Assembly: GCA_009780035.1 (NCBI GenBank)
Contig: WRAU01000002.1
Span: forward strand, 124,001-188,000
Length of the DNA: 64,000 nt
Origin: Alphaproteobacteria bacterium
GTDB lineage: Bacteria; Pseudomonadota; Alphaproteobacteria; WRAU01; Hepatincolaceae
Reading direction: 5' to 3'
In this document: in pieces, positions 1 through 64,000 of the stretch
How the letters are laid out: every line of letters begins with the position of its first letter
How positions within the stretch are numbered: the stretch's first letter is position 1
Notes under the pieces: model-generated
What the model was told of the DNA's origin: nothing
What the model saw: the letters and a program-made list of their open reading frames with translations, nothing else
The model's database searches: none
Translations under genes and position numbers: made by a program

Positions 1-819
1 AATTATGCCGTCTAAAGTAGAATGAAAGGCTTCTACTAGTTGATGCGGAAGATCTGAAATAAAACCAACAGTGTCTGATAAAATTGCTTTTTGTTTATAA
101 GGCAGTATTAAAATGCGGCTTGTAGTATCCAAAGTAGCAAAAAGCAAATCCTGCGATAATACATTCTCATCTGTTAAGGCATTAAAAAGCGTAGATTTTC
201 CTGAATTAGTATAACCAACAAGAGCAATTGTTTTTATATTGAATTTTTTTCTTGAGTGTGTTTGAATGCTGCGATTCTGTCTTAATTTATCTAAACGAAC
301 TTTAAGATAGTCAATTTTATCGGCTATCATGCGGCGATCTAGTTCTTTTTGAGTTTCACCAGGACCGCCCACAGCGCCAGACCCGCCCCGCTGTCTTTCA
401 AGGTGCGACCATGCCTTAACCAAACGCGATTTTTGATAATAAAGCGCTGCTAAATTAGACTGCAGCTTCCCTTCGTGGCTAGCTGCCCGCAAGGCAAAAA
501 TATTAATAATTAAGGCACTTCTATCAAGAACTTTTACTTTAAGAAAATTTTCTAAATTTCTTTGCTGAATAGCACTAAGGGGATGGTTAATAATTAATGC
601 ATCAACTTCAGAGTTTTGCAAAACAGGCTGTAAATCTTCAAGATTACCCTTATTAATTAAGGTGGCGGGATTAATTTCTGATAAGTTTATCATAGAGCTT
701 CCCACCACTATTAAATTTAACGCCTCAGCAAGATTAATAGTTTCCTGCAATTTATAATCGTAATCAATAATGTTTTTTTTATTTTTTAAACAGATTTGGA
801 TTACAAAACAGTTATTCAT
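1..819 (-). CDS. hflX: GTPase HflX, N-terminal part (runs off the left edge)
   Basis: Ribosome-associated GTPase that splits stalled or idle 50S/70S particles in the cytoplasm. The open frame starts at ATG 819 on the minus strand and reaches base 1 without a stop, so about 273 N-terminal codons are present and the C-terminus is missing. Visible family marks are the glycine-rich linker GGPGETQKELDRR, the Walker A/G1 motif GYTNSGKSTLFNAL, the switch region FATLDTT and the G3 motif DTVGFISDLP. It starts 21 bp after the hfq stop and is probably co-transcribed with it, the usual hfq-hflX arrangement. The identification is very secure; only the C-terminal end is unknown. Confidence 0.95.
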   Translation of the reverse strand, partial: MNNCFVIQICLKNKKNIIDYDYKLQETINLAEALNLIVVGSSMINLSEINPATLINKGNLEDLQPVLQNSEVDALIINHPLSAIQQRNLENFLKVKVLDRSALIINIFALRAASHEGKLQSNLAALYYQKSRLVKAWSHLERQRGGSGAVGGPGETQKELDRRMIADKIDYLKVRLDKLRQNRSIQTHSRKKFNIKTIALVGYTNSGKSTLFNALTDENVLSQDLLFATLDTTSRILILPYKQKAILSDTVGFISDLPHQLVEAFHSTLDGII

Positions 820-840
820 AATTTGTTTTATTGTGAGGTT

Positions 841-1104
841 TTAATTGGTGGGAAGCGGTTTATTCCCATCAACATTAATTTCTTCATCTTCATAAGTGAA
901 AACAAAGTGAGAATTAGGCATAATTGTAGAAATGCAGTGCTTATACACTAACTGCAGATGCGAATCGCGTCTTAAAAGAATAGCGAAGCTGTCGAAAGCT
1001 GTAATTAATCCCTGCAGTTTAATGCCGCTAGATAAAAAAATTGTTATAGGCACTTTGTTTTTTCTAATTGAATTAAGAAATGCGTCTTGACATGTTTGCT
1101 TCAT
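841..1104 (-). CDS. hfq: RNA chaperone Hfq
   Basis: Sm-like hexameric RNA chaperone that pairs small RNAs with mRNAs. The 87-residue product has the Sm1 core ([17 protein letters not shown], then FDSF.ILLRR) and the Sm2 signature, here [12 protein letters not shown] instead of the more usual YKHAISTIVP, so the nucleotide-binding YKH is kept. The C-terminal tail is short and mildly acidic, typical of alphaproteobacteria. A strong Shine-Dalgarno (AAGGAAGG) precedes ATG 1104. It lies between trkA (upstream) and hflX (downstream) on the same strand and has its own candidate promoter. Confidence 0.97.
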
Positions 1105-1147
1105 TTACCTTCCTTTATATATGTTAATAATAGTAAAATTTAAAGTT

Positions 1148-1175
1148 ATTCTATCACAAAAAATCCAAAATGCAA
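1148..1175 (-). promoter_or_regulatory. candidate sigma-70 promoter for hfq-hflX
   Basis: On the minus strand a TTGCAT -35 (1175..1170) is followed after 16 bp by an extended -10, TGATAGAAT (hexamer 1153..1148). It lies about 44 bp upstream of the hfq start, in the 106-bp gap after trkA. Called from sequence only; start site untested. Confidence 0.5.
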
Positions 1176-1210
1176 TTAGAATAATTGAATAATTGTTATT
1201 AATCTTATGC

Positions 1211-2620
1211 TTAGTTGTTATCAATATTTTGTAAAAAATCTTCTTCCATAGTGGCAATGTATTTACGAAGCACCACGATTATAAGCTGATACTGCGGTTT
1301 AATTATGGTGGAACTTTCTATTTTTACAACATTACCCTGCTCGTCTATAATCATAGATACCATAAACTTCCCGTCAACTTCAATTTCAGAAACTTTTCTA
1401 CCCGCAATTTTAGAATTTTCACTAACAATAATTTCCATAGTTTCCACCTTTTTAGCTAAGGTGTAGGCATTCATAATAACCCCTCTTCTAATATAAGATA
1501 AAATTGGAGACATTCTAAAATAATTTGGTGTAATAATATGGTTGACTTGATGCGATAAAAGGAAACTTTCACTGCTGTCTGTATTTAAATAGCAGAAAAG
1601 ATTGCTGAAACCTTGATATTTTAAAAATAAAGACTGCAATAGTGTATCATTATCGTCCTTATTTATAAGAACAATAATATCATCTTTGGTTTTAAGATAA
1701 TTATTGCGGTAGTCATCGCTCATAATATCGTCTTCTATAAGCTGAATGCCATATTTTTCTAAATCCATAGCTATCAGCATATTTTCGGCATTATTTTTAG
1801 ATTTGCTGACTACTTTAATTCTACTGTAAACTTGAGCTAAATTAACTGCTAAGGTTTTAATAAAAGGATGGTCGCCGTCTATAATAATATTAGGAGACTG
1901 GCTTTCTAAAAATTTATTTGAAGATTGGTCAATATCAAAAAATAAAGAATAAACATTATTAATATACTGTTCCTCTACAATTACAAAAACCCTGTCTCCC
2001 TCTCTAATAATATCTCCATCAACTGCCATGTTGAAATTATTATTATTTTGGATGCCTACAATTCTAAACGGAACATCTTTTATGGATTCATAAATACTAG
2101 AGATGGTTTTATTAACAGCGGTGCTATCTTCATCGCATAGAACAGAAAACATTTTAATTTTTTCACTAAAGAAAGTTAAAACATTAGATATTTTAATATA
2201 GCTGTATTTTATCTGCTCTAAAATAGACTTAATCATAGAGTTATCTATAGATATTATATCATCTACAGGAATAATCTTATTATGGAATACCTCTTTATAT
2301 GCTTCACTTTGGAATTTAGAATCCTTAAGAACGCAAAGATTATATTTAACACCGAAATATTTAGCTAATTGAATAGCCAAAATATTTACTTCGTCTTTAT
2401 CGGTGGCGGCAATAAAAATATCAGCACTTTTTATATCGGCTGTGTTAAGAGTGTCTATAGAGGTAATATCGCCAATGATGCCTGCCACTTCCTCATTATC
2501 GCTCATAAGCTTAATTTTTTGTGTATCTATATCAATAATGGTTATATCAAAATTTTCTTCTAAAAGGTATCTGGCAATATAGTTGCCGCTATCGCCAAGC
2601 CCTGCAATAATTACTTTCAT
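1211..2620 (-). CDS. trkA: Trk potassium uptake regulatory subunit TrkA
   Basis: Cytoplasmic NAD-binding regulatory subunit of a TrkH-type potassium channel. The 469-residue length is normal for the two-copy RCK form: the first Rossmann domain begins MKVIIAGLGDSGNYIA with the dinucleotide-binding acidic residue near position 30 (IDID), followed by TrkA-C, and a second RCK/TrkA-C half starts near residue 245. The second half lacks a clean GxGxxG motif, as is common. The ATG overlaps the dusB stop (ATGA), so translation is probably coupled. No trkH/G partner is in the window. In many alphaproteobacteria ntrBC and ntrYX sit between dusB and trkA; here they are absent. Confidence 0.93.
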   Translation of the reverse strand: MKVIIAGLGDSGNYIARYLLEENFDITIIDIDTQKIKLMSDNEEVAGIIGDITSIDTLNTADIKSADIFIAATDKDEVNILAIQLAKYFGVKYNLCVLKDSKFQSEAYKEVFHNKIIPVDDIISIDNSMIKSILEQIKYSYIKISNVLTFFSEKIKMFSVLCDEDSTAVNKTISSIYESIKDVPFRIVGIQNNNNFNMAVDGDIIREGDRVFVIVEEQYINNVYSLFFDIDQSSNKFLESQSPNIIIDGDHPFIKTLAVNLAQVYSRIKVVSKSKNNAENMLIAMDLEKYGIQLIEDDIMSDDYRNNYLKTKDDIIVLINKDDNDTLLQSLFLKYQGFSNLFCYLNTDSSESFLLSHQVNHIITPNYFRMSPILSYIRRGVIMNAYTLAKKVETMEIIVSENSKIAGRKVSEIEVDGKFMVSMIIDEQGNVVKIESSTIIKPQYQLIIVVLRKYIATMEEDFLQNIDNN

Positions 2621-3633
2621 ATGCTGACCTCCGTATTAGTAAAACACTCGTTGATTAAATCTTTCACTTCAGTTATATCTTCAGACATATTAATTCTTGC
2701 CCGCGCAGCTGCGGAATTTTTTAGCCCTTTGGTATAATTGCTAAGATGTTTTCGTGCAATTTTCAATCCATGATTTTCTCCGTAGTAATTAAGAATTAAA
2801 TCATAATGATGCAGTGTTGTTTTTAATTTTTCGGCAATTGATGGCTCTGCCAATACTTTACCAGTTGTAAGGAAATAAGAAATATGTTGAATAATCCATG
2901 GACAACCATAGCTGCCGCGCCCAATCATTATACCATTGGCTTGGGATTCAATTAATGCCTGCTTAGCATCGCTGCAGGTTTTAATATCGCCATTAACAAT
3001 TACAGGAATTTTAACGGCATTTTTAACCTCACTAACTGCCTGCCAATTTGCCTTGCCGCTGTAAAACTGGCTTCTGGTGCGGCCGTGCACAGTTAATAAA
3101 GAGATTCCAGATTCCTCAGCAATTTTTGCCAATCTAGGAGCATTAAGACTATCAAAATCCCAGCCAAGCCGCATTTTCATAGTAATTGGAATAGCAACTG
3201 CTTTAACGATTGCTTCCATTAATTTGCCGGCTAATGCTTCCTCGCGCATAAGCGCACTGCCTGCTATGCCGTTTACAACCTTTTTAGCAGGACAACCCAT
3301 ATTAATATCAATAATTTTTGCACCATAATCTTGTGCCATTTTTGCAGCCATTACCATAGTTTCTATGTTAGAGCCGGCTAATTGGATTCCTATATTTTTG
3401 GCAGTATCTTTTTCAAGATTAGTCATCATCGCTGTTTTACTGGCATTTCTAGTCATAGCTATAGAAGAAATCATTTCGCTATACATCATGTTAGAGCCGA
3501 AACTATCTACCATATAGCGATAAGGAAAATCGGTAATTCCTGCTAATGGGCACAAAAAAACTGGGGTATCTATAACTACTTTACCAATATTAATTGGTTT
3601 TATGGAATTAAAATTTGTATCTTGCATTATCAT
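2617..3633 (-). CDS. dusB: tRNA-dihydrouridine synthase DusB (NifR3 family)
   Basis: FMN-dependent enzyme reducing uridine to dihydrouridine in the tRNA D-loop. Visible motifs are CPLAGITDFPYR at the N-terminus, the catalytic-cysteine motif INMGCPAKKV, KMRLGW, VHGRTR, and the FMN-phosphate region VNGDI/IGRGSYG. I place the start at ATG 3633 (MIMQDTNF); ATG 3627 is equally possible, and a longer GTG-initiated frame up to 3687 would overlap divergent ispDF and is unlikely. The TGA stop overlaps the trkA start and is one of only two TGA stops I found among intact genes here. It diverges from ispDF across a gap of about 37 bp. Confidence 0.94.
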   Translation of the reverse strand: MIMQDTNFNSIKPINIGKVVIDTPVFLCPLAGITDFPYRYMVDSFGSNMMYSEMISSIAMTRNASKTAMMTNLEKDTAKNIGIQLAGSNIETMVMAAKMAQDYGAKIIDINMGCPAKKVVNGIAGSALMREEALAGKLMEAIVKAVAIPITMKMRLGWDFDSLNAPRLAKIAEESGISLLTVHGRTRSQFYSGKANWQAVSEVKNAVKIPVIVNGDIKTCSDAKQALIESQANGIMIGRGSYGCPWIIQHISYFLTTGKVLAEPSIAEKLKTTLHHYDLILNYYGENHGLKIARKHLSNYTKGLKNSAAARARINMSEDITEVKDLINECFTNTEVSI

Positions 3634-3670
3634 TATGCTATAATAATTATTAAACGAGTTATTATAGCAT

Positions 3671-4840
3671 ATGATAAACAATTCCACAGTATTAATTTTA
3701 TTGGCAGCAGGAAAAGCTACAAGATTCGCTGGAGCTAACCCTAAGCAATATGTAAATATTAATGGGAAAACTCTATTTGAAGAGTCTTTAATATCATGCT
3801 TAAAAAACCCTAATATAAATTATGTTTTACCTGTAATTGCTGAATCGCATTTAGAAATCTACAATAAATTAATAACAGAATACTCCAGTGATAAGCTGCT
3901 TCCTGCTGTTTTTGGCGGTTTGCAGAGATGCAATTCCGTATTAAACGCCCTTGAATCTTTGCGTGATAGCTCTCCAAAAAAAGTATTAATCCACGATTGT
4001 GCACGAGCATTTACTCCGCAATCCTTATTTGATAAGGTAATTGCAAATATTTCTTCTAAAATTGGGGTTGTTCCTGCCATGCCTATTGCTGATACTCTTA
4101 AGCATGCTGTAAACAACCTAATTATCGCAGAAATTCCTCGTGATAACTTATTCGCCGTGCAAACTCCGCAAGGTTTTATTTATGAAGAAATTTATGAATC
4201 CTATAAAAAGTTTCAAAACCTAATTTTAACTGATGACAGTTCTTATTATATCAAAAATGGCTATAGTGTTAAAATTGTTTCTGGAATTGAGCTAGCAAAA
4301 AAAATAACCTATGCAGAAGACTTAGAGACATTAAAAAAAATGCAGAATTTAGAAAACAGAGTTGGTTTAGGGCAAGACATTCACCAATTTGACGACAGCA
4401 AAAAAGATATTTATCTTTGCGGGGTAAAAATCCCGCATCATAAAGGTTTAAAAGCCCACTCAGACGGCGATGTGGTGCTGCATTCGCTTGTTGATGCAAT
4501 GCTTGGGGCTTTATCTGCCGGTGATATCGGCGATTATTTTCCGCCTAGTGAGGAAAAGTGGAAAAATTGCTCTTCTAAAATTTTTTTGGAATTTGCCCGC
4601 GATAAAATGTTAAGTTTAGGCGGGAGAATTGTTAATATAGATATTACAATCTTAGCAGAAGAGCCGAAAATTTCGCCGCATAAACCGCTGATGCAAAAAT
4701 TTTTAGCGGAAACTTTAAATATTAATATCAATAGAATTAACATTAAAGCTACAACTATGGAAAAGCTCGGCAGCATTGGCAGAGGTGAAGGAATTTTTGC
4801 TTCAAGCGTTGTATCTATAGAACTTGCATGCGGGGATTAA
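3671..4840 (+). CDS. ispDF: bifunctional IspD/IspF of the MEP isoprenoid pathway
   Basis: Fused enzyme catalysing CTP addition to methylerythritol phosphate (IspD) and cyclisation to MEcPP (IspF). Residues 1 to about 225 are IspD, with the nucleotide motif LLAAGKATRF...PKQY and the IHDCARAFT motif. Residues about 230 to 389 are IspF, with metal-binding GLGQDIHQF and the signature AHSDGDVVLHSLVDAMLGA. The fusion is typical of alphaproteobacteria and some epsilonproteobacteria and supports the lineage assignment. Its stop overlaps the lpxB start (TAATG), so the two genes are probably co-translated. Confidence 0.96.
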   Translation: MINNSTVLILLAAGKATRFAGANPKQYVNINGKTLFEESLISCLKNPNINYVLPVIAESHLEIYNKLITEYSSDKLLPAVFGGLQRCNSVLNALESLRDSSPKKVLIHDCARAFTPQSLFDKVIANISSKIGVVPAMPIADTLKHAVNNLIIAEIPRDNLFAVQTPQGFIYEEIYESYKKFQNLILTDDSSYYIKNGYSVKIVSGIELAKKITYAEDLETLKKMQNLENRVGLGQDIHQFDDSKKDIYLCGVKIPHHKGLKAHSDGDVVLHSLVDAMLGALSAGDIGDYFPPSEEKWKNCSSKIFLEFARDKMLSLGGRIVNIDITILAEEPKISPHKPLMQKFLAETLNININRINIKATTMEKLGSIGRGEGIFASSVVSIELACGD

Positions 4841-6009
4841 TGAGTAAAAAAATTTATATTATTGCAGGTGAACCATCGGGAGATTTTATTGGGGCAAAAT
4901 TAATTGCCCAGCTGAAACTGCTAGATAAAAATATCACCTTTAAGTTCATTGGCGGCTGTATGATGGAAAAAGAACTAGGCAGCTCTTCTCTTTTCCCTAT
5001 TTCACAAATTGCAATTATGGGATTTATTGAGGTTATCTCTAAAATTTTTTCCATTAAAAAACTTATGAAAAATACAGTTGAAGATATTAAATCTTTTAAT
5101 CCAGATATGATAATTACTATAGATTCTTTAGGGTTTAATAAAAGAATTATCAAACAATTAAAAAATATGAAAGATAAAGGGCTGGGATTTCAAAATACCA
5201 TTTTTACCCATTATGTTGCCCCATCAGTTTGGGCTTGGAAACCTGGCAGAGCTAAAGAACTTGCTAAAATTTATGATTATTTATTATGCCTGTTTGATTT
5301 TGAAATCCCCTATTTTGAGAAACATGGACTTAAAACTTTTTCCGTAGGACATCCTATTGTGGAATCCGGTGCAGATTTAGGAGTTGGCACAAGACTTATA
5401 CAAAAATATAATCTCAATCCTAGTAAAAGATATATCCTTTTAATGCCCGGCAGCCGAATGGGCGAGGTTTCGCGTCTGCTGCCGATTTTTTTGCAAACAG
5501 CAAATAATTTAAAGGAAAAATATGGGAATATTGCGATTATTATTCCAACATTACAGTATCTTAAGCCTTTTATTGAACAGCACACGCAGAATTTTAACGC
5601 ATTAATTATTACAGATACCCAAGATAAATACGATAGTTTTAATTTAGCAGACTTGGCAATTGTTGCTTCTGGAACGGCTACTTTAGAGCTATCAATTGCT
5701 AATCTGTCTTGCATTGTAGCTTATAAGGTAAATTACTTAACCTCTAAAATTGCAGGGTTATTAATTAAGGTTAAGTATGCTAGTATTATTAATATAATTT
5801 CTAATGAGGAAATAATTAAAGAATTTATTCAAGAAAAATGCACGGTTGATAATTTAAGCCTGTGCGGCATAAAAATGCTGCAGTGTATAGAAAACGGCAC
5901 TTTTCAAGAAAGCCATGCAAAAATTCTTAGGATTTTACAAAATTTAGGCTATAATGAATTTATTCCATCAAAAAAAGCTGCTGAACTTATAATAGATATT
6001 TTGAATTAA
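4840..6009 (+). CDS. lpxB: lipid-A-disaccharide synthase LpxB
   Basis: Peripheral membrane GT19 glycosyltransferase joining lipid X and UDP-diacylglucosamine in lipid A synthesis. Motifs: AGEPSGDFIGA at the N-terminus, ITIDSLGFN, HYVAPSVWAWKPGRA, MPGSRMGEV for UDP binding, and ASGTATLEL. The length of 389 residues is normal. I chose ATG 4840, which overlaps the ispDF stop, rather than an in-frame start 12 bp upstream, because the family begins close to the KKIYIIAGE strand. Together with kdsC and pagP it indicates that this organism makes a real lipid A-based outer membrane. Confidence 0.96.
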   Translation: MSKKIYIIAGEPSGDFIGAKLIAQLKLLDKNITFKFIGGCMMEKELGSSSLFPISQIAIMGFIEVISKIFSIKKLMKNTVEDIKSFNPDMIITIDSLGFNKRIIKQLKNMKDKGLGFQNTIFTHYVAPSVWAWKPGRAKELAKIYDYLLCLFDFEIPYFEKHGLKTFSVGHPIVESGADLGVGTRLIQKYNLNPSKRYILLMPGSRMGEVSRLLPIFLQTANNLKEKYGNIAIIIPTLQYLKPFIEQHTQNFNALIITDTQDKYDSFNLADLAIVASGTATLELSIANLSCIVAYKVNYLTSKIAGLLIKVKYASIINIISNEEIIKEFIQEKCTVDNLSLCGIKMLQCIENGTFQESHAKILRILQNLGYNEFIPSKKAAELIIDILN

Positions 6010-6019
6010 AGGTATTATC

Positions 6020-6409
6020 GTGGATTTTTCATTTTTGCATACAATGATAAGAGTAAATAATTTAGAAGAAAGTCTTGTTTTCTATAGAGACTTGCTAGGA
6101 ATGAAAGTTATCAAGCATAAAGATTATCCTGATGGTAAATTTACCCTTGTTTTTTTAGGATACGGCGAGAATGAAGATACTCCTATGATTGAATTAACAT
6201 ACAATTGGGATACCAATTCTTACAATATGGGGAATGCTTTCGGGCATATTGCACTTGGTGTGAACGATATTTATGCAGTGTGTAAAAATTTAGCAGAAAA
6301 AGGTGTTAAAATAACTCGTGAACCTGGTGAAATGAAATTCGGTGGCTCGGTTATTGCCTTTATAGAAGATCCCAATGGCTATAAAATTGAATTAATCCAA
6401 AAAAGATAG
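6020..6409 (+). CDS. gloA: lactoylglutathione lyase (glyoxalase I)
   Basis: Metal-dependent glyoxalase I, isomerising the glutathione-methylglyoxal hemithioacetal in the cytoplasm. At 129 residues it is a single-module bacterial enzyme. The four metal ligands are visible in order: His in FLHTMIRV, Glu in MIELTYNW, His in FGHIALGV and Glu in YKIELIQ; the VFYRDLLGMK and DPNGYKIEL signatures are also present. It uses a GTG start 10 bp after lpxB with an AAAGG ribosome site. Two glutathione-transferase-like genes near 19 kb fit with glutathione metabolism in this organism. Confidence 0.95.
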   Translation: MDFSFLHTMIRVNNLEESLVFYRDLLGMKVIKHKDYPDGKFTLVFLGYGENEDTPMIELTYNWDTNSYNMGNAFGHIALGVNDIYAVCKNLAEKGVKITREPGEMKFGGSVIAFIEDPNGYKIELIQKR

Positions 6410-6415
6410 TAAATT

Positions 6416-7261
6416 ATGAAGAATATTAAAAATAACAATGCTGCAGAAAGTCAAAATTCTCAAAATAAAACGGAAATTAAAAAGTTAATTTTTGTTAGTT
6501 TAATAATTGTATTTTTATTATTTGGATTATTTATTTTCACACAAAATAAGCCGCAGCTGCAGTCTTACGATAAAAAGGAAGGCAGCACTTACACCCTTTT
6601 AGAAATTTCCGATGAAGATTTTTTAGATAAAATTAAATTCGGCAAAACCTCAGAAATAGAGCAAATGCTTCATAGCGGGGCAAATGTTAATGCTGTTGAC
6701 GCCAAAGGGCAAAATGCTTTTACTATTGCCGCCCTATTTAACGGCAAGCCAGAAGTTGCACAGATTTTAAAAAAAGGCGGCGTTGATATTAACTATCAAG
6801 ATACCAATGGTTATACCCCCCTTATGAAAAGTATTATCTCTGCAGGTAATTCATATAAATTTATAAATGAATTAATAAAACTTGGGGCAAATGTTAATTT
6901 AAAAACCACCTCAGGAATTACAGCATTAAGCGTAGCCGCTAGTTCTAATAATGATGAAAATGTGATTGAAGCATTAATTAAAGCAGGCGCTGAGGTTAAT
7001 TATATCAATAAAGACTGCTCTACGCCAATTATGGTAGCAGCAAAAATTAATACTAACCCTAAGGTAATTGAAGCATTTATTAATCATGGAGCAAAAACCA
7101 GCCAAAAAGATTTAAGACAGCTGCTTTTTTCTTGCTACAAAGACAATAAACAAATCAATATAAAAGATTCAAAATTTTATAGTGTTTACGACATTGCCAA
7201 AACTAATCCTTCCCTTGCCCGCGATACCAAACTCATGGAAAAATTAAAGAAAGGGGCTTAG
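6416..7261 (+). CDS. membrane-anchored ankyrin-repeat protein
   Basis: The 281-residue protein has a polar, Asn-rich N-terminus of about 25 residues, then one membrane helix (about 26-46, LIFVSLIIVFLLFGLFIF). From about residue 75 it has four to five ankyrin repeats, with repeated elements such as LHSGANVNAVDAKGQNAFTI, NYQDTNGYTPLM, KLGANVNLKTTSGITALSVA and KAGAEVNYINKDCSTPIMVA. The orientation predicts repeats in the periplasm unless it is exported further. The partner is unknown. Ankyrin proteins are frequent in host-associated alphaproteobacteria, but nothing here proves an effector role. It follows gloA by 6 bp and may belong to the ispDF operon. Confidence 0.8.
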   Translation: MKNIKNNNAAESQNSQNKTEIKKLIFVSLIIVFLLFGLFIFTQNKPQLQSYDKKEGSTYTLLEISDEDFLDKIKFGKTSEIEQMLHSGANVNAVDAKGQNAFTIAALFNGKPEVAQILKKGGVDINYQDTNGYTPLMKSIISAGNSYKFINELIKLGANVNLKTTSGITALSVAASSNNDENVIEALIKAGAEVNYINKDCSTPIMVAAKINTNPKVIEAFINHGAKTSQKDLRQLLFSCYKDNKQINIKDSKFYSVYDIAKTNPSLARDTKLMEKLKKGA

Positions 7262-7268
7262 CAGGCTT

Positions 7269-8075
7269 GTGAATAAAACTGATATATTACCTGTTTTTTA
7301 TCAAGATGATTTTGTGTTGTATCAAGGAGATTCCTTAGAAATACTCCCTACTTTTCCAGAAAGCAGCTTTGATATGATTTTTGCTGACCCTCCCTATATG
7401 CTTTCTAACAATGGTTTTACTTGTCAAAACGGCAAAATGGTAAGCGTTAATAAAGGTGAATGGGATAAATCTGGCGGTTTTAGTAAAGATGTTGAGTTCC
7501 ACGAAACTTGGATAAAACATTGTTATAATCTTTTAAAACCTAATGGCACAATTTGGATTAGTGGCACTTATCATAGCATTTATCAATGCGGATTTATTTT
7601 GCAAAAACTAGGATTTCATATCCTAAATGATATAACTTGGTTTAAACCCAATGCTTCCCCTAATTTAAGCGGCAGAATGTTTACTGCATCGCATGAAACA
7701 TTACTATGGGCAAGAAAAAGTGCTGCGGCTAAACATATATTTAACTATGAAAGTATGAAAGAAGGAAGTTTTCCTGAGGATTCCATAAAAAAAGAAGGCA
7801 AACAAATGCGTTCTCTTTGGAGTATTCCTACTACAAAAATTTCTGAAAAAAAACACGGTAAACACCCTACGCAAAAACCCTTAGCTTTACTTGAAAGAAT
7901 TATTAAAGCCTCTACTAATGAGGGTGATATTATTTTAGATCCATTTAATGGTTCAGGAACTACAGGTATTGCGGCAAAACTTAATAACCGTAAGTATGTA
8001 GGAATTGAATTTGATAAAACTTATATAGACCTAACTATAAAAAGATATAATGATATAAAAAAGGAACTATTCTAA
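7269..8075 (+). CDS. DpnA-like (beta-class) DNA adenine-N6 methyltransferase
   Basis: Type II DNA methyltransferase of 268 residues with motif IV (FADPPYMLSNNG) near the N-terminus and the AdoMet motif (LDPFNGSGTTGIAAK) near the C-terminus, the beta-class order. The sequence closely follows remembered DpnA (M.DpnIIB), the single-strand-capable GATC methylase of pneumococcus: VSVNKGEWDK, KPNGTIWISG, NASPNLSGR, HETLLWARK and GKHPTQKP all have direct counterparts, and the length is the same. The GTG start is 8 bp after the ankyrin gene, and the stop directly abuts the nuclease gene. No DpnM-type partner is present. The target site is not proven; GATC is inference. Confidence 0.88.
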   Translation: MNKTDILPVFYQDDFVLYQGDSLEILPTFPESSFDMIFADPPYMLSNNGFTCQNGKMVSVNKGEWDKSGGFSKDVEFHETWIKHCYNLLKPNGTIWISGTYHSIYQCGFILQKLGFHILNDITWFKPNASPNLSGRMFTASHETLLWARKSAAAKHIFNYESMKEGSFPEDSIKKEGKQMRSLWSIPTTKISEKKHGKHPTQKPLALLERIIKASTNEGDIILDPFNGSGTTGIAAKLNNRKYVGIEFDKTYIDLTIKRYNDIKKELF

Positions 8076-8603
8076 ATGATAGAAGGCGGAACTGGCGGTG
8101 CTAATACTAAAACAGGACTGGTTTTTGAGGGTAAAACAGATTTAGCAACTTTCTTAAATCAACAATTAGATTATAATGTAGGTAGTAATAATAAAGTATA
8201 TTATAAAAATGAATTAGTTGCAGAAATATTTAAAAAACACTCTTTTTACAAATTTTTAGAGAGACAGGGAGTTAATTGGAAAGAAATAATTTCTAAAAAG
8301 CTACTCCCTGATGATAGTATTTATGTAATTATTAATAATACTTGTTATATTATTGAATGTAAGTTTCAACAAGTAGCAGGAAGTGTTGATGAAAAATTGC
8401 AAACATGCCATTTTAAAAAGCGGCAATATCAAAAGCTGCTATCTCGTTTAAATATAGAAGTGCAATATATGTATTTACTGAGCGATTGGTTTAAAGATCC
8501 TACCTATAAAGATGTGCTTGATTATATTCTTGATGTTGGCTGCAGCTATTACTTTTCATACATTCCGCTGCAGAAATTAGGCTTGCCAGTTCCAAGTTTA
8601 TAA
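8076..8603 (+). CDS. probable type II restriction endonuclease, PD-(D/E)XK fold
   Basis: The 175-residue product begins GGTGGANTKTGLVFEGK and contains a plausible PD-(D/E)XK core: acidic residues in LLPDDSIYVII followed by IIECKFQ (E-x-K) and QVAGSVDEKLQT. These motifs occur in small type II restriction enzymes. It starts immediately after the methyltransferase stop, so the two almost certainly form one restriction-modification unit. The specificity cannot be read from the sequence, and I do not recognise a named isoschizomer. Its AT-rich coding resembles its neighbours. Both genes look intact, unlike the second system at 17-18.8 kb. Confidence 0.75.
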   Translation: MIEGGTGGANTKTGLVFEGKTDLATFLNQQLDYNVGSNNKVYYKNELVAEIFKKHSFYKFLERQGVNWKEIISKKLLPDDSIYVIINNTCYIIECKFQQVAGSVDEKLQTCHFKKRQYQKLLSRLNIEVQYMYLLSDWFKDPTYKDVLDYILDVGCSYYFSYIPLQKLGLPVPSL

Positions 8604-8616
8604 TGTTAGTCTATTA

Positions 8617-9042
8617 TTAATATGTATCTTTAAAAAAAGAATTAATTTTATCTTGAGAAATCATACCTATATTTATTACTAAAAGGCTATCTAACCTGCC
8701 TTTTTGAATATCTTTTTTTAATAATTCTATATATTCAATTTTTAACTTTCCATCACTTGTAAAATTATCTGTATTTTGATTGTAATAACTAAAAACAAAA
8801 CATGGAATGCTTATTTTATATTTCTTAAAATCATCAGCACTACAACTCCACTTTCTAATATTATTTTCAAGGTAGCTGCTACCTAAAACCTCCTCAGTAT
8901 ATTTTATAGCTAACCTCCTTTTGTATCTAATTTCTTTTTGCGAAATAAAATACACTATCCAAGCTGCCGTAAAAGATGCAATCCCTATAGAAATAAAAGT
9001 AATAACTCCTGTTAACAACCAATTAATAGTAAATTCTGACAT
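8617..9042 (-). CDS. small membrane protein of unknown function
   Basis: 141 residues with one N-terminal membrane helix (about 8-32, LLTGVITFISIGIASFTAAW) and a charged soluble remainder containing RYKRRLAIKYTEEVLG. It is convergent with the restriction gene (13-bp gap) and lies 27 bp downstream of the DUF502 gene on the same strand. No family recognised. ATG at 9042. Confidence 0.55.
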   Translation of the reverse strand: MSEFTINWLLTGVITFISIGIASFTAAWIVYFISQKEIRYKRRLAIKYTEEVLGSSYLENNIRKWSCSADDFKKYKISIPCFVFSYYNQNTDNFTSDGKLKIEYIELLKKDIQKGRLDSLLVINIGMISQDKINSFFKDTY

Positions 9043-9069
9043 ATTAAATCTTATAAATTAATCTCTACC

Positions 9070-9696
9070 CTACTTATCAATAATCCCGTTGCTAAGTATC
9101 AGTTTCATGGCCATATCTGGTTTCATTTCTAAGAAAGTAATATCTTTTTTAGGGACAAATATTAAAAAGCCAGAGGTTGGATTAGGTGTAGTTGGAACAT
9201 AAACGCTTACTACATCTTCAGCAGTTTTTTCTTGAATTTCGCCCTTAGTTTCAGAAGTAATAAAAGCTAACACCCAAACATCTTTTCTTGGAAATTCTAC
9301 CAGTGCTACTTCTCTAAAGGCTTTAGATTTATCCGAAAATACCGTATCAAAAACTTGTTTTGTAGTAAAATAAATACTTTTAATTACCGGAATTTTTTCT
9401 AGGATTCTTTCCATAAGTTTAACAAAATATCTTCCTAAAAAGTTAGAAGCAATGAATCCTAAAAGAATCATACCTAAGACGCTAGAAATAAGACCAATGC
9501 CCGGTATTTTAGCAATAATAGTATCTGGAAACCATCTAACCACAATTAAGTTATCAAAAAAACCGATAATAGCCATCAATATATATATGGTTAAAAACAA
9601 AGGAACCGATGCTAACACACCTGCAATAAACCATTTTTTAAGATAGTAGAAAGTTCTTGAATTTTTTTTGTTTTGATTGTTATTTATTTCAGCCAT
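9070..9696 (-). CDS. DUF502 family inner-membrane protein
   Basis: A 208-residue integral membrane protein with two hydrophobic segments (about 22-50, WFIAGVLASVPLFLTIYILM, and about 65-90, GLISSVLGMILLGFIASNFL). The conserved C-terminal half has VFDTVFSDKSKAFREV, VSVYVPTTPNPTSGF and FVPKKDITFLEM, diagnostic of DUF502. The function is unknown, although family members are widespread in proteobacteria and are often found near recG or mfd. A GGAG ribosome site precedes ATG 9696. It follows rpe on the minus strand by 16 bp and is probably in the same transcript. Confidence 0.88.
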   Translation of the reverse strand: MAEINNNQNKKNSRTFYYLKKWFIAGVLASVPLFLTIYILMAIIGFFDNLIVVRWFPDTIIAKIPGIGLISSVLGMILLGFIASNFLGRYFVKLMERILEKIPVIKSIYFTTKQVFDTVFSDKSKAFREVALVEFPRKDVWVLAFITSETKGEIQEKTAEDVVSVYVPTTPNPTSGFLIFVPKKDITFLEMKPDMAMKLILSNGIIDK

Positions 9697-9712
9697 TGTA
9701 TATTATCTCCAC

Positions 9713-10366
9713 CTAGTTATTGCCTCGCAAAAGTTTAATATTTTCAGCAAATGCTTGATTTTTAAATACGCTGGTCCCTGCTACCAGAACATTCGCTCCA
9801 GCATTAATTAACAATCCTGCATTATCTGTAGAAACACCGCCGTCAACAACTATATCAATATTTTTATTTAATACATAATTGTTTTTAATATTAGCCACTT
9901 TTTTAATTTGACTTGGCAGAAAAGCCTGTCCGCCAAATCCTGGATTAACACTCATAACTAAAATTAAATCCAGCTTATCTATTATATATTCCAGCACATT
10001 TTCAGGTGTTGAAGGATTAAGCGCTATACCAGCTTTAATGCCATAACTTTTTATTTCAGCTAAAAGTTTATCATGGTGGACGGTAGCCTCAGCATGAAAA
10101 GTTATACTATCTGCCCCTGCCTCAACAAAACTTTTTATATAATTTTCAGGGTTTTGCACCATTAAATGCACATCAAAAGTTTTCTTAGTTAATGGGCGGA
10201 TTTGCTTAACAATCATCGCTCCAAAAGTTAAATTCGGCACAAAATTACCATCCATAACATCAATATGAAACCAATCACATCCGGCAGCATCAAGTGCCTG
10301 TATTTGATTTCCCAATTGTGTAAAGTCTGCCGATAATATAGACGGCGCTATTTTAACATTTGACAT
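9713..10366 (-). CDS. rpe: ribulose-phosphate 3-epimerase
   Basis: Pentose-phosphate enzyme interconverting ribulose-5-P and xylulose-5-P. The 217-residue TIM barrel shows the expected metal and catalytic residues: IAPSILSADF, HIDVMDGNFVPNLTFG, FDVHLMV, MSVNPGFGGQAF and VVDGGVS, followed by the phosphate-binding ANVLVAGTSVF. It lies near tkt on the same strand with one small gene between, so non-oxidative pentose-phosphate functions are grouped here. Confidence 0.97.
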   Translation of the reverse strand: MSNVKIAPSILSADFTQLGNQIQALDAAGCDWFHIDVMDGNFVPNLTFGAMIVKQIRPLTKKTFDVHLMVQNPENYIKSFVEAGADSITFHAEATVHHDKLLAEIKSYGIKAGIALNPSTPENVLEYIIDKLDLILVMSVNPGFGGQAFLPSQIKKVANIKNNYVLNKNIDIVVDGGVSTDNAGLLINAGANVLVAGTSVFKNQAFAENIKLLRGNN

Positions 10367-10387
10367 AATTTGCCTTAGAAGTTTATA

Positions 10388-10828
10388 TTAATAATCTTCA
10401 TCTTCTTCGTAGTATCTTTTTTGTTCTCTCTCAGATTTTTGATATCTGCGTTTTTTTGCTTCTTCTTCTTTTGTTATTTCTTTATGGTTTTCTTTCGTAT
10501 GAGCTGTTTCTGCATTTGTCTGCTGATGTCTTCGGCTGGTTTGTGCTGCAGCATGCTGATTTTCATTCATTGATTCTTCACGAGAAACTCTTCTAGATTC
10601 AGTCTGCACTAAATTATCATCTTCATCAAACAGCAATGTAACCATTTTCATACCTTTATTGTGGCTATCAGATTCTGCAACACTGCCTTGATTTTGCGAA
10701 ATATTTGAAGCCCTTCTTCTTCTATTGGAAGATGTAGAAGATTCTTTAGAAATTTCTGTAGTTTTATCAGATTTTATTTCTTCATTTTCTTTATCTTTAT
10801 TTTCTTTATTTGAATAATAATCTCTCAT
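10388..10828 (-). CDS. highly charged, probably disordered protein
   Basis: 146 residues dominated by Glu, Lys, Arg, Ser, Asn and Gln, with no hydrophobic core except a short stretch GMKMVTLLFDEDDNLVQ near the middle. It starts MRDYYSNKENKDKENEE and ends in an acidic/aromatic tail RYYEEDEDY. No family recognised. The length, start codon and position between tkt and rpe (same strand, 21-bp gap to rpe) support a real gene, and the central short beta-like segment could be a binding motif. Confidence 0.6.
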   Translation of the reverse strand: MRDYYSNKENKDKENEEIKSDKTTEISKESSTSSNRRRRASNISQNQGSVAESDSHNKGMKMVTLLFDEDDNLVQTESRRVSREESMNENQHAAAQTSRRHQQTNAETAHTKENHKEITKEEEAKKRRYQKSEREQKRYYEEDEDY

Positions 10829-10866
10829 TTTTATTTGCCCTTAATTAAATTGATAATAAACATTAA

Positions 10867-12825
10867 CTAAATACTTGCTTTAATCCACTCTATTAATTTA
10901 TCTTTAGAAAAACCAAAGTAATCGCAAACTTGGGATTCACTTCCTGATTTTCCAAAAGTAGTTATATTTTTAACCTTAGCTGCTATTGATAAGGATTCTT
11001 GCCATCCCATCATGGTTGAAGTGCCTATGATAAAATTCTTTCTATTGCCTAAAATGCTATTCACATAAGATTTATCCTCTGCAAATTTAGATAAAAAAGG
11101 CACGGATACAAGATTAGCTTTAATACCCTGTTCTAGTAAATCTTCCTGCACTGCCTGCAAGACAGCTAAATCTGACCCGCTGGAAATTAAATTTATGGTT
11201 GCTTCAGCAACTTCACTTATAATATAGCCGCCCCTGCTGGATAGATTCTTATCCTCCTCATAATCTGTTCGTAAAGTAGGAACATTGCTTCTGCCTAAAA
11301 CCATAATTGTCGGGCTGTTTTTAGAAGCAAGTGCAATTTTATAGCACTCAATAGTTTCTATTAAATCGGCTGGTCTTAATACTATAGTATTAGGAATTAA
11401 CCGCAAACTTTCAATATGCTCAATCGGCTGATGAGTAGGACCATCAGCACCCAAAGAAATACTATCATGAGTAAATACATAAATTACCTGTCTTTCCATT
11501 AAGGCAGCAAGGCGAATTGCCGGGCGAAGAAAGTCGGAGAATACTAAAAATGTGCCGCCGTAGGGAATAAAGCCGCTGTCGTAGCAAGATATTCCATTCA
11601 TAATTGCTCCCATGGCATGTTCACGGATACCGTAATGAATGTAGTTGCCATTAAAATTCGCAGAACTAATGGACACAGACTGCTTATTAATTGTATTATT
11701 AGAGGTGCTTAAATCTGCCGATCCGCCAATTACTGAGGGAATATGTTTAGAAATTTCCTCTAAAACTTTTCCTGAAGCAACTCTGGTAGCAATGGTTGGC
11801 TTTTCAGCAAGAACTTTCTTAGCAAACTCGGTAAAATTTATATTTAGGTTAGGGGATATATATTTTTTATATTCAGCAAAGCCGTTTTTAGAAGATAATC
11901 TTTTTTCCCAGTCTTCTGCCATTATCACATTATTTTTTATACTATTTTGAGCTGTTTCATAAATAAAGGCAGGAACTTCAAAATCGGCATAATTCCAGCC
12001 AATATCTTTACGGAGAGCATCTATAGCCTCAGCACCCAACGGCGAACCATGTGCTGCCTCACTGCCCTCTTTACTTCCTGCCCCATGAGCGATTTTAGTA
12101 TGGGCTATTATAAAAGATGGCTTGTTAGATTGCTTTGCTTTTTCAACTGCCATGTTAATTTCATCAAAATTATGCCCGTCAATTTCCTGCACGGCAAAGC
12201 CCATCGCTTCCATACGCATGGCGATATTCTCGCTATTAGCCATTTCAAGAGCACCGTCTATAGTAATATCGTTTCTATCATAAATAACAATTAAATTGTT
12301 AAGTTTTAAATGCCCTGCTAAAGATAGAGCTTCATAAGCCACACCCTCCATTAAACAACCATCACCAACAAAAGTGTAAACTTTATGATTAATAATGTCT
12401 GAAAATTTAGAGTTGAGAATTTTCTCGGCAATTGCCATGCCAACGCTGGCAGATACGCCCTCGCCAAGAGGACCTGTAGTAGTTTCTATACCAGCATCTA
12501 TTTCAAATTCTGGGTGTCCCGAGGTGATAGAATTTATTTGCCGTAAATTTTTAAGATCTTCCATTGAAAATTTTTTATAACCAAATAAATGCAGGGCAGA
12601 ATACAGCATAATGCAGGCATGACCGGCAGAAAGCACAAATCTATCGCGATTTTTCCATTCCGGATTAAAAGGGTTAAATTTTAAGTGATTAGCAAAAAGG
12701 ACTGCCATAATATCCGCCGCACCAACCGGCGTGCCTGGGTGTCCCGACTTCGCCTTTTCTACCGCCACTGCCGACAGCATTTTAATTGCATTAGAGATAT
12801 TTTTTAAATCTTCATTTGTTGCCAT
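10867..12825 (-). CDS. tkt: transketolase
   Basis: Thiamine-diphosphate enzyme moving two-carbon units in the pentose-phosphate pathway. The 652 residues are standard. Motifs: KSGHPGTPVGAADIM, the ThDP/Mg motif FVGDGCLMEGVAYEALSLAG, catalytic-loop His residues (IAHGAGSKEGSEAAHGSPLG), IGGSADLSTSN, and GIREHAMGAIMNGI with the conserved Glu of the pyrimidine domain. ATG 12825 has no obvious Shine-Dalgarno. A 104-bp gap separates it from upstream kdsC. Confidence 0.97.
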   Translation of the reverse strand: MATNEDLKNISNAIKMLSAVAVEKAKSGHPGTPVGAADIMAVLFANHLKFNPFNPEWKNRDRFVLSAGHACIMLYSALHLFGYKKFSMEDLKNLRQINSITSGHPEFEIDAGIETTTGPLGEGVSASVGMAIAEKILNSKFSDIINHKVYTFVGDGCLMEGVAYEALSLAGHLKLNNLIVIYDRNDITIDGALEMANSENIAMRMEAMGFAVQEIDGHNFDEINMAVEKAKQSNKPSFIIAHTKIAHGAGSKEGSEAAHGSPLGAEAIDALRKDIGWNYADFEVPAFIYETAQNSIKNNVIMAEDWEKRLSSKNGFAEYKKYISPNLNINFTEFAKKVLAEKPTIATRVASGKVLEEISKHIPSVIGGSADLSTSNNTINKQSVSISSANFNGNYIHYGIREHAMGAIMNGISCYDSGFIPYGGTFLVFSDFLRPAIRLAALMERQVIYVFTHDSISLGADGPTHQPIEHIESLRLIPNTIVLRPADLIETIECYKIALASKNSPTIMVLGRSNVPTLRTDYEEDKNLSSRGGYIISEVAEATINLISSGSDLAVLQAVQEDLLEQGIKANLVSVPFLSKFAEDKSYVNSILGNRKNFIIGTSTMMGWQESLSIAAKVKNITTFGKSGSESQVCDYFGFSKDKLIEWIKASI

Positions 12826-12929
12826 TTTTTAACTTTAACCTTTTGCTTAAATTATGGTATTGTACACTAAATATTATATCCAATTACATGGATGCTGTTT
12901 ATAAAGGCATAACCAAATATATAAATTAT

Positions 12930-13481
12930 TTATTGAATAAATTCTTCCATTTCTATATACGGAGGTCCATATAGTTTTCCAGTTTTTGCCAGCAGAATGA
13001 GGTCGCAGATTTCGCGCACCGCACCAAATCCCCCTCGCTTTTGAGTTTGATAAATGGCGTAATCTAAAATTACATCGCTGGAATTAGCTACAGCAATTGG
13101 AATTCCAACTGCTTGAAATCCTAAAATATCGTTCACATCATCTCCCATATGCACGGCATTTTGCGGATTAATATTTAATTTTTTGCATAACTTAAGAATA
13201 TCTTCGCCTTTTTTATTACTGCCGGCAATGAGTTCATGAAACCCTAGCACTTCAGCCCTATGGGTTGCAATGGATGATTGGCTGGTAGTAATCAAAGCGA
13301 TTTTTACGCCCAATTTTTTTACCATTTGCAATCCTGTGCCATCATGGGCATAGAACATTTTTATAGCATTGTTGTTTTCGTCCAGATACATGCCGCCATC
13401 AGTAAGCGTGCCATCCATATCAACCGATAATAATTCAACGGTTTTAAGTTTTTCAATAAGTTCTTCTTTACTAATAAACAT
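12930..13481 (-). CDS. kdsC: KdsC-type HAD phosphatase (KDO 8-phosphate phosphatase)
   Basis: HAD-superfamily C0-type phosphatase, most likely releasing phosphate from KDO-8-P for LPS core synthesis. The 183-residue product carries the nucleophile motif VDMDGTLTDGGMY (Asp21 and Asp23), motif II ALITTSQSS, a conserved Lys in SNKKGED, and motif III HMGDDVNDI, ending GGFGAVREICD, which is typical of KdsC. GAGGAA precedes ATG 13481. A related CMP-sialate-associated phosphatase is the alternative, but lpxB and pagP in the window favour KDO metabolism. Confidence 0.85.
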   Translation of the reverse strand: MFISKEELIEKLKTVELLSVDMDGTLTDGGMYLDENNNAIKMFYAHDGTGLQMVKKLGVKIALITTSQSSIATHRAEVLGFHELIAGSNKKGEDILKLCKKLNINPQNAVHMGDDVNDILGFQAVGIPIAVANSSDVILDYAIYQTQKRGGFGAVREICDLILLAKTGKLYGPPYIEMEEFIQ

Positions 13482-13512
13482 CTATTCCTCACTTAATCAT
13501 TTAATCATGGAT

Positions 13513-13538
13513 ACTTGTCTTGCTACAGCATGACAAGT
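13513..13538. terminator. palindromic hairpin between ssb and kdsC
   Basis: Twelve-base arms (ACTTGTCTTGCT and AGCATGACAAGT, one mismatch) around a 2-base loop, 6 bp beyond the ssb stop. No strong U-tract follows on either strand. It may be a terminator or an mRNA-stabilising palindrome. With the preceding ATGGAT it matches the ATGGATAC...ATGAC frame seen at two other hairpins in the window. Confidence 0.5.
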
Positions 13539-13544
13539 GGTTTG

Positions 13545-14012
13545 CTAAAAAGGAATTTCATCATCTAAATCATCGCCTATGGAAGAGAAATCTTCATTTT
13601 GCTGTGATTTAGGAGCAGCCTTTGAGGAAGAGCTGTTAGATTGGGACGAATCATACCCATCGCTGCTGCCTCGAGAGTCAAGCAATTGCAGTTCGCCTCT
13701 AAACTGGCTTAGCACCACTTCAGTTATAGATTTCTCTACACCATCGTTTCCTGTGTATTTCCTAGTTTGCAATGATCCTTCCACAAATATTTTAGACCCT
13801 TTTTTCACATAGCTTTCTACAATTCCAGCAAGGTTTTCATTAAATATTACAATGCGATGCCATTGCGATACAGACTTGCGTTCGCCGGTAGTTTTGTCTT
13901 TCCAATATTCGCTGGTAGCCAGTGAAAAAGTTGCAATTTTAGAACCGCTTTGGGAAAATCTAATTTCTGGGTCTTGCCCTACATTTCCGATTAAAATAAC
14001 CTTGTTTACCAT
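13545..14012 (-). CDS. ssb: single-stranded DNA-binding protein
   Basis: Tetrameric ssDNA-binding protein for replication and repair. The 155-residue product has an OB fold (VNKVILIGNVGQDPEIRF, FSLATSEYWKD, SQWHRIVIFNENLAGI, KGSKIFVEGSLQTRKY), a Ser/Gln-rich linker, and the acidic protein-interaction tip DDLDDEIPF. AGGAA precedes ATG 14012. It is divergent from uvrA across a 139-bp gap, the classic ssb/uvrA arrangement in proteobacteria. I could not find a convincing LexA box in that gap. Confidence 0.97.
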   Translation of the reverse strand: MVNKVILIGNVGQDPEIRFSQSGSKIATFSLATSEYWKDKTTGERKSVSQWHRIVIFNENLAGIVESYVKKGSKIFVEGSLQTRKYTGNDGVEKSITEVVLSQFRGELQLLDSRGSSDGYDSSQSNSSSSKAAPKSQQNEDFSSIGDDLDDEIPF

Positions 14013-14151
14013 AACTATTCCTACATATAATGGATATATTATATTATTTTTAATAAAATAAATCTACAAAAATATAATTATTTATGGTATATTCCTTGGT
14101 TGAGAAATTATCAGCTGAGGCTGTAAAATTTATGTGGAGCAATAAAAAATA

Positions 14152-16974
14152 ATGAGTAAGTATATCTCTATAAAAGGTGCTAAAGAGCATAATCTTAAAA
14201 ATGTCAGCATTGATATTCCTAAAAATACTATCACAGTAATTACCGGGCTTTCCGGCTCGGGAAAATCTTCATTAGCTTTTGATACAATTTACGCTGAAGG
14301 ACAGCGCCGCTATGTAGAATCCCTTTCTGCCTATGCCAGACAGTTTTTAGATACTTTCGATAAACCTGATGTGGAATCTATAGAAGGATTATCTCCGGCT
14401 ATTTCTATAGAGCAGAAAACTACTTCTAAAAATCCGCGCTCTACAGTAGGAACTATCACCGAAATTTACGATTATCTGCGTCTGCTTTTTGCACGGGTTG
14501 GCATTCCCTACTCTCCAGCCACTGGGCTGCCTATTGAAAAGCAAACTATTTCTATGATGGTTGATAGTTTAATTTCCTTAATTGACGGCACTAAAATCAA
14601 TCTTCAGGCTCCAATTGTTAGGGGGCGCAAGGGCGAATTCAAGCGGGAATTTGATGATTTGCGTAAAAAAGGCTTCCAAAGGCTTAAAATTGACGGCACA
14701 ATTTATGAAATTGATGAAATTCCTGTGCTAGATAAAAATATTAAGCATGATATTGCCGTAATTGTTGATAGAATAGTAATTAAAGAAGGTATTGAAAAAA
14801 GACTGTCGCAAAGTTTAGAAACTGCCCTGCAATTAAGTGATGGCATTGTTATTGCTGAAAATTTAGACACGCAGGAAGAAATTCTATTTTCCGAAAAATT
14901 CGCCTGCCCTGTATCTGGCTTTGCCATTGAGGAAATTGAACCAAGACTGTTTTCTTTCAATAATCCCTTTGGAGCATGCGAGGCTTGTAAAGGGCTTGGC
15001 ATGGAAAGTATTTTTGAGCTGTCGCTTATTATTCCCGATCAAACCCGCCCCCTTCTTGATGCTATCGCTCCTTGGAACAATCAGCTAGGCGGTTATTATC
15101 GTGCAGTATTAGAAGGCATAGCCAAACATTATAAAGTGAATCCTAACACTCCTTTTATTTCACTGAGCGAAAAATTTAAAAACATTATTTTGTATGGCAG
15201 CGGCAGTGAAAATGTGAAAATTCAGTTTACTTCCAATAGCCATACCCATACATCAAGCAAACCTTTTGAGGGGGTTATGCCATCTCTTGAGCGCCGCTAT
15301 AAAGATACGGAAAGTGAAAGCAGCCGCGAGAACCTAAGCAGCTATTTAATAGAGCGTCCATGCCATGTTTGCGGCGGAAAAAGGCTTAATCAAAAAGCCC
15401 TGCAGGTTAAAATAGATATGAAAAATATTTATGAAATCTCAGAAATGTCAGTAGAAAAGTGTTATGCTTGGATAGCTGCCCTTACCGATAAACTAAGTGA
15501 AAATCACAAAAAAATTTCAGAAAAAGTTATTAAAGAAATTGCTGATAGGCTATCTTTTTTAAACAATGTGGGCATTGGGTATTTGAATTTATCGCGTTCA
15601 GCCGGCACACTCTCGGGTGGAGAATCTCAAAGAATCCGTCTGGCATCGCAAATCGGCTCGGGCTTGACAGGCGTTTTATATGTGCTAGATGAACCATCTA
15701 TTGGCTTGCATCAAAAAGATAACGATAAACTTTTAGAAACTCTGCAGCATCTTAAAAATTTAGATAACACCGTAATTGTGGTAGAACACGATGAAGATAC
15801 CATTCGCTTTTCAGATTTTTTGATAGATATGGGTCCGCGTGCCGGCGTTTTAGGCGGCGAAATTGTGGCGTATGGAACACCTCTTGAAGTTGAACAGAAT
15901 CCTAACAGTATAACGGGAAAGTATCTGCGGGGCGATTTAAAAATAGAAGTTCCTAAAAAAAGACGCAAAGGCAACGGCAAGTTTATTAAACTGTTGAATG
16001 CTCACGGCAATAACTTAAAAAATATTAATGTAGATTTTCCGCTAGGGCTAATGACCTGTATTACTGGAGTTTCTGGCAGCGGTAAATCTACATTAGTGAA
16101 TGAAACTCTTTATAAAGCTGTATCGCAGCATATTTATAATTCTAAAGACGATCCTGCTCCTTACGATAATGTTTTGGGTTTAGAAAATATTGATAAAGTA
16201 ATAGATATAGATCAATCGCCTATCGGCAGAATGCCAAGTTCAAATCCGGCTACTTATACTAAAACTTTTGATGTAATACGCGAACTGTTTGCTGAACTCC
16301 CTGAAGCTAAAGCGCGCGGCTATAAGGGGGGAAGATTTTCTTTTAATGTAAAAGGCGGACGCTGCGAGGTTTGCAAAGGCGACGGCGTAATTAAAATTGA
16401 AATGCACTTCCTGCCCGATGTGTATATAAAATGCGAAGAATGCAAAGGCAGCCGTTATAACCGTGAAACTTTGGAAGTTAAATGGAATAATAAATCTATT
16501 GCTGATGTGCTGAATATGACGGTAGCTGAAGGTGTAGAATTTTTCAGCGGCATATCCACTATCCATAGTAAACTTCATGCTTTAAACGAGGTAGGTTTAG
16601 GATATATTAAACTGGGACAGTCGGCAACCACCTTCAGCGGCGGTGAAGCACAGCGGATTAAGCTGGCAAAGGAACTTTCTAAAAAATCTACTGGAAAAAC
16701 CTTATATATATTAGATGAACCTACCACAGGACTGCATTTTGATGATGTGAACAAGTTAATTCAAGTATTGCAGCAGCTGGTAGATCAAGGTAATACGGCA
16801 ATAATTATTGAGCACAATTTAGATGTTATAAAAGTTGCCGATTATATTATAGATGTGGGACCCGAAGGTGGCATCGGCGGCGGAAAAATTATTGCCAAAG
16901 GAACTCCTGAGGAAATTATAAAAGTGGAATCCAGCTGGACCGGGAAATATTTGAAGAAAATTTTGAGAAAGTAG
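14152..16974 (+). CDS. uvrA: excinuclease ABC subunit UvrA
   Basis: Damage-sensing ATPase of nucleotide-excision repair. The 940 residues contain two ABC modules: Walker [14 protein letters not shown] near residue 32 and [13 protein letters not shown] near 640, with signatures [14 protein letters not shown] and [14 protein letters not shown] and matching Walker B motifs. The zinc modules are present; the first reads CPVSGF where E. coli has CPxCG, a substitution I associate with alphaproteobacterial UvrA. The second has CEVCKGDG and CEECKGSRY. It is divergent from ssb and ends in TAG 9 bp before a broken methyltransferase gene. Confidence 0.97.
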
Positions 16975-16982
16975 GTAGATTA

Positions 16983-18157
16983 ATGATAGAATATAACAGT
17001 CTTCATCATGGTGATTGTTTAGATGTATTAAAAAAATACCATCTAATTATGTAAATCTTATTTATTTAGACCCGCCTTTTTTCACACAAAAAGAACAAAT
17101 TTTAAAAAGCAAACAAGGTGTATCTTATAAATTTGATGATAATTGGGAATCCATAGATTCTTATATTTCTTTTTTGTCAGAAAGACTAAGTGAATGTAAA
17201 AGAGTTTTAAAAGAAGATGGCACAATATTTTTGCACTGCGATAAAAAAGCCTCTCATTATATTAAAGTTTTATTAGATAATATTTTTGGCTACAATAATT
17301 TTATAAATGAAATAATATGGAGTTATAAAAGATGGTCTAATAATAGAAACGGACTGCTTAATGGGCATCAAAATATTTTTTGGTATTCTAAAAGCAATAA
17401 ATACACATTTAACCCGCAATATCAAAACTATTCTGCCACCACAAATATAGACCAAATTTTGCTTAACAGAGAAAGGAATTCCTTTACAAATAAAACACAA
17501 TACTCAAACACTCTTGCAAAAGAAAAAAAAGGAGTATTATTAAGCGATGTATGGGAAATACCTTTTTTTAACCCCAAAGCTAAAGAAAGAGTAAATTACC
17601 CAACACAAAAACCCATATTATTGCTAGAGCAAATAATTAAACTTGCCTCTAATAAAGGTGATGTTGTTTTAGACCCCTTTTGCGGCAGCGGAACTACCTT
17701 AGTAAGTGCTAAGTTATTAGAAAGAAATTACATAGGAATAGATGTATCTATTGAAGCTATTCAATTAGCAACTTTTAGGTTAAATAATCCCATAAAAACA
17801 GAATCTAATCTTTTAAAAAACGGAAAAGAAAGCTACCTAACCAAAGAAAATAAAAAAGATATTTTAAATAAGATTGGTGCAAAAATTGTATATCGGTCTG
17901 CTAAAGCAGATGGTATTTTAAGTTTGCAAAATCGTGGTTTAATTGCCGTTAAAATACAAGATACAGGAGAAGATTTATGGCAATCATTAGATAATCTCAA
18001 TTCCTTTATAAAAAATAAAAAATTGCAATACGGATTAATTATTACTCAAAACGATAATGCAATATCATATGAAAATAAAGTTATAGAATTTAACCGAAAC
18101 ATTAAATTAGTTTCAGTTAATAATATAGAAAATATAGCTAAGAGTTTTAATATTTAA
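16983..18157 (+). pseudogene. frameshifted beta-class DNA methyltransferase
   Basis: The natural start is ATG 16983, 9 bp after uvrA, encoding IEYNSLHHGDCLDVLKK; that frame stops within 23 codons. The rest (IPSNYVNLIYLDPPFFTQ onward) is in another frame and is open to 18157. The two join perfectly if the A-tract at 17030..17036 had eight rather than seven A. The body has motif IV (LDPPFF), a PTQKP motif, the AdoMet motif DPFCGSGTT, and a C-terminal extension of about 100 residues of unknown type. A TTG at 17015 could initiate a near-complete 380-residue protein, so activity is not excluded. A dead gene, phase variation at the A-tract and a sequencing error are all possible. Confidence 0.75.
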
Positions 18158-18771
18158 TGTTAATAGAAGAAAAAATCCTTAATTTAGTAAAAACATATCG
18201 TCAAAAACTTAATGACCAAATAGAATTGAGAATGGAAGATATGAATTATGACCTTAACGACCATTATCTTATATACAAAATTTTAGGTATATCTATTCAA
18301 TAGGGTAAATTAATAGATGAGTATCAAAATAAAGGCAGATTTCTTTATAAATATGCAGGATCACTTTTAGAAGAATTAACAATATTATGCTTTAAAGAAA
18401 AATTCCCACATGCAAAAGTTAAATTGAAAGTTGACAATACTTTTGGAAACAGACCAAAAAAATTTGAAATAGATTGTGCTATAGATAATAAAGCCTATGA
18501 AATTAAATGGAAAGATGCAACTACAGACGGCGACCATATTACAAAAGAGCATACTAGAATACAAGTTATAAAAAATTGCGGTTATATTCCAGTAAGAATT
18601 ATGTATTATTATCCCAATAGAAAACAAGCAATTAAGATACAAGAAACCTTAGAAACTTTATATAAAGGAATAAATGGAGAGTATTATTATGGAAATAATG
18701 CTTGGAACTACATACATAAAACTACAGGAATTGATTTATTAATGATATTAAATAGAATTGCTAATAATTAG
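18157..18771 (+). pseudogene. ApaLI-family restriction endonuclease interrupted by an in-frame TAG
   Basis: The frame opens at ATG 18157, overlapping the methyltransferase stop (TAATG), and would give 204 residues, but codon 49 (18301..18303) is TAG. Flanking residues read through as one protein: ...YKILGISIQ, stop, then GKLIDEYQNKGRFLYKYAG. Beyond the stop are EIDCAIDNKAYEIKWKDATT, DGDHITKEHTRI, MYYYPNRKQA and a TGIDL tail, which I recognise as the RE_ApaLI (GTGCAC-cutting) family. The fragment after the stop has only an internal ATG at 18424. With the frameshifted methylase beside it, this looks like a decaying restriction-modification system. Confidence 0.75.
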
Positions 18772-18848
18772 CAATTTATATATCAAAATATTGAAGAAAT
18801 AAGCTATAATAATTTTAAGATTAACGCTAATCTAATATGGAGATAAAA

Positions 18849-19505
18849 ATGCTAAAATTACTCTACTCGCCGACAGCAGCCGGCAATAAGGTTTTAATTG
18901 CTTTGGAGGAATTGAATCTTGAATATGCCAGTCTGCCGATTAATGTTTTTAAAAAAATGCAGTTTTTGGAAGCCTATAAAAGTATTATCCCGACAGCAAA
19001 AATCCCCTCGCTTATTGATGACGGCAAAGTGCTTTTTGAAAGCGGTGCAATTTTGTATTACCTAGCTGCCAAGCATGGCAAACTAATGCCGCAAAATAAT
19101 TATACAGAAGCGCTCTCTTGGTTTATATGGGAGCAAAGCGAGCTATCGCCAAAATTTGTGCAGCATTATCGTGCTAAAATGCAAAATCCCGATAATGCCG
19201 CTATGCACGCTAGTATTGAAGACAATATAAAAAATTTGCTATTGCTGCTGAATGCACATCTTACAGGAAAAACTTATATTGCTGATGAATTTTCCATTGC
19301 CGATATTTCTGTTTATGGCTGGTTGAAGCATTATATCAGCGGTGATAAAATTCCTAATTTAATTGCCGGATTAGATAATATTGCAAAATGGCTTTCTACA
19401 ATGGATAACCGCGAATCTGTTAAAAAAGTTGCAGCCCTAGCTAAAAATTTTGATTGGAACGGTGAAATATCTGAATCTGAGCTAATTGCATTTTTAAATA
19501 AATAA
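18849..19505 (+). CDS. glutathione S-transferase-like protein, copy 1
   Basis: 218-residue protein with an N-terminal thioredoxin-fold GST domain (MLKLLYSPTAAGNKVLIALE, then IPTAKIPSLIDDGKVLFESGAIL, where the cis-Pro and Glu-Ser bind the glutathione gamma-glutamyl end). The C-terminal helical domain ends in FSIADISVYGWLKHY, the GST N-capping motif. I chose ATG 18849, preceded by GGAG, over a start 12 bp upstream. The next gene is a paralogue. The conjugation substrate is unknown. Confidence 0.85.
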   Translation: MLKLLYSPTAAGNKVLIALEELNLEYASLPINVFKKMQFLEAYKSIIPTAKIPSLIDDGKVLFESGAILYYLAAKHGKLMPQNNYTEALSWFIWEQSELSPKFVQHYRAKMQNPDNAAMHASIEDNIKNLLLLLNAHLTGKTYIADEFSIADISVYGWLKHYISGDKIPNLIAGLDNIAKWLSTMDNRESVKKVAALAKNFDWNGEISESELIAFLNK

Positions 19506-19517
19506 AGGAGAATTAAG

Positions 19518-20162
19518 ATGTTAAAATTATTCTATGCCCCTACTGCTCCAAGTTTAAGAGTCTTAATGTTTTTAGAAGAAGCAGAAGTTCCTTACAGCAG
19601 TCTGCCGATTAATGTTTTTAAAAAGCAAAATCATCATGCCTCTTACGCCAAAATAATCCCTACAAAAAAAACGCCGGCAATGCTAGATGGCGATAAAGTA
19701 TTATTCGATTCTGCCGCGATGGTTTTATATTTGGCACAAAAAGAAGATAAACTTTTATCTGGCAATAATATGAATGAAGTTTTATCGTGGTTTTTTTGGG
19801 GTGTAAGTGAATTAAACCCCAAATTTTCACAATTCTATCATGCTGATACTAGCAATGAAGATATGGCAGCCCGCCTTAAAAAGCAGCTGGATTCTTTACT
19901 TGCCCTGCTAGATAAGCATCTGGAAGGAAAAGATTATATTGCCGGCAGTTTTTCTATTGCTGATATTAATTTGTATCCTAGCATAAAAGTTCGTTCAACT
20001 ACCACTATGCTAGAACTTTTAAACGAATATCCTAATATTAAAAGATGGCTAGCAAATATTGACGCAAGGGAATCTGCTAAAAAAGTTATGAGTATTGCCG
20101 TAAATTTTGATAAGGAATCTACAATAGAAGATGAAGAAATTAAGAATTTTCTGCAATCGTAA
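19518..20162 (+). CDS. glutathione S-transferase-like protein, copy 2
   Basis: 214-residue paralogue of the preceding gene. It shares LFYAPTAPSLRVLMFLEEAE, the stretch LPINVFKK identical in both, IPTKKTPAMLDGDKVLFDSAA (ESGA replaced by DSAA) and FSIADINLYPSIK. The 12-bp spacing with AAGGAG shows the pair is an operon from a tandem duplication that has since diverged widely. The Glu to Asp change in the glutathione-binding turn hints at different substrates. A hairpin terminator follows. Confidence 0.85.
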   Translation: MLKLFYAPTAPSLRVLMFLEEAEVPYSSLPINVFKKQNHHASYAKIIPTKKTPAMLDGDKVLFDSAAMVLYLAQKEDKLLSGNNMNEVLSWFFWGVSELNPKFSQFYHADTSNEDMAARLKKQLDSLLALLDKHLEGKDYIAGSFSIADINLYPSIKVRSTTTMLELLNEYPNIKRWLANIDARESAKKVMSIAVNFDKESTIEDEEIKNFLQS

Positions 20163-20168
20163 GAATCT

Positions 20169-20200
20169 AAAGGCGGAGGGATATAAATCTTTCCGCCTTT
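20169..20200 (+). terminator. hairpin after the GST pair
   Basis: Perfect 9-bp arms (AAAGGCGGA and TCCGCCTTT) around a 14-base loop, beginning 6 bp after the second GST stop. GC-rich for this genome and ending in TTT; likely a transcription terminator, with only a short U-run. Confidence 0.65.
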
Positions 20201-20255
20201 GCTGCTAGATACCATTAATACCTATTTCTAGGTTCATAAAATAAAGGAGAGAACT

Positions 20256-20708
20256 ATGATTTTCCGTAAGGTTTTTATTAGAATGAACACTCAAAGAACA
20301 GAAAATGCGCAAAATGGTTCTCAAGATAGTTTTGAATCTATTTTTCCTATTCCTAAATTAGAGCAGAAAAATAAGGTTGTTGCCTTTGGATTGTGTCTTG
20401 TTTTGGGAGTATTCGGCATTCATAGATTTTATTTAGGAAAATATATTACAGGAACTTTCCAGCTGCTGTTAAGCCTGTTGCTGCTTACTAAATCTTTGGC
20501 ATGGCTGCCCTTTGCTTTTGCCATTATAGACCTGCTGCGAATCGCCTTTGACGATAGATTTACTAAAAAGCTGGTGATTACTTTTAATTTTCAAAATTTT
20601 ACTGTCAATCCAACTACAGAAGAACCAACTATCCGCACCCTAAGTGAAGATGAGGCAGTGGTGGTAGACAGCAAACAATTTATTGCTGAAAATAATAGAG
20701 AGAAATAG
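20256..20708 (+). CDS. TM2-domain membrane protein
   Basis: 150 residues. After a polar N-terminus of about 45 residues comes a TM2 domain: two helices (about 48-66 and 72-98) joined by GVFGIHRFYLGKYITGTFQL, which holds the diagnostic HRFYLGK motif, then a charged acidic tail. TM2 proteins are small membrane proteins of mostly unknown role. Start at ATG 20256 with AAAGGAG. It is followed after 5 bp by a second membrane protein and probably co-transcribed with it. Confidence 0.85.
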   Translation: MIFRKVFIRMNTQRTENAQNGSQDSFESIFPIPKLEQKNKVVAFGLCLVLGVFGIHRFYLGKYITGTFQLLLSLLLLTKSLAWLPFAFAIIDLLRIAFDDRFTKKLVITFNFQNFTVNPTTEEPTIRTLSEDEAVVVDSKQFIAENNREK

Positions 20709-20713
20709 TTAAA

Positions 20714-22228
20714 ATGGAAATTGCAATACTAATTGTTATTATAATTTCAGTTATTTGGTTCGTTAGTTTATTATCACGCAGCGAGCGGTCGAAACTTTTT
20801 AAGAGCATATTTTCCATTAACAGAATAATAAATGTTGTTATATTTTTATTGGTTTTTTCTATAGTTCTTATACTTGGTTATGCTATTGGCATTAATTTTA
20901 TTATAGATTTAGTAAACTATCTTATCTTAGGATCTACAGCTGAAAATTCTAACAAACCTATGACCTTAACTTTTTTAGGAGCTATTATCGTCGGCAATAC
21001 CGCAATTTTAACATTAACGGTTAATTTTAAAAGAGCAGCTCAGGTGCAAAGGCAAATAGAACTTACCGAAGAAGCTGCAATTAGCTCTACCTTTAAAGAC
21101 GCCATAACCTTGCTTGGCAGCGAGAATACTTCTGTTCGCATGGGCGGCATATACACTTTAGTTGATATGATAAAAAGATGTCCGGAGTATCGGGAAAAAA
21201 TCCATAACATTCTTTGTCAGCATATTGTATATAGAAGTAATGTGGAGTATTACGATCATTTAAAAACCTATGGTGTATCAACAGAAGAAGCTAGAATTTT
21301 TGAGAATATATCCCTTTTAAGAACTTTTTATCTATTAGAAAAACATGATTTTAAAAATGACAGTAATTTATACTCTGATATAATCTACCATAAAAATTTT
21401 AATAATCGTAATACTTTAACTAAAAAAACTGAAAAGAGAGGAATTTATAAAGAAAAATTAAAAGAAATAGATTATGAGAATTTAATAAAATTATATGATA
21501 GATATAATAATGTTATTTTAAAATGTTTAGATGGTTTTAAATCTTCCGATACCATTCAAGAAATGATAAATTTAGTTGCTATAAATAATCCTAATTCTTA
21601 TATCGTTAATCTTTGTAATGCGAAAATTTTTAATAAAGATTTTACCCATGAGGAAGCAATTATTAAAAATATTTTGCTTAATAATGCTTTTCTTTATAAA
21701 TCTAAAATAATTACTAAAAGCGTTCATAATTTTCAATTTCTTGATACGGTTATATATAAAAGTCAAATTAGCTATTTAGAAGTAGATGGACTAGTTATTG
21801 ATTCATCAATTGTAAGAGAATGCACTTTTATAAACCACAGCCTTAATAATTGGCAGTTTAAAGGCTCGTCTATTATTGTTGGAACCACCTTATCACAGCC
21901 AGATGGAATTCATAATCCTGTGCGTTTTGACGCTATTCATAACGAAACAAACTATGTTTATATTAAAGGAGATTATACGCAAAAAAGCATTATCCACCAT
22001 ACAGAGAATAAAAAATATCCTAACCACCTTAATACTTACTTTAAAATGAATGACGGCAATAAAAACAGTGATAATAAGAATTCAAATTCCCAAACAGAAG
22101 AAAATAATACTTACTCCTACGCTAATTATATCAACAAAGACGAAGACTTTGAAACCGCCTATGAGGCTTATGTAAGTGAGCTGCATCAAAAGTTTGAAGA
22201 AGTTAAGAATGGTTTGGTATTGAGATAG
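20714..22228 (+). CDS. membrane protein with a pentapeptide-repeat-type stimulus region
   Basis: 504 residues. Three hydrophobic segments lie at about 3-20 (ILIVIIISVIWFVSLL), 37-62 (VVIFLLVFSIVLILGYAIG) and 84-105 (LTFLGAIIVGNTAILTLTV). Next is a coiled segment (RQIELTEEAAISSTFKDAI) and the motif LLGSENTSVRMGGIYTLVDM, which in many bacteria sits just before pentapeptide repeats. The C-terminal half has only weak repeat-like stretches (YKSQISYLEVDGLVID, ECTFINHSLNNWQFKGSS), then a polar Asn-rich linker and a final helix. The function is unknown; the N-terminal architecture is shared with phage-defence-associated and other unnamed families, but I see no effector domain. Confidence 0.65.
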   Translation: MEIAILIVIIISVIWFVSLLSRSERSKLFKSIFSINRIINVVIFLLVFSIVLILGYAIGINFIIDLVNYLILGSTAENSNKPMTLTFLGAIIVGNTAILTLTVNFKRAAQVQRQIELTEEAAISSTFKDAITLLGSENTSVRMGGIYTLVDMIKRCPEYREKIHNILCQHIVYRSNVEYYDHLKTYGVSTEEARIFENISLLRTFYLLEKHDFKNDSNLYSDIIYHKNFNNRNTLTKKTEKRGIYKEKLKEIDYENLIKLYDRYNNVILKCLDGFKSSDTIQEMINLVAINNPNSYIVNLCNAKIFNKDFTHEEAIIKNILLNNAFLYKSKIITKSVHNFQFLDTVIYKSQISYLEVDGLVIDSSIVRECTFINHSLNNWQFKGSSIIVGTTLSQPDGIHNPVRFDAIHNETNYVYIKGDYTQKSIIHHTENKKYPNHLNTYFKMNDGNKNSDNKNSNSQTEENNTYSYANYINKDEDFETAYEAYVSELHQKFEEVKNGLVLR

Positions 22229-22259
22229 ATGTTATATTGTATTTCCAAATGTAGATAAT

Positions 22260-22394
22260 ATGAATATCCCTATAAACTTATATGCTGATATTAATCTAAA
22301 TGGAATTAATTTTAATTACCAAAATGATTTTATTTTCAATGATATTAAAGAAGGCATTGAAATTAAAATAAAAAATCTGCTAAAAAGACATTAA
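22260..22394 (+). other. small open frame or gene remnant
   Basis: In the 228-bp gap between the membrane protein and purB, a 44-codon frame from ATG 22260 encodes MNIPINLYADINLNGINFNY followed by NDFIFNDIKEGIEIKIKNLL. The frame extends a few codons upstream without a stop, and there is no clear ribosome site. The regular alternation of Asn and hydrophobic residues looks like a protein fragment rather than random AT-rich DNA. It may be a leftover of a longer gene. Confidence 0.25.
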
Positions 22395-22456
22395 AGAAAA
22401 CATCTATTACAACGATAAACTAATAAATTTTGAAGAAAACACAGAGGAAAAAGCTA

Positions 22457-23863
22457 ATGAACAACAATAATCCAAACGCCCCCACCTACTCCGACCCGCT
22501 GGTATCACGCTATACGCCTAAGGATATGCTTACCATATTCAGCGACCAAAACAGATACTCACTGTGGCGGAAATTATGGTTTAGCCTGGCTACTCACGAA
22601 AAAGAATTGGGGCTTCCTATAACTGAGGAGCAGCTGCAACAAATTAAAGACAATCTCTATAACATAGACTTTAACGATGTAGCACAGCTTGAATCAGAGC
22701 TGCAGCACGATGTTATGGCGCATTTACATTCTCTTGCCAAGCAGGCACCGCTTGCTAAGCCAATCCTCCATCTTGGGGCGACCAGCGAATTTATTAAAGA
22801 TAATACCGATTTAATATTAATTAGAGATTCCCTCCTCCTTATTAAAAAATACCTCTATAATCTTATAGAAGAACTCTCTGCTTTCGCGCTAAAATATAAA
22901 GACATGCCAACATTGAGTTTTACCCATTACCAAGTAGCCCAGCCAACTACAGTTGGGCGGCGGGCTTGCTTGTGGCTGCAGTCTTTCACAATGGATTACA
23001 AAGAACTTCTCTATATCCTCAGCAACCTTAAATTCCGCTCTATTAAAGGCACAACAGGAACTCTCGCCAGTTTTAAAGAGCTATTTAAAAACGACTACCA
23101 AAAGGTTAAAACTCTTGAAGCTAAAATTGCCCAAGACTTCAGCTTTTCAAATAGCTTTACTATTACCGGGCAAACTTACGACCGCAAGGTAGATGTAAGT
23201 GTGTTAAACTTTTTAGCCCAAATTGCTGTCTCTGCCCATAAAATGACGAACGATATTCGCCTGCTGCAGAATCTTAAAGAAGTTGAAGAAAATTTCGGCA
23301 AAAAACAGATTGGTTCTTCGGCTATGCCTTATAAACGCAACCCTATTAAAAGCGAACGGGTTAGCAGTTTGGCAAAATATCTAATGACTTTACCGCAGTC
23401 GGCAATTATGGTGGCAAGCACTCAATGGCTTGAACGCACTCTTGACGATAGCGCAAACAGACGCATTACCATTCCGCAAGGATTTTTTACCGCCAGCAGC
23501 ATTTTAACCCTTTTAACCGATATTACCAAAAACTTATCGGTAAATGAAAAGGTAATCCATAAAAATCTTATGGCAGAAATCCCCTTTTTAGCAACCGAAA
23601 ATATTATGATGGAGGCTGCCAAAAACGGCGGCGATAGGCAGGAAATTCATGAAAAAATCCGCCAATATGCCATTGCCACTAAAAAAAATATGGTAGAAAA
23701 TGGTGCAGAAAACGACCTTCTGCAAAAAATACTGTATGATAAAATTTTTAATTTAGATAAAAATAAATTAGAAGCTATAATAAATGTAGATAACTTTGTT
23801 GGCTATTCGGCAGAACAAGTAATAGAATTTATAGAAAATGAGGTTAAAACTTTAGGAAAATAA
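22457..23863 (+). CDS. purB: adenylosuccinate lyase, animal/Bacteroidetes-type
   Basis: Fumarase-superfamily enzyme acting twice in purine synthesis (SAICAR and adenylosuccinate cleavage). I start at ATG 22457 (MNNNNPNAP) behind GAGG, giving 468 residues. It is not the roughly 435-residue type usual in alphaproteobacteria. It follows remembered human ADSL closely: HDVMAHLHSL, LGATSEFIKDNTDLILIRDS, FTHYQVAQPTTVGRR, SIKGTTGT, ITGQTYDRKVD, the signature GSSAMPYKRNPIKSERVSSL, and WLERTLDDSANRRI. Catalytic His (FTHYQ) and the SSxMPxKxNP Ser loop are intact. Lateral acquisition is likely. purA lies 2.5 kb downstream on the other strand. Confidence 0.95.
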   Translation: MNNNNPNAPTYSDPLVSRYTPKDMLTIFSDQNRYSLWRKLWFSLATHEKELGLPITEEQLQQIKDNLYNIDFNDVAQLESELQHDVMAHLHSLAKQAPLAKPILHLGATSEFIKDNTDLILIRDSLLLIKKYLYNLIEELSAFALKYKDMPTLSFTHYQVAQPTTVGRRACLWLQSFTMDYKELLYILSNLKFRSIKGTTGTLASFKELFKNDYQKVKTLEAKIAQDFSFSNSFTITGQTYDRKVDVSVLNFLAQIAVSAHKMTNDIRLLQNLKEVEENFGKKQIGSSAMPYKRNPIKSERVSSLAKYLMTLPQSAIMVASTQWLERTLDDSANRRITIPQGFFTASSILTLLTDITKNLSVNEKVIHKNLMAEIPFLATENIMMEAAKNGGDRQEIHEKIRQYAIATKKNMVENGAENDLLQKILYDKIFNLDKNKLEAIINVDNFVGYSAEQVIEFIENEVKTLGK

Positions 23864-24259
23864 ATGTTTATAATAAGAATAATGATATTGTTTTTAATCT
23901 GCGGAGCATCATTGCAAGCAAAATATTACAAATGTTTTTATTTGCAAAATAATGTGGTAGATTATTCTAATTCCATCGCACTTTTTATTGAAGATAACTA
24001 TATAAGCGTAATGGATAATGTGTATCATGTAAATGCTGGATATACCTCAACCGGCGCTGATTCTAAAGGTGAATTCAGCATTTATAAAAAAGAAGCAAAA
24101 GATTTTCTTTATATGGCAAAATTATATAGAAATTCTTTAACTATGATTCTTACTCGCAAAAACATGATAGACAACAAAATATTTCAAGATACAACATACA
24201 AGTGTCAAAATCCCGATACCATGCAGGATACTCCAGTAATAATAACCAAGTCGCAATAA
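23864..24259 (+). CDS. small secreted protein of unknown function
   Basis: 131 residues. An N-terminal signal peptide (about 1-20, IRIMILFLICGASLQAK) has a probable cleavage after LQA. The mature part is mixed beta-like, with two Cys (YYKCFYL and YKCQNPD) that could form a disulphide. It begins directly after the purB stop (TAAATG) and ends 1 bp before the NlpC/P60 gene, so it may act with that exported peptidase. No family recognised. Confidence 0.6.
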   Translation: MFIIRIMILFLICGASLQAKYYKCFYLQNNVVDYSNSIALFIEDNYISVMDNVYHVNAGYTSTGADSKGEFSIYKKEAKDFLYMAKLYRNSLTMILTRKNMIDNKIFQDTTYKCQNPDTMQDTPVIITKSQ

Positions 24260-24260
24260 A

Positions 24261-25685
24261 ATGAAAAAAATTTTAATTATAATAATAGTCCATATCATGA
24301 GTTTTACATCAGCCTTTGCTTATAAATATGCTGTTGAGGATAAGTTTTTACAAGCAGATTTTTGGCTGGTAAATACTAAAAATATTCAAAAAGTTATTTT
24401 AACTTCAGCAGATATTGCCAAATTTAATCAAGAAAATTTAGCAAAAATTCCACAGCTGGCAGATTTACAAGTATTTTTTGAAAATGTATCTGAAGGCGAT
24501 GTCAAAGAATTAATTACTAATTATAAAATTCCACAGAATCCTAGATATTTGGGTGAAATAGAGGCTAGTGATGGCTATTATCAAAAATTAGCAGATAATA
24601 CAAACTTAGCAAATATCAATAAAGCTAATTTTGCCTTAGGCTTTACTACCCGCAAAACCAATATGCGATCTTTCCCCAGCCACAACAGTCTTTATGAAAC
24701 TCCCAATGACATAGAATTTGACATGTCGCAAGAAACTGCAGTATATTCCGCTACTCCTGTGGTAATTTTGCATAAAAGCAAAGACGGTAATTTTATTTTT
24801 GTTAGAACTAGCAATTATGCAGGTTGGATTGATGCGCAAGATATTGTTTATGCAGATAAGGATTCTTGGGAATCTTATATAAAGGCTGAGGATTTTATTG
24901 TAATTACTGCCAACAAGCTAATGCTTTCTTTTAACCCTTACGATAGCAATACTTCGCAGATGGTGTTCTATATGGGGCAAAAACTGCCGATTATTAAAAA
25001 TAAGCCAGATTTTGTAGATAATCAATCAACAGCAGGTAATTTTGTTGCTAAAATTCCAATTGAAAATAGCAGCGGACAGCTAGAATTTAAGTTGATTTTG
25101 ATTCCATACAGCGAAGATGTTAATGTAGGATACTTGCCTTACACTAAAGAAAATATAATTAAGCAAGCCTTTAAAATGCAGGGCAACCGCTACGATTGGG
25201 GCGGACATTTAGGGGAGCGCGACTGTTCTTCATTCATTCAAGATATATTTAATACTTTTGGCATAAATATTCCAAGAAATACCGGAGAAATGGCAAACAT
25301 GGCTGGGGTAATAATTGCCAGCCCGGCAGAAGATTTCCGTCAGCCTACAAGAGCAGAGCTTGCTAATAGCATCGGCAGAATTGCAGTTTTAGAAGGCATG
25401 AATGAAGATAACCGCAATAAAATCCTGCAGAAAACTGAATTAGGCACATTGCTGCTTATGAAAGGACATGTATTTATGTATTTGGGATATGTTGGCGGTC
25501 AGCACTATGTAATAAGCGATATAGCCTCTGTTGGCGGCGATAATGAGGTTGTTAACGACAAAGGCGAAAAAGGATTGGAAAGAATTGCCGTGAATCAAGT
25601 ATCCGTAAATACCCTAGATACCGTAAAACCTACCGGCATCAGCTTTTTAAATTCCCTTTATAAAACTATTTTTGTTGGGAGGTAG
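24261..25685 (+). CDS. exported SH3/NlpC-P60 cell-wall peptidase
   Basis: 474-residue envelope hydrolase. Signal peptide about 1-20 (ending SFTSAFA). The N-terminal region (FLQADFWLVNTKNIQKVILT) and two SH3b-like regions (about 120-200, with VRTSNYAGWIDAQDIVYAD) precede a C-terminal NlpC/P60 domain (about 305-470). The catalytic Cys is in RYDWGGHLGERDCSSFIQDI and the His in LLLMKGHVFMYLGY, as in gamma-D-glutamyl-L-diamino-acid peptidases that cleave peptidoglycan stem peptides. Related proteins recycle or trim murein. The gene follows the small secreted protein by 1 bp. Confidence 0.88.
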   Translation: MKKILIIIIVHIMSFTSAFAYKYAVEDKFLQADFWLVNTKNIQKVILTSADIAKFNQENLAKIPQLADLQVFFENVSEGDVKELITNYKIPQNPRYLGEIEASDGYYQKLADNTNLANINKANFALGFTTRKTNMRSFPSHNSLYETPNDIEFDMSQETAVYSATPVVILHKSKDGNFIFVRTSNYAGWIDAQDIVYADKDSWESYIKAEDFIVITANKLMLSFNPYDSNTSQMVFYMGQKLPIIKNKPDFVDNQSTAGNFVAKIPIENSSGQLEFKLILIPYSEDVNVGYLPYTKENIIKQAFKMQGNRYDWGGHLGERDCSSFIQDIFNTFGINIPRNTGEMANMAGVIIASPAEDFRQPTRAELANSIGRIAVLEGMNEDNRNKILQKTELGTLLLMKGHVFMYLGYVGGQHYVISDIASVGGDNEVVNDKGEKGLERIAVNQVSVNTLDTVKPTGISFLNSLYKTIFVGR

Positions 25686-25712
25686 AAAAATAATGCCTTG
25701 TATTATGGACAG

Positions 25713-25741
25713 AATAATTTATAATAATATTATAAATTATT
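25713..25741. promoter_or_regulatory. perfect palindrome upstream of the Phd/ParE operon
   Basis: Two 13-base arms (AATAATTTATAAT and ATTATAAATTATT) are separated by AAT and end 20 bp before the antitoxin ATG. Phd/YefM antitoxins bind palindromes over their own promoter, so this is the natural candidate operator. It also contains TATAAT-like -10 sequence. AT-richness lowers certainty. Confidence 0.5.
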
Positions 25742-25761
25742 AAATAAATTCGGTAAAACTT

Positions 25762-26022
25762 ATGCAAGTAATAGGATATACAAAAAGCAGAGAAAAATTA
25801 TCGCAGTTATTAGATGATGTTGTAGCTAATAATGAAACGGTTATTATTACTAAAAACAATGAAAGTGCGGTTTTAATATCTTTGGAAGAGTATAATAACT
25901 TAAAACAAATGGAATTGCATAATTGGCAATTGCAAAAAATGGCAAGGGGGTTATCTCAGGCTAAAAATAGAGAATTTGCTACGGCTGAGGAAGTTCAAGC
26001 AGTTTTTAATAAATGCAAATAA
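25762..26022 (+). CDS. Phd/YefM-family antitoxin
   Basis: 86 residues with the Phd/YefM N-terminal fold: YTKSREKLSQLLDDVVANNE, VIITKNNESAVLISLEEYNNL. The C-terminal part (residues about 55-86) is the presumed toxin-binding tail. It is a DNA-binding autorepressor that neutralises the downstream toxin. The last 10 bp overlap the toxin gene, the usual translational coupling. A perfect palindrome just upstream is a good operator candidate. Confidence 0.9.
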   Translation: MQVIGYTKSREKLSQLLDDVVANNETVIITKNNESAVLISLEEYNNLKQMELHNWQLQKMARGLSQAKNREFATAEEVQAVFNKCK

Positions 26023-26306
26023 TTTGGACGAAAGAAGCCTTAGCCGATTTAGATTACCATATTACTTGGTATTTAACTCATGCTAGTATTGAAGTTTCAC
26101 AAAAATTCTCTAAAAAAATAGAAGAAAGTTTAATTAATATCCAAAATAATCCTTATGGAGCAAGAACCTCATTATATTTCTCTGAATTAAGAGAATATGT
26201 GTTGCATAAATATCCTTACATAATTAGCTATTATGTAAATGATAGTGAAATTATTCTTACATCTATTATTCATCAAAAAAGAGAGCATTTTAATAGAGGG
26301 TTATAA
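26013..26306 (+). CDS. ParE/RelE-superfamily toxin
   Basis: 97 residues of the RelE/ParE fold: IIWTKEALADLDYHITWYLT, a central helix (FSKKIEESLINIQNNPYGAR), ELREYVLHKYPYIISYYV and the last strand ILTSIIHQKREHF. It starts inside the antitoxin gene. The ALxDLD N-terminus and IHQKR tail resemble ParE (gyrase-poisoning) more than RelE (mRNA-cleaving), though the target cannot be proven from sequence. The stop codon lies inside the terminator stem. Confidence 0.9.
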   Translation: MQIIWTKEALADLDYHITWYLTHASIEVSQKFSKKIEESLINIQNNPYGARTSLYFSELREYVLHKYPYIISYYVNDSEIILTSIIHQKREHFNRGL

Positions 26307-26322
26307 AAAATTTTATAACCCT
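26297..26322. terminator. bidirectional terminator between parE and purA
   Basis: A near-perfect hairpin with arms AGGGTTATAAAA and TTTTATAACCCT overlaps the toxin stop and ends 6 bp before the convergent purA stop. An A-run on one side and a T-run on the other make it usable from both strands. Confidence 0.8.
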
Positions 26323-26328
26323 AAATAC

Positions 26329-27606
26329 CTAAACAATCTGTTTCCTAATAATATTCTGGGTGCGTTCAGGACCAACAGAAACCATAGAAACGCTGGTATC
26401 TAAATATTTCTCTATAAACAGGATATATTTTTGCGCTTCCTCTGGAAGTTTTTCAAAAGATATTACCTCGCTGATATCTTCTTTCCAGCCTTTAAAGGTT
26501 CTATAAATTGGCTTAGCATCATGTAATTTTTTAAGATTCGTAGGAATGGTTTTAACTTCCATACCATCTATTTCATAACCAACACAAACTTTAATTTCTT
26601 CTAAGCCGGTTAATATGTCTAATTTCGTAATTACAATATCACTCAAGCCATTTTTCTGTGCTGAACTTTTAATAATAACTAAGTCTAGCCAACCGCATCT
26701 TCTTGGTCTTTTGGTAACTGCACCGTATTCTCCGCCTTTTTCTCTAAGAAAATTTCCCATTTTCTCGTCCAGCTCGCTTACAAAAGGACCATTGCCTACT
26801 CTAGTGGTATAAGCCTTAACTATCCCTACAACTTTATTAATTTTTTTATGGCTGATGCCGCTGCCAATTAAAACTCCGCCTACAGATGGACTGCTGCTGG
26901 TTACATATGGATATGTGCCAAAATCTATATCCAGCTGGCTTCCCTGGGCCCCCTCAAACACCACCAGCCTATCGCTATCAAGATATTCATTAATTTCTGT
27001 AGATGAATCCACCACCATATGAAGAATTTTTTCCCTGAACTTAGCAAAATCTTTAATAATTCCCTCTTCATTTAATGTTTCAACGCCATAAATTTTACTA
27101 AAAATGGGATTCTTTTCTTCAAGATTAATTCTTAATTTTTCTTTAAATACTTCAAAATCTATTAAATCTGCAACTCTAATTCCCACACGGTTGATTTTAT
27201 CGGCATAAGCAGGACCAATACCTCGTTGAGTTGTGCCAATTTTATTTGCACCGCTTTCCTTTAGCTTATCTAAAATAATATGATACGGCATAATTAAATG
27301 AGATTTATCGCTGATGTAAATATGGTTTATATTGCGTCCGCGGCTTTTAAGAATCTCCATTTCTTTTAATAGCACTGCTAAGTCAACAACCACGCCATTG
27401 CCGATAATACACTTAGCTTTATCGTAAAGAACCCCCGAAGGCAGCAGATTAAAAACAAACTTTTCCTCACCCAAAATTATCGTGTGTCCGGCGTTGTTGC
27501 CGCCTTGAAAACGCACAACCATATCGGCTTTGCCGGCTAAAACATCAACCAGTTTTCCTTTGCCTTCATCGCCGTATTGAGTTCCTAAAATTACTACACT
27601 GCCCAT
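26329..27606 (-). CDS. purA: adenylosuccinate synthetase
   Basis: GTP-dependent enzyme forming adenylosuccinate from IMP and aspartate. The 425 residues carry the P-loop-like GTQYGDEGKGKLVD (Trp replaced by Tyr in GTQWGDEGKGK), NNAGHT, the IMP-binding GTTQRGIGPAY, EGAQGSQLDIDFGTYP, and the C-terminal GTP motif TKRPRRCGW. Start at ATG 27606. It is divergent from ubiX. Together with purB and guaC it shows active AMP/GMP interconversion. Confidence 0.97.
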   Translation of the reverse strand: MGSVVILGTQYGDEGKGKLVDVLAGKADMVVRFQGGNNAGHTIILGEEKFVFNLLPSGVLYDKAKCIIGNGVVVDLAVLLKEMEILKSRGRNINHIYISDKSHLIMPYHIILDKLKESGANKIGTTQRGIGPAYADKINRVGIRVADLIDFEVFKEKLRINLEEKNPIFSKIYGVETLNEEGIIKDFAKFREKILHMVVDSSTEINEYLDSDRLVVFEGAQGSQLDIDFGTYPYVTSSSPSVGGVLIGSGISHKKINKVVGIVKAYTTRVGNGPFVSELDEKMGNFLREKGGEYGAVTKRPRRCGWLDLVIIKSSAQKNGLSDIVITKLDILTGLEEIKVCVGYEIDGMEVKTIPTNLKKLHDAKPIYRTFKGWKEDISEVISFEKLPEEAQKYILFIEKYLDTSVSMVSVGPERTQNIIRKQIV

Positions 27607-27682
27607 AGCTGCTCCTTTTCTTGTGTTGCTTTTAATATTATATATGATATTCTTACAAAAAGAAATAGCTATTGGAACATTT

Positions 27683-28240
27683 ATGAATAATTCAATTATT
27701 GTTGGAATTTCTGGCGCAAGCGGAATTATTTATGCAGTTAAACTATTAGAAGCTCTTAAAAAACTTAATATTAGAACTATTCTTGTGGTTTCTAAAATGG
27801 GATTTTTTACCGCTCAGCATGAACTGAACTTATCGCAAGAACAGCTAATTGCAATGTCTGATGAGTTTTACCCTAATAATGCCCTGCATTCTTCTATTTC
27901 TTCGGGATCTTTTTTAACAAAAGGCATGATTATAGCACCCTGCTCGGTAAAAACTCTTTCTGGCATAGCTAATTCTTATAACGATAACTTAATTACTAGA
28001 GCTGCCGATGTAATACTTAAAGAAAGACGGAAACTTGTGCTGATGTTCCGGGAGGCTCCTTTGCATTTAGGACACATTGAATTAATGCAGAAAGCTACAT
28101 TGAATGGAGCAATTATTATGCCGCCAATGCCGGCTTTTTATAATAAGCCCCAGTCAATTGAAGATATTGTCCAGCATAGCGTTGCTAGATGCCTAGACTT
28201 GCTAGGCATTGAGAATAGTCTTTCGCGGCGGTGGCAGTAA
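27683..28240 (+). CDS. ubiX: flavin prenyltransferase UbiX
   Basis: Makes prenylated FMN, the cofactor of the UbiD decarboxylase in ubiquinone synthesis. From ATG 27683 it has 185 residues: VGISGASGIIYAVKLLEAL (FMN-phosphate site), SGSFLTKGMIIAPCSVKTLSGIA, a typical ...REAPLHLGHIELM motif, and MPPMPAFYNKP. A longer in-frame start at 27623 adds a hydrophobic stretch not seen in the family and is rejected. The stop overlaps the trmFO start (TAATG). Confidence 0.95.
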   Translation: MNNSIIVGISGASGIIYAVKLLEALKKLNIRTILVVSKMGFFTAQHELNLSQEQLIAMSDEFYPNNALHSSISSGSFLTKGMIIAPCSVKTLSGIANSYNDNLITRAADVILKERRKLVLMFREAPLHLGHIELMQKATLNGAIIMPPMPAFYNKPQSIEDIVQHSVARCLDLLGIENSLSRRWQ

Positions 28241-29568
28241 TGCAAGAAATTATTGTAGTTGGTGCAGGTTTAGCAGGCAGCGAATGTGCATTTCAGTTAG
28301 CAAGTCGTGGATTTCATGTAAAACTGATTGAAATGAAGCCCTTAAAGAAAAGCCCTGCCCATACCTTAGATAGCTTTGCCGAGCTGGTGTGTTCTAATTC
28401 TTTCCGCAGCGATAATATAAAATCGGCAGTAGGTCTTATGCACCAAGAACTGCGGGAATTGGATTCTCTTATCATGAAAATTGCTGATAAACATAAAGTT
28501 CCGGCAGGCGATGCTTTGGCGGTTGACCGTATAGCTTTTTCTAATGATATTACTGAAATTTTACAATCTCACCCTAACATTACAATTATTCACGAAGAAT
28601 TTAAAAACATAAAAGAGCAATCTCAAGATAATATTGTAATTATTGCTAGCGGTCCTTTAACCAGCGAAAATTTAAATACTGAGATACTAAATATGATTGG
28701 TGAAAAATCTTTCAATTTTTTTGATGCTATTGCTCCTATTGTTTATAAGGACAGCATAGATTTCTCAAAAGCATGGTGGCAGTCCCGCTACGAAAAAGGC
28801 AATGGCAAAGATTACATAAATTGCGGTATGACCGAGAGCGAATATGATGTTTTCTATCATGAGCTTATCAATGCGGAATATATGGAATTCGCCGATTATG
28901 AAAAAGAAATTCCTTATTTTGAAGGCTGTCTGCCTATTGAGGTAATGGCAAATCGCGGTAAACAAACTCTGCTGTTTGGTCCGTTGAAACCTGTAGGGCT
29001 TATAAATCCTCATACATGCGAACAGCCGTTTGCTGTGCTGCAGTTAAGACAAGATAACCATTTAGGAAGTCTTTACAATATGGTAGGCTGCCAAACTAAA
29101 TTAAAATATAATGAGCAGCTAAGAATCTTTAGATTGATTCCAGCCTTGCAAAATGCCGAGTTTGCTAAATTAGGCAGCATCCATAAAAACACCTTTATTA
29201 ACTCACCGCAAGTGCTGAATGATAATCTTTCTTTGAAGAATTATGAAAATATCTTTTTCGCCGGACAAATCACCGGCTGCGAAGGTTATGTAGAAAGCAC
29301 GGCAGTAGGATTAATGTGCGCTTTATTTGTAAATGCAAAATTGCATAATAAAGAATTAAAAATTCCTCAACTAAGTGCCTTAGGTGCAATTTTAAATCAC
29401 ATTCTAAGCAGCAAAGACAATTATCAGCCATCTAACATAAATTTTGGACTGTTCCCTGATATTACTCCTGCCAATATAAAAAAGTTGAAAAAATCCGATA
29501 AAAAAGATTTAATTACAGAAAAATCTTTAGAAAATATTAAAATACTAAAAACCAGTATTTTACTTTAA
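28240..29568 (+). CDS. trmFO: folate/FAD-dependent tRNA (m5U54) methyltransferase TrmFO
   Basis: Methylates U54 in the tRNA T-loop using methylenetetrahydrofolate and FADH2. The 442-residue product from ATG 28240 has the FAD-binding VVGAGLAGSECAFQLASRG, EMKP, LVCSNSFRS (with the family's reactive Cys region), PAGDALAVDR, and the C-terminal FAD region FFAGQITGCEGYVESTAVG. TrmFO is the form typical of Gram-positives and alphaproteobacteria, in contrast to the SAM-dependent TrmA of E. coli, and supports the lineage call. Confidence 0.96.
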   Translation: MQEIIVVGAGLAGSECAFQLASRGFHVKLIEMKPLKKSPAHTLDSFAELVCSNSFRSDNIKSAVGLMHQELRELDSLIMKIADKHKVPAGDALAVDRIAFSNDITEILQSHPNITIIHEEFKNIKEQSQDNIVIIASGPLTSENLNTEILNMIGEKSFNFFDAIAPIVYKDSIDFSKAWWQSRYEKGNGKDYINCGMTESEYDVFYHELINAEYMEFADYEKEIPYFEGCLPIEVMANRGKQTLLFGPLKPVGLINPHTCEQPFAVLQLRQDNHLGSLYNMVGCQTKLKYNEQLRIFRLIPALQNAEFAKLGSIHKNTFINSPQVLNDNLSLKNYENIFFAGQITGCEGYVESTAVGLMCALFVNAKLHNKELKIPQLSALGAILNHILSSKDNYQPSNINFGLFPDITPANIKKLKKSDKKDLITEKSLENIKILKTSILL

Positions 29569-29618
29569 TATTAAGAGCAACTGGTAGTATATATAAAGAT
29601 AAAAAATTGAATTTTTAA

Positions 29619-29647
29619 TTGACTATCGGTCTTTTTTTATATATAAT
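29619..29647 (+). promoter_or_regulatory. sigma-70 promoter upstream of the 29.7-kb membrane protein
   Basis: TTGACT (29619..29624), exactly 17 bp, then a perfect TATAAT (29642..29647). The predicted start near 29654 supports initiating translation at ATG 29699 rather than at an earlier in-frame codon. Confidence 0.65.
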
Positions 29648-29698
29648 TTATGATTGTATAATGCTATAAAATATTTAAACAATGATTGGTATATAGTA

Positions 29699-30883
29699 AT
29701 GGCAAGAAAAATAGAAGACATTAGAAAAAGAAGATATAAAGAAGGGTTATCCTCTGAAAGCCCTGCTGAACCAGTGCAAAATGTTCCAGAACAGCCAGTT
29801 GAGGCTCCTAAAAAAAGCAGCCGGTTTAATCTTTTAAATATTTTTCGTCGTAAGCCTAAAGAAAAAGAATCTCTTGAAAATTCTGAACAAAAAAGTAAAA
29901 AGCAAAAAGTAAAAAAAAGCTTAAAAAGAGAGCTATCTGATGGCGGTCATTTTAAAATAATTCCTTTTATTGTTTACATTATAATATTTTTAGGAAGTAT
30001 TGCTGCTCTTGCTGTTTATATCTTTGATAGAGAATCCCTATATGAAACTAAAAATAAAAGACTTTTTACTGTAACAACAACGCCGGCAGCTCATACAGAA
30101 ACACAAAATGCTGCTCCTTTAATAGAGCAAGCTCCTATTATTGAACAAAGTGCAGCCGCTCCTATAGAATCAGTTATTCCTAATTCGGCAATTAGTGATA
30201 TTGCAACTTTTAGATTAGTTGATGTTACCCCAAGAAATCTAGGCACAACTAGACTGCCTTTTGCTGATTTCTTAAGTTTTATCGGCAGCAACCGCAGCGA
30301 TTTCTGTAGATATGCCGAAACTGCTAGAATGGCATTTATTTTAGCTAATAATGAGTTAAGAGATTATTCTTCTAATCCTACTTTCCCTGTTAATAACAAG
30401 TTAATGGATTATAATAATTGTATGAATTCTTCAGTATGGTCAGAAACTGAATTATTTAATTTATATAATAATCTTTTTGACGATTTTTTATCTACCAGCA
30501 CGCAAGATGATGTTCTTTTAAGAAAATTGAATGCAGCTAAATCTTTTAATTTGCATGTTAATTTTAACCCTGTTAGAGATATGCCAGAGGCTTTCAAAAA
30601 TTCATTTCTTTCAGAAAGTAGTTTTACTCAATTATTTAGAGGAAACTATATGAATCAAATATTATTCTGTAATTACTCAAATATGTTTGCTAAAGCCTAT
30701 GATCAGTTCGTTTCTAAAAGAGTTGGTTCTTTGAAGCCAGTAGCTAACTGTTTAAGTGATTTTGTTAATAATCAAGAAGCATATACCCAGTATGTGTTCT
30801 ATTTTAACTTCATACAGCCTAACTCTAAAGATCCTAATGTGATTGCTTTACAGTCTGCCTTAATTCCTAATAACGAAAATTAA
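29699..30883 (+). CDS. single-pass membrane protein with a periplasmic domain, unknown function
   Basis: From ATG 29699 the product is 394 residues. A basic cytoplasmic N-terminus of about 80 residues (MARKIEDIRKRRYKEG, then a Lys/Glu/Pro/Ser-rich stretch) is followed by one membrane helix (about 91-114, FIVYIIIFLGSIAALAVYIF), an Ala/Pro/Thr/Glu-rich linker, and a folded periplasmic region of about 230 residues rich in Asn, Phe and Tyr with several Cys (FCRYAETAR, NNCMNSS, LFCNYS, VANCLSD). No family recognised. The organisation recalls divisome or envelope scaffold proteins, but that is only a guess. Its own promoter and a terminator make it a single-gene unit. Confidence 0.65.
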   Translation: MARKIEDIRKRRYKEGLSSESPAEPVQNVPEQPVEAPKKSSRFNLLNIFRRKPKEKESLENSEQKSKKQKVKKSLKRELSDGGHFKIIPFIVYIIIFLGSIAALAVYIFDRESLYETKNKRLFTVTTTPAAHTETQNAAPLIEQAPIIEQSAAAPIESVIPNSAISDIATFRLVDVTPRNLGTTRLPFADFLSFIGSNRSDFCRYAETARMAFILANNELRDYSSNPTFPVNNKLMDYNNCMNSSVWSETELFNLYNNLFDDFLSTSTQDDVLLRKLNAAKSFNLHVNFNPVRDMPEAFKNSFLSESSFTQLFRGNYMNQILFCNYSNMFAKAYDQFVSKRVGSLKPVANCLSDFVNNQEAYTQYVFYFNFIQPNSKDPNVIALQSALIPNNEN

Positions 30884-30900
30884 AATACTCTATAACTTTA

Positions 30901-30938
30901 AATAAAGTGTGCGGTTAAATATAATCGTGCACTTTATT
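30901..30938. terminator. hairpin terminator after the membrane protein
   Basis: Arms AATAAAGTG and CACTTTATT, extended to 13 pairs by two wobble and two GC pairs, with a 12-base AT loop, 17 bp after the upstream stop. Symmetric A/T ends would allow use on both strands. Confidence 0.65.
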
Positions 30939-30956
30939 ATGGAATGAATATAATTT

Positions 30957-31904
30957 ATGAAAAATTATAATGTAGCTTTTTCAATTAATAGAAATTATTT
31001 GCTATTTTGCTTTATAACTATTCATTCACTATTGCACCATAATAAAAACAGCTTCTTTAATATATATATTCAGCATAATAATTGCCTATCGCAAAACGAT
31101 ATTGATATATTTCTAAACCAGCCTCCTTTAAGCAGCTATAATAATTTTCAAGTCTATTTGCTTGATTGCTCTTCACTAGAGGAATTAGCAGATATTAAAG
31201 ACGGCGGCAAATGGACTAAGGAAATTTATTTTAAACTTTTTCTGCCTAATTTACTGCCAAATGTAGATAAAGTATTATTTTTAGATGCAGATGTTCTTAT
31301 TACTTCTAATATTGAAGCCTTTTTAGATAAAAACTTAGGTAATTATATATTCTGCGGTGATAAGTTTTCTAATAGATTAAATGTCGGCATTTTGCTTATC
31401 AATATGATTGCAGCAAGAAATAATAATATTAAAGAAAGATCTATCAATTTTATAAAAGAGCAGTTTAATAATAATTACACAGATTTTTATAAAATTACTG
31501 AGGAATATGCAATTAATACAATATTAGCTGATAAAATAACTTATGCTGATAATATAATTACTCTTACTTCAAAAAGCAGCCTTACAAAAAATTATAGTGC
31601 AATTCATTTTGTCGGCATAAAGCCTTGGCATTTAGATAGAAGAATTGCGGCTAAAGATATAAAAAAAATATATTTAAATTATTTAAATAACTTAAGATTA
31701 TTTGCAAAAAATAAAACAAGTGAAATTTTAATAGTGTCTTTATACTATTATCTGCTTTATGGCGGCTACTTTATAAATTCTTTCGCAAGGAGAATAAAGA
31801 ATTCCATCTATAAAAATATCTTTAAAATGCCTAAATATAAATATCTTCATACGGGCTTAACCATGTCCTTTATTATTAAAAATTCTATTTTAAATAATAA
31901 GTAA
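30957..31904 (+). CDS. glycosyltransferase family 8 (LPS-type)
   Basis: 315-residue GT-A-fold galactosyl/glucosyltransferase of the LgtC/WaaJ type, which adds a sugar from a UDP-donor to LPS or another glycan. Visible features are an N-terminal VAFSINRNYLLFCFITIHSL, the metal-binding DxD in VDKVLFLDADVLITSNI, LNVGILLINM, and HFVGIKPW near the C-terminus, where LgtC has its donor-binding His. The last 100 residues are basic and hydrophobic, suggesting membrane attachment. The acceptor is unknown. The start is weakly supported (GGAATG before ATG 30957). Confidence 0.88.
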   Translation: MKNYNVAFSINRNYLLFCFITIHSLLHHNKNSFFNIYIQHNNCLSQNDIDIFLNQPPLSSYNNFQVYLLDCSSLEELADIKDGGKWTKEIYFKLFLPNLLPNVDKVLFLDADVLITSNIEAFLDKNLGNYIFCGDKFSNRLNVGILLINMIAARNNNIKERSINFIKEQFNNNYTDFYKITEEYAINTILADKITYADNIITLTSKSSLTKNYSAIHFVGIKPWHLDRRIAAKDIKKIYLNYLNNLRLFAKNKTSEILIVSLYYYLLYGGYFINSFARRIKNSIYKNIFKMPKYKYLHTGLTMSFIIKNSILNNK

Positions 31905-32074
31905 TTCAATCTTATTAACCTTGCCAACTGCTTATTGTAAGGCAGTAGTTTCTTATATTTTACAATTGATTTTATTCTTGTTAAGCATAAAATTGCGCAA
32001 TAACCATTAAGAATTGTAATAATAAATTTTTATGATACAATACATATTGTGTATAAAAACAAAAGGAGATAAAT

Positions 32075-32803
32075 ATGTTAAAAATAGATTATACATCGCA
32101 CATTTCGCCAGCACAAAACTTCAGACAAAGATTTTTAGTGCTGCACTATACCGCTTTAAACTTTACAGATTCCCTTACTGCGCTTAAGGGAGATGTTAGC
32201 GCCCACTACCTAGTTCCTACCTTAAAAAGCATAGATGATACTTACCCTTTAGACGAGCTAATTGTTTATTCTTTGGTAGATGAAAATAATCGGGCATGGC
32301 ATGCTGGTGTAAGCGATTGAGGGAATCGCTCAAACCTTAACGATACCAGTATCGGCATTGAAATAGTTAATATAGCAACAGATGCAGCATTTGCACCCTA
32401 CCCTGATGAACAAGTTGAGGTTATAATTGAACTATGTAAAAATATTTTAGCAAGATATCCTGATATAACCGCAACCAATGTAGTGGGACATAGCGATATT
32501 GCAGTTAGCCGAAAAATAGACCCAGGAGCTTTGTTCCCTTGGAAAAAATTATATGATAATGGTATTGGTGCTTGGTATGACGATGATACTGCAGCCAAAT
32601 ATACAGCTGAGTTTTCTGTAAATATGCCGTCAATAGAAGATGTGGCAGCGAAATTAGATGCCTATGGTTATAAGTATTCCGGTGAGCCCAGCAGTTTATT
32701 TAAAGCCTTTCAGCTGCACTTTAGACCAGAGAAATACGATGGAGTTTTAGATGTTGAAACGGCTAGCATTGCCTATGCTTTAGTTGAGAAATATATTGGC
32801 TAA
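32075..32803 (+). pseudogene. amiD: AmiD-type N-acetylmuramyl-L-alanine amidase interrupted by TGA
   Basis: Zinc amidase (Amidase_2) that cleaves the MurNAc-L-Ala bond, normally in the envelope. The frame starts at ATG 32075 behind AAAGGAG. It has [11 protein letters not shown] (first Zn His) and WHAGVSD, then TGA at 32318..32320, and continues in frame with GNRSNLNDTSIGIEIV, VVGHSDIAVSRKIDPG (Zn ligands) and a peptidoglycan-binding-like C-terminus to 32803. E. coli AmiD has Trp at the TGA position (HAGISYW...NLNDTSIGIE), so this is TGG to TGA. No signal peptide is seen. A recent nonsense mutation or UGA read-through are both possible. Confidence 0.8.
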
Positions 32804-32827
32804 TAATTATTCTTGATAAAATTATCT

Positions 32828-32909
32828 TATGAATGTCATGGTGGAGCAAAACAGCATCCATATAATTAAACTGCAAATGGATACCGTTTGCTCCACCATG
32901 ACATTCATA
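32828..32909. repeat. long inverted repeat between amiD and galU
   Basis: Arms 32828..32850 and 32887..32909 are perfectly complementary (23 bp, including GTCATGGTGGAGCAAA). An inner, imperfect extension (GCATCCAT against ATGGATACC) leaves a loop of about 14 bases. It ends exactly at the galU stop, so it can terminate both convergent transcripts. It shares the ATGGATAC...ATGAC frame with hairpins at 13.5 and 61.3 kb. Confidence 0.8.
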
Positions 32910-33797
32910 TTAACTGCCAAGTTTTCTTTTAAGAATATCCTTAATTTTTTCAGCATATTCAGAATAATCTAGTCCAACTTCAATACTTGCCTCCAATAGT
33001 CCTAACGGATTACCGCAGTCAAACCTTTCGCCAGTATATTCATAGCCGACTGTTTTATGCTGTTGGATAATTTTATCTATGGAATCTGTAAGCTGAATTT
33101 CACCCCCTACTCCTTTTTGAGCCTTTTCAAGATGTTCAAAGATTGTAGGCTGTAGAATATATCTGCCAATAATTGCATAATTAGAAGGAGCATCTTCTGC
33201 CTTTGGTTTTTCTACAACAGACTTCACATTTACCAAAAAGTGCTGCGGATGCTGATTGCCAGTATTCAACACACCATAAGAAGAAACATTTGCCCAGGCA
33301 ACTTCCTGATAAGCCAGCATCATTTCAATATCCGCATGGCTATTGTAAATATCTACCATTTTCGCTAAACATGTTGGCGAAGATTTTAAATATTCATCCG
33401 GCAGAAGGACTGCAAAAGGCTCATTATTAATTAAAGCCTTAGCACACCAAATAGCATGACCTAAACCACTAGGAGACTGCTGCCGCGTAAAAAATGCTTT
33501 GCCGGGCTTCGGTATGCCTTGTGAAATTAAGTCTTTATACCGATGTTTTTTTTCATCTGTTAACCGTCTTTCTAATTCGTAAGAAATATCAAAATGATCT
33601 TCAATAATTGCTTTGCCTCTGCCTGTAACAAAAATAAACTCTTCAATCCCAGCACTCATAGCTTCTTCTACGGCATACTGCACGATAGGCTTATTAAAAA
33701 CCGGCATCATTTCCTTAGGAACAACTTTCGTAGCCGGCAGAAATCTTGTGCCTAACCCTGCTACAGGAAAAACTGCCTTTTTAATTTTTTTCTTCAT
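32910..33797 (-). CDS. galU: UTP-glucose-1-phosphate uridylyltransferase
   Basis: Makes UDP-glucose for LPS and other glycans. The 295 residues have the nucleotide motif VFPVAGLGTRFLPATKVVPKEM, YAVEEAMSAGIEEFIFVTGRGK, LGHAIWCAK, AVLLPDEYL, VEKPKAEDAPSNYAIIGRYIL and DCGNPLG near the C-terminus. AAAGGAG precedes ATG 33797. It is 20 bp downstream of pepN and may be co-transcribed. It would supply the donor for the GT8 gene nearby. Confidence 0.97.
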   Translation of the reverse strand: MKKKIKKAVFPVAGLGTRFLPATKVVPKEMMPVFNKPIVQYAVEEAMSAGIEEFIFVTGRGKAIIEDHFDISYELERRLTDEKKHRYKDLISQGIPKPGKAFFTRQQSPSGLGHAIWCAKALINNEPFAVLLPDEYLKSSPTCLAKMVDIYNSHADIEMMLAYQEVAWANVSSYGVLNTGNQHPQHFLVNVKSVVEKPKAEDAPSNYAIIGRYILQPTIFEHLEKAQKGVGGEIQLTDSIDKIIQQHKTVGYEYTGERFDCGNPLGLLEASIEVGLDYSEYAEKIKDILKRKLGS

Positions 33798-33817
33798 TAT
33801 ATATCTCCTTTGTTTAA

Positions 33818-36430
33818 TTATGCTAAAGATTTAGATAAAATTTCATATAAGCCTTTAGAAATATTAGGTTTTTTAAGAATATTATTAATAGACTGCCGAA
33901 TTAAATTCTGCCTTTGGGAATCATACACATTTAATTTTGAGAAATTTTTAGCCAAATTTGCCGAAACGCTAGGATTAATATCGTCCATTTTTATAATAAT
34001 TTCTTCCAAAAATTTATAGCCGCTGCCGTTAATATCGTGGAAAGCAGCAATATTTGATGTCCAGCCGCCGATTAAATGGCGAACCTTGTTAGGATTAGTA
34101 TAGGAAAAAGTATCAAGAGTTGTTAGTCTTCTTACATTCTCAATAGCATCTTTATGGCTGATGCTTGCTGAGATTAAAAACCATTTATTAAGCACGGTTG
34201 GATAGTTTTCAAATTCTTGATAAAACGAGCTGAAAATTTCTGTATGCTGCGGTGTATTTAAAAAATCTTTAACACTAGATAGCGCTCCAATTTTTTTAGT
34301 CATAGATTTTGTAGTTTTAAAATAGGCAGCTGCCATGCTTAAATATTCTTCTTTTTTAGTTTTTAATAAATAAAAGAGGCAGCGGTTTTTTAAACTGCGC
34401 TGACCCATCATTATTGTGGAAAATTCACTTTCTACATCATTTATGGAATTAAAAATACTGGCAAATTCTTTCTCAAAAGTATTAGCAATTGCTTCTTCCA
34501 TATTTTTGATAGTTTTCAGCATGCTGTCTATCGGCAGATTTTTATCAAAATTCATTTCCAATGACGCAAAAGTCGGCAGCCTTAAAAGTGTTGCAGTCAT
34601 ATACATATCGCTTTGATAGTTTTTTAGTATATTTGCAAGCGGCAGCACTAATTTTTTATATTCATCCTGCCCAATTTTTTCTCCGTTTTCTAAGCGGTTG
34701 ATAATATTCAGCATGTGTTTTCTAAAATACTTCTGCGAAGATTCAAAGCGATTAAAGCCATCGCTATCGTAATTCATTAAAATAGCTAAATCTTCATCTG
34801 ATTGGTTAAAATCTAAAATTATTGGAGCTGAAAAATAACGATTTATCGATAAAATTGGTTCCTCAGCAATATTTTCAAAAATAAATTCTGCTGATTTAGA
34901 ATCCAATACTGCAACATACTCTTTATCGCCGCTTAAATCTAGCTGCACCCCGCTTTTGCTGAACAATGCTAATCGCATCGGCAGCACTAAATTCTGTTTT
35001 TCGCTTTGGTCAAAAGTAGGGTTATTAGTTTGTGATAGCATAATGCTAAAATTTTTAGCCTCAGCATTGTAAGAAGTTTTCACACTAACAATAGGCGTCC
35101 CTGATTGAGCATACCATTGTTTAAATTTTTCTAAGCTAACACCCCCGGCAACTTCCATAGCATGCACGAAATCTTCACAGGCAACTGCCTGACCGTCAAA
35201 AAGTTCAAAATATTTAGCAATGCCTTTCTTGAAGTTATCTACGCCGATTAAAGTTTCAATCATTCTTATAACTTCCGAGCCTTTATCGTAAACAGTAGTT
35301 GTATAAAAATTATTCATTTCAATGTAAGACTGCGGACGAATTGGATGTGCCAGCGGACCTTTATCTTCAGCAAACTGCACATTACGCAGCACTTCCACAT
35401 CATTGATTCTAACAATATCCCTGTGTCTTACATCTTCAGAAAATAAATGATCTCTAAATACGGTCAGCCCTTCTTTAAGAGTTAGCTGAAACCAATCACG
35501 GCAGGTAATTCTATCGCCTGTATAATTATGAAAATACTCATGAGCAACAATGGATTCAATATTAAAGAAATCGTCATCGGTAGCAATATAAGGATCTGCT
35601 AAAACATATGCCTCATTAAAAATATTTAAACTTTTATTTTCCATAGCGCCAAAGTTAAAATCACTAACTGCTACAATAGAAAAAACTTCAAGTTCATATT
35701 CTAAACCAAAAGTTTCTTCGTCCCAGCGCATAGCGCGGGCAAGACTATCAAGGGCAAACCGAGCCTGTTCTTTTTTGCCTTTTTCCACATAAACGGCTAA
35801 CGCAACATCACGACCGCTTTTGGTTTTAAATGGTTTGGAACAAATATCAAAATTTCCTGCCACAAAGGCAAAAAGATAAGAAGGCTTAGGGAAAGGATCA
35901 TCAAAAACACAGGTTCTAATCTCTCCTTTTGTTGTATCGGAAATTAAATTTCCATTAGACAGCAGCGTTTCAAAGCTGCTTGAATTAGCCGATATACTTA
36001 CCTGCCATACACTCATAACATCTGGTCTATCTATAAACCATGTTATTCTTCTAAAGCCCTCTGGTTCGCATTGCGAAGCTATACAGGAATTGCTTTTATA
36101 AATTCCCATTAGCTTAGTGTTGGTATATGGATTTATTTCAACAGTTGTTTGAATGGTAAATTCATTGGGAACATTAAAAATAGTTAGAATATTTTCATCT
36201 AATTCATAATCTGCACTGCTTGCAAGAAGATTATTATTAAGACTAACAGATTTTGTAATTAATTCATCGCCATTTAGGTGCAAATCGGCAGCTGCAGAAT
36301 TTTTTTTGATATGTAAGTTAGATTTTACCACAATTTTATCGCTTAATATGGTAAAATCTAAATGGGTTTTAGTAATAAAAAAGTCGGGTTTCTTATAATC
36401 TTTTAAATATTTTACAACAGGCTCAGACAT
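33818..36430 (-). CDS. pepN: aminopeptidase N (M1 family)
   Basis: Cytoplasmic zinc aminopeptidase of 870 residues, close to the usual 870-890 of proteobacterial PepN. The exopeptidase motif FGAMENKSLNIF and the zinc site VAHEYFHNYTGDRITCRDW (HEXXH and the distant Glu in KEGLTVFRD) are intact, followed by the bacterial PepN middle and C-terminal helical domains. AAGGAG precedes ATG 36430. It trims peptides for amino-acid recycling and fits a lifestyle of peptide uptake. Confidence 0.96.
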   Translation of the reverse strand: MSEPVVKYLKDYKKPDFFITKTHLDFTILSDKIVVKSNLHIKKNSAAADLHLNGDELITKSVSLNNNLLASSADYELDENILTIFNVPNEFTIQTTVEINPYTNTKLMGIYKSNSCIASQCEPEGFRRITWFIDRPDVMSVWQVSISANSSSFETLLSNGNLISDTTKGEIRTCVFDDPFPKPSYLFAFVAGNFDICSKPFKTKSGRDVALAVYVEKGKKEQARFALDSLARAMRWDEETFGLEYELEVFSIVAVSDFNFGAMENKSLNIFNEAYVLADPYIATDDDFFNIESIVAHEYFHNYTGDRITCRDWFQLTLKEGLTVFRDHLFSEDVRHRDIVRINDVEVLRNVQFAEDKGPLAHPIRPQSYIEMNNFYTTTVYDKGSEVIRMIETLIGVDNFKKGIAKYFELFDGQAVACEDFVHAMEVAGGVSLEKFKQWYAQSGTPIVSVKTSYNAEAKNFSIMLSQTNNPTFDQSEKQNLVLPMRLALFSKSGVQLDLSGDKEYVAVLDSKSAEFIFENIAEEPILSINRYFSAPIILDFNQSDEDLAILMNYDSDGFNRFESSQKYFRKHMLNIINRLENGEKIGQDEYKKLVLPLANILKNYQSDMYMTATLLRLPTFASLEMNFDKNLPIDSMLKTIKNMEEAIANTFEKEFASIFNSINDVESEFSTIMMGQRSLKNRCLFYLLKTKKEEYLSMAAAYFKTTKSMTKKIGALSSVKDFLNTPQHTEIFSSFYQEFENYPTVLNKWFLISASISHKDAIENVRRLTTLDTFSYTNPNKVRHLIGGWTSNIAAFHDINGSGYKFLEEIIIKMDDINPSVSANLAKNFSKLNVYDSQRQNLIRQSINNILKKPNISKGLYEILSKSLA

Positions 36431-36470
36431 TTTATCTCCTTATAATGTAAATAATTGCCATCTTTTAAAT

Positions 36471-36737
<267 letters not shown>

Positions 36738-37046
36738 TTATACACATTCATAAACATTAGAAATTGGTTGTAAAAAATAGCAGGTATTGAAAATTTGTCT
36801 TTTAACTAGCTTTGCTTCCTTTTTTTTAGTAGCGCAAATTAAATTGGCTTCAAAATCAATATTAAATTTTGGAGCAAAAAGCTCGCTGCATAAAATAAAA
36901 GTTGGATTTAGATCTGGCAGCATTTGATAGACAACAATATCTTTTCTATAATTATTAGGATCGTATATGTTTATTTTAGCACAGCCATATACAAAACTAA
37001 GCATTAAGAAAACTAAAAATAATTTAATCAAAACTCCAACCTGCAA
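36738..37046 (-). CDS. small lipoprotein of unknown function
   Basis: About 100 residues. A signal peptide with a good lipobox (LSFVYGCAK, Cys22 from the longest start) is followed by a short mature part with NPTFILCSELFAPKF and three more Cys. No ATG fits; TTG 37046 or TTG 37031 (just behind GGAG, giving MIKLFLVFLML) are the likely starts, and the second looks better. It is 18 bp upstream of the ferredoxin gene. No family recognised. Confidence 0.6.
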   Translation of the reverse strand: MQVGVLIKLFLVFLMLSFVYGCAKINIYDPNNYRKDIVVYQMLPDLNPTFILCSELFAPKFNIDFEANLICATKKKEAKLVKRQIFNTCYFLQPISNVYECV

Positions 37047-37139
37047 AACTAATTTTTATACTCTTATAGTAGCGTTTTTTGTTTAGACTTTCAATAATTA
37101 AAATGATAATATACTGCTTGGATATTTTAAGAGGCAAAA

Positions 37140-38150
37140 ATGGAAAAATATATTACTTTTGATGATGTTTTAATCAAACCGCAATTTTCTACTATAAGCA
37201 GCCGCCGAGATGTGGATATATCTACAAAAATTGGTGATTTAGAGTTAAATATGCCAATTATATCTGCTAATATGGACACCGTAACCAATGCCGATATGGC
37301 AATTGCTATGTCTAAAAATGGTGCCATTGGAGCTTTACACAGATTTTCCAGCATCGAAAAAAATATTAAAGCCTTTGCTAAAGTGCAGGAAGAAAATACT
37401 AATGCCATTATTTCTATAGGACTTGGTGAATATGAACTGGCACGAGCAGAAGCCTTAACTGCAGCTGGAGCCAATATTTTATGTATAGATGTCGCACACG
37501 GAGCACAGATGTCGGTGGCAGAGCAATATAATAAAATTGCCTCTTCTTATAAAAATATTGAGATAATTGTGGGAAATTTTGCTACGGGCGATACCATTAA
37601 ACAATTTCGTGAATTATGCGTGCGCGAGCCTATGGCATTTAAAGTTGGCATTGGCGGCGGATCGGCTTGTTTAACTAGAGTGCAGACTGGATGCGGAATT
37701 CCACAGCTATCTGCCGTAATTGACTGTGTTAAAATTAACCCTAAAGTTGCGATAATTTCCGATGGCGGCAAAAAAAGTCCCGGCGATATTGCTAAAGCAC
37801 TGGCTGTTGGAGCAAAATGCGTAATGCTGGGCTCTATGCTAGCTGGCGTTGATGAAGGTCCTGGTGATATTATAGACTCTTTATATAAACAATATCGCGG
37901 ATCAGCCTCACAGGAATCTTATGAAGTTCAAGGGAAAATTGCCAAATGGCGCACCTTTGAAGGCGATAGCTTTTTAGTTCCTTATAAGGGAAGCGTTGCG
38001 GATGTGCTGCAAAATATCAGCGGCGGCTTGCGCTCAGCATTTAGCTATGTAGGTGCAAAAAATTTAGCTGAATTTCAAGAAAAAGCTGAACTGATAGAAA
38101 TTTCTACCTCAACCATAAAAGAGAATTCGGCACACGGAAAGAAGCAGTAA
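37140..38150 (+). CDS. guaC: GMP reductase
   Basis: IMPDH/GMPR-family TIM barrel converting GMP to IMP with NADPH. The 336-residue length and lack of CBS domains separate it from IMP dehydrogenase. Motifs: ITFDDVLIKPQFSTISSRRD, PIISANMDTV, the catalytic-Cys loop VGIGGGSACLTRVQTGCGIPQLSAV (Cys in GSAC), ISDGGKKSPGDIAKAL, MLGSMLAG, and a flap rich in SYEVQGK. The gene has AGAGG before ATG 37140 and a hairpin after its stop. Confidence 0.92.
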   Translation: MEKYITFDDVLIKPQFSTISSRRDVDISTKIGDLELNMPIISANMDTVTNADMAIAMSKNGAIGALHRFSSIEKNIKAFAKVQEENTNAIISIGLGEYELARAEALTAAGANILCIDVAHGAQMSVAEQYNKIASSYKNIEIIVGNFATGDTIKQFRELCVREPMAFKVGIGGGSACLTRVQTGCGIPQLSAVIDCVKINPKVAIISDGGKKSPGDIAKALAVGAKCVMLGSMLAGVDEGPGDIIDSLYKQYRGSASQESYEVQGKIAKWRTFEGDSFLVPYKGSVADVLQNISGGLRSAFSYVGAKNLAEFQEKAELIEISTSTIKENSAHGKKQ

Positions 38151-38160
38151 ATATATTTAT

Positions 38161-38192
38161 CTTATCATGCTAATTTCTTATGGCATGATGAG
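38161..38192 (+). terminator. hairpin after guaC
   Basis: Arms CTTATCATGC and GCATGATGAG (ten pairs including one wobble) around a 12-base loop, 10 bp after the guaC stop. A T-rich stretch follows shortly after on the plus strand. Confidence 0.55.
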
Positions 38193-38203
38193 GATTTATT
38201 TGT

Positions 38204-38224
38204 TATAATATGAAAAGTATTATA
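38204..38224. promoter_or_regulatory. inverted repeat upstream of the second toxin-antitoxin pair
   Basis: Seven-base arms TATAATA and TATTATA, 7 bp apart, ending 13 bp before the antitoxin ATG. The first arm contains a TATAAT -10. Candidate autoregulatory operator, weaker than that at 25713. Confidence 0.35.
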
Positions 38225-38237
38225 TAAGATAAAAACA

Positions 38238-38474
38238 ATGACTCACTCTGCTATAAAAATTACCGAAAAAAATAAAGTTATTTTGCAAGATGCTGCAACC
38301 TCTCAAGGAAAAACTATTGAGCTTGTAGCAAATGAAGCCATAGAAAATTATTACGAAAATCTTTTAAATTGGCAAATTGCCGAAATTAAAAAATCTCAGG
38401 AAGAATGCAGAAAAGGCAATGTTGTATCACAAGAAACAATAGACGCAACTCTTAAATCTTTCACAGAAAACTAA
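38238..38474 (+). CDS. probable ribbon-helix-helix antitoxin
   Basis: 78 residues with an N-terminal strand and two helices (AIKITEKNKVILQDAATSQG, KTIELVANEAIENYYENL) followed by a charged toxin-binding tail (KKSQEECRKGNVVSQETIDA). This organisation and the adjacent ParE-like frame indicate the antitoxin of a type II system. ATG 38238 lies just after a small palindrome. Confidence 0.65.
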   Translation: MTHSAIKITEKNKVILQDAATSQGKTIELVANEAIENYYENLLNWQIAEIKKSQEECRKGNVVSQETIDATLKSFTEN

Positions 38475-38515
38475 AAATAAAAGTTGCTTATGCCAATAGT
38501 TTTAATAAGAATCTT

Positions 38516-38764
38516 ATGGAAATAAAAGATTATTTAAAAAGATATTATCCATCTTATTTACAAGCAACACAACTACAAATAAAGCAAAGAATTAAAACTA
38601 TTATTAAAAATCCGTATATTGGAAGACTTGGCAGAGCAGCTAGCACTCGGGAACTTATTTTTACTAACCTACCATATTTCATAATTTATGAAATTAACGA
38701 AGATAATCAAGAAATCTTTATTCTTAATATACTGCATACGGCTATGCAATATCCTAAAATTTAA
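38516..38764 (+). CDS. ParE-like toxin, apparently lacking its natural start
   Basis: From ATG 38516 the product is 82 residues: MEIKDYLKRYYPSYLQ, then RIKTIIKNPYIGRLGRA, TRELIFTNLPYFIIYEI and FILNILHTAMQYP, the ParE/RelE pattern (normal length about 95). The missing first beta strand is encoded in frame upstream (KVAYANSFNKNL, from about 38480), but no ATG, GTG or TTG precedes it before the frame runs into the antitoxin gene. The full toxin may use a non-standard codon (CTA or ATA near 38471-38477), or its start was lost and the toxin is disabled. Confidence 0.65.
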   Translation: MEIKDYLKRYYPSYLQATQLQIKQRIKTIIKNPYIGRLGRAASTRELIFTNLPYFIIYEINEDNQEIFILNILHTAMQYPKI

Positions 38765-38846
38765 GAATTTCTATATAACTTTCATTATGCCCGCCCAAGA
38801 ACTTACCGCAAACGGATATGGGCATTGAAGTTATATAGAGATTTCT
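38764..38846. repeat. long imperfect inverted repeat / bidirectional terminator
   Basis: Arms 38764..38792 and 38820..38846 share CTATATAACTT and GCCC with small mismatches, around a loop of about 27 bases. It begins on the toxin stop and ends 23 bp before the convergent fabH stop, so it likely ends both transcripts. Confidence 0.6.
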
Positions 38847-38868
38847 CTGTTAATTTGATTATTCCGTT

Positions 38869-39819
38869 TTACATTCTAAACAAAGCAGCGCCCCATGTAA
38901 ATCCTCCGCCCATAGCTTCCATTAATACGAGGTCGCCTTTCTTTATTTTATCAAAGGCGCTGTCTAAGGCAAGCGGGATAGATGCTGCTGAAGTATTAGC
39001 ATGTTTATCTATAGTTATTACAACCTTGTTTTCGTCTAAATGCAGTTTTTTACCCATGGCATTGATAATACGCAAGTTTGCTTGGTGCGGCACCAGCCAG
39101 TTAACATCTTCTTTTGTGAGATTATTTTTTTCTAAAATTAGGTCAGCTACACTTGCCAAATTATTAACCGCATGTTTAAAAACCTCGCTGCCGTTCATAA
39201 CTACATAGGGATTTGCTCCTTCCGTTGTTCTTAATTCATCGGTATAATTGCCATCGGTAAAAACTCTAACATCAATAATGCCCGAACCACCATCTATAGG
39301 ATTTTCAGCAGTTTTTTCTAAAATTACCGCCCCTGCGCCATCGCCAAATAAAACACAAGTATTTCTATCCTGCCAATTAAGTATCCGCGAAAAAGTTTCT
39401 GCACCAATAACTAAAATTCTCTCTGCGCGCCCTGATCTAATTATAGAATCGGCATTAAACAAAGCATAAATAAAGCCGCTGCAAACTGCCTGCACATCAT
39501 ATGCAAAAGCCTTAGATGCACCTAGTTTTCTTTGCAGTATAGATGCGCTTGAGGGGAAAACTAAGTCTGGCGTAGTAGTTGCCAGCACTATGCCGTCAAT
39601 ATCTGCGGAAGTTAAATTTGCTTTTTTTAAAGCAGCAAGAGCTGCCTGCATAGCTAAATCTGTGGTTTTTTCATTTTCTTCAGCGATATGTCTTTGCTTA
39701 ATGCCGGTTCTGCTAACTATCCATTCATCGCTGGTATCAACCATTTTTGCTAAATCTTCATTAGTAAGGATTTTTTTTGGCAAGTAAGACCCGCTGGCTA
39801 TTATTTTAGAAAAAAACAT
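38869..39819 (-). CDS. fabH: 3-oxoacyl-ACP synthase III (FabH)
   Basis: Condensing enzyme starting fatty-acid synthesis from acetyl-CoA and malonyl-ACP. The 316 residues show SDEWIVSRTGIKQRHIA, the active-site Cys in FAYDVQAVCSGFIYAL, the His in WLVPHQANLRIINAMG, the Asn in KHANTSAASIPLALD, and the C-terminal EAMGGGFTWGA. AAGGAA precedes ATG 39819. It follows plsX on the minus strand (28-bp gap) in the conserved rpmF-plsX-fabH order. Confidence 0.97.
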   Translation of the reverse strand: MFFSKIIASGSYLPKKILTNEDLAKMVDTSDEWIVSRTGIKQRHIAEENEKTTDLAMQAALAALKKANLTSADIDGIVLATTTPDLVFPSSASILQRKLGASKAFAYDVQAVCSGFIYALFNADSIIRSGRAERILVIGAETFSRILNWQDRNTCVLFGDGAGAVILEKTAENPIDGGSGIIDVRVFTDGNYTDELRTTEGANPYVVMNGSEVFKHAVNNLASVADLILEKNNLTKEDVNWLVPHQANLRIINAMGKKLHLDENKVVITIDKHANTSAASIPLALDSAFDKIKKGDLVLMEAMGGGFTWGAALFRM

Positions 39820-39847
39820 AAAAATTTCCTTATGCAGCTGTTAGATA

Positions 39848-40900
39848 TTAACTATTACTTTGAGAACCATCACCATCTAAAGATAAAATTTGTAATTCAC
39901 TTTTTATTTTATCGTTTATTTTAGCAACAACAAGTTTTTTAGCAACTTGGATAGCATTAGAAAAAGCTACTTTATCTGCTCCGCCATGACTTTTAACCGA
40001 AATACCTTCCAATCCTACCATCATAGCCCCATTATAAAGTCTTGGATCAACTTCTTTATAGCTTTTTTTAATGCTAAAAAAGGAAAACAAAGCTGTTAAT
40101 AATAAAAAGAAGTAGGCAAAATAATTTCCTTTGAAAGTATTTACTATCCTATATTTAATAAAACTTACAGTTCCCTCAATTACTTTTAAGGTAATGTTTC
40201 CTGTAAAACCATCGGCTACAATAATATTAAATTTACCTTTAAAAATATCGTGCCCTTCAGCAAAACCTTTGTAATTTAAGTGCGGATGTTTTAGAAAAAG
40301 CTCTGCAGAATCTTGCACCAGCTTATTGCCTTTAAGATTTTCTGAACCAATATTTAAAAGACCAATGGTCGGCTCTTTAACATCTAAAATAGATTTAGCA
40401 AAAGCATCGCCCATAATGCCAAACTGCAAAAGCTGTTCCGGCGAACTTTCAGCATTTGCTCCTAAATCTAAAATAACGCAGGGATTTTTTCTAGTGGGGA
40501 TATAAGTAACAATTGCTGGTCTATCTATTCCTCGTATAGAGGTAAGCACAAACTTAGACATTGCCATAAGCGCTCCGGTATTACCTGCAGAAACTACGGC
40601 ATGAGAAGCACCCTCTTTTACAGAATCAATAGCTAAGCGCATAGAGCTTTCACGACCGTTTCTTAGGGCATTTGCGGGTTTATCTTCATTAGTAATTACA
40701 GATTCCGTATGAAAAAATTCATAATTACCCTGAAGATTTTTAAACTTTTTAATAATCGGCAAAACTTTTTGTTCATTGCCGAAAATATTAAAAAATAAAT
40801 CTTTATCTTTGCTTAAGGCAATACTAGCGCCTTCTATAACTATAAAAGGCGCTCTATCGCCACCCATTGCATCTAAGGCAATAATAACTTTATTATCCAT
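39848..40900 (-). CDS. plsX: phosphate acyltransferase PlsX
   Basis: Converts acyl-ACP to acyl-phosphate for phospholipid synthesis. The 350 residues begin VIIALDAMGGDRAP and include SAGNTGALMAMS, RPAIVTYIPT, LDLGANAESSPEQLLQF, LLNIGSE, FNIIVADGFTGNITLK and GGADKVAFSNAI. A short hydrophobic patch (FAYFFLLLTALFSFF, about 275-290) lies where family members have a membrane-associated helix. Transcribed with rpmF and fabH. Confidence 0.97.
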   Translation of the reverse strand: MDNKVIIALDAMGGDRAPFIVIEGASIALSKDKDLFFNIFGNEQKVLPIIKKFKNLQGNYEFFHTESVITNEDKPANALRNGRESSMRLAIDSVKEGASHAVVSAGNTGALMAMSKFVLTSIRGIDRPAIVTYIPTRKNPCVILDLGANAESSPEQLLQFGIMGDAFAKSILDVKEPTIGLLNIGSENLKGNKLVQDSAELFLKHPHLNYKGFAEGHDIFKGKFNIIVADGFTGNITLKVIEGTVSFIKYRIVNTFKGNYFAYFFLLLTALFSFFSIKKSYKEVDPRLYNGAMMVGLEGISVKSHGGADKVAFSNAIQVAKKLVVAKINDKIKSELQILSLDGDGSQSNS

Positions 40901-40912
40901 GAATATAAAAGT

Positions 40913-41098
40913 TTAGTTATTATCTTGAATATCTATTACTTGCTTATCTCTATATGTCCCTGTTGTTAAATCAACATGGTGCGGTCTGTGCAATTGACCG
41001 GTTTTTTTATTTTCAACAAAAGAATTTTTACTTAAAGCCAAGTGTGATCTTCTCATGTTTTTTTTAGATTTTGAAGTTTTCTTTTTAGGAACAGCCAT
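40913..41098 (-). CDS. rpmF: 50S ribosomal protein L32
   Basis: 61-residue ribosomal protein beginning [18 protein letters not shown], the standard L32 N-terminus, with [17 protein letters not shown] in the C-terminal half. It lacks the Cys pairs of zinc-type L32. AAGGAG precedes ATG 41098. First gene of the rpmF-plsX-fabH transcript, linking ribosome and lipid synthesis. Confidence 0.97.
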
Positions 41099-41198
41099 TG
41101 TAAACTCCTTGCATAATTTTTCCTACAATCAACATATTATATATAAAAAAATAAGAATAGCAAATATTTTTTTTGCTATTGAGTTTATCTTCTATCTA

Positions 41199-41741
41199 TT
41201 ATATTAAATTAACCCTAACCCAAAAAAACCAAATATTTCCTGAATTTTGTCCAATCCATGGGATATAAGCCATTTGCACGGAAACTTTTTTATAGCCTAC
41301 GGAAGTAATCGGCAATATAATAGGCAAAGGACGCCAACCCCAGCTTCTTCTTGTAGCTACTCCTGCCGTATAGCCTAAACCTGCATGAAAATCTTGATTG
41401 CCGTCAAGAAACCATATATACTCCCAGCCATACCCTATTATTGGCTTCCAGCTGTTATGGGAATCTCTAAAAGCCATAGCATAAATGCCATGCCAATTAT
41501 TTTTTTCGTCCCAATAACTTTTGCCGAAACCTATTCCGCCAGGACTTTCATTATAGGACGCTATTCTATAATCATCGTAGGTAGACCTTGCATGCCAAGT
41601 AAAAAAAGGCAGATACAAATCTTTTTGCGGAGAATACAGAGTTTTTTGCATATTATCAAAAGTATTAGAAAAAACATTTGCCTGCAGCGGCAGATGCCAC
41701 AATAAAAAACATAAACCAACTATTAACTTAATTTTAAGCAT
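41199..41741 (-). CDS. pagP: lipid A palmitoyltransferase PagP
   Basis: Outer-membrane beta-barrel enzyme moving palmitate from phospholipid to lipid A. 180 residues: signal peptide (about 1-21, ending LPLQA), then DLYLPFFTWHARSTYDD with the catalytic His region, IGFGKSYWDEKNNWHGIYAM, FRDSHNSWKPIIGYGWEY (the Asp-Ser pair of the active site), GLGYTAGVATR and a last strand QMAYIPWIGQNSGNIWFFW. All catalytic residues are present. It sits between the DUF177 gene and rpmF, which are usually neighbours. PagP is known to resist antimicrobial peptides and alter TLR4 signalling. Confidence 0.93.
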   Translation of the reverse strand: MLKIKLIVGLCFLLWHLPLQANVFSNTFDNMQKTLYSPQKDLYLPFFTWHARSTYDDYRIASYNESPGGIGFGKSYWDEKNNWHGIYAMAFRDSHNSWKPIIGYGWEYIWFLDGNQDFHAGLGYTAGVATRRSWGWRPLPIILPITSVGYKKVSVQMAYIPWIGQNSGNIWFFWVRVNLI

Positions 41742-41764
41742 AATGCCTCTTTTTTATTATTATT

Positions 41765-42196
41765 CTATTCTTTTCTAGCAAACGGATCAATATTCAAAAT
41801 TAACTCTTCTAATATTATAAAGCCTACATCAATGGTATCGTTCTCTAGGGTATCTATATCATCTTCTTCTTTATCAAAGTTCATAACTACATTTTTAATT
41901 TTTTTAGAATTCTCAATCCGCGCCGTTTTCTCATAGATTCTTTTAATCGGCAGAAAAATAGAAGCATCTATTTCTTCTAAACTTACAGCATCTGCTTGAA
42001 TAAACTCAGCCTTAATTTCACCTAGAACCGCAAATCTATTAAGATTCCTAGTTATACTAACCTCGCCTTCAAGCAAATTGAACTTTAAAACCTCTGTTTG
42101 TGCTGCTAAATTAAGCAATTCTTCTGCATTAGCTTTAATTTTCAAAATTTTTGCTGTATTACTGATGCTATTAACATTAATTTTATGGTTAAGCAT
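41765..42196 (-). CDS. DUF177 (YceD-like) protein
   Basis: 143 residues with the DUF177 pattern: an N-terminal beta region (KILKIKANAEELLNLAAQTE), LEGEVSITRNLNRFAVLGEI, and an acidic segment EEDDIDTLENDTIDVGFIIL followed by EELILNIDPFARKE. The usual Cys pair of YceD is absent. DUF177 genes sit beside rpmF or plsX and are linked to rRNA or ribosome assembly in other species. AGGAGG precedes ATG 42196. Confidence 0.85.
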   Translation of the reverse strand: MLNHKINVNSISNTAKILKIKANAEELLNLAAQTEVLKFNLLEGEVSITRNLNRFAVLGEIKAEFIQADAVSLEEIDASIFLPIKRIYEKTARIENSKKIKNVVMNFDKEEDDIDTLENDTIDVGFIILEELILNIDPFARKE

Positions 42197-42206
42197 TAAA
42201 TTCCTC

Positions 42207-43418
42207 CTAAATAGACATTCCCATTACAAAAATAACTTGAGCCGCCTTAGTTCTAAAGTTATTTGTAATATATAATCCTACAGCAGGAATAGCAACTTTT
42301 CTAAAATATATATTAATGCCGCTGCCTATCCCTGTATAAGCCACATAATGTTTATCAAATTCTCCATTAATTTTACCGCTTTCCACAAAATTTATATTGC
42401 TGAATCCAAACATTGTATTACGATGGAACAAATATTCATTAGATAATGTTCCGCCGAAAAAATTTTGGTAAGAAATATTTCTATCTACAAGGCTGCGCAT
42501 GCCTCTGCCGTAAGATGTCCTGTTTTGCTCTATAAAAGGCAGATCTGAAATAAAAGTATCTAAAGCCATTAAAACTTTATTATTGTTAGATGTTTTAAAA
42601 GAATAGCTGCTTTGACCTGTAAATGCGGTGCTTGGAATTGTGCAGTTATCTATTTTTGTAATATTCCTAGATACACTAACTTTGCCGTCAAAACCATGTG
42701 CTAGAAAATCGGCATAAGTCATTTTATCTATGGATACAATGGGTGATATTGCATAAGTTTCCCCCTTTTGCCTATCATTTATTTTATTGGAAATTGCAAA
42801 ATTTTTATAAGAGACGCTTAAAAGCGGGGTAATCCAGCCAAAATCATAACCAAAAGCGTAAGATGCTTTAGCAGTTTTTTGAAAATATTCCTTATAGATA
42901 CTGGAGTGTAGAATACTTTGGTTGCTAAATTGCGAGGAATCATAAGAAATATACATTTTATTGGTAAAATTAGTATCAAGGAAGTGTTTATTATCTAACC
43001 CTATGGAGTATAAATTTGTAGATTGTCCGTAAATGGCAACTGCTACAAATAAATCGCCGCGTGCTAAAAAATTGCTGTCTAAAAATAATAATCCCACTGC
43101 AGTTTCATTAGTGCCGCTTTTAGCTAAAGGAACTACTAGCTTTGTGATTTTTTCTTTAAGATTTATTTTTATTTTCACATCATCAGAGCTTTCTACAGCA
43201 GATACTTCTATGCTTGAAAACAATCCAAGTTTATTAAGGGCTTGCCTAACCTCTGTTTCACTAAAGCTGCTGAAATCATCACCCTCTTGAATGCTTATGG
43301 CATTGCGCACGACAGCAGGATTTGTTCTTTTAAGTCCGCTAACTTCTATGCTGGTTATTAGCTTTCCCATTGCCTCTAAAGGAAAAAGCAATATGAAAAA
43401 GAACAAAAATTTATACAT
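42207..43418 (-). CDS. outer-membrane protein with one POTRA domain and a beta-barrel
   Basis: About 403 residues from ATG 43418. A signal peptide (about 1-18, ending PLEAMG) precedes one POTRA domain (about 20-95: ITSIEVSGLKRTNPAVVRNA, VRQALNKLGLFSSIEV) and a C-terminal barrel of alternating strands ending VIFVMGMSI. BamA has five POTRAs and TamA three, so this is a short Omp85-type protein. A substrate or partner is unknown; a minimal insertase or secretion channel is the best guess. It is divergent from bamE and 10 bp upstream of DUF177. Confidence 0.75.
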   Translation of the reverse strand: MYKFLFFFILLFPLEAMGKLITSIEVSGLKRTNPAVVRNAISIQEGDDFSSFSETEVRQALNKLGLFSSIEVSAVESSDDVKIKINLKEKITKLVVPLAKSGTNETAVGLLFLDSNFLARGDLFVAVAIYGQSTNLYSIGLDNKHFLDTNFTNKMYISYDSSQFSNQSILHSSIYKEYFQKTAKASYAFGYDFGWITPLLSVSYKNFAISNKINDRQKGETYAISPIVSIDKMTYADFLAHGFDGKVSVSRNITKIDNCTIPSTAFTGQSSYSFKTSNNNKVLMALDTFISDLPFIEQNRTSYGRGMRSLVDRNISYQNFFGGTLSNEYLFHRNTMFGFSNINFVESGKINGEFDKHYVAYTGIGSGINIYFRKVAIPAVGLYITNNFRTKAAQVIFVMGMSI

Positions 43419-43522
43419 TAAAATAGATTCCAAAAACTATAAAATTAAACTTTACATCATTTGCTTTTATTTTTATAGTTTTTTTGTTATGATTAAAATT
43501 AACGAAAAAAATAGAAAGAAAA

Positions 43523-43954
43523 ATGAATTATTTGAAAAGTATTCTTATCCTTATTGTTGTAGTTGTTCTTTATGGTTGTTCTTCCGGACTAAGAATTGAG
43601 GGTAATTATATTTTTCCCGACAAGCTAGATAAAATCAAACCCGGCTTAAGTAAAGATCAAGTTTTTGCAATGCTAGGGGCTACCACCATTAAAGCTAATT
43701 TTAATGAAAATACTTGGTATTATATTTATGAAAAATATAATAGAAAATTAAGATTTTTAAATAAAACTATCATAGAATCTAAAGTTATTATTATCAATTT
43801 TGATGAAAATAATAAAATCAAAAATGTTGAAGTTTTAGATTACAATAAACGAAGAAATATTCCTATTGTAAGAGCTAAAACTCAAAATATCCTTATAAAA
43901 ACCAATCCAAGAGATTCTCAATTTAACAATATTAATACTTTTAGCAGTAATTAA
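43523..43954 (+). CDS. bamE: outer-membrane assembly lipoprotein BamE
   Basis: Small lipoprotein of the BAM complex (SmpA/OmlA family). 143 residues: a signal peptide with lipobox VVVLYGCSS, then IEGNYIFPDKLDKIKPGLSK and QVFAMLGATTI, ENTWYYIYEKYN and VIIINFDENNKIKNVEVLDY. This follows the family pattern of a beta-alpha fold with the G-L-S/T-x-x-Q-V motif. It is divergent from the POTRA-barrel gene, in the neighbourhood conserved in many alphaproteobacteria (bamE, DUF177, plsX, fabH). Confidence 0.9.
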   Translation: MNYLKSILILIVVVVLYGCSSGLRIEGNYIFPDKLDKIKPGLSKDQVFAMLGATTIKANFNENTWYYIYEKYNRKLRFLNKTIIESKVIIINFDENNKIKNVEVLDYNKRRNIPIVRAKTQNILIKTNPRDSQFNNINTFSSN

Positions 43955-44069
43955 CTTATTTTTACACAAAACTGCGCAATAAAGTATCAACATTCAAGTA
44001 TAAACTTGCTTTACTCACCCCTCCTATGATATTCTATGCTTCAATTAGTATCGTATGGGGTGTTAGTAA

Positions 44070-45014
44070 TTGCATATTAGCTTAAAAATTATTTTTGGAA
44101 TCTTTTTAATTATTTTTTTTACAGTTATTAATTTGCAAAAATCCTATGCTGAATTTTATTTTTCTGCAGGAATTTCTTTAAGCAATAATACTTTAGAAAT
44201 TGCTAATAATGGTAAAACAGAACTATTTCCTAGCTTTACCATTAATTCTTCCCAATCTAATAAAGAGCTGATCTGCAGCAGGTGTATTATAGGCGATACA
44301 GGCAGCGGCAGCTCTCTTTATTTAAGTGATGTATATAAGGTAATTGATAGGAGTGAGACCGCAGATTATTCAGTTGCCAGTTATAAAATAAAAAATTCTC
44401 AAACTCCTTCTTATAATTTTGCCTTAGGCTATATGTTTTTAAATAATTTAAGGGTTGAAGGAGAGTTTAAATTAGCTAGCTTTAAAAAGAATCTTGAAAG
44501 CCTGCAAACTAAATTTAAGGTTAATTCTAACCTAAATTCTCAATTTAGCTATATATGTGATAATAACAACAGATGTCCATATGCGGAAATGAATTACGAG
44601 GAAAACTATAATAATAATTATAGTGTTTCTAGCGATATATTTAGTTTAATTCCCAACAATGGAGAAACCCCTAATATAGCATTATCAAATAATATTAACT
44701 ATTACTTTCTAAATGCTCTATACGATATTCCAGTTATGCAATATTTTGGGTTGTTTAGCGGAGTTGGAGCAGGTTTAGCAGCAATTAAATTATCTTCACA
44801 AAGCAACATAAGTATAGATTTAAACGAGAATAGCTCGTTTTATGCCTACCAATACAAACTTGGAACATACTACAATCCTTATAACTCTCAGCACCTTCGC
44901 TTAATGCTTTCTTTCACAAGCATTCATTCTATAGGTGATGTTAAATTTAATAGCTTTAATGTTAAGCCAATTTCACAGAATAGTGTTGATTTTAGCCTAA
45001 TGTATATACTGTAG
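44070..45014 (+). CDS. outer-membrane beta-barrel protein, surface-antigen type, copy 1
   Basis: 314 residues from TTG 44070 (no ATG fits; GGGGTG is upstream). A signal peptide of about 28 residues (ending QKSYAEF) is followed by strands typical of an eight-stranded barrel: FYFSAGISLSNNTLEI, NFALGYMFLNNLRVEGEFKL, MQYFGLFSGVGAGLAAI, YQYKLGTYYNP, and a final strand VDFSLMYIL. Long polar loops (about 40-85, 150-195) would be exposed on the surface. It resembles the Msp4/OmpA-like porin group of Rickettsiales. The next gene is a paralogue. Confidence 0.75.
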   Translation: MHISLKIIFGIFLIIFFTVINLQKSYAEFYFSAGISLSNNTLEIANNGKTELFPSFTINSSQSNKELICSRCIIGDTGSGSSLYLSDVYKVIDRSETADYSVASYKIKNSQTPSYNFALGYMFLNNLRVEGEFKLASFKKNLESLQTKFKVNSNLNSQFSYICDNNNRCPYAEMNYEENYNNNYSVSSDIFSLIPNNGETPNIALSNNINYYFLNALYDIPVMQYFGLFSGVGAGLAAIKLSSQSNISIDLNENSSFYAYQYKLGTYYNPYNSQHLRLMLSFTSIHSIGDVKFNSFNVKPISQNSVDFSLMYIL

Positions 45015-45022
45015 GGAAACTA

Positions 45023-46012
45023 ATGAGAATATTTGCATTAATAATTTTAGTTGTTTCTTTAACCTCAGCATTACAAGCACAAGACGGCAGAGGTTTTTAT
45101 GTTGGAGGAACTATTGGATATATTTATAAAGGTGATATTAAAATTAGCAATATTAATTCAGCAAAAACTTTTCAGCAGAATGTATCACAGCATAATGAAT
45201 ACAAATTTACTACACCCGGATGCTCTAGTTGTTTTGTAGAAATAATTAACGACTATCAATCTGTTGATACTTACAACAGCGTTCTTAAAGGAATTAACTT
45301 TAAGCAGGAAAACACACCTGCTTTTGCCTTAACCGGAGGATTTGCTTTTAAGAATATTAGAATTGAAGGAGAAGTTAAAACTACTTTTTTAAAAACTAAA
45401 CCTAAAAGTTCCCTCTATGATATTTCTTTAAATTCTAACTATATAAATACTACACAATCTTTTTGCAACGCTCCTGGTTATCCTACTATATGCTCTCCTA
45501 ATAATGGCGTATGGGTTGAAACAACTATAAACGGAACACAAGATAACACCTTTAATAATATTTTAATAGATACATCCTCTGGGGCTGCTTTTTTCTCGCC
45601 TGAAGTTAATAAAGAACTATTTGATACAAAACCTGTAAATGCTAATAATTATTTAGGCTTTATGAATCTTTTGTATGAGCTGCCGCTTGCACAAAGTTTT
45701 ACCATATTTACAGGAGTTGGCTTAGGCTATGGTATGGCAGCAATCGGCGGAAATAACGCCTTTTCAGCCCAGCAAATTACCTACCCTGCTTATCAATATA
45801 AAATGGGAGCTTATTATTCTTTTAATAATAATATGGATATTACTCTTAACTATTCCAACATCAATATGATAGGAACATACAAAACGCTTAGCGATAATAA
45901 CTTTCAATCTGTTGATATTGGAATTAGATACAACATTTTTAAAAGAAGCCCTACCTTCTATGATGATTACAACTATAAAAAAATCTTCCTACTTCCTGCT
46001 ACTGTGAGATAA
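45023..46012 (+). CDS. outer-membrane beta-barrel protein, surface-antigen type, copy 2
   Basis: 329 residues: signal peptide (ending TSALQAQ), then GFYVGGTIGYIYKGDIK, a loop with a Cys pair (GCSSCF), AFALTGGFAFKNIRIEGEVK, a long loop with two Cys (FCNAPGYPTICSP), QSFTIFTGVGLGYGMAAIG, YQYKMGAYYSF and a last strand VDIGIRYNIF. Repeated strand motifs shared with the upstream gene (RIEGE/RVEGE, TGVG/SGVG, YQYK.G.YY) indicate tandem duplication with diverged loops, suggesting varying surface exposure. It is 8 bp downstream of copy 1. Confidence 0.75.
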   Translation: MRIFALIILVVSLTSALQAQDGRGFYVGGTIGYIYKGDIKISNINSAKTFQQNVSQHNEYKFTTPGCSSCFVEIINDYQSVDTYNSVLKGINFKQENTPAFALTGGFAFKNIRIEGEVKTTFLKTKPKSSLYDISLNSNYINTTQSFCNAPGYPTICSPNNGVWVETTINGTQDNTFNNILIDTSSGAAFFSPEVNKELFDTKPVNANNYLGFMNLLYELPLAQSFTIFTGVGLGYGMAAIGGNNAFSAQQITYPAYQYKMGAYYSFNNNMDITLNYSNINMIGTYKTLSDNNFQSVDIGIRYNIFKRSPTFYDDYNYKKIFLLPATVR

Positions 46013-46035
46013 TTTTCTACACCATATTTTAGAAG

Positions 46036-47031
46036 CTAATAATTATAACCTTTATGGCTTGTTTGCAGTAAGACATCATTATGAAAAAACTTTATATAAT
46101 CTTGTTCTGCAGCTTTTTCTACATAGCCGATTTTTGTAATGGGAATTGTAATATTATTAACGGTTAGCTGCTTTTTTAAATCAGCTAATTTACTTTCATT
46201 TATGGTAAATGCCAATTCATAATCATCGCCTCCGGTGATAGATTTTATAATTTTATCTCTATCGCTAATATTCTGCACAGCTGCCGACAGCGGAACATAA
46301 CCAGCATTAATAACCCCCAAAACTCCCGAATATTTGCATAATTTTTCCAGATCTGCCCAAAGCCCGTCAGAAATATCAGTTGCGGAATTGGCAGCAGTGA
46401 TAAGCATCTGCCCCAGTTCTAACCTTGCCTGCGGATAAAGGTATCTGTTTATAAGATAGCTTTTATCATCTATAGAAATGTGGAAATTATTTTGATTTTT
46501 AATATCATCACGGCGCATCTGCAAACCCCAATAACCGTCGCCAATATATCCTGATACACAAATAGCATCGCCAACCTGCGCCGTAGATTTCTTTAAAGGA
46601 GCTTGAAGTTTCGGGATTTCTGCAAAAATATTTGCAGTTAAAATTAGATTGCTGGCGCTGAATGTGGTATCGCCTGAGATTAAATAAAAATTATGCTGAT
46701 TTTGGATATTTTCTAAAGTATAACAGAATTCTTTTAGCCATTTTTCGTTTATAAAGCGATTTTTAGGGATAGAAATTGCTAAAGTCCAATATTTAGGACT
46801 AGCTCCCATAGCTGCAATATCTGATAAATTTACATGCAGTAATTTATGAGCAATTGAAGAAGGCGGATCTGCCGTAAAAAAATGCTCGCCTTCAATAATA
46901 CTGTCAACATTGATAACTATTTGATTGTTAGATGTAATTATGGCACAATCATCTCTTAAATTGAGAGATTCCTTTCCTGCCTTTGCCGCTAACGGCATAA
47001 AATATTTTTCTATAATATCAAATTCGTTCAT
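46036..47031 (-). CDS. thiL: thiamine-monophosphate kinase
   Basis: Makes thiamine diphosphate, the cofactor of the transketolase encoded at 11 kb. 331 residues: N-terminal EFDIIEKYF, NLRDDCAI, VINVDSIIEGEHFF (the Mg/ATP Asp), LHVNLSDIAAMGASPKYWTL, GDTTFSA, GDAICVSGYIGDGYWG, ATDISDGLWADLEKL and GGDDYELAFTI. It is convergent with the barrel pair. Its start is 11 bp after AAGAAATA, which is a poor ribosome site. No riboswitch was seen upstream. Confidence 0.94.
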   Translation of the reverse strand: MNEFDIIEKYFMPLAAKAGKESLNLRDDCAIITSNNQIVINVDSIIEGEHFFTADPPSSIAHKLLHVNLSDIAAMGASPKYWTLAISIPKNRFINEKWLKEFCYTLENIQNQHNFYLISGDTTFSASNLILTANIFAEIPKLQAPLKKSTAQVGDAICVSGYIGDGYWGLQMRRDDIKNQNNFHISIDDKSYLINRYLYPQARLELGQMLITAANSATDISDGLWADLEKLCKYSGVLGVINAGYVPLSAAVQNISDRDKIIKSITGGDDYELAFTINESKLADLKKQLTVNNITIPITKIGYVEKAAEQDYIKFFHNDVLLQTSHKGYNY

Positions 47032-47167
47032 TTTATTATTTCTTATGTTAATTTATAAATTATTTTGTTATTTGATATAGATTATTCTGCATAGAATAAT
47101 TATTTCCCTCTATAATTTTATTCCCTTTTATAGCAAAAATAAATACTGGATTCTTTATATAGGATAA

Positions 47168-47254
47168 TAAAAAAAGCTAGAATAATCTAGCTTTTTAATG
47201 TTATGATATATTATCTTGTTACGAGATTCTGAAACCTAATTTTTAATATGCTAC
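47168..47254 (-). ncRNA. tracrRNA of the type II-C system
   Basis: In the 373-bp gap between thiL and the array, the minus strand at about 47254..47231 matches 24 consecutive bases of the array's plus-strand repeat (starting TAGCATATTAAAAATT). An RNA made from it is therefore complementary to the crRNA repeat. The repeat's 5' part (GTTCGAGTT) pairs further after a two-base tracrRNA-side bulge, to CTCGTAAC. Downstream are a small hairpin (GATA-ATA-TATC) and a strong terminator ending in seven U. Promoter hexamers fit a start near 47252, so the RNA is about 85-90 nt. The rest of the gap (47040-47165 and 47290-47404) is AT-rich without recognised signals. Confidence 0.88.
47171..47196. terminator. 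tracrRNA terminator
   Basis: Perfect 11-bp stem AAAAAGCTAGA / TCTAGCTTTTT with a 4-base loop, followed by seven U on the minus strand. It marks the 3' end of the tracrRNA and could also end plus-strand transcripts. Confidence 0.85.
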
Positions 47255-47258
47255 TTAT

Positions 47259-47287
47259 ATAATAAATATTATTTTTTAGTTTGTCAA
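47259..47287 (-). promoter_or_regulatory. tracrRNA promoter
   Basis: Perfect -35 TTGACA (47287..47282), 17 bp, then TATTAT (47264..47259) on the minus strand. The predicted start falls at the beginning of the anti-repeat, so the tracrRNA has almost no 5' leader. Confidence 0.75.
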
Positions 47288-47404
47288 AATTTTAATATAT
47301 TTTATAAACAAATAAAATTAGAAGATTCTTTTATTAAAAACATGCATTTTTTATTTGCTAAAAACATTCCAACTTCAATAAAATTAACCCCTTCACTTGT
47401 TTAT

Positions 47405-49816
47405 ATTATAGCATATTAAAAATTAGGTTTCAACTCGAACCAGCTGCCTGTTTTAATTGTTCCTTGCGCTATTATAGCATATTAAAAATTAGGTTTCAAC
47501 TCGAACGGTTCAGTCCTGCTTTTGCCATATCGTTGAATTATAGCATATTAAAAATTAGGTTTCAACTCGAACTTCGTCCTCCTCTTAGTCCTATTACTTT
47601 ATATTATAGCATATTAAAAATTAGGTTTCAACTCGAACCCATATACTGCGCTGGGGAATACGACGATGATTATAGCATATTAAAAATTAGGTTTCAACTC
47701 GAACATTTGGAATATCGTTTAATCTAAATCCATTATTATAGCATATTAAAAATTAGGTTTCAACTCGAACATGGAATGTATCTCCCTCGTATTACTTTTA
47801 ATTATAGCATATTAAAAATTAGGTTTCAACTCGAACATCTCAAAGGCGGCTCTAAATCTTCATCATATTATAGCATATTAAAAATTAGGTTTCAACTCGA
47901 ACTGAGGATGATGTTCATAAAGATTTTGGACTATTATAGCATATTAAAAATTAGGTTTCAACTCGAACAGGCGGAACGAAAACTGTTATAGATTTTCAAT
48001 TATAGCATATTAAAAATTAGGTTTCAACTCGAACTATCCCTGGAAGCGGTAGAAGGTCCTTATCATTATAGCATATTAAAAATTAGGTTTCAACTCGAAC
48101 AAGAAATGAGGTCGCGGAAACTAATCAGGGATTATAGCATATTAAAAATTAGGTTTCAACTCGAACTATGTTTAATGTTTATGTATGTTTTTAATTATTA
48201 TAGCATATTAAAAATTAGGTTTCAACTCGAACGTTGCCTCCTTGAGCTCCACCTCCTTGTTGATTATAGCATATTAAAAATTAGGTTTCAACTCGAACTT
48301 GTTGTAAGTTAATGTGGCAAACATCGCTATTATAGCATATTAAAAATTAGGTTTCAACTCGAACCATACTCCGCCTGGTTTATCTTCTGCGCTGATTATA
48401 GCATATTAAAAATTAGGTTTCAACTCGAACGCAGCAATAGCCAATACTTTCTGGTGTAACATTATAGCATATTAAAAATTAGGTTTCAACTCGAACTGCT
48501 CCACATTTTATTTAGACCTTGCTGATATTATAGCATATTAAAAATTAGGTTTCAACTCGAACCCATGTTGTTTTATCCTTTTCAATTAATTCATTATAGC
48601 ATATTAAAAATTAGGTTTCAACTCGAACAGAGGAGCACAAACGACAAAAGCAACTTAAATTATAGCATATTAAAAATTAGGTTTCAACTCGAACCACTAA
48701 CGCTTATTTATCTATAGATGAAAAATTATAGCATATTAAAAATTAGGTTTCAACTCGAACCCAGATTACCTTGGTTGTTCTCGTCGTGGTATTATAGCAT
48801 ATTAAAAATTAGGTTTCAACTCGAACTTATGCGAAGGAGGTATATAAAGCCAATCAATTATAGCATATTAAAAATTAGGTTTCAACTCGAACAGTAGAGC
48901 TATTATGATTAAGGCTCTTAATATTATAGCATATTAAAAATTAGGTTTCAACTCGAACGATACATGATGATTTAAGGGCTGATATTCAATTATAGCATAT
49001 TAAAAATTAGGTTTCAACTCGAACAAACTCTCTTGACTTGCACTACTTAAAAAAATTATAGCATATTAAAAATTAGGTTTCAACTCGAACTGAATGAATG
49101 CTTATCTTCTAACATAGGAAAATTATAGCATATTAAAAATTAGGTTTCAACTCGAACTGCTGAGGCTAAAGAAAGAGCAAAGCACGAATTATAGCATATT
49201 AAAAATTAGGTTTCAACTCGAACTGGATTACCTGTAGCCATGTTTGGATTATTATTATAGCATATTAAAAATTAGGTTTCAACTCGAACTACTTAGTGGT
49301 TGCTTTTAATAGTGGCGATATTATAGCATATTAAAAATTAGGTTTCAACTCGAACGGTCTAGGCTATTAAATGGCTGATTTTCAATTATAGCATATTAAA
49401 AATTAGGTTTCAACTCGAACTTAACTCCCGGTGTAGAAACATAAAATTTAATTATAGCATATTAAAAATTAGGTTTCAACTCGAACGCCTCAACAGGTGG
49501 CTTAACCCATATATTTATTATAGCATATTAAAAATTAGGTTTCAACTCGAACAATGATCTTGTACCATCACCACCTGATGTAATTATAGCATATTAAAAA
49601 TTAGGTTTCAACTCGAACTAGTTTATCTTTACTACTAACAAGGTTATTATTATAGCATATTAAAAATTAGGTTTCAACTCGAACTTAAGAGATTTAGATA
49701 AAAAGAATATTTCTATTATAGCATATTAAAAATTAGGTTTCAACTCGAACAAAAGCTACTTCGGTAGAGTTTTCTTCCGGATTATAGCATATTAAAAATT
49801 AGGTTTCAACTCGAAC
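47405..49816 (-). CRISPR. type II-C CRISPR array, 37 repeats and 36 spacers
   Basis: Repeats are 36 bp and, read by eye, all identical; first 47405..47440, last 49781..49816. Spacers are 30 bp except one of 31 (49091..49121) and one of 29 (49356..49384). On the crRNA (minus) strand the repeat begins GTTCGAGTTGAAACC and ends ATATGCTATAAT. That end matches the form of Neisseria-type II-C repeats (GTTG...ACAAT). No repeat at either end is degenerate, so integration polarity cannot be read. The array begins 40 bp beyond cas2 and ends about 150 bp before the tracrRNA. All spacers are different; several read as protein-coding phage-like sequence. Confidence 0.99.
49781..49809 (-). promoter_or_regulatory. 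crRNA promoter inside the repeat (first of 37 copies)
   Basis: Within the repeat, minus strand: -35 TTGAAA (repeat bases 8-13; here 49809..49804), 17 bp, then TATAAT (repeat bases 31-36; here 49786..49781) with TGC just before it, an extended -10. It is present at the same place in every repeat because all are identical. The start would fall about base 7 of the following spacer, leaving a guide of about 24 nt. Confidence 0.7.
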
Positions 49817-49856
49817 CAAAACTTTTTAGATAAATATCTTTTTATAGTGAAAATTT

Positions 49857-50189
49857 TTAGAATAACATAAGTTGAGTCTCACTACCCTTAGTTTTTTTCT
49901 TTCGTCCTGTGAAACTTTTAATACTCTCATATTGTTTATCGGTAATACAAAATACATTAACATCACCATTTTCTGGCAAAGCATTTTGCACCACTTTTTC
50001 CATCCGCTGGGCGGTTTCTTTAGAAGCTGCCAACTTAATATACACAGAATATTGTAACTGTTTAAATCCCATATCTAACAGTGTATTACGAAATTCCCTA
50101 TACTTTTTTCGCTGCACTTTTTCTTCCGTTGGAAGATCAAACATTACAAACATCCACATAACCTGATACCCGCTTAATACTGTTTTCAT
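49857..50189 (-). CDS. cas2: CRISPR-associated protein Cas2
   Basis: 110-residue ferredoxin-fold partner of Cas1 in spacer acquisition. Core: MWMFVMFDLPTEEKVQRKKY (the conserved Asp in FDLP), FRNTLLDMGFKQLQYSVYIK, and ENGDVNVFCITDKQYESIKS. ATG 50189 overlaps the cas1 stop (ATGA). It ends 41 bp before the array. No cas4 or csn2 follows, which fixes the subtype as II-C. Confidence 0.96.
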   Translation of the reverse strand: MKTVLSGYQVMWMFVMFDLPTEEKVQRKKYREFRNTLLDMGFKQLQYSVYIKLAASKETAQRMEKVVQNALPENGDVNVFCITDKQYESIKSFTGRKKKTKGSETQLMLF

Positions 50190-51088
50190 AGTTTTAAATT
50201 AGCCAATTGAATATTTGGGCTTCCTTCTTTAAAGCAAGATACTAAATTTTGAGATATATAGTTAAAAACCCTAAAAATTGGTATATTTTGCTTTTTATAT
50301 ACCGTATCTAAAATTAAAATATCTGCTAATTCTTTTTTAATTTGCGGTGTTAAAATCCTATCTTCTTCATTTAGCACCATAGCTTTCACGGTATAATCCA
50401 CCAATGGACGATACGGCTCCATTAAATCATCAGCCAAGCAAAAATGATTGTAGGCATTTTTGTGAAATAACCCTAAAGATAAATTGAGCCCTGCCGCACA
50501 AAGCGACCGACAAACCGCACTCCGCAGCACCGTATAGCCATAATTCAGCATAACATTGGTAAGATCTGTAGATTGCTTGTCTCTTGTGAAATCTTTACCG
50601 AACATTTTATTAAAATAATATCTGGCAGCTTGGGCTTCAAGCCCTGTGCTATCGCCCGACTGAACATCATTTGCCATATTTTCTAAATACTTAGATTCAG
50701 TTTCATTAGTAGAATAATGCTGCAAAACATAGGCTTGGTTTTTAATTTTCTCTTGGATAATTTTTTGCCATAATCTTTTCTTTAAGGGCAGCGAGGCATT
50801 TATTTGGTTATCTAGCACTAATTTACTTTGATAATGACTGCTAAGCGGCAGCGAAATAGAAATCGGCAGATAATTACCACCGCAAATAATAAGCGGTATA
50901 TTGTGTTCTGCAAGCCGAACCATAATATTTTTAGATAAAGTGGAATCATTAGATGAAATAACCACCCCAGCGATTTCATCAAAGCTAACCCTGCCCATCT
51001 CAACGGAATTTTCTTCAATTAAAAGAAATCCCCGATAAAGACTAAGATAAGTGTTATCTTTATTAACCTCTATTATTTTTTGTATCAT
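50186..51088 (-). CDS. cas1: CRISPR-associated integrase Cas1
   Basis: 300-residue metal-dependent integrase that inserts new spacers with Cas2. Active-site residues are visible: Glu in STGLEAQAARYYF, His in GLFHKNAYNHFCLADDL and Asp/Glu in LMEPYRPLVDY. It begins 9 bp after cas9 (TAGGGC, ATG 51088) and overlaps cas2. Its stop is TGA, one of only two found among intact genes here. All residues needed for acquisition are intact, so the array can probably still grow. Confidence 0.97.
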   Translation of the reverse strand: MIQKIIEVNKDNTYLSLYRGFLLIEENSVEMGRVSFDEIAGVVISSNDSTLSKNIMVRLAEHNIPLIICGGNYLPISISLPLSSHYQSKLVLDNQINASLPLKKRLWQKIIQEKIKNQAYVLQHYSTNETESKYLENMANDVQSGDSTGLEAQAARYYFNKMFGKDFTRDKQSTDLTNVMLNYGYTVLRSAVCRSLCAAGLNLSLGLFHKNAYNHFCLADDLMEPYRPLVDYTVKAMVLNEEDRILTPQIKKELADILILDTVYKKQNIPIFRVFNYISQNLVSCFKEGSPNIQLANLKL

Positions 51089-51097
51089 TTTAATGCC

Positions 51098-54000
51098 CTA
51101 CTCACTGTTATTATTTTCCTCTGTTGATTCTTTGCTATTCTCTTGAGGATTATTATTTTCTTGAGATTTTTTATCTTTTTTAGCTTCTTTTTTCTTATCT
51201 TCCAGCCATGTTTTATACTCTTTAGGAAGGCTTTCCATTTGAATACCACGAATTTCACCATTTGGTAAAACAGCTACTTTTTTGAGATTGAAGAAGCTAT
51301 CATGTTCTTTAGGTTCTTTCCGTAAAACTGTGCTAATATTATAAGGTTGTTGTTTATTATCACTTAATAATAAAGGTCTTAAATCTAACCGACCACCTAA
51401 CCTTTGAAGTCCTTTAACAACAAACAAAAATTGAATATCTTTTTCACTATCAATTTTTCCATCTTCTTTTTTATAAGCAACTACGGTATCTTCTTTATGT
51501 AATCGCATTAAAAATTTTGGATTTTTATCTTTAGTTAATATTTCTTTAAAATTTTCACTATTTTTATAAGATTCAGCTCCCCTATTGCCCTTATGCTCAG
51601 CAAAATCTGCATATAAAATAAAATTACCTTGATAAGCAAAATTTTCTTGATTTGTTTTTCTATCAACCCCTTTGCTGATTTGATAAATATCCACACATTT
51701 ATAAGAATCAACAACATAGGCTTTATAAGGACTATCAGTTCCTTTAACATCTTTCGTGAATTGTGAATAAGTATCCTTACGCTTTTGCTTTTGATTTATC
51801 GGTTTAACGGTAGCATAGTATTTCAACGAAACCTTTTTAATGCCTCGATGTTCACCAAAAGTTTTTAATAAATTGCTTAATTCTTTGGCTTCCTTGCCCT
51901 TAGGCTCTTTAATCTCTTTTTTCAAGTTCCACATGTCAGTTTGAAAAACAGATAAACCATTTTCTGCCAAATATTTACGAATATCCATTCGCAAACTATC
52001 TTCTTCAGCATTATAAGGCTCTTCAGGGTTAGCTTTATAGTTTAAGCAAATTACACTAGATATATCTCCTAAAGATAACCCATCAATAGCTTTTCTTTCT
52101 TTTATTAAATATTGCCCCTCTTTATTTCTAATTACCTCTCCCTTGCTATCAAGCACAATACCATAAGCCGTATCTTTATAAAGTGCCGACTGTGTTTTAT
52201 GATTAACCTTAACACTTGGTATTATACTATTTAGAGATTCTTTCACTTTATTATAAAAATCTCCATATTTAATAAGGTCATTAGAAACACTATATTTTAA
52301 AATATCGCCCATTGCCGATTTTCGTTCTTTTAAATAAGCCTCACCAACAATTTTTTGCTCTTTAAACTTCTGCATTCTATTTTCTAATTCACCGCTAACC
52401 TTTTGCACAAGCCCTCTATTTATTAAAGCCACTGTGATAGCATCTAAACTATGGTGGCGATGATCGTCTCTATTCTTTTTATTTTCCTCATTTACATTTA
52501 ATATTTCATTCAAACCTAAATAATGACGGTAAGAACTGGTAATTTTTCCCTGCATACATACCACATTATGGTTATTTTCTACTAATGCTGATAAATACTG
52601 TTTTGCAACCTTAGTAATGTATCTTGTATCGTTCAGCTGATTGTTAGAAAAATTTTCCCGCAGTTTTTCGGCAATTTCATTGCCTGATGGCGTAAAACGA
52701 AGATATTTAGGATTCTTTTTACCATAAATTTTCTCGGCTCTTTTCACTAAATCATCATAATTATAATCCTTATGATTACTAAAAGCCTCATAAGGAGTTT
52801 TATTTTCTTTAATTTGATTACACTGACGGCAAACTAATACTAAGTTGGTAAAACTATCATCACCGGTTTGCGAAATTGGCAGAATATGGTCAACCTCAAC
52901 ATCTGTTGTATATCCTATGCTATCTCCACAATAAATACATTGTGCCTTTTCAACTTTTTGATTATCCTTAGGACTTTTTCTTAAATCATAACCTTGTTGT
53001 TCATACCATAATTTTAGTTTTCTATTTTCATCTCTACTAGCCTTATGACCTAATTCTTTATCTATGAATTCATTCCAATTTTTATTTATAAGATTTTTAT
53101 CATCTATTTCTTTTTTAGTTGCTGGCGAATTAATAATGTCCCGAGCCATTTCTAAATGAATATCGTCAAATTTAAAACCTTCGCCAAATTTTTTCTGCAT
53201 TTCCGCAATAATAGAATTAACCACAACCCTAATTTGATTCAACGCAATATGAACGGTGGGGTTATTAATTTTGCCGGTAGTTAGTTCTTTATGTGCTTGC
53301 GAACCATGTTTGGCGATGGCTTTTTTAGTTAAAGTTTGGTTGCCTCTTTTAATTTCTAAAGAAAGTTCAACATTACCATCAGATTTCAAAACAGGATCGC
53401 CATAAATTTCACCGGTTAAAGAATTCTTTAATACTTCCAAATCCCCATAGTATGGCAATTCATATTTTACAGTTGGCAACACTCCTTTTTCTTCTGCATG
53501 GCTATAGCTTGGATAAACCTGTTCTATTATTTTATCTATAGTGCCATTTGTATTTTCCCAAGCATCTATTAATTTTAACAAGGCTTTATTGCTATAGTTG
53601 GCATAGCCTTTTTCTTTAGTCAATTCGGTAAAAATTGTTTTAGGAGTTTTAGTTGTGCCTTTTTCTATAAATAAATTATCTAGTTCTCCTAGATTTTGCC
53701 ATTTTGTATAAAAATCTTCTTTTTTATTTTCATTAATATCTAAAAACTCTAAATCTAAAATATCTTTAACTAATTTATCCTGACTTTCTAAGGTAAGATT
53801 AGACCACTTATCACCCAAGCAAGAATTCATAACCGCAAAAGTATTATTGCTTTTCATTAAAACATTATCATCTTTGACTTTCCAGTTAGTTTTTAAGATT
53901 TTGTCTTTATATTCTTTACCTAAAGAATCTTGCAATTTCTTTAAAGTTAAATTTTCTTGATTAATAATGTTTAATAAATCTTCTTTTTGTTTTTGATTGA

Positions 54001-55189
54001 GGTTTTTATAGCTAGGTTTGTCAGATTCACTATCCACAAAATCATATTGCAGGTTATTTAAAAACTGCAAACTGCGGAATTTTTGAAAAATCGGGCTAGT
54101 TTTAGGAGCTACCTTCTCATCTTCCTCAAGAACGCAATTCTCTATTAAATGCTCTTTAGACTGCAGCGGATATTGCTTAAAAATAATATCATGTATTCTA
54201 TTCCATTGATTTACAGAAATTGGCAAACTGGCTTTTTGCGATAATTCTTTAATTCTTTCAAATTCATCCTCATACATCTCTCTACTTGCAAAATACTCAC
54301 CCTCTGGAGTAAACCGCACGGCTTTTTGGGCGGTAAAGTTAGTTTCTTTAATTTTTTCATTTTCTAAATATTGTTTATATAAAAACTGCCCTAAGGTTAA
54401 ATTTCCATCTTTTAAGATTTTTGCTAAATGCGGAATTCCCTTTTTAATGCGGCTTAATTCATCATTTAAACCTTTAGCATTCTTTATTTCACGAAAAATA
54501 TTAATTTTTTTAGTATCTTTCTTAAATTTTATCTCTTTTTCAAATTCAAAACCCTCTAATTGCCATTTATTAAAAAATTCTTGTTTTTTATTGGTATCAT
54601 TTTTATAAGTTTCAAGGGATAAAATATCTGCTACAAATTTTTCTTTTTCTTCTTCAGTAAGATTATTAAATTTATTATCCTCACCTAAAAATTCTTCCAT
54701 TACCTTTAAAATGTTTTTATATTCTTCAGCTTTAATCTTTGCTAAATCTGGCTTAATTATAGAATTATCATAATAACCTCTATGCTTATTAAGGTGAAGA
54801 ATCGCCCGCAGAACTTTATTTAATTCCGGATTGTTTGAAACTGCATTAGCTCTGGCTTCATAAGCATTTAGCGTATAAACATGAGTGTCTAAATTTTCTT
54901 GAGAAATAATATTTTCTTTAAGCAGATAGCTATTTAAAAGTTTAACCCGATTGATTTTTCTTTGCTTCTGCTTGCGCTGAGCTTTAATAGTTGAACGAGA
55001 TGCCGCTAAACTTACTTTAGAATCCGGTTCTCTGCCATCGCTAAAAAGCCTAACACCAGACTTTACTATTTCAAGCGGAACATCTACGGTATTTTGTTGG
55101 GATTCAGTAATAACCTCGCCCTCAAAAGAAACAACCGCCCAGCCAATGCTATTAGTGCCAATATCTAAACCTAACTTATACTTTTTCAT
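51098..55189 (-). CDS. cas9: RNA-guided endonuclease Cas9 (type II-C operon, long form)
   Basis: Dual-RNA-guided DNA nuclease. I use ATG 55189 (1363 residues, behind AAGG), not the TTG just before it. RuvC-I: KLGLDIGTNSIGWAVV (Asp9). Arg-rich bridge helix about 60-89. Helical recognition lobe about 90-650. RuvC-II: HLEMARD (Glu680). HNH: EVDHILPISQ (Asp767, His768) and Asn791, framed by CIYC (751-754) and CRQC (787-790), which could bind zinc. RuvC-III: DDHRHHSLDAITVA (His913, Asp916). PAM-interacting region about 1050-1320, then a Lys/Glu/Asn-rich tail. All catalytic residues are present. It is longer than most II-C Cas9 (about 1000-1150) and nearer the Bacteroidetes long forms. Confidence 0.97.
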   Translation of the reverse strand: MKKYKLGLDIGTNSIGWAVVSFEGEVITESQQNTVDVPLEIVKSGVRLFSDGREPDSKVSLAASRSTIKAQRKQKQRKINRVKLLNSYLLKENIISQENLDTHVYTLNAYEARANAVSNNPELNKVLRAILHLNKHRGYYDNSIIKPDLAKIKAEEYKNILKVMEEFLGEDNKFNNLTEEEKEKFVADILSLETYKNDTNKKQEFFNKWQLEGFEFEKEIKFKKDTKKINIFREIKNAKGLNDELSRIKKGIPHLAKILKDGNLTLGQFLYKQYLENEKIKETNFTAQKAVRFTPEGEYFASREMYEDEFERIKELSQKASLPISVNQWNRIHDIIFKQYPLQSKEHLIENCVLEEDEKVAPKTSPIFQKFRSLQFLNNLQYDFVDSESDKPSYKNLNQKQKEDLLNIINQENLTLKKLQDSLGKEYKDKILKTNWKVKDDNVLMKSNNTFAVMNSCLGDKWSNLTLESQDKLVKDILDLEFLDINENKKEDFYTKWQNLGELDNLFIEKGTTKTPKTIFTELTKEKGYANYSNKALLKLIDAWENTNGTIDKIIEQVYPSYSHAEEKGVLPTVKYELPYYGDLEVLKNSLTGEIYGDPVLKSDGNVELSLEIKRGNQTLTKKAIAKHGSQAHKELTTGKINNPTVHIALNQIRVVVNSIIAEMQKKFGEGFKFDDIHLEMARDIINSPATKKEIDDKNLINKNWNEFIDKELGHKASRDENRKLKLWYEQQGYDLRKSPKDNQKVEKAQCIYCGDSIGYTTDVEVDHILPISQTGDDSFTNLVLVCRQCNQIKENKTPYEAFSNHKDYNYDDLVKRAEKIYGKKNPKYLRFTPSGNEIAEKLRENFSNNQLNDTRYITKVAKQYLSALVENNHNVVCMQGKITSSYRHYLGLNEILNVNEENKKNRDDHRHHSLDAITVALINRGLVQKVSGELENRMQKFKEQKIVGEAYLKERKSAMGDILKYSVSNDLIKYGDFYNKVKESLNSIIPSVKVNHKTQSALYKDTAYGIVLDSKGEVIRNKEGQYLIKERKAIDGLSLGDISSVICLNYKANPEEPYNAEEDSLRMDIRKYLAENGLSVFQTDMWNLKKEIKEPKGKEAKELSNLLKTFGEHRGIKKVSLKYYATVKPINQKQKRKDTYSQFTKDVKGTDSPYKAYVVDSYKCVDIYQISKGVDRKTNQENFAYQGNFILYADFAEHKGNRGAESYKNSENFKEILTKDKNPKFLMRLHKEDTVVAYKKEDGKIDSEKDIQFLFVVKGLQRLGGRLDLRPLLLSDNKQQPYNISTVLRKEPKEHDSFFNLKKVAVLPNGEIRGIQMESLPKEYKTWLEDKKKEAKKDKKSQENNNPQENSKESTEENNNSE

Positions 55190-55337
55190 CAAACCACCTT
55201 ATATTTACAATTTTTTACATTACTAAAAAAATACATCATACAGCACAAAATTGCAATACAATTATAAGATGCAATTAGTTAATAAAGTGTTAATATAGCA
55301 AGCTATCGAATCTGTATAACTTAAATAATTTATATCT

Positions 55338-55349
55338 GTTTTATAAAAC
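55338..55349. promoter_or_regulatory. palindrome GTTTTATAAAAC, candidate operator 1
   Basis: A perfect 12-bp palindrome, half-site GTTTTA, 160 bp upstream of the glucuronidase ATG. It shares its half-site with the palindrome at 55451. AT-rich context makes chance occurrence possible for either one alone. Confidence 0.4.
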
Positions 55350-55450
55350 ACATTAAAAACAATCTCCATACCAATCTCAACAAACAAAAGAACTGCACAA
55401 CAAAATGCCAATGTTAAAAAAATATCACTTTACATCTCATTGCTATATAT

Positions 55451-55467
55451 GTTTTAATTAATAAAAC
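55451..55467. promoter_or_regulatory. palindrome GTTTTAATTAATAAAAC, candidate operator 2
   Basis: A perfect 6-bp inverted repeat (GTTTTA / TAAAAC) with a 5-bp centre, 41 bp upstream of the glucuronidase start, where a repressor would block the promoter. Same half-site as at 55338. Confidence 0.45.
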
Positions 55468-55508
55468 TAATTTTTATAAAATGAAATTAATTAAAGCAGG
55501 AGACTATT

Positions 55509-57293
55509 ATGACTAAAGAGGTAAAAAATAAAGAAGCTGGTAATTTTCAAGAAGGAATCCATTCCACAACTTACTGGGATTGGTATTTAAATAAACCAAT
55601 CAAAAACTCTGATATTATCACGGCTTCCCGCAAAACAGAAAGTCTCAACGGTTTATGGCAGTATGGCATAGACCAATACGACAGCTGCCTGCGCAACAAA
55701 TGGTTTGAAGAAAAAAAGTTTGATTCAATGGGTCGGGCTTTTCCGCTTGATTATAGTTTTGAAACTTGGGAAACCATGCCTATACCAAGCTCTTGGAATG
55801 TGCAGAACAAAAAATTATTTCTATACGAAGGCAGCATGGTTTTTACACGGGAATTTACTTATAAGAATCATGGAGAGGAACGAGTATTCATTAAATTCGG
55901 TGCTGCCAATTACCGCACAATAATTACGGTTAACCAAACTTACCTTGGCATGCATCAAGGAGGTTCAACTCCTTTCACAGTTGAAATAACTGATATTCTA
56001 AAAAAGCAAAACCGCATACTTGTGGTTGTAAATAATGTGCGCCGCGATGAAAATGTTCCAATGGCTAATACCGATTGGTTTAATTACGGAGGAATTTATA
56101 GAGATGTAGAGCTTATCCGCCTGCCGAAAAATTTTATTCGCTCCTATTGCATACAGCTTGTGCCTAATAGCAATTTCAGCAAAATTTCTGCTTTCATAAA
56201 AGTTGACGGCAATATAAGCGGCATAGCAAAAATCCATATTCCTGAATTGAATATTAATACAGAACTCCCAATAGCTAATAGCAAAGGCGAAATTACAATA
56301 GATGCAAATCCGCATTTATGGAGCCCCAACAATCCAAAACTCTACGAAGTTTTCCTAGAGTTTGAGGGCGATAAAATTACCGATAAAATAGGGTTCCGCG
56401 AAATTAAGGCAGAAGGAAAGAATATTCTGCTAAATGGCGAAAGTATTTTTCTTAAAGGCATATCAGCCCATGAAGAAAGCAAATTAAACGGCAAAGCAGT
56501 TAGTGAGGCTGAAATTCGCGAGAATTATGCAATCGCCATTGAAATGGGCTGCAACTTCATGCGTTTAGCCCATTATCCGCATAGCGATAAGGCTGCCCGC
56601 ATTGCCGATGAGATTGGTTTGCTTTTATGGGAAGAAATTCCTGTGTATTGGGCTATTCAATTTGAAAATCCTAATACATATTTAGATGCAGAAAATCAAT
56701 TAACAGAACTGATTACTCGGGATAAAAACCGCGCTAGCGTTATTATATGGGGTGTTGGCAATGAAAATGCCGATACCGATGCCCGTTTTAATTTTATGGG
56801 AAAATTAGCCGATAAAGCCCATGAGCTAGATAAAACCCGCCTTGTTTCTGCTGCCTGCTTAGTTGATTTAGTAGAGCTTAATATTATGGATAGGCTAGCT
56901 GAGCGGTTAGATATTATTGGCATTAATGAATATTACGGCTGGTATGAGCCAGATTTTTCAAGGCTGCCTAAAATATTCACCAACAGCAACCAGCAGAAAC
57001 CCGTTATTATTACAGAGTTTGGAGCTGACGCACTCTGCAAAAATCATGGACCGCAAGATGAAATGTATACTGAGGAAAATCAACTGCATATTTACGAACA
57101 GCAAATTGCAACACTATCTAAAATTGATTACATCAAGGGCATGTCGCCTTGGATTTTATTCGACTTTCGCTGCCCTCGCCGCCTGCATACCAAACAGAAT
57201 TATTACAATATAAAAGGACTTGTTTCAACAGATAAAAAACATAAAAAACTTGCTTTTTATGCCATGCAAAAATTCTATAGCACCAAAGGATAA
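55509..57293 (+). CDS. beta-glucuronidase (GH2)
   Basis: 594-residue GH2 enzyme releasing glucuronate from glucuronides. Domains: an N-terminal sugar-binding domain (about 40-190, LNGLWQYGIDQYD), an immunoglobulin-like domain (about 190-290), and a TIM barrel (from about 290, GESIFLKGISAHEE, MRLAHYPHS). Acid/base Glu is in WGVGNENADT, the nucleophile Glu in ITEFGAD. The motif NIKG near residue 570 is the N-x-K clamp that binds the glucuronate carboxylate in uidA-type enzymes, which separates it from beta-galactosidases. No signal peptide, so substrate is imported. First gene of the operon with GH31 and a GPH symporter. Confidence 0.88.
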   Translation: MTKEVKNKEAGNFQEGIHSTTYWDWYLNKPIKNSDIITASRKTESLNGLWQYGIDQYDSCLRNKWFEEKKFDSMGRAFPLDYSFETWETMPIPSSWNVQNKKLFLYEGSMVFTREFTYKNHGEERVFIKFGAANYRTIITVNQTYLGMHQGGSTPFTVEITDILKKQNRILVVVNNVRRDENVPMANTDWFNYGGIYRDVELIRLPKNFIRSYCIQLVPNSNFSKISAFIKVDGNISGIAKIHIPELNINTELPIANSKGEITIDANPHLWSPNNPKLYEVFLEFEGDKITDKIGFREIKAEGKNILLNGESIFLKGISAHEESKLNGKAVSEAEIRENYAIAIEMGCNFMRLAHYPHSDKAARIADEIGLLLWEEIPVYWAIQFENPNTYLDAENQLTELITRDKNRASVIIWGVGNENADTDARFNFMGKLADKAHELDKTRLVSAACLVDLVELNIMDRLAERLDIIGINEYYGWYEPDFSRLPKIFTNSNQQKPVIITEFGADALCKNHGPQDEMYTEENQLHIYEQQIATLSKIDYIKGMSPWILFDFRCPRRLHTKQNYYNIKGLVSTDKKHKKLAFYAMQKFYSTKG

Positions 57294-57299
57294 TATACA

Positions 57300-59792
57300 A
57301 TGAAAACCAGCAATAGTTTAAAATCCGTTGAAAAAATCGGAGACTGCTTATATATAAAAACCGAAGGCATCCAGTTTCAAGTTTATTTTCTTGATAAAAA
57401 TATTATTCGTCTTCGCGGAACTTTTAAAAATGAATTTGGAGTGGAATCCTCTTATGCACTTGCCAAAACGGGCTGGAGTGATAATCTTGACAAGCTAATG
57501 GAAAACTACCGCACCCGCGTGCAGCCTTTAGACTTTAATTTAGAAAAAACTGCTGACGGCTTTTTGGTAAAATCCGACATCTACGATTTGCTTGTCAACG
57601 CTGAACCATTTTACTTTACCATTTTAGATAAAATGGGGAATATCCTGCATCAAGATTTACCGAACCGTTCTTTTCTGCAGAACAACTTAGGACAGTCTTT
57701 TCATTATAGCATAAGGGAAGAAAGCAGCAAGTATTACGGATTTGGCGAAAAATCTGGCTTGCTTAATAAAGCTAAGCGGCGTATGCGTATGCACAATGTT
57801 GATGCCCTTGGCTACGACGGAAAACAAAGCGATCCTCTTTATAAAATGATACCTTTCTACATCAACTTTAATAGCCGCACTAACTTAGCGCATGGACTTT
57901 TTTATAATAATTCTTACGATTCCTGCTTTGATATGGGCTGCGAACATAGTAATTACTGGCATCATTACAGCTATTTTGCAGCAGACGGCGGAGATATTGA
58001 TCTATTTTTTATTGGAGGCGAAAGCATTGCTAATGTCGTGCAGCATTATACCGATTTAACCGGAAAATCTGCCATGATGCCGCTCGCGTCTTTAGGATAT
58101 ATGGGATCAACCATGTATTATACCGAGTTAGATAAAAACTCAGATGAAGCCATTCTTAATTTTATAGATACCTGTAAGGAAGAAAATATTCCCATTGACG
58201 GATTTTTTCTTAGCTCGGGATATACAGCCAAAAATGGCAAACGCTATGTTTTTAACTGGAATAGTGCCAGATTTCCCAACCCCTCAAAATTTGTTGATGA
58301 ATTAACTAAACGCGGTGTTCTGCTTGCTCCTAATGTTAAACCCGGTATGCTTACCACCCATCCATTGCTTGAAAATTTTACTAAGTCTAATGCTTATATA
58401 AAAGAAGCCGATGGCTTAGGTTTTAAAACCGATAGATATTGGGGCGGACTTGCTTATTTTGTTGATTTTACAAGCTCTTCTGGGCGCGAAACTTGGTCGG
58501 CATATATGAATGAACAACTTCTTAGCTTAGGAATTTATAGTATTTGGAATGATAATAATGAATATGAAATTAACGATGATGACGCCATGTGTGAAGCTGA
58601 TGGGCTGCAGACAAATATTGCTGCCATGCGTCCAATTATGTCAACAATGATGAGTAAAACCGCTAAAGATGCCATTCATAAACATCTGCCTAATGTTAGA
58701 CCATACCTAGTCAGCCGGGCAGGTTTTGCCGGCATTCAAAGATACGCTCAAACTTGGGCCGGTGATAATTCTACCACTTGGGATAATCTTAAATATAATG
58801 TTGCCACAGTTTTAGGAATGGGATTATCAGGCGTTGCCAATCAGGGCTGTGATATTGGCGGCTTTGATGGAGGTGTTCCTGAACCAGAACTTTTTGTGCG
58901 CTGGGTGCAGAATGGAATATTTCAGCCGCGTTTTTCTATCCACTCTTGCAATACCGATAATACGGTAACTGAACCTTGGATGTATCCTGCTTATACAAAA
59001 TATATTGCCCGTGCCATTCAGCTACGGTATGCTTTAGCTCCTTATTTTTACTCTCTTTTACACGAGGCAGCAACATTAGGCTCACCGATTATGCGCCCTC
59101 TAGTTTATGAATTTCAAGAAGATACGCAGGTTCACGAGGAAAGTTTTAACTTCATGCTTGGCAGAAGTTTGCTGGTGGCTAATGTGCTGGATAAAGGACA
59201 AACCCTAAAAGATATTTACCTCCCCAATGGCAGCAATTGGTATGATTTAAAAACATATAAATACTATCAAGGCGGACAAATTATTCAAATTCCTGTTGAT
59301 TTAGACAGTATTCCTATGTTTTTACGGACAGGAGGCATTTTAATTGAAGCCATTGGTGTAATGAATTTGCATAATGATAATATTTCTTACTTGAATATAA
59401 CCATTGAACCCTCAGCTTCTGCAGAATTTGCTTTATATGAAGATGACGGCAAAACAGAAAATTATAAACAAGGAGAATGCTTATTAACAAAAATATCTAC
59501 CCTGCTGCAAAAAAATGGCATTGAAATCAGCTTTAACTCCATTGGCAATTATCAGTCGTCTGTTGATGCTTTAACCATTAATCTTATCTGCTCTAAAGCA
59601 TCTCCTTTAAATATAAAACTGCAGGATAAAACTTTACCGCGGTTTTTAAATTTTAATAAATTTAGCGCATCAAAGGAAGGCTGGTTTTACGATGGCGAAA
59701 AAAAACAAGCAATTATTAAATTATCTAAACCTAAAGATAACTCATTTGTCGTTTTTGCAGAATTAGCCATTAAAGACTTAATTGCGATTTAG
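57300..59792 (+). CDS. GH31 alpha-glucosidase
   Basis: 830-residue GH31 enzyme acting on alpha-glucosides or related alpha-glycosides in the cytoplasm (no signal peptide). It has an N-terminal beta domain (FGFGEKSG-type region: KYYGFGEKSGLLNKAKRR), a TIM barrel with MYYTELDKNSDEA, the nucleophile Asp in GIYSIWNDNNEYE, the acid Asp in TWAGDNSTTWDNL, then IGGFDGGVPEPELFVRW and IFQPRFSIHSCN, and C-terminal beta domains. Specificity (glucosidase versus xylosidase) cannot be settled from motifs. AAAGGA overlaps the glucuronidase stop, so the two are co-translated. Confidence 0.9.
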   Translation: MKTSNSLKSVEKIGDCLYIKTEGIQFQVYFLDKNIIRLRGTFKNEFGVESSYALAKTGWSDNLDKLMENYRTRVQPLDFNLEKTADGFLVKSDIYDLLVNAEPFYFTILDKMGNILHQDLPNRSFLQNNLGQSFHYSIREESSKYYGFGEKSGLLNKAKRRMRMHNVDALGYDGKQSDPLYKMIPFYINFNSRTNLAHGLFYNNSYDSCFDMGCEHSNYWHHYSYFAADGGDIDLFFIGGESIANVVQHYTDLTGKSAMMPLASLGYMGSTMYYTELDKNSDEAILNFIDTCKEENIPIDGFFLSSGYTAKNGKRYVFNWNSARFPNPSKFVDELTKRGVLLAPNVKPGMLTTHPLLENFTKSNAYIKEADGLGFKTDRYWGGLAYFVDFTSSSGRETWSAYMNEQLLSLGIYSIWNDNNEYEINDDDAMCEADGLQTNIAAMRPIMSTMMSKTAKDAIHKHLPNVRPYLVSRAGFAGIQRYAQTWAGDNSTTWDNLKYNVATVLGMGLSGVANQGCDIGGFDGGVPEPELFVRWVQNGIFQPRFSIHSCNTDNTVTEPWMYPAYTKYIARAIQLRYALAPYFYSLLHEAATLGSPIMRPLVYEFQEDTQVHEESFNFMLGRSLLVANVLDKGQTLKDIYLPNGSNWYDLKTYKYYQGGQIIQIPVDLDSIPMFLRTGGILIEAIGVMNLHNDNISYLNITIEPSASAEFALYEDDGKTENYKQGECLLTKISTLLQKNGIEISFNSIGNYQSSVDALTINLICSKASPLNIKLQDKTLPRFLNFNKFSASKEGWFYDGEKKQAIIKLSKPKDNSFVVFAELAIKDLIAI

Positions 59793-59823
59793 GTGATGAC
59801 AACAACTAACATTGGAGTAAAAA

Positions 59824-61242
59824 ATGAACTACAAACAGAAAATAACCGCAGACCGCTCATCACCTTTTGGGTGGTATGATAAAATTGGCTATGCTTTCGG
59901 AGATATGGGAAATAATTTTTCCTTTACCCTTGTTGCAAATTTTTTAATGATATACCTTACCAATATTATGGGGATTGAACCCTATATTATTGCCATTTTA
60001 TTCCTTACAGCAAGGCTTATTGATGCTTTTGCCGATTTAGCAGTCGGCAGATGGCTTGATGTTAGCAAGCTCCGCAACGGCAACCGCTTTAAGCCTTGGA
60101 TAGATACATATAAGTATCCGCTGGTAATTATGGCAGTTTTACTTTGCGTGCCTTGGGTTAATCAATTAGAAATGGCGTGGAGGATTGCCTATGTTTCCAT
60201 AATTTATTTAGGATGGGGTATTTTGTATTCATTCGTAAACATTCCCTATGGCAGCCTATCTGCAGCAATAAGTGATAACTCTTTTGAGAAAACCTCGCTT
60301 TCAACTTGGAGAACACTAGGAGCTACTTGCGGATCTATGATTGTAAACTTAGCAATTCCATTAGTTATTTTTATGAATATAGATGGCGTTAAAAAACTTA
60401 ATGGTGAGAAATTCTTTTTTGTAGTTCTTTGCATGGGCGTTTTAGCACTTATAGTTTATTCTTTAGCTACAAAGATGACTAAAGAAAGAATTAAAGTTGA
60501 AAGAGCAGAACCTTTGCCCTTGAAAAAACTTTTTCAAGACATGTTAAAAAACCGCGCCTTAATTGCCTTAGTAGTGCTTGATTTAGTTTTAGTGCTAAAC
60601 CAAAACTTAAATGGCATTAACATGACCTATCTATTTACCTATTACTTTGGCAATATTGAATCCTTAGCGATAATCTTAACTTTGCAGTCGCTTTTGGTTT
60701 TTACAGTAGCTCCCTTTGTTTCATACTTAACTAATAATTTTGGACGGCGCGAATCAACTATGGCGGCACTCATCATAGCTTTTATTATGTTTAGTGCTTT
60801 GCTTATTCTGCGCACTAATAATATATATTTATATATTACATTAAATATTATTGGCAATATTGGATTTACTGTGTTTTACATTATGGTTTGGGCATTTATT
60901 AACGATGTTATTGATAATCAGCAGGTAATTACAGGCATCCGCGAAGTTGGCTCAATTTATGCCGTAAATTCTTTTGCCCGTAAAGCAGCTCAAGCAATTG
61001 CTGGCAGTTTTGGGGCAGTAGTCTTTGCCTTTATTGGTTTTGTGCCATCTACTACTGGCGGTGCGGAACAAAGTGAAAGTGTAGTTAAAGGAATTTACTA
61101 TTTAGCCAATGGCATTCCTGCTTTTTGTTCTATTGCAGCTGTTTTAATTTTGACATTTTGGTATCCGTTAAGTAAAAACCGGATTAATGAAAATATTAAA
61201 ATATTACGACGGACTATGGATAATGCAGCAGATGAAAAATAA
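59824..61242 (+). CDS. GPH-family sugar:cation symporter (MelB/UidB-like)
   Basis: 472-residue transporter with about 12 membrane helices of the glycoside-pentoside-hexuronide family. The N-terminus KIGYAFGDMGNNFSFTLVAN and TARLIDAFADLAVGRWLD carry the cation-site Asp residues of MelB. The helix V/VI loop and VPYGSL-type motif are seen as NIPYGSLSAAISDN. The last membrane region is followed by a short basic tail. Its place after the glucuronidase and GH31 makes glucuronide or glycoside uptake the likely role, as with E. coli uidA-uidB. GGAG precedes ATG 59824. Confidence 0.9.
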   Translation: MNYKQKITADRSSPFGWYDKIGYAFGDMGNNFSFTLVANFLMIYLTNIMGIEPYIIAILFLTARLIDAFADLAVGRWLDVSKLRNGNRFKPWIDTYKYPLVIMAVLLCVPWVNQLEMAWRIAYVSIIYLGWGILYSFVNIPYGSLSAAISDNSFEKTSLSTWRTLGATCGSMIVNLAIPLVIFMNIDGVKKLNGEKFFFVVLCMGVLALIVYSLATKMTKERIKVERAEPLPLKKLFQDMLKNRALIALVVLDLVLVLNQNLNGINMTYLFTYYFGNIESLAIILTLQSLLVFTVAPFVSYLTNNFGRRESTMAALIIAFIMFSALLILRTNNIYLYITLNIIGNIGFTVFYIMVWAFINDVIDNQQVITGIREVGSIYAVNSFARKAAQAIAGSFGAVVFAFIGFVPSTTGGAEQSESVVKGIYYLANGIPAFCSIAAVLILTFWYPLSKNRINENIKILRRTMDNAADEK

Positions 61243-61252
61243 AATTAAAATT

Positions 61253-61364
61253 GGTAATTATATACAAAAAACCAACCACCGTCATACCGGCTACGCCGGT
61301 ATCCATTTGCATATTAACATGGGTCGGCATAGGCATGACGAAGTTGGTCTTATATATAATTACC
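61253..61364. repeat. composite palindromic element after the glycosidase operon
   Basis: Outer arms GGTAATTATATA (61253..61264) and TATATAATTACC (61353..61364), inner arms ACCAAC (61271) and GTTGGT (61343). Inside are two small hairpins, one ACCGGC-TAC-GCCGGT. The segment reads, on the minus strand, ATGGATACCGG...CCGGTATGAC, a sequence type dispersed in many proteobacterial genomes. It lies between convergent genes and can act as a terminator. Confidence 0.7.
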
Positions 61365-61383
61365 TAAAGTTATGGTATAGTAA

Positions 61384-62697
61384 TTACTTGCTTAATAGTT
61401 TTGCTGTAGCCATGGTAATTATTTTGGCAGCATTAAGCAAAGCAGTTTCATCTATATCAAAGCGATAGTCGTGGTGCTGAGCAGCAAGGTTTGTGCCTAC
61501 CATCATATAAGCGGCAGCACCGCCTTTTTCTTGAACGCGTTCCATAAAGCAAGAAAAATCTTCACTAGCGCCAAAATTAACATGATCTAAAATATTGTTA
61601 AATAAATTAGTCTCTTTAGCAATACCTCCTAAAAATGAGGTTAGTTCCGGAGAATTCTCACCTGCACTTGCACCGCCAACCTCTTTTATGCTAACCGGAG
61701 TTTCATACATATCTGCTGTTGTTTTAAGTATTCTCATAGTGTTTTCTACCATGAAGTTATTAATACTTGTGGTTGCACCGCGAGTTTCAATTTGAATTGT
61801 AGCATTGTCGGCAATAATGTTTCTAGCGGTTCCGCCGTTAAAAACTCCTACATTTATTCTTGAAGCTCCAGATCCATGACGAGAAATTGCATGCAAATTT
61901 AAAGTTGCACTTGCTGCCGCAAGCACTGCATTCCTTCCTTCTTCAGGGAAAGCTCCAGCATGCGCCGGCTTACCTGTAAATGTGGCATCAATTTTAGAAG
62001 TAGCTAAAAAATCGGTAATATTACAAGCAAACATGCCTGTTTTATTAGCTTTAAAGCCAAAATGGAATCCTAGCAGGTAATCAACATCATCAACTATGCC
62101 TTTGGCAACCATAGCCTTAGCACCTTTAACACCTTCTTCACCCGGTTGGAAAATTAATTTTACAACTCCCGAAAGTTCATCTTTAAGGTTAGCTAAAATT
62201 TCTGCAATCGCTAGCCCAGTAGCTGTATGACCGTCATGTCCGCATGCGTGCATAACCCCTTTATTAATGGAAACAAAATGATTTGATGTCGGGAAATGAT
62301 TGCCATCATCAGCTTCATTAATATTTAAAGCGTCAATATCAAACCGCAAAGCAACGGTTTTGCCGGGTTTATTAAATTTTAATACCCCCATTACTCCAGT
62401 TTTACCGCCATCCATTTTTTTAACCAATTCTGGATTTGCGCCCTGTTCTATGGCTCTTTTTTGATGCTTAGCCAAAACATCAGCATTAGGAACTCCCATC
62501 ATAGCATTTTCAGCAATTACATCATTGCCGAAAAACACTTCATAGCCTAAATGCTGCAGTTGTTCTATTATTTTAGATGTAGTGCGGAATTCTGTCCAGG
62601 CAACTTCTGGATGCTTGTGAAAATCGCGTCTATTGCTTACAGCTTTTTCATTAGTTTTTTCAGCCAAAGCATTAATTTTTTGTTCTAAATCGCTCAT
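61384..62697 (-). CDS. M20 amidohydrolase, AbgA-like
   Basis: 437-residue metallo-amidohydrolase nearly the same length as E. coli AbgA (subunit of p-aminobenzoyl-glutamate hydrolase). Shared marks: NRRDFHKHPEVAWTEFRT, MGVPN, the metal site MHACGHDGHTATGLA (His, Asp), LIFQPGEEGVKGA, FLATSKIDATFTGKPAHAGA, ASRINVGV, ETRGATTSINN and a C-terminal AAQHHDYRFDID. AbgB and AbgT are not here; instead a DcuC-type transporter follows, so the substrate could be another N-acyl amino acid. AGAGAGG precedes ATG 62697. Confidence 0.9.
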   Translation of the reverse strand: MSDLEQKINALAEKTNEKAVSNRRDFHKHPEVAWTEFRTTSKIIEQLQHLGYEVFFGNDVIAENAMMGVPNADVLAKHQKRAIEQGANPELVKKMDGGKTGVMGVLKFNKPGKTVALRFDIDALNINEADDGNHFPTSNHFVSINKGVMHACGHDGHTATGLAIAEILANLKDELSGVVKLIFQPGEEGVKGAKAMVAKGIVDDVDYLLGFHFGFKANKTGMFACNITDFLATSKIDATFTGKPAHAGAFPEEGRNAVLAAASATLNLHAISRHGSGASRINVGVFNGGTARNIIADNATIQIETRGATTSINNFMVENTMRILKTTADMYETPVSIKEVGGASAGENSPELTSFLGGIAKETNLFNNILDHVNFGASEDFSCFMERVQEKGGAAAYMMVGTNLAAQHHDYRFDIDETALLNAAKIITMATAKLLSK

Positions 62698-62713
62698 AAA
62701 AATACCTCTCTAA

Positions 62714-63964
62714 TTAAAGCAGGGTTAGCATTACAATAATGGTAGCTACAATGGTTGGGATAGCATTTCTTTTCGCCAATTCAATAGGATTAACTCCAGC
62801 AATTTTTGCGCAAATAATTGCACAACCAGCCACCGGCGACATAGTTCTGCCAAGTCCTGCAGCAATTTGCGCCATAGATCCCAATTCAATAGTTCCCAAG
62901 CCAAATTGGGCGGCATTAGGAGTTATTGCTGCATTAAAAGCAAGCGCTGCCGCATTGCCCGATCCTGATACTGCTCCAAAAATAAATGGTCCAGCCGCTG
63001 CTGCAATTCTTGCAATATGCTCGGAAGATTTCATAATATCAATTAAAGCATCGGTAAGCCCTACTGCACCCATACCAAAGGTAAAAATTGCGGCAGCGGC
63101 AATAAGCCCAACAATATCGGTCATGCCATCACCCATACCTTTAAAAAACTGCTTGGTATTAGCTACAATATCTTTTCTAACTATAATAAATCCAAGCATA
63201 ACACCAATAATCATTGCCTGCGGCACACTAATTTCTGGAATCAACCCAATCTGTTTAGAGCCAATAATTAAAAGAAAAATCGGCACAATCGGCACAAGAG
63301 CTTTCAGAGGATTAACTTTAAAATCTTCTTTTTCTTCTTCAACAATTTTACTATTTTTGCTTGGCGCTTCTTTTTTAATATAAGCGATAATTGCTAAAAT
63401 AACCGCTGCAACAAAAGCTGCGATAAATACTTGTCTTGCGAATGTGGCAATTACTGTCATAACATCTACACCAGCTATTTGCGCTACTTGCGGGTTAAAC
63501 ATTAAACCCGGCGACAACACGCTGCCCCAAGTGCCTAGCAGCACTGCGCTTCCAGCTAAGGCTGGAGCCACGCCGTTTCTAATTAACATAGGAATTAAAA
63601 TTGTACCGATAGCCGCTGCTGCACCTGCAGCACTAGGCAAAGCAATGTTTAAAATAAAAGTTAAAAGCACTGCACCTGGAATTAAAATTATTTTAACTTT
63701 TTTAAGCACACTAGATACCATAACCACTAAATGCTTAGAACAGCCGGTATTATCCATAACATAGCTAAAACCTAGCACCGTGATAATTGTAGTTACCAGT
63801 CCTGCATTGGTTAATTCTTTAATAAACGCATCAATCCCGCCCATAGGAACAAGAGCGATAGCCGACATAAGCAGTCCGGATGTGAATAAAGTTAAACGAG
63901 TTTCATAATTTTTTATTATTGCATAAAGTGTAATTAAAACAATAATTAAGCCAATCCAAACCAT
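62714..63964 (-). CDS. DcuC-family anion transporter
   Basis: 416-residue membrane protein with about 11-12 helices. The C-terminal signature GSGNAAALAFNAAITPNA, AAGLGRTMSPVAGC and NPIELAKRNAIP is characteristic of the DcuC (C4-dicarboxylate antiport) family; the N-terminal half has LPSAAGAAAAIG and a Gly-Ser-rich reentrant region. It is 16 bp upstream of the amidohydrolase on the same strand and is likely co-transcribed, suggesting import of its substrate or export of a product. AAGGA precedes ATG 63964. Confidence 0.88.
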   Translation of the reverse strand: MVWIGLIIVLITLYAIIKNYETRLTLFTSGLLMSAIALVPMGGIDAFIKELTNAGLVTTIITVLGFSYVMDNTGCSKHLVVMVSSVLKKVKIILIPGAVLLTFILNIALPSAAGAAAAIGTILIPMLIRNGVAPALAGSAVLLGTWGSVLSPGLMFNPQVAQIAGVDVMTVIATFARQVFIAAFVAAVILAIIAYIKKEAPSKNSKIVEEEKEDFKVNPLKALVPIVPIFLLIIGSKQIGLIPEISVPQAMIIGVMLGFIIVRKDIVANTKQFFKGMGDGMTDIVGLIAAAAIFTFGMGAVGLTDALIDIMKSSEHIARIAAAAGPFIFGAVSGSGNAAALAFNAAITPNAAQFGLGTIELGSMAQIAAGLGRTMSPVAGCAIICAKIAGVNPIELAKRNAIPTIVATIIVMLTLL

Positions 63965-64000
63965 AAATAGAATCCTTAATTAAATAAACATATTATTTTA

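What the first reader, a model, noticed from the sequence alone, without database searches (positions are those of the whole stretch)
47168..47287. Complete tracrRNA gene located beyond the array
A minus-strand gene with TTGACA-17-TATTAT promoter, a 24-base perfect anti-repeat, a bulged lower duplex to CTCGTAAC, a small stem and an 11-bp terminator hairpin lies on the far side of the array from cas2. The order cas9-cas1-cas2-array-tracrRNA, all on one strand, makes a self-contained compact cassette. The anti-repeat has drifted only where the repeat's embedded -10 lies, so it no longer has a promoter in the opposite direction.
Basis: seen in the sequence. Interest (0 to 1): 0.7.

Follow-up and report, generated by a model that had tools for sequence, protein, structure and literature searches.

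The report
CRISPR tracrRNA gene beyond flipped array
The sequence is the guide-partner RNA (tracrRNA) gene of an ordinary Cas9 (type II-C) immune system, but the CRISPR array and this gene face the same way as the cas genes, the opposite of the layout in every comparable relative examined, probably because that block flipped in this lineage.

Summary
A minus-strand tracrRNA gene lies at about 47253-47165. It has a TTGACA-17-TATTAT promoter, the only anti-repeat in the 1.42-Mb genome (24/24), a bulged lower duplex and an 11-bp terminator. The lower duplex is supported by covariation with relatives: 97% of cells paired, 5 of 7 pairs with changes on both sides, 0/500 shuffles as good. A model built from relatives without this window aligns here in register, though weakly (11.5 bits).

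It is in fact the exception. In 52 other proteobacterial type II-C loci with an array beside cas2, no array runs with the cas genes, and in 50 of them a tracrRNA sits just upstream of cas9, divergent. The sister genus has the tracrRNA beside cas2, opposite to cas9. The window therefore looks like an inversion of an array-tracrRNA block. Such a flip should be tolerated because every repeat carries its own promoter (TTGAAA-17-TATAAT).

Verdict: a normal tracrRNA in an unusual locus layout. Transcription was not tested.

The parts
47259..47287 (-). tracrRNA promoter TTGACA-17-TATTAT
   Evidence: a TTGAC lies 25-60 nt upstream of the anti-repeat in 25 of 51 loci (this one included) against 3.4% of random stretches; sister genus also has TTGACA
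47230..47253 (-). anti-repeat, 24/24 complementary to repeat positions 9-32; predicted transcript start at about 47253-47252
   Evidence: start inferred from spacing to the -10
47218..47225 (-). lower-duplex strand CTCGTAAC (one bulged U), pairs with repeat positions 1-7 GTTCGAG
47205..47215 (-). small stem GATA-ATA-TATC (nexus-like)
   Evidence: sequence; aligns with the relatives' tracrRNA model; not the minimum-energy fold
47165..47196 (-). intrinsic terminator, 11-bp hairpin plus T-rich tail
47288..47404 (-). intervening segment between the promoter-side end of the array and the tracrRNA promoter; presumed leader side; no terminator found
   Evidence: the side is inferred from relatives and PMC12080349
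47405..49816 (-). CRISPR array: 37 identical repeats GTTCGAGTTGAAACCTAATTTTTAATATGCTATAAT (each with TTGAAA-17-TATAAT), 36 spacers
49817..49856 (-). [quoted passage not shown]
49857..50189 (-). cas2
   Evidence: TIGR01573 and PADLOC Cas2_II
50186..51088 (-). cas1, type II
   Evidence: TIGR03639, 284 bits, cut-off 120
51098..55192 (-). cas9, 1364 aa
   Evidence: TIGR01865, 422 bits, cut-off 100; RuvC and HNH domains; closest solved sequences are about 1080-1100-aa Cas9 proteins

Best explanation
The feature is the single tracrRNA gene of a type II-C CRISPR-Cas9 locus. Its transcript (about 85-90 nt, predicted) pairs with the repeat part of each crRNA through a 24-bp upper duplex and a 7-bp bulged lower duplex. 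RNase III then trims the duplex and Cas9 uses the dual RNA. Each repeat carries its own promoter, so crRNAs start inside spacers and need no leader promoter. The whole array-tracrRNA block lies in the reverse of the usual type II-C orientation relative to cas9-cas1-cas2, most simply through one inversion in this lineage. Shown here: sequence elements, uniqueness, covariation, layout of relatives, RNase III gene. Inferred: transcription, processing, inversion as the event, leader side.
For: Promoter, anti-repeat and terminator in register. Only anti-repeat in the genome. Lower duplex covaries: 97.3% of cells paired, 5/7 pairs with changes on both sides, 14 such cells against 2.8 shuffled, 0/500 shuffles as good, register shifts of 1-3 columns collapse it to 15-49%. 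The window repeat pairs 7/7 with its own tracrRNA but 3-5/7 with those of relatives. A model built without the window aligns to 47226-47166 in register (11.5 bits, E 0.012 over 551 bases, unfiltered) and to the sister's tracrRNA (25.2 bits). Repeat promoter TTGAAA-17-TATAAT, 11/12. RNase III gene present. Cas families over cut-off. Layout: 0 of 52 other loci have a cas-codirectional array; 50 have a tracrRNA upstream of cas9 and divergent (two outputs corrected by hand). Sister genus has tracrRNA next to cas2 on the opposite strand. Window and sister group with support 1.0 in both Cas1 and Cas9 trees.
Against: No RNA data. The relatives' model does not find the window tracrRNA with default filters at E up to 10. 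The nexus stem is not the minimum-energy fold. The sister's array is on a different contig from its cas genes, so its orientation relative to cas is inferred. No inverted repeats beyond chance flank the block to show how it inverted. The leader motif of relatives is at best weak here (P about 0.04 per site for the best of four offsets tried).
Confidence: 0.9

Rival explanations
1. Assembly artefact: the array-tracrRNA block is really in the usual orientation and was flipped by the assembler.
For: The layout is matched by none of 52 loci, and the repetitive array is a known hazard for assembly; the sister genome's array is broken at a contig end.
Against: No inverted repeat beyond chance (9 nt; shuffles 7-11) joins the two flanks. 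The block sits inside a 188-kb contig with 36 distinct spacers. Even in the opposite orientation it would not have the usual layout, because the tracrRNA would lie between cas2 and the array.
Confidence: 0.06
2. A dead or degenerate remnant: an inverted repeat copy left by a past rearrangement, not an expressed RNA.
For: No transcript data; the tail scores low against relatives.
Against: 24/24 match kept in register with promoter and terminator. The lower stem changed together with the repeat, including a G-U to C-G change at pair 4 that is unique in the sample. No other anti-repeat in the genome. cas genes intact, all 37 repeats identical.
Confidence: 0.03
3. The same rearrangement, but by moving and inverting the cas operon rather than by inverting the array-tracrRNA block.
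For: Array and tracrRNA are on one strand in all arrangements compared; only the cas operon changes place and strand relative to them. Neighbouring genes differ between the window and the sister genome.
Against: It needs at least as many steps as a local inversion of the sister-like layout; no synteny was found that decides.
Confidence: 0.3
4. One reading: the anti-repeat lost the -10 complement under selection to avoid a promoter firing towards the array on the + strand.
For: No 11/12 promoter reads on the + strand at the anti-repeat.
Against: The complement ends where the predicted transcript starts, so no selection is needed. A TATAAT remains on the + strand at 47258-47263. Relatives such as L102, L103 and L112 keep the -10 complement in their anti-repeat.
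Confidence: 0.08

Closest known systems
Campylobacter jejuni type II-C locus (PMC3656092, PMC4607530)
   Same: Three cas genes; a -10 box in the 3' part of every 36-nt repeat; tracrRNA with its own promoter located downstream of the array, with a 24-nt perfect anti-repeat.
   Different: In C. jejuni the array is antisense to and convergent with the cas genes. Here the array and tracrRNA run with the cas genes and the cas operon lies upstream of the array. Cas9 is 1364 aa here.
Type II-C loci of other Proteobacteria (52 loci, including a Neisseria-type repeat, L101)
   Same: cas9-cas1-cas2 operon, 36-nt repeats, same bulged lower duplex, same tracrRNA motif (U)AACAAG and terminator.
   Different: Their tracrRNA lies upstream of cas9 and divergent, and their array opposes the cas genes; the window has neither.
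Sister genus G002 (L042, L095, L096)
   Same: Cas9 and Cas1 group with the window's at support 1.0; nearly the same repeat end; tracrRNA next to the presumed leader side, with TTGACA promoter and terminator.
   Different: tracrRNA lies next to cas2 on the opposite strand to cas; its array is on another contig.
Type II-A loci such as Streptococcus (PMC3936727)
   Same: Array runs with the cas operon.
   Different: No csn2 here, promoters are in the repeats, and the tracrRNA is at the far end of the array; not a II-A system.

Membership tests
Type II-C CRISPR-Cas | cas9, cas1, cas2 and no fourth cas gene (csn2 or cas4) in the operon | tested here: met
   only these three between the array and the divergent beta-glucuronidase gene
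Type II-C CRISPR-Cas | Cas1 and Cas9 fall among II-C sequences | tested here: met
   group with sister and proteobacterial three-gene loci; closest solved sequences are about 1080-1100-aa Cas9 proteins (that these are II-C Cas9s rests on my own knowledge)
[quoted passage not shown]
   TTGAAA-17-TATAAT, 11/12, in the repeats scanned; all 37 repeats identical
Type II-C CRISPR-Cas | array transcribed opposite to the cas operon (usual, not strictly defining; PMC6737040, PMC3936727) | tested here: not met
   array codirectional with cas; 0 of 52 others are
tracrRNA | anti-repeat complementary to the array repeat | tested here: met
   24/24, unique in the genome
tracrRNA | lower duplex, bulge, nexus and terminator in order | tested here: met
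   the nexus stem itself is weak
tracrRNA | own promoter | tested here: met
   (sequence only)
tracrRNA | transcribed and trimmed with crRNA by RNase III | not testable with these tools
   RNase III gene present; no RNA data

The most novel reading that the evidence does not exclude
A naturally inverted type II-C locus that could form one transcription unit cas9-cas1-cas2-array-tracrRNA with no recognised terminator before the tracrRNA terminator. Read-through from the cas operon would add a long precursor to the repeat-driven crRNAs, and spacer uptake would occur at the end far from cas2, next to the tracrRNA.
Probability: 0.3. Interest if true: 0.5.

Novelty: new variant of a known kind. Interest (0 to 1): 0.35.

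Why it matters
It gives a natural exception to the stated rule that type II-C arrays always oppose their cas genes, so orientation predictors that rely on that rule would call this array backwards. It also fits the idea that repeat-borne promoters free the array from any fixed place or direction, which could be tested by comparing crRNA output and spacer uptake in the flipped and usual layouts.

Tried and rejected
Rfam scan of the window: no family at gathering score. Searches of genome contigs with Cas9 and Cas1 gave one locus, L013, which has the usual layout. The order holds only four genomes, two with Cas9. DNA search of plasmids for the tracrRNA region: nothing. Looking for a second anti-repeat upstream of cas9 in the window: none. 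Looking for inverted repeats that would explain an inversion or a misassembly: none beyond chance. Testing whether the leader motif of relatives marks one end of the array: weak for the tracrRNA side, nothing on the cas2 side. Exact and degenerate searches of viral contigs with one spacer: no match. One survey row (L065) was printed as codirectional because its consensus repeat was truncated; with its tracrRNA upstream of cas9 on the divergent strand it is the usual layout.

Full report
Observation. The minus strand from 47287 to about 47165 reads: TTGACA, 17 nt, TATTAT, five bases, then TAGCATATTAAAAATTAGGTTTCA (47253-47230), GAAT, CTCGTAAC (47225-47218), AA, a possible small stem GATA-ATA-TATC (47215-47205), and an 11-bp hairpin with a T-rich tail (47196-47165). 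The 24-nt anti-repeat is perfect. A whole-genome search allowing three mismatches finds 37 array copies and this single copy on the other strand, and nothing with the reversed control pattern. Elsewhere in the window the longest exact match to the repeat is 12 nt, as expected from simulated sequence. The array has 37 identical 36-nt repeats and 36 spacers of 29-31 nt at 47405-49816. cas2, cas1 and cas9 follow on the same strand and score over the curated cut-offs.

Is it a tracrRNA? The most direct test is co-variation between repeat and tracrRNA. The lower duplex of the window pairs repeat GTTCGAG with CTCGTAAC, 7 of 7 with one bulged U. Sixteen distinct repeat/tracrRNA pairs from the window and its relatives give 97.3% paired cells, five of seven pairs changed on both sides, and a score no shuffle reaches (0/500). 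Sliding the partners by one to three columns drops pairing to 15-49%. The window's repeat pairs with only 3-5 of 7 bases of other tracrRNAs. A covariance model made from 17 relatives, without the window, matches the sister genus (25.2 bits) and L013 (19.5 bits). It aligns the window in the right register when filters are off (11.5 bits, E 0.012 over 551 bases), but it does not report the window with default filters. TTGAC lies 25-60 nt upstream of the anti-repeat in 25 of 51 loci, the window and sister among them, against 3.4% of random stretches. The genome has an RNase III gene. Together these make a tracrRNA assignment very likely; transcription was not shown.

How it works. Every repeat holds TTGAAA-17-TATAAT (11/12). 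Such repeat promoters start crRNAs inside the spacers in Campylobacter jejuni (PMC3656092). By analogy the crRNAs here start a few bases into each spacer and end in the next repeat, pair with this tracrRNA, are trimmed by RNase III and load Cas9. One spacer (48497-48526) encodes QQGLNKMWS and matches the major capsid gene of two microviruses at 26 of 30 bases at the same conserved motif, which suggests but does not prove a phage target (BLAST E 0.7).

What is unusual. I compared 52 other proteobacterial loci that have a cas9-cas1-cas2 cluster with an array beside cas2. None has the array running with the cas genes. In 50 a tracrRNA lies upstream of cas9 and divergent from it; in two (L055, L122) no tracrRNA was identified. 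The script's own tally was 48 and 3 for opposite arrays and one codirectional. I corrected L065, whose consensus repeat was truncated and whose anti-repeat lies upstream of cas9 on the strand opposite to cas, and L067, whose anti-repeat is 515 bp upstream, just past the 500-bp limit. Published rules agree: type II-C arrays oppose the cas operon (PMC3936727, PMC6737040). The window is therefore an exception in both array direction and tracrRNA place.

Where it came from. Cas1 and Cas9 trees put the window and the sister genus G002 together with support 1.0, next to loci of the usual layout. In G002 the tracrRNA lies directly after cas2 on the opposite strand, the tracrRNA-downstream-of-array order known from C. 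jejuni (PMC4607530), and its array sits on another contig with its promoter end facing the break. Flipping a block array-tracrRNA in that layout gives the window's order. Moving the cas operon instead is also possible and I cannot separate the two. No inverted repeat beyond chance flanks the block.

Consequences. In relatives the sequence after the last repeat carries a conserved NTAAGCCCTTGA-like motif at +9/+10 in 46 of 50, and 26 of 50 have a terminator-like hairpin within 75 nt against 3.6% of random stretches. The window has no such terminator between cas2 and the array or between the array and the tracrRNA. Cas transcripts could thus run through the array to the tracrRNA terminator, and the last repeat's promoter could add to tracrRNA output. 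Type II-C spacers are added at the promoter-side repeat (PMC12080349), so uptake would be expected at 47404, away from cas2. These are inferences.

The anti-repeat is said to have drifted only at the -10 to lose a reverse promoter. The match ends where the transcript is predicted to start, the other end of the match also departs (internal loop and bulge), a TATAAT remains on the + strand at 47258-47263, and relatives such as L102, L103 and L112 keep the -10 complement. I do not support that reading.

Verdict. An ordinary tracrRNA and an ordinary type II-C system in an unusual arrangement: a new variant of a known kind, interest 0.35.

Noticed in passing
window 48497-48526 (-): Spacer encoding QQGLNKMWS matches, 26 of 30 bases, the conserved TYQQGLNRMWSR motif of the major capsid gene of two microviruses (PV067905.1, MK496745.1).
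   Followed up: partly
first 25 nt after the last repeat in 50 relatives (e.g. L063, L066, L072): Conserved NTAAGCCCTTGA-like leader motif at a fixed +9/+10 offset, often part of a terminator hairpin that would stop transcripts from the last repeat promoter before cas2.
   Followed up: partly
window 51098-55192: Cas9 is 1364 aa, longer than the 1050-1215 aa open frames of the best-matching class relatives; cause of the extra length not examined.
   Followed up: no
window 55193-55508: The usual place of the tracrRNA upstream of cas9 is here a 316-bp divergent gap shared with a beta-glucuronidase-like gene; no anti-repeat remnant.
   Followed up: yes
window 49782-49817: The oldest (cas2-side) repeat is identical to all others, whereas about 60% of type II-C arrays have a mutated oldest repeat (PMC12080349); it may have been cut at this end when the block moved.
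   Followed up: no

Follow-up and report, generated by a model that had tools for sequence, protein, structure and literature searches.

A type II-C CRISPR locus with a predicted sigma-70 promoter in every repeat and an array-leader-tracrRNA block apparently inverted relative to the cas operon

The window analyzed here, a 64-kb stretch from an alphaproteobacterium whose genome is small (1.42 Mb) and AT-rich, contains a CRISPR-Cas locus lying entirely on the minus strand. Its cas operon consists only of cas9 (51098..55192, 1,364 aa), type II cas1 (50186..51088), and cas2 (49857..50189), and no csn2 or cas4 was present among the operon open reading frames. The neighboring array (47405..49816) comprises 37 exact copies of the 36-bp repeat GTTCGAGTTGAAACCTAATTTTTAATATGCTATAAT, read from 49816 to 47405, and 36 spacers, of which 34 are 30 nt long, one is 29 nt, and one is 31 nt. 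Beyond the last repeat lie a putative adaptation leader (47288..47404, minus strand) with the motif GAAGGGGTTAATTTT and a predicted tracrRNA (47171..47253, minus strand), for which a promoter scan returned TTGACA-17-TATTAT at 47259..47287 on the same strand. The tracrRNA consists of an anti-repeat (47253-47218) followed by a terminator hairpin (47196-47171); an Rfam search did not find it. In co-folding, the anti-repeat pairs with repeat positions 1-32, leaving a bulge close to the guide end, as expected of a dual-RNA type II system; since pairing ends at position 32, the last four repeat bases, TAAT, stay free. Because only on the minus strand does the tracrRNA promoter precede the anti-repeat and the terminator follow it, the assignment of the crRNA to this strand is supported independently of any promoter motif in the repeat. 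Judged by its cas9-cas1-cas2 content and a tracrRNA with its own predicted promoter and terminator, the locus is type II-C, and the 36-nt repeat begins with GTT and ends in TAnnnT, as II-C repeats do.

A scan of named genomes with the window Cas9 returned no matches, so Cas1 was used to find relatives; in a Cas1 tree built without II-A and II-B references, the window sequence falls among cas9-cas1-cas2 loci with II-C-type repeats. The solved structures closest to the window Cas9 are Cas9 chains of ~1,080 aa, a size we take to be that of Neisseria-type II-C enzymes, and the best of them spans residues 639-936. At 1,364 aa the window protein is large for type II-C, in which Cas9 measures 1,077 ± 49 aa (PMC4607530); the Cas9 of the sister genus described below has ~1,215 aa.

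II-C arrays are generally antisense and convergent to their cas genes (PMC4607530), whereas the window array is codirectional with them and so departs from this usual but non-defining arrangement. We called the crRNA strand in 95 related loci, a few of which are one record fetched twice, from the repeat termini (GTT or GC at the start, T at the end) rather than from RNA, and array and cas genes were convergent in 94; the other, a Verrucomicrobia II-C array (L119, 11480-11845), is ambiguous in that repeat orientation and leader position disagree. Among the 76 relatives that could be scored, the leader profile was higher at the crRNA-3′ end, beside cas2, in 73, which fits published descriptions of II-C transcription as running toward the end at which the array grows (PMC8092290, PMC12638026). 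When this profile was applied to the window, the crRNA-3′ flank, here distal to the cas genes, scored in the top 2.7% of all window 45-mers, and the opposite flank lay at the 70th percentile. We therefore place the putative leader at the cas-distal flank with moderate confidence.

The closest comparison comes from a sister genus represented by MAG RE-23may17-523 (L040 and L201), whose Cas1 is 55% identical to that of the window and groups with it at 100% support. Its repeat, GTTGGAGTTTGAAACTTTTTTTAGATATGCTATAAT, retains TTGAAA-16-TGCTATAAT while the remainder has diverged, and the 24-nt core of this repeat had been predicted from the anti-repeat before the array was found. As in the window, its tracrRNA has a TTGACA/TATTAT promoter (TTGACA-18-TATTAT), but there the tracrRNA adjoins cas2 and points toward it. 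The array reaches a contig end on its crRNA-3′ side and is not joined to the cas genes, which lie at another contig end; from the tracrRNA placement we infer that the two are probably convergent. The order array-leader-tracrRNA would then be shared by both genera, so that one inversion of the block would convert either layout into the other, and we infer that in the window this one-strand block was inverted relative to the cas operon by such an event. That the codirectional layout stems from misassembly, or is just an ordinary variant at this locus, is improbable though not negligible: the host assembly is a draft of 17 contigs, the sister orientation was deduced across a contig break, and Rhodopseudomonas rhenobacensis (L114, 13017-13777) has a second array with an identical repeat adjoining the first in the opposite direction. 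Against this, the window is interior to a 188-kb contig, no inverted matches of at least 10 bp that might cause misassembly were found at the block borders, and both the leader-like motif and the tracrRNA accompany the array as one block.

Within each repeat, TTGAAA occupies positions 8-13 and TATAAT positions 31-36, separated by 17 bp and with TGC directly before TATAAT; in the first, 5′-most repeat (49781..49816, minus strand), these hexamers fall at 49809-49804 and 49786-49781, and the layout is common to all 37. The initial annotation had described this arrangement as a sigma-70 promoter in every repeat, and all of its sequence details hold. A promoter scan gave all 37 repeats 11/12 with a TG extended −10, although they amount to one event because repeats are copied. 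Among 400,000 shuffled 36-mers, an 11/12 promoter at a spacing of 16-18 arose in 315, and one that also had the extended −10 TG arose in 19. A similar signal is found in relatives, a check that the initial annotation had proposed: among 86 distinct repeats, the window's own included, 78 end in TAnnnT, 16 end in TATAAT, and the extended-position TG occurs in 41. Matches to TATAAT averaged 4.28, compared with 1.55 ± 0.11 in shuffles, and the best −35 match was 3.50, compared with 2.42 ± 0.10, differences whose significance the shuffles overstate because the compared repeats share descent. The repeat of one locus (L056) contains a perfect TTGACA-16-TGCTATAAT.

The host encodes a typical RpoD; the regions of the protein that read the −10 and −35 elements appear standard by comparison with Escherichia coli, and the genome includes a gene for RNase III. 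Outside the array, ~56 TTGNNA-17-TATAAT sites were counted in the genome, compared with 31 in a reversed-pattern control. Near-alike perfect promoters, each TTGACA-17-TATAAT around a TTTATACATTTA-like spacer, also occur at G000:C6:43926-43954, C1:164445-164473, and C4:952-980, a small family that apparently precedes different genes. The idea that consensus promoters elsewhere in the genome serve tRNA genes was rejected, as they had no tie to such genes. The 300 nt upstream of the array contain no good promoter, the best promoter-like sites reaching only 9/12.

We consider it very probable from these patterns that there is one promoter per repeat. Transcription from TTGAAA-17-TGCTATAAT would start each crRNA ~5 to 8 nt into the next spacer, leaving ~24 nt of guide, in line with the start and guide length first predicted for this array; no clear purine preference was seen at spacer position 7 (purines in 21 of 36). 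The following repeat would then pair with tracrRNA, and the paired repeat would be cut, with RNase III the most likely nuclease. The leader, at the array 3′ end, would serve as an adaptation signal and not as a promoter. To the full reading, a II-C locus with a sigma-70 promoter ending each repeat, a leader acting in adaptation, and a block inverted relative to the cas genes, we assign a probability of roughly 0.86.

The cas genes of the window, unlike those of its relatives, lead into the array; the cas2 stop and the first repeat are only 40 bp apart, with no convincing terminator found on the minus strand between them. Read-through from cas9-cas1-cas2 is thus possible alongside the lack of any upstream promoter better than 9/12, and the array might be expressed mainly as one long precursor with the repeat promoters playing a minor part. 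We think this improbable, since it leaves unexplained a near-consensus extended promoter that both the sister genus and decayed repeats (see below) have retained, and the two modes of transcription are compatible with each other. Recognition by Cas1-Cas2 might account for part of the conservation at the repeat end, but it is very unlikely that such recognition or tracrRNA pairing is what maintains it, with the sigma-70 match incidental to an AT-rich repeat: the repeat end does abut the leader, where new spacers enter, and window repeat G+C is only 25%, but TAnnnT holds in G+C-rich repeats too, the last four bases lie outside the tracrRNA pairing in the window, the two ends of the repeat are not inverted copies of each other, these bases are missing from type II-A repeats (PMC4607530), and starts have been mapped to spacers in Campylobacter jejuni (PMC3656092).

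Further comparative evidence for promoters comes from the first repeat at the crRNA-5′ end, whose 5′ half is part of no crRNA and which is often decayed in relatives. Of 30 such decayed copies, 29 have kept the complete −10 hexamer, and the last 9 nt of the 30 hold 2 of the 193 mismatches, compared with ~48 expected if mismatches were uniformly distributed. Similarly, the first repeat of the sister genus has changed at 16 of its 23 leading bases and at none of the final 13 (GATATGCTATAAT). Selection for the first spacer's promoter, if these sequences act as promoters, explains the surviving −10. Alternatively, the 3′ half could be kept by a neutral process in which recombination refreshes the terminal repeat on its inner side.

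Neisseria meningitidis and N. lactamica produce 24-nt guides from 30-nt spacers. Zhang et al. in 2013 reportedly attributed a promoter in each repeat to N. meningitidis. The best-documented precedent is C. jejuni, in which differential RNA sequencing found TEX-enriched starts at spacer position five, one promoter per repeat, and a 3′ cut of the crRNA by RNase III (Dugar et al. 2013, PMC3656092). Like the window, C. jejuni combines a promoter in each 36-nt repeat, an extended −10 at the repeat 3′ end, and a start within the spacer (PMC3656092, PMC4607530) with a tracrRNA downstream of the array. It differs in its repeat end (GGTAAAAT), in the size of its Cas9 (984 aa versus 1,364 aa), and in that the sigma-70 promoters of Campylobacter have no clear −35 box, whereas the window repeat has TTGAAA. 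N. meningitidis and N. lactamica likewise have a 36-nt repeat with an extended −10 (TGCTACAAT), but their −10 is TACAAT rather than TATAAT and their arrays are convergent with cas in the II-C scheme (PMC4607530) rather than codirectional. The −10 (gnTAnaaT) has been described as a mark of II-C repeats (Pearson et al. 2015, PMC4607530), and the identical extended −10, TGCTATAAT, ends the otherwise different repeats of Haemophilus parainfluenzae and Clostridium perfringens (Table 1, PMC4607530), a likeness that concerns the −10 and involves no comparison of the −35. C. cellulolyticum has also been described with a promoter per repeat (PMC7038990), and the II-C arrays of Flavobacterium columnare and F. 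psychrophilum have a different promoter type with a TTG motif (PMC8092290, PMC10309648). Given the precedents in C. jejuni, Neisseria, H. parainfluenzae, C. perfringens, and C. cellulolyticum, the window array is a further case of a known II-C trait, and the novelty implied by the initial annotation does not stand: C. jejuni had established the principle, N. meningitidis reportedly shares it, and TGCTATAAT had already been published (PMC4607530). What is distinctive here is the apparently flipped array-leader-tracrRNA block, which that annotation missed along with the tracrRNA itself, and the large Cas9.

Two spacers match the host's own genome. Spacer 11 (49091-49121) is a perfect self-targeting spacer, with 31 of 31 nt found at L202 3596-3626 within a putative thymidine phosphorylase gene (deoA), where the 3′ flank on the crRNA-like strand is TATCGGTAA. 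Spacer 8 (49290-49319) matches at 29 of 30 nt around 3937-3966 of L203, in a region that looks like a prophage by our reading of its amidase, neck, and tail-like genes. Searches of the spacers against a phage collection, two scans of viral contigs with exact 24-26-mers, and a scan with prophage proteins each returned zero matches. Since the spacers had no viral matches and the 3′ flanks of the two self-matches are unlike each other, no PAM could be derived.

The promoter of the last repeat (47405..47440, minus strand), which has no spacer after it, is directed into the leader and tracrRNA, and could give rise to a long form of the tracrRNA. The interval from the last spacer to the tracrRNA showed no terminator on the minus strand, so a transcript predicted from the promoter of repeat 36 comprises spacer 36, repeat 37, the leader, and the tracrRNA. 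In this read-through RNA the repeat pairs in cis with the anti-repeat, at a predicted folding energy of −76.8 kcal/mol, compared with −41.1 ± 4.0 in shuffles (z = −8.8), part of which is simply repeat/anti-repeat complementarity. One speculative reading, which we regard as rather doubtful, is that array, leader, and tracrRNA form an autonomous cassette, whose flip would have been cost-free because each crRNA has its own promoter, and that the last-spacer transcript (spacer 36, repeat, leader loop, anti-repeat, and tracr tail) folds as a natural single-guide RNA. Should such a read-through guide exist, the newest spacer would have a tracrRNA built into its own transcript. More broadly, the locus would add a new lineage to the evidence that II-C arrays need no leader promoter, along with two comparative arguments, namely, that decayed first repeats keep their −10 and that the array block has stayed intact after an apparent flip.
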